Part shown: positions 1-23,915 of the stretch, piece by piece
Position numbering within the stretch: position 1 is the stretch's first letter
How the letters are laid out: each line of letters opens with the position of its first letter
IMG/VR virus record: IMGVR_UViG_3300013100_000031
Coordinates: 1-23,915 of that record
Source: a virus
Length of the DNA stretch: 23,915 nucleotides
Strand: one strand, 5' to 3'
The notes under the pieces: generated by a model
Databases searched by the model: none
The model's input: the letters and a program-made list of their open reading frames with translations, nothing else
What the model was told of the DNA's origin: nothing
Translations under genes and position numbers: made by a program

Positions 1-1
1 T

Positions 2-2143
2 AGAGATTATAGAAACGTTCAGAGAGCCAAGGGAAGAAGCGCACAGCGATTCCGTGGTGAGAGGTTAGAGGATGCTACCTCTATCATCTCAGATCCTTCT
101 CACAGCCACATACAGAGTCCTGTAGAGGCTATGATTAGCTCTGCCAAGAGTATCTCTCGTAGGATTTCTATGCGTGATCCTATCGATGCTATGAAACAAG
201 GTTTGATGACTCAATATGAGAAGTATATGCCTAAGGTTGAAGGCAGAAGGATGTTTCCTAATAATGTCACAGATATTATAAATCCAACTGGTGATACTAG
301 GTTGGATAAGGAAGTGTCTGCTGCTAGATCAACCTATGAATATATCCAACAAATGGAAGGTGGTTACATCAACCATATTGATGATATTTATAAAGCCATT
401 ATGAATAAAGTTGGTAATATTTTTGGTGAGATATCTGTTGATACTAAAGGTGTTGTTTCTAAAGTAGCACAGGTAGCTGAAACTGGTGTTAGGATTGCTG
501 GCACTGGTAAACCGGGTGGTATTGCTAGAAGTGCAGCTAATACTTTCTTTATTGTTACAAACCCAATTAGACAACTATTAGTACAAGGTCATCAGATTTT
601 CCAACTTGTTCCAATGAATCCTAAGTTCTTTGCTGATCCAAGAAGCATACCTTTGGTATTACATCTATTAGCAAAACAAGCTGGATTACCAACACTAGAA
701 ACAGAACTTAAGTTAATGGGTATGACTGCTGATGAAGCAGAAACAATGTGGCAACATTTTAAATTAAGTGGTAACTTTGCTGCAATTGATACTCATACCA
801 TGGTTAATGGCAGTCTTAAAAGCTTTGTTGATGGACTTACTCCTGCTCAAACAGTTCTTGGTAAGATTGGTCAAGTAGCTGCTAAACCTTTAGGTTGGGT
901 TAGAAAGATTGGTTTTGATGCTGGTGAGAATATCAACCAAACTGCTGCTTGGTTAGTATTTAGAGACAGGGCTATTAGGGCTGGTAAGTCTATGGATGAT
1001 CCTGCTGTTAGGGACTGGGTTGCTGCTGAGGGTACAAACTTCACAGGCAATATGAATAGAGCAGGACAGAATGCTTATGAAGGTAATGCCTTAAACATTG
1101 GCCTACAATTTATGGGCTGGGCACATAGATGGGCTGGTATCATGACTGGCAATAGAGTAATTTCTAAAGCAGAGAAAACTAGACTTTGGGGTTGGCAATT
1201 ATTGATGTATGGTCTTCCGGGTGGATATGCTGGGTATGGAGCTTTACAAGCATTACTTCCAGATGACCCTAAGGCAAGAGATGCTATTACTCAAGGTTTG
1301 ATTGGAGCTACTTATAATAAAATTGCTTCTGTAACATCTGGAGAAGATGTACATGCTAACTGGTCAGATTCATTAAGTCCTTTTGATATGTATGGTACAG
1401 CTTCACACCTTAAGGAAGTTATGGCTGGTGATATTGGAGCTTTGTTTACAGACAGTCCTGCTGGTACTCTATTGTTTGGTGGTAATCCTCAAATTACCAA
1501 TCTAGTCAAGGATGCTGCTAAATGGACTAATCTTAGTGAAGACAGTAAAGATCACCCTACTAAGCTAAGTAATGTGGCTATGGATTTCCTTAAACTATTT
1601 GGTGGTTTATCTAATGCTTATAAAGCTAAGTATGCTTTTGAGACTGGTAAGAAGTTAAGTACTTGGACTGGTAAAGTTACTGATACCAATATTACTAATA
1701 CCCAAGCCCTGTTACTTGCTGCTGGTATTCAAGATATAGATGAAGCTAAGAATAGATATATTAACAAAGTTATGTTGGACAGTTATAAAGAACTACAAAG
1801 TGATGTTGAGAAATTTCATGAAGAACGTAAACGTATTCTATTGAATGATGACATTACTCCTGATCAATTTAAGTATTATTTAGATATGACCAATGAATTC
1901 TTTAGAGCATTCCCACATAATGAACAAGCTCAATTTATGTATAAGAAATTAGTTGATAGAGATATTGAGAATGGTGATACTAGAATTCTTAAACAGCTAA
2001 TGTCTATGCATGGAATTATGCCAAAAGAACAAGCTAAAGCTTTAGCTAATCTCTACCCAGATACTGATGAAGCTAAACGACAACAATACTTAGATGCCAT
2101 TGAATTTCTATATAATGGCGAAGATAAGAAACAGGAGAAATAA
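2..2143 (+). CDS. Large virion protein, C-terminal part (probable internal virion / DNA-ejection protein); 5' end outside window
   Basis: The frame is open to the left edge of the window, so at least 713 residues are present and the true start lies upstream. The ATG at 131 is only an internal methionine, because the 43 codons before it are open and read as normal protein. No catalytic motif is recognised. Two moderately hydrophobic stretches stand out, around window residues 180-215 (AANTFFIVTNPIRQLLVQG region) and 400-425 (LLMYGLPGGYAGYGALQALL region). The C-terminal third is charged and helical. It lies directly upstream of another large protein and the lysis genes, which is where podoviruses keep internal core proteins that form the ejection channel. 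That role is inferred from size, position and mixed hydrophobic/helical character. It could also be another large structural protein. Confidence 0.75.
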   Translation, partial: RDYRNVQRAKGRSAQRFRGERLEDATSIISDPSHSHIQSPVEAMISSAKSISRRISMRDPIDAMKQGLMTQYEKYMPKVEGRRMFPNNVTDIINPTGDTRLDKEVSAARSTYEYIQQMEGGYINHIDDIYKAIMNKVGNIFGEISVDTKGVVSKVAQVAETGVRIAGTGKPGGIARSAANTFFIVTNPIRQLLVQGHQIFQLVPMNPKFFADPRSIPLVLHLLAKQAGLPTLETELKLMGMTADEAETMWQHFKLSGNFAAIDTHTMVNGSLKSFVDGLTPAQTVLGKIGQVAAKPLGWVRKIGFDAGENINQTAAWLVFRDRAIRAGKSMDDPAVRDWVAAEGTNFTGNMNRAGQNAYEGNALNIGLQFMGWAHRWAGIMTGNRVISKAEKTRLWGWQLLMYGLPGGYAGYGALQALLPDDPKARDAITQGLIGATYNKIASVTSGEDVHANWSDSLSPFDMYGTASHLKEVMAGDIGALFTDSPAGTLLFGGNPQITNLVKDAAKWTNLSEDSKDHPTKLSNVAMDFLKLFGGLSNAYKAKYAFETGKKLSTWTGKVTDTNITNTQALLLAAGIQDIDEAKNRYINKVMLDSYKELQSDVEKFHEERKRILLNDDITPDQFKYYLDMTNEFFRAFPHNEQAQFMYKKLVDRDIENGDTRILKQLMSMHGIMPKEQAKALANLYPDTDEAKRQQYLDAIEFLYNGEDKKQEK

Positions 2144-2145
2144 TC

Positions 2146-4038
2146 TTGGCTGATTTTAATGTAGATGTAGGTAATGCTCCTACTGGCTCTCGTCCTCAGC
2201 AACCAGTGCAGGATACAAGTGCTGCTGAAGGGCTTAATCTTCTAGGTAATTTGTTTGTCAATACAGCTAATATAGCTAAGTCAGCAATTGTCAGTGGACA
2301 GAAAGAAGAAGCTGCTACTAAGGCTGCTGGTATTCTTGGTGGCATAAGAGAGAATCTTTTAGTCAAGGCTGATCTAGTGGACCAAGGATGGTCCTCTGAT
2401 CGTGCTAGACGAGCTGCTAGAAGACAATTAGCTTCTGATCTATCTAATCATCCGGGGCTTACCAAAGAGATTACAGAGCTTTATAACAACACTCTTAGTA
2501 AAACTGGACTAGCTGCTAATATTGTGGAAGGAACACAAGCAGAGAAAGATAAGCATGATGCTAAAATGAAAGTATTCCAAGATGCTCAAGCCTCCGGATT
2601 AATTCCAGCAGATCTTGATCCAGATAGTGATAAGGCAGATAGTCTTATGGATACTTATCAGCAATATAGATTGCATGCTACACAACTAGAAATGACACAA
2701 AAGGAACTTACTGCTAAAAGAGCACAGATTGGTTTACAAACTGATGTTGTCCAGTTAGCTTCTGCTAAGCAAAGTTATGTCACTGGTGGATTAACACAGC
2801 AAACTGCTAGACTTAATCTACAAGAGAAGCAAGCTGAAGTCCAAAGTAGAGTATCTATTACTGGTGGTGCTAAGGCTTATAACACTCTTCTTAGCAATAA
2901 GCTATCTGATACCTATGACAAGTTTAAGAAAGGGCAGCTTACTCCACAAGAGGCTAGTTTACAGATTGATCAGGATACTGCTCAAGTATTAGCAATGGCT
3001 AATCAAATGGCTCCTAATGCTGGTGGTGATTATGTTAGAAATACCTTAGCTCCAATCACAGGTCTTGCTAATAGTTTTAAGGAAGCTGTTACAGGTAAAT
3101 TAGATGCTGATGGTTTACAGAACCAGCTTAATGCAGCAACTACTAGAATGACTTTGATGCAGATTCATGATCATCCAGAAGTTCTACCAGTGATTGCAAT
3201 GGGTAAAGTTCTTCCTAATATCCCAACACCAGTGTTGGTTAAGATGACTTCTGATGCATTTAAGATGGTTGGATTTAATCCAGATACTGGTGAGTATAAT
3301 GGAACTAGTCCTACTGGTGCTTTAGGTAGTATGGGTAATGATACATCTCGTCCAGCTAATATGCCTAAACCTAAACTTCCTGATTTTACAGGACAGAGTG
3401 GGGATGTTAAAGCAGCCATTGGTTATACCAAAGCTGGTATTGAATCTGTATTAAGTGGACAAGCAAATGATGAAGGAAGTATTAGTGAAGTTAATAACAC
3501 ACTTAAGACTGCCATTAGAAGTGCAATCAAGTATGGTCCATCTGTTGACAATGCCACAGAGCTTAATGGATTGGTTGACCTATTTGCCAGCAGTAGTTTT
3601 GGCAAGTATGTAAAATCTGGCAAGTTTACTCTTACTAATGATGATGCTTCTAAGACTAGAGAAATGCTTAGACAGCATTATGAAAATGAACTTGTACCAC
3701 TACTTAGACAAGAGTTTGTTAACTCCAGTGTAATAACTGGGCAAACTCCTAATGCAACTGGTAATGTTATGGTTCCAACAACTGATGCCACAGTGAATAG
3801 AATTCAACCATCATTTGATGGTAATGGTATTAAGTTTGTGGCTACCAATCCTACTGGTGATGTTAGCAGAACTGTAACAAATCTAAATAGAAATGTAGCT
3901 CCTGTCTTTAATAAAACTATTAAGGCTTATGCTAATCTAGAAGGTACAGACCTTCGTTCCCAATATGAACTACTCATGGCTAATATTGATCCACAAGCTT
4001 CAGATAGGGCTGGCATACCGGAAGTGCCTACACCATGA
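2146..4038 (+). CDS. Probable internal virion protein, 630 aa
   Basis: Start is TTG at 2146, two bases after the previous stop, with AGGAG at 2133-2137 as ribosome binding site 8 nt upstream. No ATG lies nearby, so the TTG start is well supported. The protein is rich in Ala, Gln, Asn and Thr. The N-terminus is soluble and Pro/Gln-rich, followed by an Ala-rich helical stretch (about residues 35-70). Long predicted helices occupy roughly residues 100-330 and a low-complexity Gly/Thr/Asn C-terminal half follows. No enzyme motif is visible. Its place between a large virion protein and the endolysin, and its composition, fit a podoviral internal virion or ejection protein. This is inferred from context and no specific family is recognised. 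The stop overlaps the endolysin ATG (ATGA). Confidence 0.75.
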   Translation: MADFNVDVGNAPTGSRPQQPVQDTSAAEGLNLLGNLFVNTANIAKSAIVSGQKEEAATKAAGILGGIRENLLVKADLVDQGWSSDRARRAARRQLASDLSNHPGLTKEITELYNNTLSKTGLAANIVEGTQAEKDKHDAKMKVFQDAQASGLIPADLDPDSDKADSLMDTYQQYRLHATQLEMTQKELTAKRAQIGLQTDVVQLASAKQSYVTGGLTQQTARLNLQEKQAEVQSRVSITGGAKAYNTLLSNKLSDTYDKFKKGQLTPQEASLQIDQDTAQVLAMANQMAPNAGGDYVRNTLAPITGLANSFKEAVTGKLDADGLQNQLNAATTRMTLMQIHDHPEVLPVIAMGKVLPNIPTPVLVKMTSDAFKMVGFNPDTGEYNGTSPTGALGSMGNDTSRPANMPKPKLPDFTGQSGDVKAAIGYTKAGIESVLSGQANDEGSISEVNNTLKTAIRSAIKYGPSVDNATELNGLVDLFASSSFGKYVKSGKFTLTNDDASKTREMLRQHYENELVPLLRQEFVNSSVITGQTPNATGNVMVPTTDATVNRIQPSFDGNGIKFVATNPTGDVSRTVTNLNRNVAPVFNKTIKAYANLEGTDLRSQYELLMANIDPQASDRAGIPEVPTP

Positions 4039-4553
4039 GCAAAATAATGGATAAAAAGAAAATGATTTCATACTTAGTCTCTGGCGGACTTGGTATAGCA
4101 GCAGCAATCTCAGGGGCGTTCCTAGTAGCGCCCTCTGAGGGCTATCATACCACTACCTACCTCGACCCTGTAAACATCATTACAAGCTGTTATGGACACA
4201 CTGGAAGTGATCTTAAGAAAGGTCAAGTATTCACACAAGAAGAATGCTTAGATCAATTTGCTGAAGACTTACAGGAAGCAGATGCAGCGGTTAATGATGT
4301 TATTCATGTTCCTCTTACCATATGGCAAAGAGCAGCTTTAATATCTTTTACATATAATGTCGGTGAGGATAATTTAAGAAAATCTTCTTTAGCTAAAGAA
4401 TTCAATCAGGAAGAATATGATAAGGGGTGTGATCAACTTCTTTCTTGGGTTTATGCTAATAAGAAAAAGCTCAGGGGCTTAGAAGAAAGAAGGAAATTAG
4501 AACGAAGTATGTGTCTGGGTGAAATGGAGCTACCAAATGTCAACAACAATTAA
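4035..4553 (+). CDS. SAR endolysin, GH24 lysozyme (R21-like)
   Basis: A muramidase that cleaves peptidoglycan glycan strands in the periplasm. The catalytic signature is intact: E35, D44 and T50 with the E-8-D-5-T spacing of T4-type/lambdoid GH24 enzymes, followed by YGHTG (53-57). The later FTYNVG and CDQLLSWVYA motifs are also typical. Residues 11-32 form a hydrophobic segment rich in Gly, Ala and Ser behind basic residues (KKK). This is the pattern of a signal-anchor-release domain, so export is probably Sec-dependent and activation follows release from the membrane. At 172 aa it matches the P21 R21 family length. The start overlaps the preceding stop (ATGA at 4035-4038). ATG at 4047 is an alternative start. 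It heads the lysis cassette. Confidence 0.9.
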   Translation: MSKIMDKKKMISYLVSGGLGIAAAISGAFLVAPSEGYHTTTYLDPVNIITSCYGHTGSDLKKGQVFTQEECLDQFAEDLQEADAAVNDVIHVPLTIWQRAALISFTYNVGEDNLRKSSLAKEFNQEEYDKGCDQLLSWVYANKKKLRGLEERRKLERSMCLGEMELPNVNNN

Positions 4554-4956
4554 AATTGCAATTGGTATAATTTTAACATTAGTTATATCTTTAGGTGTTG
4601 AATCTTATATTATACATTTGCAAACTTCTAAGATTGCTAAATATAATGAACAGATGAGAAGTTTAAATGATAAGATTGAACAAGCTAATGAATCTGTAAA
4701 GATTCAATCTGTTGTATCAGAAGTAACAGATAAAGTGGTAACCAATGCCACACAGCGTATAATGACTAATACGCAAAAAGGTACGGCTATTAAGGCCATT
4801 GTAGATAATGTAACTAAAAAGGTGGCTAATGAGAATTTATCTAATACTTTTGCCAATGCTATGTATGCTAACAGCATGTGGGATGCGTACTGTACAGCCG
4901 ACCCGAGTGATGGTGCTTGCTCCTCCAGACAGTCTGTTGATAGACTGCCCAATTGA
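4537..4956 (+). CDS. Rz: i-spanin (Rz-like), 139 aa
   Basis: Inner-membrane subunit of the spanin complex, which disrupts the outer membrane in the last lysis step. One N-terminal transmembrane segment (about residues 5-23, IKIAIGIILTLVISLGVE) is followed by a charged, heptad-like periplasmic coiled coil, as expected for Rz. I chose ATG 4537 because GGAG at 4526-4529 sits 7 nt upstream. A GTG six codons earlier (4519) has no comparable site. The gene overlaps the endolysin end by 17 nt, and the Rz1 lipoprotein gene begins inside it in another frame, the classic Rz/Rz1 arrangement. The assignment rests on architecture rather than a strong sequence signature. Confidence 0.8.
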   Translation: MSTTIKIAIGIILTLVISLGVESYIIHLQTSKIAKYNEQMRSLNDKIEQANESVKIQSVVSEVTDKVVTNATQRIMTNTQKGTAIKAIVDNVTKKVANENLSNTFANAMYANSMWDAYCTADPSDGACSSRQSVDRLPN

Positions 4957-5098
4957 TAAACCACCTTCTAGTCTTGATAAACCTGCCCTAGTTAATGCTT
5001 GGAATAGTCAGACTATCAATCTAGGTAATTGTAATGTAAAACTAGGGGAACTAAGAGAGTGGAAGACCAAAACAAGCAAAGTAAACTCAGGACAATAG
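4829..5098 (+). CDS. Rz1: o-spanin lipoprotein (Rz1-like), nested in Rz
   Basis: Outer-membrane partner of Rz. The 89-aa product starts with a lipoprotein signal peptide (MRIYLILLPMLCMLTAC) whose lipobox LTAC places the lipidated cysteine at residue 17. The mature part has many prolines (APP, DKPPSS, DKPA), typical of Rz1 proteins. It begins inside the Rz gene in a different frame and runs 142 nt beyond the Rz stop, so the pair is overlapping but not fully embedded. An AAGGTGG-type ribosome binding site lies just upstream of 4829. The stop is TAG at 5096-5098, showing that TAG is used as a normal terminator here. Confidence 0.85.
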   Translation: MRIYLILLPMLCMLTACGMRTVQPTRVMVLAPPDSLLIDCPIDKPPSSLDKPALVNAWNSQTINLGNCNVKLGELREWKTKTSKVNSGQ

Positions 5099-5415
5099 TT
5101 AAAGAAGCTCCTGCTTGGATAAGTATACTTATTTCAGTTGGTACAATGATATTTGCATTAGGTGTTATGTACAACAATGTACAAAGTATTAAAGATAGGA
5201 TGGATAAGATTGATGATACTAATATCCAAATGATTAGGATGGCAGGTCAAATAACTAATCTGCAATTACAAATACAAAACAGTAATATCACACAAAATAA
5301 AACTAACCAATCTGTGGACAACCTGACAGGTGCAGTCACAGAGCTTGGAAATAGTGTAAGTAATCTCCAAGGTAAATTAAATGCAATGCCGCCTCCAAGA
5401 AAAATCAGGCATTAG
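5059..5415 (+). CDS. Single-TM coiled-coil membrane protein, holin candidate
   Basis: A 118-aa product with a basic N-terminus, one hydrophobic segment (about residues 19-41, APAWISILISVGTMIFALGV) and a long polar heptad-patterned region ending in PPPRKIRH. The positive-inside pattern suggests N-in, C-out topology. Start is GTG at 5059, with AGGGGA at about 5044-5049 upstream. It overlaps Rz1 by 40 nt, so it belongs to the lysis cassette. No other holin-like gene is seen between the virion genes and the terminator, so it may be the holin that triggers lysis. The large extracytoplasmic coiled coil is unusual for a small pinholin, and it could instead be another membrane regulator of lysis. The stop is TAG. 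Confidence 0.7.
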   Translation: MEDQNKQSKLRTIVKEAPAWISILISVGTMIFALGVMYNNVQSIKDRMDKIDDTNIQMIRMAGQITNLQLQIQNSNITQNKTNQSVDNLTGAVTELGNSVSNLQGKLNAMPPPRKIRH

Positions 5416-5421
5416 AAATAC

Positions 5422-5462
5422 AAAAACCCACAGTCCTGTGAAGGATATGTGGGTTATTTTTT
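5422..5462. terminator. Rho-independent terminator between convergent units, likely bidirectional
   Basis: AACCCACA (5425-5432) pairs with TGTGGGTT (5448-5455). An inner TCCT/AGGA stem (5434-5437 with 5442-5445) closes a GTGA loop. A T-rich tract follows on the + strand (to 5462) and an A-tract precedes it (5422-5426), giving a T-run after the hairpin on the - strand too. It sits seven bases after the last late gene and 48 bases past the end of the - strand unit, so it probably stops transcription from both sides. Confidence 0.85.
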
Positions 5463-5509
5463 GCCCTAAACATTTTCTAGCATAAATTACTTAATCCAGC
5501 ATTGCATTA

Positions 5510-5671
5510 TCAATCAACTGAAATAAGTATAATTTTACCACAAGAACTACATTCTAGTTCACCAGCAGTATTAAGAATGTAATACAACTGACAACCACAA
5601 GCACATTGCCAAACCACTTGAGGTTTTTTATCTTTCCAATCATCTAAATCAACTACATTGTCATCATTCAT
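5510..5671 (-). CDS. Small zinc-ribbon protein, 53 aa
   Basis: A short frame encoding an acidic N-terminus (MNDDNVVDLDDW) followed by a Cys-rich C-terminal half. Cysteines at 23, 25 and 27 (CACGC) and at 41 and 44 (CSSCG) make a plausible compact zinc ribbon. ATG at 5671 overlaps the stop of the preceding small gene by 8 nt. An in-frame ATG at 5683 would add four residues. It is the last gene of the - strand unit, followed by the shared terminator. The function is unknown. Small zinc-ribbon proteins of phages often bind nucleic acid or host proteins, but nothing here shows which. Confidence 0.65.
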   Translation of the reverse strand: MNDDNVVDLDDWKDKKPQVVWQCACGCQLYYILNTAGELECSSCGKIILISVD

Positions 5672-5828
5672 ACCTATAACCATTAAGAATATAGAACGTA
5701 GTATCTGGCCCCTTATTTCTATTCAATACTAAGACAGTATTTTCTGCTTCAGTATAAGATAGACAAGAAGTAACATAAGTACTAGTTGATTCATTCTCAA
5801 GCTTAAATATCATATATACTACTATCAT
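5664..5828 (-). CDS. Hypothetical protein, 54 aa
   Basis: ATG at 5828 is preceded by GAGGA seven to eight bases upstream, and the frame overlaps the next gene's start, both typical of genes in this unit. The product starts MIVVYMIFKLEN and contains a central SYTEAENTVLVLNRN region. It looks like a small alpha/beta fold but has no recognisable motif. No function can be assigned. Confidence 0.6.
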   Translation of the reverse strand: MIVVYMIFKLENESTSTYVTSCLSYTEAENTVLVLNRNKGPDTTFYILNGYRYE

Positions 5829-5838
5829 GGTCTAGTCC

Positions 5839-6285
5839 TCATCTACTAATTCTAGATGCATGTCCTGCATCAATCTGTAATAGTCTAGCAATTTCTTTAA
5901 TTTGTACACCTAAACTTCTTAAAAATTTTGCTAGTTCATAATCTTTATCAGTAAGTTTTTGTGATCCAGGTTTATTTCTTTTCTTGTTAACCATATCTCT
6001 CATATTATCTTTATGGCTACCAATAAATAAATGATCTGGATTTACACAAGATGTATTATCACATTTATGACATACGGATAATGGGGATGATAAATCAAAA
6101 TCTCTGTAAATATGAAGGCTTACTCTATGTGCAAATTGTGATTTCTTTTTCATCCCAAATATATGAAAATGTCCATAACCTCTGTTATGTTTACCAGCAA
6201 TCCAATTCCAACAATTGGTTATAGGATCAACTTCAAATTTTTCTTCAAACCTCTCAATTATTGGTCTATATCTCTTACCTGTCAT
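5839..6285 (-). CDS. HNH homing-type endonuclease with C-terminal HTH
   Basis: A 148-aa free-standing HNH nuclease. An N-terminal CWNW...GYGHF module (25-40) precedes H53, then CHKC (72-75), C80, PDHL (83-86) and HKDN (91-94). This is the HNH_3-type zinc-supported active site seen in phage homing endonucleases. The C-terminal 45 residues (LTDKDYELAKFLRSLG, then IKEIARLLQI) read as a helix-turn-helix DNA-binding tail. It begins three bases after the nrdA stop, as expected for an element that inserted next to a conserved RNR gene. It does not interrupt NrdA, whose C-terminal motifs are complete. It cleaves DNA, and its recognition site cannot be told from the window. Confidence 0.88.
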   Translation of the reverse strand: MTGKRYRPIIERFEEKFEVDPITNCWNWIAGKHNRGYGHFHIFGMKKKSQFAHRVSLHIYRDFDLSSPLSVCHKCDNTSCVNPDHLFIGSHKDNMRDMVNKKRNKPGSQKLTDKDYELAKFLRSLGVQIKEIARLLQIDAGHASRISR

Positions 6286-6288
6286 AAA

Positions 6289-7980
6289 TCACCCATGACA
6301 TGCTAAGCATTCATTTTTACTAGCAGACACACCAGCCTTAGTTCTTAAATAGTATAAGCTCTTAATCATTGGGTTCATAAAAGCTTCCTTATGAATTTCA
6401 CTGATATACTCTTCTTTCTCATCAGAATCAAAGAACAGATTAATACTTTGAGCTTGGTCAATATATGGCTGTCTAGCTGCTGCCATCCTAATGATTGCTC
6501 TTTGATCTATTTCGTAGGCTGTTTTAAATACTGACTTTTCATGTTCTGTAAGCCAGTCCAGTTGTCGTACACTGCCTTCGCTTGATATGAGCTGAGCCAC
6601 AAGCTGTTCAGACCACTTGCCCTTCTGTTTAGCGAGTCTAAGGAAGACAGGATTGACTCTATAGATTTCACCCGCACTTGTGGGTTGATTGTAAAGGTTA
6701 GCAACAACTGGTTCAATTCCTTGACTAACTCCTCCACAGATGAGAGCCGAGCTTGTATTTGGTGCAATAGCGATGAGATGCGTATTTCGTCTGCCGTAAT
6801 TGGCACACCATTCAGGCTCTCCCCATTGTTCTGCCATCCACTTTGTTGCTCTTTCTGCTTCATTTCTTATGCCTTTAAATATTTCAATATTGAGGAGATG
6901 AGCTTCGAATGATTCAAAAGGTATTGAGTGATCTTGGAGGTAGGTGTGGAATCCAAGAGCACCAAGCCCGATAGCCCTAGACTTGCTGGTACTGAGAATA
7001 GCAGCGCCCATTCCGGGTATATTTTTGCCAAGACTAATAAATTCACTACACACACAGTCAAGGAAAACAGTACTAACAAAGATAGCGTCTGTATTTTTCC
7101 ATTCATCATATTTTTCCAGATTCATACTTGAGAGTACACATGTGAAGGTATGATCCTTGTCTGAATGAAGTGTAATCTCTGTACATAAATTACTAGCTTT
7201 AACATCTAGTCCCTTATCTTTATACCATTGTGGATTAAGGTTATTGACCTTATCAATAAAAAAGAAATATCCCTTACCAGTTACTGCCTTAACTTTAAGA
7301 CTTCTTTGGTAACGTAAGACAGCATCCCTATCACCATTATTAAGCTTATCAATGAAACTATCAGAAATAATCCAGCCAATGTTAAGATCATCAGGATGAT
7401 GTTCCACATAATCAATTACCTCGTTAAAGTCTTGATGGTCAATTGGTAAGTACCCTGCCCAAGCTCCTCGTCTAGATGTTCCTTGAGCCACGTCTCGCAT
7501 ATCTTGGACAAAGTGTTTAATGATCGGTAAGGTTCCAGAAGCTTTACCACCTGTTCGTATCTTGCTACCCCTCGGACGGATATCTCCAAGATAACTACTG
7601 GTGCCAAAGCCATGTTTTGTAAGGATTGCCGTTTCTTTGTAGCCATCATAGAAGCCCTCAATACTATCAGGGATGTAACCTCCTGAGCAGCTTACAGGCA
7701 TGCCCTTGATGGTTCCCATATTACTTAATACTGGCGTTGAACAAGCAAGCCAACCTTTCCACATAACATCATTAAAACGTTCATACCAATACCCAGGATC
7801 ATTAGTATGCCTAGCGGCAGTCCTAGCAATGCGGCTATAGGTATCCTTGAGAGAGTCTGTTTCGTATAGATATTTCTCTTTAACAAGCTGAAATCCTCCG
7901 GTCGTGAGCCATTCGGGGAGCTTGTCTTCAGCTTGTAGCCTCTTACGTTCCTCACTTAGCTTTTCATAGATTGAACTCAT
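6289..7980 (-). CDS. nrdA: Class I ribonucleotide reductase large subunit (alpha)
   Basis: Reduces ribonucleoside diphosphates to deoxyribonucleotides for phage DNA synthesis. Key residues are visible: the redox cysteine C98 (MPVSCSGG), the active site N264-C266-E268 (SNLCTEI), the partner cysteine C281 in CVLSSMNL, the tyrosine pair Y543-Y544 in LYYLRT for radical transfer from NrdB, and a C-terminal CxxC (C558, C561 in ECLACHG) for re-reduction. At 563 aa it is short. There is no N-terminal ATP-cone, so dATP overall-activity control of the usual kind is probably absent. Start ATG 7980 overlaps the stop of a 46-aa gene (ATGA), which in turn overlaps nrdB, giving a translationally coupled nrdB / small gene / nrdA set. 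Confidence 0.93.
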   Translation of the reverse strand: MSSIYEKLSEERKRLQAEDKLPEWLTTGGFQLVKEKYLYETDSLKDTYSRIARTAARHTNDPGYWYERFNDVMWKGWLACSTPVLSNMGTIKGMPVSCSGGYIPDSIEGFYDGYKETAILTKHGFGTSSYLGDIRPRGSKIRTGGKASGTLPIIKHFVQDMRDVAQGTSRRGAWAGYLPIDHQDFNEVIDYVEHHPDDLNIGWIISDSFIDKLNNGDRDAVLRYQRSLKVKAVTGKGYFFFIDKVNNLNPQWYKDKGLDVKASNLCTEITLHSDKDHTFTCVLSSMNLEKYDEWKNTDAIFVSTVFLDCVCSEFISLGKNIPGMGAAILSTSKSRAIGLGALGFHTYLQDHSIPFESFEAHLLNIEIFKGIRNEAERATKWMAEQWGEPEWCANYGRRNTHLIAIAPNTSSALICGGVSQGIEPVVANLYNQPTSAGEIYRVNPVFLRLAKQKGKWSEQLVAQLISSEGSVRQLDWLTEHEKSVFKTAYEIDQRAIIRMAAARQPYIDQAQSINLFFDSDEKEEYISEIHKEAFMNPMIKSLYYLRTKAGVSASKNECLACHG

Positions 7981-8117
7981 TCTTTATCCAAGGCCTTAAT
8001 TTGCACCTTGATACTTTCAATTTCCTTGTAAAGCTCTTCAGCCTCATGAAACTTCTTTCCAGAAACAGCTTCTCTTAGATCATGAAGCTGCTTTGTTAGT
8101 TCTAATTTTGTTACCAT
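7977..8117 (-). CDS. Small helical protein between nrdB and nrdA, 46 aa
   Basis: A charged, almost entirely helical 46-residue product (MVTKLELTKQLHDLREAVSG then KKFHEAEELYKEIESIKVQI) with a heptad-like pattern. It looks like a small coiled coil or helical hairpin. ATG 8117 overlaps the nrdB stop by 7 nt and the TGA stop overlaps the nrdA ATG by 4 nt, so it is wedged between the RNR subunits with no free sequence. AAGGAGC lies a few bases upstream. No family is recognised. The coupling with both RNR genes suggests, but does not prove, a job linked to the reductase. Confidence 0.7.
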   Translation of the reverse strand: MVTKLELTKQLHDLREAVSGKKFHEAEELYKEIESIKVQIKALDKE

Positions 8118-9088
8118 TTAAATGCTCCTTGATCCCAAGCTCTGTTATATTGATTTCCAACACCTGTAAAGAAATCATTAAATTGTATTTGATTTATATT
8201 GTCATAAAACCAATTTGCAATAATATCGTTCTTACAGTCAAATACTTGTGGTATTCCTAGATGTGATAGACATAGATTTAATCTACCTCTGATAAAGGTT
8301 TTCATCTGTTCAGATGTAATACCCTCAATCTCACCCTTTTCAAAGATCATGTCAACTATCTGACACTCATGTTCATATATGGCCCTAGAAGCCTCTACAA
8401 TGCGTTGTACGGCCTTCTCTAGGTCTAGGGTATACCCTTGGTGCTCCTTAAGCCTCTCGTCCCTTAGAGATCGATATAGCCAGCTTCCTGCCACACAATG
8501 AAGATTCTCATCTCTTACAGAGAAATTAATACCTCTTACAACATTAAGAAGCTTATTCTTACCTTTGGTTTGGAAGTGCTTTAAGAAAGCAAAGCTACTA
8601 TATAAGACTGCTCCTTCAATAAGACTAAAGCAGCCTAAACTTACTAAATCATCAGGATCACTAACAAGGCCGTCAATGAACCACATTCTATCTCTAAGAG
8701 TTTCATTATGAATATAATCATTATAGAACTCTTCTGTGTTTAGATTTAATGTTTCATTAAGCTTATTATAAAAAGGAGCATGAACATTAAGCTCAAACAT
8801 GCCAAATACAGCAGCCATTCGCTGAATCTCAGGTCTTGGAAAACTTGTAAGAATCCTGCCAAGCCAATAGTCAGTACCAGCAGCCAGCTCATATAGAGTG
8901 AAAAGCTTAAGTACAGTTGTAACTCCATGTCTCTCTGCCTCTGTCATATTGACAAGCATATCCTGCTTATCCTTATCTACATTAATTTCATTAGCTGTCC
9001 AGAAGATACCCTCTTGTGTTTCAGCAAACTTAATAGCTTCTGGATAATGTGTTACGTAGGATCTTGTAAGTGTTTGCAATCTTGTCAA
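8111..9088 (-). CDS. nrdB: Class I ribonucleotide reductase small subunit (beta)
   Basis: Generates the radical used by NrdA. Candidate metal ligands are E67 (LYELAAG), E99 and H103 (FELNVHAPFY), E158 (LIEGAVLY), and E194 with H197 (RDENLH). Y107, four residues after H103, corresponds to the radical tyrosine position. The first Glu-His pair has spacing i,i+4 instead of the usual ExxH, while the second pair is a normal ExxH. The 325-aa length fits phage NrdB. The start is TTG 9088, overlapping the stop of the previous small gene (TTGA), with AAGGA upstream. The C-terminus (NRAWDQGAFKW) would contact NrdA. Confidence 0.92.
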   Translation of the reverse strand: MTRLQTLTRSYVTHYPEAIKFAETQEGIFWTANEINVDKDKQDMLVNMTEAERHGVTTVLKLFTLYELAAGTDYWLGRILTSFPRPEIQRMAAVFGMFELNVHAPFYNKLNETLNLNTEEFYNDYIHNETLRDRMWFIDGLVSDPDDLVSLGCFSLIEGAVLYSSFAFLKHFQTKGKNKLLNVVRGINFSVRDENLHCVAGSWLYRSLRDERLKEHQGYTLDLEKAVQRIVEASRAIYEHECQIVDMIFEKGEIEGITSEQMKTFIRGRLNLCLSHLGIPQVFDCKNDIIANWFYDNINQIQFNDFFTGVGNQYNRAWDQGAFKW

Positions 9089-9204
9089 AGCTTATCCTTA
9101 TCAATGAATATAGCAACCATTGGAAATAATTTTAAATGTGCTAGTAATGTTATAACACCAGCACTAATGAAGCCAGAAATAATATAACCTAAAAGTCCTT
9201 CCAT
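9085..9204 (-). CDS. Tiny membrane protein, 39 aa
   Basis: Almost the whole product is one hydrophobic segment (LLGYIISGFISAGVITLLAH, residues 4-23, continuing to FPMVAIFI) ending in DKDKL. ATG 9204 shares a base with the upstream stop (TAATG), and the TGA overlaps the nrdB TTG start, so it is coupled on both sides. GGAAGG-like spacing is absent and translation probably relies on coupling. A membrane location is clear from the sequence. The function is unknown. Confidence 0.6.
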   Translation of the reverse strand: MEGLLGYIISGFISAGVITLLAHLKLFPMVAIFIDKDKL

Positions 9205-9341
9205 TATTTCTTCTTCTTGTGTTTAGCAATCTCTATTGCTTGTTCCTGAGCTACAGCTTGTGCTCTAGTTGGATGTGTACCAAGTCTCTTAGTACCAGCC
9301 TTATTGAACAGGACAAACTTATTACCAATTTTCTTAATCAT
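9204..9341 (-). CDS. Small basic protein, 45 aa
   Basis: ATG 9341 has a strong GGAGG ribosome binding site six to seven bases upstream and overlaps the HAD gene stop by 8 nt. The product (MIKKIGNKFVLFNKAGTKRL, then GTHPTRAQAVAQEQAIEIAK, ending KHKKKK) follows a pattern seen in many phage genomes: a short beta hairpin with lysine/glycine turns, then a helix in which the threonine-rich GTHPTRAQA motif leads into an Ala-rich segment. Such proteins are widespread but have no established role. The poly-lysine tail suggests nucleic acid contact, which is inference. Confidence 0.72.
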   Translation of the reverse strand: MIKKIGNKFVLFNKAGTKRLGTHPTRAQAVAQEQAIEIAKHKKKK

Positions 9342-9741
9342 ACTTACCCTCCGCATTTAAATCTCTAAATGTTCTAGGAGCACCTTCCCAATTCTGTGTG
9401 ATAGCTTCTGGCATATCATCAACCCAAACATCCACTTCTATACCTTCTACTTCTCTCATGTATAGACGCTTAGCAATATGTCTAGTTTTGATAACCCTAA
9501 ATTCCTTTTCAATCTCAAAGAAATCTTCTGGATGAACATCAGGCCGTCTGGCAGTAACTACATAAACATCATGCCCTGCTAATGAAAGCAGGGACATGAT
9601 TTCTAGGAAATTATCTACATCACGGCTAATTGTGTTATCGAAGTCGAAAGCAAACACTGTCTTCTTCACTTTATGATCCTTTAGGCCTTGTTGGTATTGT
9701 TTGATTTCTTCTTCTGAAAACTTGCTATTAGCTATGCCCAT
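9334..9741 (-). CDS. HAD-superfamily phosphatase
   Basis: A 135-aa protein with the haloacid dehalogenase motifs in order: FDFDNT (D33 nucleophile, D35, T37), VVTARR (T63) and WVDDMPEA (D108, D109). The small size leaves room for only a minimal cap. Phage HAD proteins of this kind hydrolyse phosphate from nucleotides or from 3'-phosphate DNA ends. Its location between a DnaQ-like exonuclease and the RNR genes favours nucleotide or DNA-end processing, though the substrate is not evident. It starts three bases after the exonuclease stop and its stop overlaps the next gene's ATG. Confidence 0.85.
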   Translation of the reverse strand: MGIANSKFSEEEIKQYQQGLKDHKVKKTVFAFDFDNTISRDVDNFLEIMSLLSLAGHDVYVVTARRPDVHPEDFFEIEKEFRVIKTRHIAKRLYMREVEGIEVDVWVDDMPEAITQNWEGAPRTFRDLNAEGKYD

Positions 9742-9743
9742 AA

Positions 9744-10523
9744 TTATACAGCATTAGTCAAGAGTGACTTAGCTTTCTCCTTGGGGTATTCAGTATAACG
9801 GGTTCTAGACCAACCACCACAATCAGTACATTGGAAACGAGTGTACTTACCAACATTGGTGTAGGCATATCCTCTACGATGTAATCTATCAGAACAACAC
9901 TTAGGACAAACATGTTCATCACTTCCAATATGAACAGCAAGATTAGCATGGTTCCTAATCCAAGGACGCATAGTCTTGTATACATCTCTTACTGAAAGTG
10001 TATCAACAATGTTATATTCCCTCATTTCCTTCCAAGCTTCTTCATCCCCTTGCATACAAGCTAACCAGAGTTCAAAGCCGGGATACTTAGCATGAGTTAG
10101 TTTCTTGTGCTTAGTCTTAAGGACAGTCGTGAGATATTCGAGAGAATTTGATGGGAATCCAAACTCTTTCCGTGCAACAAGACATGTGTCAACTGTTTTG
10201 TAAGGACTCGGGGGTTTAAGACCAGCCACAAGAGCACGTCCATTAATTGTGGGAAGGTCAAACCTGTCAGAGTTCTGACCAATAACCACATCGGCTTCAT
10301 CCAAGAGGGCAAGGAGCTTAGCAGTAATGTCAACATCATCATCTGAACGGTTCTCATGATATATAACTTTGTCATCCGCATCATCATTCCAAATCCATGA
10401 GAAGGACATAATATGTGTGTGTTCTTTGAGTTGTTTAACACCAATATTCTCTTTAAACAAACGCCATACATAACCTAAGTTTGGTGAAGTTTCAATATCT
10501 AAATAACCTATTTTAACTACCAT
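9744..10523 (-). CDS. DnaQ-like 3'-5' exonuclease with C-terminal zinc ribbon
   Basis: RNase H-fold DEDD-type nuclease. Motif I is YLDIETS (D9, E11), motif II is GQNSDRFDLP (D89), and motif III is the YNIVDT segment (D174 with a downstream helix). The last 55 residues add a zinc ribbon (C206, C209 and C232, C235; CPKC and CTDC), which probably aids DNA binding. I place the start at ATG 10523, because AAGGA lies 8 nt upstream and this puts motif I at the N-terminus as in the family. An upstream in-frame start at 10565 would overlap the HNH gene and has no site. It probably degrades host DNA or trims intermediates. Its 5' end overlaps the HNH gene by 11 nt. Confidence 0.88.
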   Translation of the reverse strand: MVVKIGYLDIETSPNLGYVWRLFKENIGVKQLKEHTHIMSFSWIWNDDADDKVIYHENRSDDDVDITAKLLALLDEADVVIGQNSDRFDLPTINGRALVAGLKPPSPYKTVDTCLVARKEFGFPSNSLEYLTTVLKTKHKKLTHAKYPGFELWLACMQGDEEAWKEMREYNIVDTLSVRDVYKTMRPWIRNHANLAVHIGSDEHVCPKCCSDRLHRRGYAYTNVGKYTRFQCTDCGGWSRTRYTEYPKEKAKSLLTNAV

Positions 10524-10947
10524 CAAGTAATTCCTTAATAAAATCACGCAACTCAATAGCTTCATCTAGAGTTTTGCAACTTTTTGGTGAGTGGTATACA
10601 TGATTTCTAGAAAATCTAATAACATAACAACCGTCAATTAATCTAATGTTTTTATGACCTAAGTAATTATCTTTTCTAGTTCTTGTATTAATCATTTGTT
10701 CGGATCTAGTTGACCATTTACAATTATCAGGACTATACCCTAAGGAATTATCTATCCTATCAAGTTCTTTTCCTTTTGGTCTTGGTCCCATATCATTTAT
10801 AAAATTTAAACTAGAATGTAACCATCTATCACAAACTGAAATACCTCTACCTCCATAATGATGGTATGAAATATTCTTAGGGTTATAACATCTTTGTTTC
10901 ATATCTGACCAAACATGCCTTAAATTTTTATGTTGCACTTCTATCAT
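10513..10947 (-). CDS. HNH endonuclease (GGRGI/LDRIDN type)
   Basis: A 144-aa free-standing nuclease with the recognisable phage pattern YGGRGISVCDRW (31-42), NDMGPRPKG (51-59), ELDRIDN (61-67), YSPDNCKWST (71-80) and EQMINTR (83-89). A C-terminal region with beta-strand character (VIRFSRNHVYHS) followed by a helix may be an AP2-like DNA-binding tail. It lies between the DUF5664 gene, which it overlaps by 20 nt, and the DnaQ-like exonuclease, which it overlaps by 11 nt, and it supplies that gene's ribosome binding site. Probably a mobile element that homes into this locus. Its target is not visible. Confidence 0.87.
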   Translation of the reverse strand: MIEVQHKNLRHVWSDMKQRCYNPKNISYHHYGGRGISVCDRWLHSSLNFINDMGPRPKGKELDRIDNSLGYSPDNCKWSTRSEQMINTRTRKDNYLGHKNIRLIDGCYVIRFSRNHVYHSPKSCKTLDEAIELRDFIKELLDGS

Positions 10948-11332
10948 CCATATCTGGCCTAGTATAGAATTGCTGACTGAGAATTAAAGCATTCCATAAA
11001 ATAGCATCTACAGTATTAAATTTAATATTAGTTTCTTTATCTGTACCAATATCAATTTTATTATTATAGTCCTTAATATGACGTAATAAACTGTTAATTA
11101 CTTGTACTTGTGGTAATCCTTTTTTGTAGTTATTACGTGCATATTTTTTACTACCAAGTGCAAAATGATGAGCTAACCCATCAATTGCTTCTGGATTATC
11201 TAAAATATAAGATAACTCTGGCTTACCTTCATTATATCTATCAGCTTGTTCCTTGTCAGGAAACAACACTTCCTCAAGCAGCGATGGTTGTTGATTGGAC
11301 ATTGCGATTAATTGCTGCTCTTGTTTGCTCAT
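10928..11332 (-). CDS. DUF5664 / dGTP-diphosphohydrolase-N-like protein
   Basis: The core reads RYNEGKPELSYILDNPEAID, then LAHHFALGSKKYARNNYKKG, RHIKDY and FNTVDAILWNALIL. This is the conserved pattern of the DUF5664 family, an all-helical protein with a His/Asp-rich centre related to phage nucleotide pyrophosphohydrolases. A role in trimming dNTP pools would fit the neighbouring RNR, HAD phosphatase and exonucleases. The biochemical activity is inferred from the family. I chose ATG 11332 (134 aa). Upstream in-frame methionines would lie deep inside the preceding gene. ATG 11302 is an alternative, and neither has a strong ribosome binding site. Confidence 0.75.
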   Translation of the reverse strand: MSKQEQQLIAMSNQQPSLLEEVLFPDKEQADRYNEGKPELSYILDNPEAIDGLAHHFALGSKKYARNNYKKGLPQVQVINSLLRHIKDYNNKIDIGTDKETNIKFNTVDAILWNALILSQQFYTRPDMDDRSAT

Positions 11333-11513
11333 ATCCGTCACGAGTAATCCTCTGATACATTTCTGAAATTTGATTGCGTTCTGTTTCTGTAAAACTCCCG
11401 GCGTATTTGGTAGCCGCTTTAACACCCTTCTCTTTCATAACATTAAAGATCATTGCACACCGATTCCATGTGCGTAGCTCTGGATTAGTAATGTCTGTAA
11501 ATCTATTAGTCAT
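11274..11513 (-). CDS. Hypothetical protein, 79 aa
   Basis: ATG 11513 follows an AAGGA site by 7 nt and overlaps the upstream HNH stop by 8 nt. The 79-aa product (MTNRFTDITNPELRTWNRCA at the N-terminus, then KGVKAATKYAGSFTETERNQ) is charged and mainly helical, with an Asn/Gln/Ser/Thr C-terminus. It overlaps the DUF5664 gene by 59 nt in another frame. Its C-terminal residues are low-complexity, so the last part may be constrained mainly by the overlapping frame. No family is recognised. Confidence 0.62.
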   Translation of the reverse strand: MTNRFTDITNPELRTWNRCAMIFNVMKEKGVKAATKYAGSFTETERNQISEMYQRITRDGYEQTRAAINRNVQSTTIAA

Positions 11514-11925
11514 TTAGTTTTTCCTTCGCTCGTCTGAGCTTGGCAATCTCAATTTCTTCTTGAGATTTAATCTTATGGCAACTGCCACATAAAAGCTGTA
11601 AGTTATCTAACTCACAGAACATATTTTCTATAGTGCTATCCCATGATACCCAGCCAATTTCTGGGTCAATAATTGGTTTGATGTGATCTACGTATATATT
11701 ATTTACTCGCTTACGTTTATTTTCATCAAACACTGTAGGAGGTACTTCTTGGTCACAACATTCACATTTATATAAGCCCCTAGCTATATTAGCTCTCTTC
11801 TTACAGAGCTGTATAGGAGACCATTTTCTTGTTGCTGATCTAAGTTGATTTTTTATGAAGCTTCTATATTCAGCCTCTGTCCACTTTCCATTACATCTAG
11901 TATTTTCACCACGGGGACGTCCGAT
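11506..11925 (-). CDS. HNH endonuclease (T7-like type) with apparent non-canonical start
   Basis: Reading the frame upstream of a GTG at 11733 reveals the rest of a conserved HNH nuclease: GRPRG, KWTEAEYRSFIKNQLRSAT, RKWSP, CECC (C54, C57), the VDHIKPI core (D80, H81), W95, MFC, and LLCGSCHK (C113, C116, H117). This is the family found in T7-like phages, whose members begin close to an RPRG or WTEAR motif. No ATG, GTG or TTG exists in frame between the upstream stop (11938-11940) and 11733. An AGGAGG at 11932-11937 is followed six bases later by ATC (11923-11925), which would give IGRPRG as the N-terminus. ATT (11926-11928) is another option but is only 3 nt away. Initiation at 11733 would delete half the domain. 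The gene starts inside the 5'-3' exonuclease gene. Confidence 0.75.
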   Translation of the reverse strand: MGRPRGENTRCNGKWTEAEYRSFIKNQLRSATRKWSPIQLCKKRANIARGLYKCECCDQEVPPTVFDENKRKRVNNIYVDHIKPIIDPEIGWVSWDSTIENMFCELDNLQLLCGSCHKIKSQEEIEIAKLRRAKEKLND

Positions 11926-12851
11926 AATATACCTCCTTCAGGCCACCCATAAAATTTTAAACTGCCATCTTCATTAAGTTCTCTAATCATCCAAAGTAAG
12001 TCGGTTTGTTCCCTGAGAGCGTTCTCCCATACTTCTCCAAAGACTTCTTCATACGCCTGTTTAACTGCCTTAAAGCATTCAACTTCTGATCCGCACTCAG
12101 CAAGGAGTTTGTATGCAAACGCTGGCCCTTTTTTTGGCAGTCCCGGAATGTTGTCAACAGTGTCTCCAGTGATAAGTTGTGCATAGAAGAACTTAAGTCC
12201 TGTTCCTCTGAGCTTCTTGGGACTTCCTTGTGATATTTCAAGGTGTCCAAGTTCATCAACAAAGGTTGGTCCAAACTGTTCTTGTTTTCCACATTGCCAT
12301 CCATAGTGCCACCCCGGACACATTCTAAGGTCTTTATCACGACTGCAACAGATTAGTTTTGAACCTAGGGAATATTGCTGTCCAAGTAATCCATCTTGAT
12401 AATCTCTGAATAAGTTAATGCAAATTAGATCATCAGCTTCCATGCCATCAGTAACAATACAATCATACTGACTAAGCATGTATGCTCTTAGATTATGGAA
12501 ATGATAAGGCTTCTCTTGCTTACGATTACCTTTGTAAGGTTTAGTCTTAGCAATATCCTTTCTGAAGTTAGGTTTAAATACCTTAACTTCTTCACCCTCT
12601 CTAATCCTACTTCTATTGATATGATAGAGAAGCTTTTCATCACCAGTTAAATATAATATAGGCTCTTCATCACTATTACACTCAGCAACTATCTCCTTAA
12701 TCTTCTGATCTAGATGTTCAGAAACAGAGTCAAAAGGTTTGATGATTAGATTTTCTCTTTTAGTATCTTCTGGTTCGTAATACTGACCACAGCTAGCTAT
12801 TTCATAGCTGAGCTAAAGAATGTCGGCGTCGATTAAGCATCGAAGTGACAT
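11853..12851 (-). CDS. T7-type 5'-3' exonuclease (FEN-like) with in-frame amber at codon 13
   Basis: ATG 12851, with AAGGAGG eight bases upstream, opens MSLRCLIDADIL, the metal-binding N-terminus of FEN/T7 gp6-like exonucleases. TAG (12813-12815) follows in frame. The same frame then continues unbroken as LSYEIASCGQ and onward for about 320 codons. It carries GDEKLL, KPYKGNRKQEKP, MEADDLI, SRDKDLR and LITGDTVDNIPGLP (the helical DNA-binding turn). All are well conserved, so the downstream part is under selection. No usable start lies between the TAG and 12479, and starting there would lose essential motifs. If a ribosome passes from CTT over TAG to CTC, the product would read IDADIL-SYEIASC, the family's normal spacing. 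Otherwise the gene is broken. Its last 24 codons overlap the next HNH gene. Confidence 0.82.
11932..11937 (-). promoter_or_regulatory. Strong Shine-Dalgarno (AGGAGG) for the HNH gene inside the exonuclease frame
   Basis: A perfect AGGAGG on the - strand, followed by T. It lies within codons for Glu-Gly-Gly of the exonuclease and six bases before the candidate ATC start. Its strength is what makes a rare AUU/AUC start credible. Confidence 0.6.
12790..12815 (-). promoter_or_regulatory. Stem-loop starting at the in-frame amber codon (candidate recoding element)
   Basis: On the - strand the 26 nt beginning with TAG fold as TAGCT, a bulged C, then AGCTAT, loop GAA, ATAGCT, AGCTG: six perfect pairs, one bulge, then four pairs and a terminal U-G. 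The stop codon and the next codon CTC lie in the 5' arm. The preceding codon is CTT, so synonymous Leu codons flank the stop. A hairpin with a stop just after the take-off codon is also a feature of T4 gene 60 bypassing. Confidence 0.5.
12822..12839 (-). repeat. Diverged copy of exonuclease 5' codons (CLIDAD), downstream copy
   Basis: These 18 nt encode C-L-I-D-A-D. They match 12 of 18 bases with 13413-13430 (C-L-I-D-A-E). Apart from the last base, every difference is synonymous. The copies flank the HNH gene. Confidence 0.55.
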
Positions 12852-13436
12852 TCAGTTATCCTCCTTACCAAGTCCAGTTAACCAACCCCAGTTCTTACCC
12901 ATCTTGATCTTATGGATAGTGTGGTTTGTGACACCAAAGAGACAACCTATTTCAAATAGGTCTAACTTAAGTGGCCCTGTTTGCTGCAATAATCTAACAA
13001 TTTCTAACACTTGCTTTTCGGTTAACTTAGATGTTCCAGAGTTTTCACCTCTGAATTTCTTGTTACTGTGCAATGCATTTTGTGATCGTGTACACCATTC
13101 TAAATTATCCACCCAATTATCAGCCTTTTCCTCATTTAAGTGGTTGACTTCTGGACAATTGTTTGGATTAGGAATAAAAGCTTTTGCTACAAGTCTGTGT
13201 ACACTACATAGCTTTCCTACACCATCTTGATACAGCAACACCTGCACGTAACCGATACTATTGGTTTGACGTTTAAGCTCACAACCATTCCTAAACCTAT
13301 AATATGGCATTGGATGACGACCATGCATCAACTCTTTTCTATCAACACTTCGCACTCTTCCGTGAGTGCTTACTTGATACACACCATCATAATCCTCTAT
13401 GTCAGCCCACAACTCAGCGTCAATCAGACATTTCAT
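12852..13436 (-). CDS. NUMOD4-HNH homing endonuclease fused to exonuclease-like first codons
   Basis: A 194-aa nuclease. The NUMOD4 motif (ELWADIEDYDGVYQVSTHGR) lies at 8-27 and the HNH_3 core, VHRLVAKAFIPNP (79-91) followed by EVNHLNEEKADN (96-107) and NLEWCTRSQN (111-120), follows it. A C-terminal HTH (IGCLFGVTNHTIHKIKMGKN) occupies 163-182. NUMOD4 proteins normally begin close to the ELW motif. Here the codons before it spell MKCLIDA, nearly identical to the exonuclease N-terminus MSLRCLIDAD that restarts at 12851. I chose the third of three tandem ATGs (13436), with GAGG six bases upstream. The gene thus uses what was probably the original exonuclease start. It ends with GGAGGATAACTGA, providing the ribosome binding site for the exonuclease. 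Confidence 0.88.
   Translation of the reverse strand: MKCLIDAELWADIEDYDGVYQVSTHGRVRSVDRKELMHGRHPMPYYRFRNGCELKRQTNSIGYVQVLLYQDGVGKLCSVHRLVAKAFIPNPNNCPEVNHLNEEKADNWVDNLEWCTRSQNALHSNKKFRGENSGTSKLTEKQVLEIVRLLQQTGPLKLDLFEIGCLFGVTNHTIHKIKMGKNWGWLTGLGKEDN
13413..13430 (-). repeat. Diverged copy of exonuclease 5' codons (CLIDAE), upstream copy in the HNH gene
   Basis: The partner of 12822-12839. It encodes C-L-I-D-A-E at codons 3-8 of the HNH gene and is probably a remnant of the original 5' end of the exonuclease gene. Confidence 0.55.
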
Positions 13437-13578
13437 CATCATCCTCAATATACGTTGGACATACATCCCCCTCACGAAGCTGCCGAAGGCGCTGTCTATG
13501 CGCCTTGGTTTGTGCTCGTTCTTCTATCTCTTCCTTAGTTGGTTTCGACTTTAAAGTCTGTACTTTCTGCTTGTCCAC
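13420..13578 (-). CDS. Hypothetical charged protein, 52 aa
   Basis: A frame overlapping the 3' end of the 108-aa gene by 44 nt and the HNH start by 17 nt. It fills the only space between them. The product has a basic helical centre (EEIEERAQTKAHRQRLRQLR) and an acidic tail (IEDDDEMSD). The GTG start at 13578 has AAGGA upstream. TTG 13581 is an alternative. If the HNH inserted later, this gene originally overlapped the exonuclease start. The function is unknown. Confidence 0.55.
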   Translation of the reverse strand: MDKQKVQTLKSKPTKEEIEERAQTKAHRQRLRQLREGDVCPTYIEDDDEMSD

Positions 13579-13861
13579 CAAAATCAGCTTCCTTATTTGC
13601 TTCTAGTTTCTTTAGTTCAGTCTTAGTAACCTTCTTCAGGTTGCGAGCATCTACAGTGTAACCACCCTTCTGTACATCATCTTCCTTAATATGGAAATCC
13701 TTTACAGGACAACCAATAAATACAAGCCTAAACTTATAAGGATCAGTCTTACTATCTGGAACAAAACCACTTCCAGCAATAAACATGAAATCACCTTTAT
13801 GAAACCCCCATTCAGCTAATGAATCATTCTTAAGCTTAGCAAACATCCCTACTTCAATCAT
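13535..13861 (-). CDS. Hypothetical protein, 108 aa
   Basis: The start is coupled to the SSB-like gene by TAATG at 13859-13863. The N-terminal two thirds look like a compact beta-rich domain (MIEVGMFAKLKND, WGFHKGDFMFIAGSGFVP, FRLVFIGCPVKDFHI). The C-terminus is a charged, probably disordered tail (KKVTKTELKKLEANKEADFG). No motif is recognised. The position between the SSB and the exonuclease suggests a part in DNA replication or recombination, which is inference from context only. Confidence 0.72.
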   Translation of the reverse strand: MIEVGMFAKLKNDSLAEWGFHKGDFMFIAGSGFVPDSKTDPYKFRLVFIGCPVKDFHIKEDDVQKGGYTVDARNLKKVTKTELKKLEANKEADFGGQAESTDFKVETN

Positions 13862-14550
13862 TACCAGCCCTCATCTTCTTCTGGGGCGTCTACAGGCTTA
13901 TCCTGTTGCTTACCCTTGGTGTTACCATTACCACCCTTAAGAGCGGCTTCTAGAGGGCTTCCTGCAAAGCTTAGGTTGCCCTTAATCTCATCAGTGATCC
14001 AGCTCGGAAGCTTAGACCACACTTCCATGTCAGGTTCATCCAATAGAAACACTGTTGTTGGGTTCTTAAGTTCAGGAGCCTTAGCAGCTTCCTTGGCTCT
14101 CATGGTTGAGATATTACCAATATTCTCATATGGACGTGTTGGATCTTTATTATTCTCACCATGTACAATAGTAATCATGCAGGGTTGACCAACAAGAGCT
14201 GCGAAGTCTCCATCAAAATCCATGTTCGGATCTAGTGCTTTGTAGCGCTTAGTAGACTTAGCTAGATCAGCTTCTAGACGATTCATAGGAATAATCTCAC
14301 TAATCCAACGAGGCTTATCATCAAGCTCATTACCATCCTTATCTACCATGAATACATCTAGGAATTCATAGGTCAGTCTTGCTACATGGGCAGGTGGCTT
14401 TTCCTTCCCTTGATAAGGACGTTGGGGTTGAATACCCATATCAATGAATTGTACTAGACGGCCCGGATAAGTACCTACTTCTAGTGTAGGTTGTAGAACA
14501 CGATCTCCACCACCCTTACCTCGTGGTAGATTATTTAGTTTAAAGCCCAA
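13861..14550 (-). CDS. ssDNA-binding protein-like, acidic C-terminal tail
   Basis: A 229-aa protein with a beta-rich central part compatible with an OB fold (TYPGRLVQFIDMG, ARLTYEFLDVFMV, PCMITIVHGENN). A Gly/Lys/Gln linker (KGGNGNTKGKQQDK) leads into an acidic tail ending in aromatic Trp (DAPEEDEGW). An acidic tail with a terminal aromatic is the hallmark of phage and bacterial SSBs such as T7 gp2.5, where it contacts replication partners. Start is TTG 14550, with AGGAG eight bases upstream; no ATG is available. It lies immediately downstream of the polymerase and one small gene. The SSB assignment rests on architecture and neighbourhood. Confidence 0.75.
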   Translation of the reverse strand: MGFKLNNLPRGKGGGDRVLQPTLEVGTYPGRLVQFIDMGIQPQRPYQGKEKPPAHVARLTYEFLDVFMVDKDGNELDDKPRWISEIIPMNRLEADLAKSTKRYKALDPNMDFDGDFAALVGQPCMITIVHGENNKDPTRPYENIGNISTMRAKEAAKAPELKNPTTVFLLDEPDMEVWSKLPSWITDEIKGNLSFAGSPLEAALKGGNGNTKGKQQDKPVDAPEEDEGW

Positions 14551-14713
14551 AGTTTGTCTCCTGTAAAAGTTTGGTTAATTGATGAAGCTCATCTTCACTT
14601 AATGTAAGTATAACAGTAGTTGGTTCTAAAGTCAAGTTGATAAATCCATTCACAACCCTAACATCTTTAATTGCTGGATCGAAATGGGCCAGTTGGTCTT
14701 TACTAATTGTCAT
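14540..14713 (-). CDS. Hypothetical protein, 57 aa
   Basis: ATG 14713 shares a base with the polymerase stop (TAATG) and has GGAG eight bases upstream. The stop overlaps the SSB TTG start by 11 nt. The product (MTISKDQLAHFDPAIKDVRV, then VNGFINLTLEPTTVILTLSE, DELHQLTKLL) looks like three or four beta strands with a C-terminal helix. It is wedged between the polymerase and SSB genes. No family is recognised. Confidence 0.68.
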   Translation of the reverse strand: MTISKDQLAHFDPAIKDVRVVNGFINLTLEPTTVILTLSEDELHQLTKLLQETNFGL

Positions 14714-16575
14714 TAGTGAATCTCCGCATAATTTGGACCAAATTGAACATCACAAGATAATTCTCTGTTTAGTTTTAATTCTTCATTTAATAATACACAA
14801 GCATTCTTAATATGCTTAGTAAGTCTTACTTGTCTTTCTTCTCTCACTAGTAAAACTATCTCATCGTGAAATTGTGCAATTAATGGGGGGCCGTTATTAC
14901 GGCAATAATCAACCCAACGATCAAAACAATACACAGCAGTACCTTGAACCAAAGTACTAAATCTATCTTTTTCATGTCTTAATGAATACCAGAAATGTGA
15001 CACAGGATTATACAACCATTTCATACCATTGCATACTTTAACTACCTGATCCTCTGCTGCCTTATTAATAGCCCAATTTCTTTTCCAATATGCATCATAG
15101 ATTTTCTTTGCTGTATCTCTACTACAACCAATTGTCAATGCCAGTCTTGGAACTTGAGCACCGTACTGGCAGGCGTAATTTCCTTGCTTATGCACATGCC
15201 TTATTTCCTTAACTTTCTTATCCTTTGATTCTGCTTTCTTATACTCATTTGATTGGTCTACTGTTAATGCATCAGCACTTAATGCTAGATCCAGATGTGG
15301 ATCAAAATCAGGAGTAGACATTTCCTTGACATATTCTGGATCATAGGGCCACATGTAATGTTGTTTGAGCCTGTCCTCTAGGGAGGACATATCTGATCCA
15401 CATAGCTCATACCCTTCAGGACATATTAGACAACCTCTAATGTCCTCACCATATGGATTATGGATTCCGGGTAGGTTAACAATGGTTTTATGTTTGAATC
15501 TAAGGGTATTCGTTAAGCCTTGTATCTCTGCTTTAATGTAACCCTTATCATCTACATTTTCAAGAAAGCCTTCAAGAATACTAATTCTATGACTTAAGAT
15601 TGATAATCCATCAAGTACTGCAAGTTTAGGTTCTTTAGCTATTAATTTCTTAACACTGGGACACAGACCTGACCCTTTAGTTTTGTCTTGAGCTACTTGA
15701 GGAATCTTTCTAACATCACCTGTATCCTTGTCTCTCTTGTACTGGAACGTCTCTGGCACCCAGCCTAATGAATCTAACCAATCCTTAATCTGACTATGTG
15801 AATTGGGGTTGGGTTCCTTCCAGTCCTTAACGTAATCTACAATACCCTTATAATCAGGAGACATTCCCCGATTCTCTAAAAATAAGAACCAATCTTCCCC
15901 AGCCTTGGATAAAGAACCATCCTTCTTGTATGGCTTTGTGGGTAAAATTTTTCTAGCATAAATTGGCACTTTCGGCATTGCATAAGTCAGCTCTATTAAC
16001 TTCTCTTCCTTCTCCTTAGCTAACTTATCTCTAACTGTCATGCAACGATCAACATCTAACTTCCAACCATATTGTTCTTGTTCACGAGCACAATCCATTT
16101 TGAAAGATAGATACTCAATAAACTCTAGAGCTTGTTGTTCACTTCCATACAATGCTAGGAGAGTGCTCCATTGTTTCTTCCATAACTCAATATTGATCTT
16201 TACATCTTCCTCACAACGGTGGATATAGTCTTCAACTCTTAAATTTAGCCAGTTCTCCACTTGAGGTTTCTGGATATTGAAGTCTTCTCCGTAGCTTTCT
16301 AATCCATGCTTGGGTCTATCTGGTTCTAGATACCATGAAAGAGCTAATGTGTCAATTAGCTTGGCATTTACTTTAATACCTAAAACCCTTTCCAAATGAG
16401 GTATGTCCCAACGAATACAGTTATGAGCTATTAATAGATTGGCTTTATTAAGAAAGCTTTTCATATCTTCATAATCTGTTATTGACCTCATGACACCATC
16501 TTCACAATAACTTAAACAGTGAAACTTAGTTGGGTATAAACCATCACCCTCTGTATCGAAGACAATATAATTCAC
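14713..16575 (-). CDS. Family A DNA polymerase with 3'-5' exonuclease (T7 gp5-like)
   Basis: The replicative polymerase. Proofreading domain: Exo I FDTEGDG (D7, E9), Exo II AHNCIRWDI (D57), Exo III YIHRCEED (D124 region). Polymerase domain: motif A SDMSSLEDR (D395), motif B R459, K463, Y467 and YG at 471-472, and motif C QFHDEIV (H570, D571, E572). All catalytic residues are present. At 620 aa it is shorter than T7 gp5 (about 700), and no obvious thioredoxin-binding insertion can be pointed out. GTG 16575 overlaps the sigma-factor stop (GTGA) and has AAGGAG upstream. An ATG just before it is in the wrong frame. It probably works with the primase-helicase and SSB encoded in the same unit. Confidence 0.95.
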   Translation of the reverse strand: MNYIVFDTEGDGLYPTKFHCLSYCEDGVMRSITDYEDMKSFLNKANLLIAHNCIRWDIPHLERVLGIKVNAKLIDTLALSWYLEPDRPKHGLESYGEDFNIQKPQVENWLNLRVEDYIHRCEEDVKINIELWKKQWSTLLALYGSEQQALEFIEYLSFKMDCAREQEQYGWKLDVDRCMTVRDKLAKEKEEKLIELTYAMPKVPIYARKILPTKPYKKDGSLSKAGEDWFLFLENRGMSPDYKGIVDYVKDWKEPNPNSHSQIKDWLDSLGWVPETFQYKRDKDTGDVRKIPQVAQDKTKGSGLCPSVKKLIAKEPKLAVLDGLSILSHRISILEGFLENVDDKGYIKAEIQGLTNTLRFKHKTIVNLPGIHNPYGEDIRGCLICPEGYELCGSDMSSLEDRLKQHYMWPYDPEYVKEMSTPDFDPHLDLALSADALTVDQSNEYKKAESKDKKVKEIRHVHKQGNYACQYGAQVPRLALTIGCSRDTAKKIYDAYWKRNWAINKAAEDQVVKVCNGMKWLYNPVSHFWYSLRHEKDRFSTLVQGTAVYCFDRWVDYCRNNGPPLIAQFHDEIVLLVREERQVRLTKHIKNACVLLNEELKLNRELSCDVQFGPNYAEIH

Positions 16576-17048
16576 CCATAAATCTCCTTAACTTCTTTAC
16601 TAAAGAGATATAAATTATTTTTAACAATCTTAATAGAAACATCTAAACTTTCAGAAATTTCTTTTGGATCATAGCCAAACAAAATATTAAGTCTAATAAT
16701 CTCTTTATTGTAGCTTGGTTTAGTTAAACTTAATTTATTCATATGATCACGAAAAAAATCTTTAATATGATCTGGAATTATTGGTTCAAGTTCATCTATT
16801 GTATCATCAATATTTTTAGTAAGACCAGCTAATCTACTATCTCGTTGATGGTCTTTGAGAACTCGTGAAAGAATAACTTTGAACCATCTATCAAAATCAA
16901 TTGAGCAAGAATCAAAATACTTTAAAGCTCTACTAAAAGCTTCCTGTACAATGTCCTCAGAGTTTTCAATTGAACCAGCAGCATTTTTAGTACGTTTAAC
17001 TAAGCTTTCATAGTTTTCTCTATAGTATTTATCAACAACCTTATTCAT
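16572..17048 (-). CDS. ECF-like sigma-70 family factor, phage-encoded
   Basis: A 158-aa protein with a region 2-like segment (about 28-68: SEDIVQEAFSRALKYF then FDRWFKVILSRVLKDHQRD). The DIVQEAF signature and following Trp/Arg helix match the core-binding and -10 recognition part. A region 4-like HTH follows (about 112-152: NKEIIRLNILFGYDPKEISE, LDVSIKIVKNNLYLFSKEV). The domain order and size are those of ECF sigma factors. phiEco32 is an established precedent for a phage using such a factor to redirect host RNA polymerase to phage promoters. I chose ATG 17048, five bases after AGGGA. Upstream in-frame ATGs overlap another small frame. It probably drives the late + strand genes, which is inference. 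Confidence 0.82.
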   Translation of the reverse strand: MNKVVDKYYRENYESLVKRTKNAAGSIENSEDIVQEAFSRALKYFDSCSIDFDRWFKVILSRVLKDHQRDSRLAGLTKNIDDTIDELEPIIPDHIKDFFRDHMNKLSLTKPSYNKEIIRLNILFGYDPKEISESLDVSIKIVKNNLYLFSKEVKEIYG

Positions 17049-17106
17049 CATCGTCCCTAAAATAGGCCATAGCCCATTCATATAAGTCATTCAAGTATTC
17101 AAACAT
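17041..17106 (-). CDS. Possible 21-aa acidic micropeptide
   Basis: A frame from ATG 17106, two bases after the primase-helicase stop, to TAA overlapping the sigma ATG. It encodes MFEYLNDLYEWAMAYFRDDD plus E, an aromatic and acidic amphipathic helix. It would couple translation of primase-helicase to the sigma factor. The ribosome binding site is weak, so it may be a coupling leader rather than a functional peptide. Confidence 0.35.
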   Translation of the reverse strand: MFEYLNDLYEWAMAYFRDDDE

Positions 17107-17107
17107 A

Positions 17108-18772
17108 TCAATATTTCATCTCATTGAGTCTACCTGTCTTATTATCATAGAACAGTTTGACAATTCCTGTGGCACCTAAGTTTCTATCTTCTAGAACTTT
17201 AAGCTTACGAACATTACGTTCATGGTCTGGTAGTTCTGGATCTTTATTACCCTCTAAGCCAACCATTAAATGACATGCTCTCATCATAGCCCTACTACCA
17301 GTGAATTGTGTAGATAGTACTTCACCACCACGTTCATGTGGTTCACCAGTCTTAGGTGCATTTAAGTGTGCAAATAAGTATGCTGTGAAATCTAGCTCCA
17401 TTGATAATAGAGCTATCTCCATAGCCATCTTTACCAAGAAATCATTAGCCTCAGAGGCAGTCATACCAGCAGTAAAACAAGTGATTGGATCAATGATAAC
17501 ATCCTTAACACCATAGGTATTAACTACATGCCTAATATCTTCCTTAAGTATTTCCCAATCAATGGCTTGGTAGGAATCAAGTATGATGGCTTTATCCCCA
17601 ATGAGGGGTTCAGCAGCATCAAATGCCTCTTGATCGAATTCAACCTCTGGATCATGAAAAATTCTACTTGCTGCCTTAGCAACCAAGTTTTGGTATGTCC
17701 TAGCCTTATCCTCTTCAGGTTTAACCAATAGAACAGATAAGCCATGATTAATGATAAGATGTGTAGCAAGCTCATCCACCAGAACACTCTTACCCATCTT
17801 AACACCAGCACCAAGGTAGTATGTTTCTGCACGTCTAATACCTCTAGTGATCTTGGTCAGTCCTTCAAAAGGCCAGCTAAGGCCCATTTCAGGCCTTCTA
17901 AGAGCATCTTCTCTCAAAGTGCTACCCAGTACTATCCTAGTGTTCTTGGCCTTCTCAGCAGCGAATTGCACAGCTCTCCAGACAGCTTTGCCTGATCCAT
18001 TGAGAAGAGCTTCATTCGCATCTTTACACGGTAGAGTTGCAATCTTTGCATTTGGTAAAATCTTAAGTACATCTTTACATGCTTTCTCACCAGCTTCATC
18101 CTGATCAAAACATAAGATTACTTCATCGAAGAATTTATTGATCTTCTTATAAGTTCTACCAATATCTCTACCCGCATTACCTGCACCATTGGGAAGTGAC
18201 ACCACCGATGGGATGTAATCCCTAAAATTAGGCGCAGTATATGTGTCGAGGATCTTTGACATAGCCACTGCATCATATTCGCCTTCCGTGATTATTAATC
18301 GTTTAGCCCCTCTACTAATAGCTTGTTCCCATCCAAATAGATCTACATCATTATCCTCTGATATAGACCACATACGTTTCTCACCTAATAACCTAACTTT
18401 ATACTTGACGACTCTGCCGCCCTTAGTGTAGGGGAAGAAAACTAATCGTGGTGTTTTACCATCTTGTTCAGATAAGCCAACCTTAATACCAAAAGGTTCT
18501 AGATACTTCTTACGTAACCTACGTTCCTCAATATCTAGACAATTGAGTCCGGCAATTTCTTCCATCTCTGCCGTAATTTCTTCTTTGGATTTTGACAACC
18601 TTTGTGTCTTGGGAATATCAACCGAGGTCTTTCCAACCCCAAGAGGATTTGGCACGTATGTTGAACATGCAAAACAATATCCGCTAAGTGTTCCATCTTC
18701 ATCTTCAAAGACCTGTAGGGCATCAGAACTTCCACAAGAATGTGCTAACTTACAAATACATTGACCACTCAT
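17108..18772 (-). CDS. Bifunctional primase-helicase (T7 gp4-like)
   Basis: Synthesises primers and unwinds DNA at the fork. The N-terminal zinc-binding motif has C13, C33 and C36 (HSCGS...GYCFACS), with nearby Cys/His as the fourth ligand. The TOPRIM primase core follows with ITEGEYDAV (E163) and CFDQDEAG (D223, D225). The C-terminal RecA-like helicase has Walker A GAGVKMGKS (321-329), Walker B VIIDP (D428), H469 in AHLN, TGSRAMMRA (491-499) and a likely arginine finger in EDRNLGATG. At 554 aa it matches T7 gp4. Its ATG shares a base with the oxygenase stop (TAATG). An AGAGGA site lies about 10 nt upstream. Domains appear complete. Confidence 0.94.
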   Translation of the reverse strand: MSGQCICKLAHSCGSSDALQVFEDEDGTLSGYCFACSTYVPNPLGVGKTSVDIPKTQRLSKSKEEITAEMEEIAGLNCLDIEERRLRKKYLEPFGIKVGLSEQDGKTPRLVFFPYTKGGRVVKYKVRLLGEKRMWSISEDNDVDLFGWEQAISRGAKRLIITEGEYDAVAMSKILDTYTAPNFRDYIPSVVSLPNGAGNAGRDIGRTYKKINKFFDEVILCFDQDEAGEKACKDVLKILPNAKIATLPCKDANEALLNGSGKAVWRAVQFAAEKAKNTRIVLGSTLREDALRRPEMGLSWPFEGLTKITRGIRRAETYYLGAGVKMGKSVLVDELATHLIINHGLSVLLVKPEEDKARTYQNLVAKAASRIFHDPEVEFDQEAFDAAEPLIGDKAIILDSYQAIDWEILKEDIRHVVNTYGVKDVIIDPITCFTAGMTASEANDFLVKMAMEIALLSMELDFTAYLFAHLNAPKTGEPHERGGEVLSTQFTGSRAMMRACHLMVGLEGNKDPELPDHERNVRKLKVLEDRNLGATGIVKLFYDNKTGRLNEMKY

Positions 18773-19350
18773 TAAGACATAATCCTCTCTCCTGTTGGTG
18801 TAAAGAAAGCTACAGCAATTAGTCTACTATCTTCTGGCATAGATCCAAATGCTTTAAAAGGCCATCTACTGTGGAATAGTTCCGATTCATAAATAATACC
18901 TCTATTAAAAATCATAGGAACAAAATCAATCTGTTCCCATTTACTTTCATCTGTCCAATCTTTCCTAACAGATGAATAAGTCATTAAATCATGAGGATTT
19001 AATCTATCCTTTCCAGAGGGTTTATGCTTCCAGAAAGCTGTTCCACTTGGGCCATCATTTAAATATAAAACTAAGGCATGTGTTCCCCAGCCAACATCTG
19101 TATGTATTGATTGATTAGGCTCTTCTCCTTCATAATTAAGCCTGAAGGCCATACCTAACATGTCTACTTTTCCACAATGTTTTTCTATTGTATCACGAAT
19201 ATCTTGATTGTCAACTATTGATATACGTTTATATACTTGTCCATCATGACCAAGCCAATCAATATACTTAGCATCAATTGCTTCTTGTCTTATTTTATTA
19301 GCAATGTTGACGTGTAGGAAATTATCTATTATGAGTATTTTGTCTAGCAT
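18772..19350 (-). CDS. 2-oxoglutarate/Fe(II)-dependent oxygenase (DUF6445-like)
   Basis: A double-stranded beta-helix oxygenase. The metal facial triad is H83, D85 (SIHTDVGWGTHALVLYLND) and H160 (ELFHSRWPF), with R176 (DSRLIAV) for 2-oxoglutarate. The SGTAFWKHK strand (102-110) is typical of prolyl-hydroxylase-like members such as DUF6445. It would hydroxylate a protein or small molecule. The ATG overlaps the end of the ATP-grasp gene by 29 nt and the stop abuts the primase-helicase, so it is the last gene of the ligase cluster by position. A link to peptide modification is plausible but unproven. Alternatives are modification of a nucleobase or of a host protein. Confidence 0.85.
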   Translation of the reverse strand: MLDKILIIDNFLHVNIANKIRQEAIDAKYIDWLGHDGQVYKRISIVDNQDIRDTIEKHCGKVDMLGMAFRLNYEGEEPNQSIHTDVGWGTHALVLYLNDGPSGTAFWKHKPSGKDRLNPHDLMTYSSVRKDWTDESKWEQIDFVPMIFNRGIIYESELFHSRWPFKAFGSMPEDSRLIAVAFFTPTGERIMS

Positions 19351-20341
19351 TTCTTAACACCCTATCCCACTGAACATCATTTGGAGTAGCAGCAAAAGGA
19401 TTAACCTCTACTACCCGTGCTCTATCAAAAACACCACGATCAAAGGCAACTTCTGGTGGAGCTGCCATGGCCATTTGTTCTTCCCATGCACCACCAAAAC
19501 CATTCTCATTAAAAAGCTCAACTTTCTTAGTTTTTCTAACAGCTAAATTTGTTGGCTTAATTTCCTTCATACGTTTGGCATAACCAGCTAACGTTTCACC
19601 AGATAGGCCGGGAGCAGTATTAACTTCTAATACATAAGTCTTATCTTTACTTTCATTATAAATAACATCTACTGCACCAAAGTCTAATCCACATGCCTTA
19701 ACAGCATTGACACTATCAACCAATGCTCTTGGAGGTACAGTATCAGCCACTTCATTACGACTATAGATAAAACCATTGTCATGATTACGAATCTTCCAAT
19801 TGACTTGATCGTCTGGAAGATCAGTTCTACGAGCCTTACGCTGAATATCTACTACTTCACCATTGAGAACATGTACACGATATTCTTGTTTCTTTGGTAT
19901 ATAGACAACATATAAAGGAGCAACAACATTTTCTAATTGTTCCTGTGTTTCACATAGAACAATACCAGCACCACTATGACCATTAAGAATAGTCCTAGCA
20001 ACTATACTATGACCATTAAAAATATAGTCACTAGCATAGCCTTTATCTTCTGTCCATGATGGAAGAGAAATAATTTCAGCTTTAGATAGCTGTTTTCTAT
20101 TCCAACTATTAATAGCCTTAAAGAAATTAAGCTTATTGCTTGCTAGTAATACGGCTTCAGGCTTATTAAGTACTTCACACTTGGCTACTTCGTCACTCAT
20201 AGTTGTACTACCCCAATTGATAACAAGTTTATCCTCACTACCTTTGAACTTACTACCTTCACGCTTAATCTGCTTAGCTCCTAGAGCTTCAGCTAAGTCC
20301 TTAGCACCACGACTTCCATTTTTATATGGCAAGATATACAT
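19322..20341 (-). CDS. ATP-grasp ligase
   Basis: An ATP-dependent carboxylate-amine ligase forming amide or peptide bonds through an acyl-phosphate. A flexible Gly-rich loop HSIVARTILNGHSGAGIVL (111-129) leads to the EYRVHVLNGEVVDIQRKAR strand pair (153-171). The metal site follows in DFGAVDVIY (D225) and YVLEVNTAPG (E239, N241). All expected catalytic positions are present. About 75 extra residues follow the core, including an Ala/Pro stretch (EEQMAMAAPPEVAFDRG). TAATG coupling joins it to the upstream amidoligase, with GAGGA seven bases before the ATG. In phages, ATP-grasps of this kind co-occur with COOH-NH2 ligases and a glutamine amidotransferase. Confidence 0.9.
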   Translation of the reverse strand: MYILPYKNGSRGAKDLAEALGAKQIKREGSKFKGSEDKLVINWGSTTMSDEVAKCEVLNKPEAVLLASNKLNFFKAINSWNRKQLSKAEIISLPSWTEDKGYASDYIFNGHSIVARTILNGHSGAGIVLCETQEQLENVVAPLYVVYIPKKQEYRVHVLNGEVVDIQRKARRTDLPDDQVNWKIRNHDNGFIYSRNEVADTVPPRALVDSVNAVKACGLDFGAVDVIYNESKDKTYVLEVNTAPGLSGETLAGYAKRMKEIKPTNLAVRKTKKVELFNENGFGGAWEEQMAMAAPPEVAFDRGVFDRARVVEVNPFAATPNDVQWDRVLRNARQNTHNR

Positions 20342-21222
20342 TAGAAATCCTCATCAGGTTCATCTACATTTTGAGCATCTTCTGGAAACTCTAGCTCACC
20401 AATCTTTCTCATCTTTGGATCAAACTTAGACCAATCAGCACAGAAAGCAATGTCCTGTGCATTTCTAACCCCCTCCCAAAGAAGCTTCTCTTGCCCATCT
20501 CTAGAGAATATTTCGTAGTTTGTACCTAATGCATTCTTCATGAATCTAGTTGGAGATTGTACACTGAAAGCTTCCACAACTTCTGCTGGACTATTAAATT
20601 GCTTAGCAAACTCACGTAGTCCAAGAAGAGTTTCAGCCCAAATATAAATAAGCTTTAAATCCCTAGTACCACGCATTGCTCTAAACTCTAATGAACCATA
20701 ATCACCCAATGCCTTAAGGTTCATAGAAGCATAACGTAAATTATCTGTATGGAAAGTAGCCTTGAATCTTCTACCTTCTGCTGCTCTCCTAATTGAAGTT
20801 AGAATATACTCAGCATCAGATGCTCTTAGACAGAATAGATTTCCACATCTAGATTCTCCACACCATTTCACTAGAACATCTTCCAATATTAGATAGATGG
20901 TCATGAAATTATATAGCTGAGTCATTGTCAATTGCTGGCAATTAATATGGACATGAACACCGGCACGAACAGTATCATCAACAATTGTTTTCCAACGAAC
21001 ATATTCAGAGTCTAGATGATCTAAAGCACTCTCAACTTCCTTTAGAAACATGGGCCTTTTAAGGACATACTCTTTTGACTCAGCTCCTTGTAGACTACCA
21101 TCTTGTTCATTATTCCAGTACTTAATCATTGTTGGTAGGTTTTTACCCTCAACCTCAATCTCAATACCAATATCACCAGTAACCAATCTCTTGATTCCCA
21201 TTTCCTTCGCTACAGTACTCAT
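20341..21222 (-). CDS. Amidoligase (glutamine synthetase-like fold, Amidoligase_2-type)
   Basis: Predicted to join a carboxylate to an amine using ATP. Recognisable motifs are GIEIEVEG (19-26), DGSL (41-44), AGVHVHIN (87-94), YASMNLKALGDYGSLEFR (164-181) and MRGT (183-186). This is the pattern of GS-like amidoligases, with acidic and histidine metal ligands on successive strands. The C-terminal 15 residues are strongly acidic (FPEDAQNVDEPDEDF). ATG 21222 overlaps the previous stop (ATGA), with GGAG five bases upstream. It differs clearly from the type-2 ligase upstream, so the cluster has two distinct GS-like ligases plus an ATP-grasp, enough for two or three bond-forming steps. The substrate is unknown. 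Confidence 0.88.
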   Translation of the reverse strand: MSTVAKEMGIKRLVTGDIGIEIEVEGKNLPTMIKYWNNEQDGSLQGAESKEYVLKRPMFLKEVESALDHLDSEYVRWKTIVDDTVRAGVHVHINCQQLTMTQLYNFMTIYLILEDVLVKWCGESRCGNLFCLRASDAEYILTSIRRAAEGRRFKATFHTDNLRYASMNLKALGDYGSLEFRAMRGTRDLKLIYIWAETLLGLREFAKQFNSPAEVVEAFSVQSPTRFMKNALGTNYEIFSRDGQEKLLWEGVRNAQDIAFCADWSKFDPKMRKIGELEFPEDAQNVDEPDEDF

Positions 21223-21788
21223 ACCAACTCCGCTAGATATTCCTTAAGATAACTAAACTTAGGATTTAATACTGGCTTACCCTTAACAATATTACCAACT
21301 AGTAATGTATTCTTATAGTACAACTCATCTTGGGAAATAGCCCAATGTCTATTGAATGCTATAAGCTTATTACTACCATTTCTTCTTGGAACTTTAGCCT
21401 CTTCCACAGCCTTAGCAAAGGTTGGGTATTCTCCAAGGATACATTGCCTTAATGATTTGGCAGGGAATCTCCACAGACGTTCACCAGATGATCCACAATT
21501 TGCTTGTGTTAGTCCTTGATTACCCGGCCCCCGTCTAACAGGAATACGCTGTAGATAAATGGCATAACCACTGTTGTTAACATAACCTAGAGGTACAGGT
21601 TCAAGATTAAGATCATCAAGGTGAACTCTCAAATCCTTTTCTCTTGTTTCAATGTCTTCAGCAGGAGTTACTATACATATACCAGAGTTGCCAACTATCT
21701 GTACAAGAACAGGTTCATTATTCTTCTTAAGCCTAACTAATGTTCCTGTAATTCTTGAGTTGGCATAACCAAAATCTTTACCATACAT
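21219..21788 (-). CDS. Unknown protein embedded in the amidoligase cluster, 189 aa
   Basis: ATG 21788, four bases after the type-2 ligase stop, with AGG nine bases upstream, gives a product starting MYGKDFGYANSRITGTLVRL. A longer in-frame version would run back through the end of the ligase gene. The N-terminal part is beta-rich with alternating hydrophobic residues (TLVRLKKNNEPVLVQIVGNS, GICIVTPAED). The middle is Gly/Arg-rich (IPVRRGPGNQGLTQANCGSS) and the C-terminal third is helical. No enzyme motif is recognised. It is coupled to the next gene by ATGA overlap. Placement between the two ligases suggests a substrate carrier, recognition factor or the modified protein itself. These are guesses. 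Confidence 0.78.
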   Translation of the reverse strand: MYGKDFGYANSRITGTLVRLKKNNEPVLVQIVGNSGICIVTPAEDIETREKDLRVHLDDLNLEPVPLGYVNNSGYAIYLQRIPVRRGPGNQGLTQANCGSSGERLWRFPAKSLRQCILGEYPTFAKAVEEAKVPRRNGSNKLIAFNRHWAISQDELYYKNTLLVGNIVKGKPVLNPKFSYLKEYLAELV

Positions 21789-21792
21789 ATCA

Positions 21793-22599
21793 TTATGCCT
21801 GTGGAGGAAGCGGAATACTATGCGCAGATAACCAATCCTCAACCATCTTAAGATTGGGTTCATCACTTGTAATTTGTTCAAGAATACTATCATCTAGTTC
21901 CTTGTAGACATGGTTGCCCTTCATTAGATTTTCTACAGCAAGCATTGTATTCTTGTACACCCAGCCCATTAGTTTAGAATTACTGAGCCAAGCATTACTA
22001 AGAACTCTATATTCTACGCCATAAGACTTAGTACGGAATGCACCAGCCTTACCATACATAGTACGTCTCTTAGCTGACTTGTCATAGAACAATGAAGGAA
22101 GTGCTAGATAAGCATCCAATTGTTTTGTTAATATTATACCAGTATTGATATGACCTTCATCTTGAATATTGGCATCCTTTGTCCAACCAATGTGGACATG
22201 TCCAGCACCAGTTCTGAATGGATTATCACCATTGGGACGAGGATTAATTGCTCCATCTTTCCAAGCATCAAAATCAGGATCACAACCAAGGATCACAGCT
22301 TCTTCTGGTTGTTGCTTGATATAGTCAAAACCAAACTCTGCAACAGGAGTAGGCACAAGATCAAATCCGGGAACCATACTCTTGAGAGTTTCTAATACTG
22401 ATTCCACATTATGGATAAATTCTTCCTCTGTACTAGCAGGATCAATATTAAACTCAAGAGCCATTCCATCAACTTGTACTGCACCATCCTTTACCTTAAA
22501 CGGATTGTACTTGGTGCCCTTGACAGCACCATAAGCTGAGATGGGATTACCATCCTTAAACATAAAAATCTCAGGATCTGCACCTACTAAAATGTCCAT
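21793..22599 (-). CDS. COOH-NH2 ligase type 2 (GS-like amidoligase)
   Basis: A 268-aa protein with motifs in order: GADPEIF (6-12), GAVQVDGMALEFNI (39-52), GCDPDFDAW (105-113), RTGAGHVHIGW (129-139), LDAYLALPSL (161-170), RRTMYGKAGAFR (178-189) and GVEYRVLSNAW (194-204). These match the phage type-2 carboxylate-amine ligase family with a glutamine-synthetase-like fold; the conserved Glu/His/Arg residues bind metals and ATP. ATG 22599 lies one base after the amidotransferase stop, with AAGG upstream. Direct adjacency to a glutamine amidotransferase suggests that ammonia or an amine is passed on to the ligase. The product is unknown. Confidence 0.9.
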   Translation of the reverse strand: MDILVGADPEIFMFKDGNPISAYGAVKGTKYNPFKVKDGAVQVDGMALEFNIDPASTEEEFIHNVESVLETLKSMVPGFDLVPTPVAEFGFDYIKQQPEEAVILGCDPDFDAWKDGAINPRPNGDNPFRTGAGHVHIGWTKDANIQDEGHINTGIILTKQLDAYLALPSLFYDKSAKRRTMYGKAGAFRTKSYGVEYRVLSNAWLSNSKLMGWVYKNTMLAVENLMKGNHVYKELDDSILEQITSDEPNLKMVEDWLSAHSIPLPPQA

Positions 22600-22600
22600 G

Positions 22601-23914
22601 TTACACCTTATTAATGTTCTTCACGGTTGGTTTCATATACTCAATTGCAAACTCAGTTTCACTACATCCTTCACAGAAATACTCATTATGACCTATCCAT
22701 GTCAATTTATCCTTACCACTAAGAGAGGCATAACTACTGCACATAGAGCAGCCATTCTGTGTTGCCTTAGCATATTGTTCTGCTGTCAATAGCTTTCCTT
22801 CAAATCCTACATATTTATTTTGTTTTAATGAATCAGCAAAATCTTGTACAGACTGTTCAGCAGCCGCTCTTTCATCATCATTAAGTGGAGCATGGTCTGT
22901 GCTTTTAGGACGTTCAATAAACAATGTATCCTCAAAAGGTATTGCTTCAATAGTCCTGTTGTCACAAACAATATAAGTATCTCCACCATAATTACTTACC
23001 GACTTAACCTTTCCCTTAAACATCTTAGGACTATTGAGAAGCTCTACACCAAGCTTACCATTGTATGGAGTGAACACTCTAAGTTCTGGTGGATTAATTT
23101 GATCTTCCACTTCACACTTAATATGATCTAGATTGCCTTGCCGTCCTTTTCCCACGACAGAAAAGATAACATCTTTACCAAGAAATCGGGCGCCCAGCAT
23201 AGCTGAACTCCTCTTGTCATTGATATTAGTTACCTTGCTTGCATCCTTTTTTGTCTCTTCAGCTCCCGCTTTTCCCGTCGTGTAAGTCGAACCTTGGTAT
23301 CTTTCCCTGTTGCGTGCTGATGAATACCAGTTGTTCCCCCAGACATCATCTTCCCGAAATGCGGGAGCTTTGTAGAACTCCACGCCCTCCTGTCTATGTT
23401 CCATTTTATCTATTGATGAGCCAGCTACAACCGGAACATCAATTGTTAGAAGTTGACCATCCATTAAAAGGTGGATTTCATCTCTTTCTAGATCATGCTT
23501 ACTCATTGCTACATGAAGCATCCAAGGTTCAGAAGCCCAGAAAAAGGTCTTATGATCCTTGGTATAACAATAGTAAAGGGGACGTTCCTTATTTCTTAAT
23601 AGGTTAATAGTACGATCATTATCATCATACCAACACAGTGCAAATGCACCATTAAGCTTTTCAATGGTTTTCTTAGCACCATTATGGGCCATGTCATAGT
23701 AGATATTATCACTGTCTACATTAAACTTTTTACTGTCCTTCAGATTCCATGTGCTATTCAGTGTGCCATTATGACAACCAACGATATGGTCATGGTTGAA
23801 TGGATGGGCATTATCATCTGTAATGGTGCCACGAGTGGCTTGTCTATTATGTCCAAACAATAGAACATGAGTACGCTTCATAAGATCATTGAAACCTTTA
23901 GTCTCAAAAAGATC
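22601..23914 (-). CDS. Class II glutamine amidotransferase with C-terminal zinc ribbon; 5' end outside window
   Basis: The frame is open to the right edge, so ATG 23881 is internal and the N-terminus, with the catalytic Cys of Ntn-type amidotransferases, lies outside. Visible family motifs, numbered from that Met, are FGHNRQATRG (9-18), NAHPF (24-28), CHNGTLN (36-42, oxyanion-hole region), GAFALCWYD (79-87) and RPLYYCY (100-106). It should hydrolyse glutamine to supply ammonia. Beyond the about 160-residue amidotransferase core there is a long extension. It contains a linker, a domain of unknown fold (about 240-330) and a zinc ribbon with C378, C381, C403 and C406 (CSMC, CEGC). The extension is unlike biosynthetic GlmS or AsnB enzymes. 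Confidence 0.88.
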   Translation of the reverse strand, partial: DLFETKGFNDLMKRTHVLLFGHNRQATRGTITDDNAHPFNHDHIVGCHNGTLNSTWNLKDSKKFNVDSDNIYYDMAHNGAKKTIEKLNGAFALCWYDDNDRTINLLRNKERPLYYCYTKDHKTFFWASEPWMLHVAMSKHDLERDEIHLLMDGQLLTIDVPVVAGSSIDKMEHRQEGVEFYKAPAFREDDVWGNNWYSSARNRERYQGSTYTTGKAGAEETKKDASKVTNINDKRSSAMLGARFLGKDVIFSVVGKGRQGNLDHIKCEVEDQINPPELRVFTPYNGKLGVELLNSPKMFKGKVKSVSNYGGDTYIVCDNRTIEAIPFEDTLFIERPKSTDHAPLNDDERAAAEQSVQDFADSLKQNKYVGFEGKLLTAEQYAKATQNGCSMCSSYASLSGKDKLTWIGHNEYFCEGCSETEFAIEYMKPTVKNINKV

Positions 23915-23915
23915 A

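Follow-up and report, generated by a model that had tools for sequence, protein, structure and literature searches.

The in-frame TAG near the start of a viral 5'-3' exonuclease gene is very probably part of a programmed ribosomal bypass, that is a stop hop which a 5' stem-loop assists and which homing-endonuclease cassettes have disseminated. The gene lies in a stretch of 23,915 nucleotides (here called the window); it is part of an IMG/VR virus record, and its relatives are mainly Zobellviridae-type podophages. Comparison with related loci suggests that the site is probably one member of a mobile, widely distributed family of miniature bypass elements, which would be the first natural stop hops. 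These elements appear to have entered one catalytic coding site repeatedly, together with two kinds of HNH endonuclease, and in some cases to have persisted after the endonuclease was lost; they would carry a spring-like stem-loop directly behind the take-off codon. To our knowledge, T4 gene 60 is nearly the only phage case of programmed bypassing that has been studied. Here the hop signal is compact and comes in many natural variants, with three stops, several take-off codons and varied gap lengths. Some of these variants belong to lytic phages in culture, among them Phriendly of Vibrio natriegens, and the ribosome's requirements for hopping thus become directly testable. The family would also illustrate how a catalytic coding site can be invaded by a selfish endonuclease while the gene stays usable, and it would mean that annotation pipelines truncate or miss such exonucleases.

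The original prediction had described an ATG at 12851, a TAG at codon 13 between CTT and CTC, and a frame that stays open afterwards. All of this held, with 319 further codons following the TAG before the frame ends at TAA 11853. The uninterrupted phage nearest to the window (L001, 73% identity over the aligned exonuclease body) reads MMMKCLIDADIL-SYEISSCGQ without the extra bases, and therefore the 6 nt in the window are an insertion; as had been anticipated, the alignment with L001 reads DIL-SYE without the six bases. Three features had gone unnoticed at first reading: an HNH gene whose TGA abuts the exonuclease ATG, a duplicated and recoded exonuclease 5' end, and a conserved 5' stem-loop. 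The features of the region, all on the minus strand, are as follows.

13414 to 13442, minus strand: former 5' end of the exonuclease (ATGATGATGAAATGTCTGATTGACGCTGA), with which the HNH gene now begins; equals the L001 exonuclease start except for synonymous changes in a Cys and an Asp codon
12852 to 13442, minus strand: NUMOD4-HNH homing-endonuclease-type gene, starting at ATG 13442, 13439 or 13436, its stop TGA abutting the exonuclease ATG (Pfam NUMOD4 8.6e-12, HNH_3 2.7e-7; phrog_59 2e-44)
12860 to 12866, minus strand: Shine-Dalgarno sequence AAGGAGG of the exonuclease (SD energy -11.9)
12816 to 12851, minus strand: recoded replacement 5' end of the exonuclease, MSLRCLIDADIL; ATG 12851 opens 12 codons whose coding differs from the captured copy
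12819 to 12852, minus strand: conserved 5' stem-loop, 12 bp in the window, with the start codon inside it, ending directly before the predicted take-off codon
12816 to 12818, minus strand: predicted take-off codon CTT (CTT in 13/16 and CTG in 3/16 in-frame carriers)
12813 to 12815, minus strand: stop codon TAG, codon 13 of the exonuclease (carriers use TAG, TAA or TGA)
12810 to 12812, minus strand: predicted landing codon CTC (CTN in 16/16 in-frame carriers)
12790 to 12815, minus strand: 3' hairpin of the original prediction, local and not conserved
11853 to 12809, minus strand: body of the FEN-like 5'-3' exonuclease, resuming at AGC 12809 (phrog_107 4e-60)

Comparison with L001 shows that the HNH gene of the window opens with the original exonuclease codons (MMMKCLIDA-E). 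L001 has no HNH gene, and its exonuclease reads MMMKCLIDADILSYEISSCGQYYEPED. It follows that the HNH gene took over the old start and that the exonuclease now has a second, differently coded 5' end plus six extra bases. Relatives of this HNH gene lie at the equivalent place ahead of the exonuclease in L041, L042 and L008; in L008 and L042 the NUMOD4-HNH gene precedes an exonuclease without the stop. Three further HNH genes were found in the window (5839-6285, 10513-10947 and 11506-11733). The start of the one at 11733 is probably further upstream, at a non-ATG codon within the exonuclease 3' end (cf. L001:5864-6304). No second copy of the exact hop sequence of the window turned up in the viral contigs searched.

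Relatives were gathered in three ways: through similarity of the exonuclease, through similarity of the HNH, and with a single DNA pattern that includes the stop. Only the matches to that pattern (L030, L034, L035 and L038) were selected with a condition on the codon preceding the stop; L375, from a bacterial MAG, joined the set later through a homology-free scan. Many carriers are metagenomic. Among the 187 exonucleases whose 5' end could be read, 22 have a stop at exactly this site, directly 3' of the predicted take-off codon in every case. Sixteen lineages keep the frame, each with CTN-stop-CTN and 6 extra nt, and all three stops are in use among them:

CTT TAG CTC: window, L035
CTT TAG CTT: L030, L034, L038, L076, L299, L300, L305
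CTT TAA CTT: L041
CTG TGA CTA: L046, L051
CTT TGA CTC: L120
CTG TGA CTG: L141
CTT TAG CTA: L301
CTT TAG CTG: L298

In L046, L120 and L141 the hop would occur one codon later (ILL-stop-LYE). The arrangement CTN-stop-CTN was present at 5 of 1817 ordinary ORF ends of the same loci, compared with 16/16 distinct in-frame exonuclease carriers. CTT served as the presumed take-off codon in 14 of 17 cases (the 16 in-frame carriers plus Phriendly), while uninterrupted genes had it at the equivalent Leu in 33 of 127 (p=1e-5, assuming independence, which is not fully given since the cassette moves; the same holds for the other p-values). On the exonuclease tree, the scatter of the stop requires at least 15 changes on supported branches. 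A stricter rule that take-off and landing codons share an isoacceptor (CTT to CTY, CTG to CTR), suggested by the first 11 cases, was broken by L301 (CTT to CTA) and L298 (CTT to CTG), and only the CTN box holds.

If the stop were simply read by a near-cognate tRNA, two extra residues (X-Leu) would be added to the protein. The unchanged frame in 16 lineages suits such readthrough, as does the C that follows the stop, a leaky context, but a CTN landing codon forces that C in any case. Readthrough leaves unexplained why CTN stands on both sides and never TTA or TTG, why all three stops are used, and why a stem-loop is set against the codon before the stop. Furthermore, four carriers change the frame, and readthrough cannot explain these. 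We consider readthrough unlikely as an account of the element. A suppressor tRNA was also discarded, as none was found in the window and three different stops are used.

The frame-changing carriers are L294 (= L202), Phriendly (L293), L296 (= L086) and L282. In L294 the site reads GAT TAG ATATT, and a five-base hop from this GAT to the next (GAT-TA-GAT) would restore LIDAD-ILLYEIG. Phriendly is an isolated podophage of V. natriegens (PMC6776788). Relative to its HNH-free relative KIT05 it has a 7-nt insertion, reading GACATTCTTTGACCTACGTTATGAG where KIT05 reads GACATCCTACGTTATGAG, and a move from CTT to CTA would restore the DCDILRYELG of KIT05 exactly. In L086/L296 (8-nt insertion) and L282 (4-nt insertion) the stop is at the same site and the landing codon is poorly matched, so that matched landing codons restoring the ancestral peptide were found in two of the four. 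The proposal that a peptidyl-tRNA leaves CTT and lands on CTC, giving IDADIL-SYEIASC, thus gains support from comparative sequence: the CTN/CTN pair occurs in 16/16, the insertion is exactly what the hop would remove, three stops are used, and the GAT/GAT and CTT/CTA pairs would restore the ancestral peptide.

The hop site CTTTGAC of Phriendly is identical to the core of the prfB (RF2) +1 frameshift site, and hopping and frameshifting could mix there. A programmed +1 frameshift of this type (CUU UGA C, at a CTTT-stop) could be proposed for at least some carriers, CTT being the commonest take-off codon. It would, however, miss the correct frame in each of the 16 in-frame carriers, the window included; take-off codons CTG, GAT, GAC and ATT also occur; and in Phriendly itself two residues absent from KIT05 would be inserted. 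We judge this explanation very improbable.

We then folded the 45 nt preceding the take-off codon. A stem-loop of 9-16 bp ending 0-1 nt ahead of take-off was present in 20/20 carriers (two carrier pairs are near-copies, hence n=20 in the stem tests) and in 38 of 155 stop-free genes (p=2e-11, a value to be taken as indicative since the test was framed after the first folds). This concern is answered in part by a register control, in which shifting the reference point by +3 nt left 0/20 carriers, and by an arm swap, in which a 3' arm combined with the 5' arm of another carrier reached native energy in 0 of 2000 trials. The stem end tracks the take-off codon across all three registers. The 5' stem shows covariation, with pair types that differ along it and pairing that is kept. 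Synonymous randomisation of the short reading frame weakened the fold in carriers (Stouffer z -5.8), as opposed to +1.3 and +1.2 in two control groups. For reference, the 5' stem-loop of the T4-type control ELT1 folded at -10.8 kcal/mol.

Carriers also have a near-consensus Shine-Dalgarno sequence. Its median energy was -12.1 kcal/mol in carriers, compared with -5.6 in non-carriers and -6.1 in HNH-flanked genes without the stop (p=1.4e-6 for carriers against the latter). Stem-loop and strong Shine-Dalgarno are common to carriers and missing from HNH-flanked genes without the stop. The start codon lies within the stem or next to it, and a strong Shine-Dalgarno may therefore serve initiation through the stem, or it may offset incomplete hopping.

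The element originally assigned to the hop was a different one, namely a 26-nt stem beginning at the TAG. This stem does exist, with -9.7 kcal/mol, a value reached by 8 of 200 shuffles, but the conserved signal proved to be the 5' stem-loop adjoining CTT. The expectation that related phages would keep TAG, the CTT/CTC pair and this stem was borne out for the stop and the CTN pair, which recur in 16 lineages, and failed for the 3' stem: downstream of the stop, carriers had a mean z of -0.60 and non-carriers one of -0.45 (p=0.41). A conserved 3' hairpin was accordingly rejected as a signal.

The gene itself encodes a FEN-like 5'-3' exonuclease. An AF2 model of the L001 orthologue matched ExoIX, T4 RNase H and T5 D15 (its input alignment covered the collected loci), and the EADD and DKD motifs are invariant; a sequence search of solved structures yielded nothing useful. 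In the model the hop site falls in the first turn of helix alpha1, adjoining the N-terminal catalytic strand. The residues inserted by readthrough would sit there, and two added residues would probably be costly.

The main alternative had been that a 6-nt insertion simply broke the gene. A scar left behind by HNH insertion would look like this, with the disrupted gene stopping after 12 codons. The equivalent lesion with matched codons nevertheless occurs in many lineages, the Shine-Dalgarno and stem-loop are specific to carriers, and dN/dS points to purifying selection (0.17 for window vs L001, 0.05 for L041 vs L044, 0.11 for Phriendly vs KIT05 and 0.03 for L301/L302, which both have the stop). 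Downstream of the stop dN/dS was 0.03-0.18 in pairs including carriers. The 0.03 obtained for L301/L303 does not prove selection beyond the stop, since these two align as a mosaic, and L141/L375 and L301/L302 were used instead. No second exonuclease was found in the whole records of the Vibrio phages 177E37-1 and Phriendly. Given this recurrence, the purifying selection and the presence of the stop in lytic phages with one exonuclease gene, a dead gene is highly unlikely.

An HNH endonuclease gene lies directly upstream in 20 of 22 carriers and in 16 of 161 non-carriers (p=6e-15). In about 12 of 12 independent pairs differing in the stop, HNH and stop went together (about 12:0). Two unrelated HNH types take part. 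The 16 HNH-flanked genes that are stop-free indicate that HNH does not require the stop. Among genes of this kind, Escherichia phages Bas93 and ECBP2 (L290, L291) have the same type of HNH directly ahead of a stop-free exonuclease with a weaker Shine-Dalgarno, and provide natural negative controls. Conversely, L034, L141 and L375 keep the hop site without an HNH gene directly upstream. L141 and L375 share 69 identical nt, from AAGGAGG to 26 nt past the first take-off base, although the bodies of the two exonucleases have 79% identity, saturated dS and a dN of 0.15; a recent exchange of just this 69-nt block is possible. L034 has, besides its 5' stop hop site, an HNH domain inserted in frame in the middle of the exonuclease (L034:10101-11420), stop-free. 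In Vibrio phage PS32B.2 (L045) the exonuclease is annotated in two pieces (1201-1602 and 1639-1992), split at another site, unlike in its sister L048.

Compared with its empty-site sisters L043 and L044, Vibrio phage 177E37-1 (L041) is entirely new from the HNH gene to TAACTTCGT, and the DNA matches again from ATGGAAGTCGG. L301/L302 and L303 share the HNH gene, the hop site and about 250 nt nearly unchanged, and diverge beyond, a mosaic as would be expected from homing with co-conversion. As judged from these alignments, an HNH gene at a conserved site, the empty site in close relatives and flanking co-conversion identify a homing-endonuclease cassette, its cleavage activity being putative.

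HNH genes are often hosted by group I introns, and removal of the insert at the RNA or DNA level, by self-splicing or through transcriptional slippage, might in principle restore the frame. The window gave no Rfam matches at gathering thresholds, there is no intron core and no room for one between HNH gene and exonuclease (TGA directly followed by ATG), and slippage would lack a homopolymer. Such removal is extremely unlikely.

Relatives that are proof against readthrough, the abutting 5' stem-loop, the carrier-specific Shine-Dalgarno, the HNH association and the block shared by L141 and L375 all favour a bypass element. We propose that ribosomes initiate at the very strong Shine-Dalgarno and read 12 codons, which leaves peptidyl-tRNA-Leu on CTT and places TAG in the A site. 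The tRNA would then release, the mRNA would slide by 6 nt and the tRNA would re-pair with CTC; synthesis would restart at AGC and yield a normal IDADIL-SYEIASC exonuclease. Since the 3' arm of the stem ends directly before take-off and the stem can close only on leaving the ribosome, it probably pulls the mRNA forward, similar to what is proposed for the 5' stem-loop of T4 gene 60, which zips up behind the ribosome (PMC5009743). The HNH cassette would insert at the conserved coding site between LIDAD and IL, appropriate the original exonuclease start as that of the HNH gene (as seen in the window and L041) and supply a recoded replacement 5' end. By analogy with the T4 gene 60 insert, which may have protected from cleavage (2016 review, PMC5009743), the altered site probably also resists the endonuclease.

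According to a 2016 review (PMC5009743), constructs have demonstrated in-frame stop hopping, and no natural occurrences are known. The synthetic E. coli stop hops, in which 9 nt encode one amino acid, likewise have matched codons around the stop (PMC5009743), but these were test constructs. In the literature searched, in which subscription papers are few, no earlier report of this element was found. Magnusiomyces mitochondria bypass 81 short inserts in protein-coding genes (PMC5009743); that system is mitochondrial, seemingly context-independent and relaxed in codon match, in contrast to the matched codons and structured signal in bacterial viruses found here. In Aeh1 mobE-split nrdA and T4 mobA-split topoisomerase the insertion of a homing endonuclease likewise hits a critical coding site (PMC2988022), but those proteins are made as separate pieces. 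In the exonuclease the 5' end has been duplicated and recoded, and the hop, as we propose, does the joining.

T4 gene 60 with MobA is the closest parallel. In both, the bypassed ORF is directly preceded by an HNH endonuclease gene, the stop immediately follows the take-off codon, the landing codon is matched and a 5' stem-loop lies upstream of take-off. They differ in that the T4 gap is 50 nt and leads into another frame, while here 2-4 nt separate the matched codons, mostly without change of frame. Bypassing in T4 depends on a KKYK motif in the nascent peptide and on a take-off stem-loop; in the exonucleases the nascent chain would have about 10-17 residues, and the LIDAD-type motif is conserved for catalysis regardless of any nascent-peptide role. 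A gene 60-type take-off stem-loop containing the stop is present in the window and not conserved in carriers. Because this stem-loop is a stimulator in gene 60 and not what defines bypassing, its lack bars the gene 60 subtype only. The 5' stem abuts take-off here, but the main helix of the T4 type ELT1 ends about 9 nt earlier, and a single gene is affected in T4 as opposed to many lineages here. Taken together, the sequence comparison is best explained if the exonuclease element is a miniature analogue of T4 gene 60/MobA.
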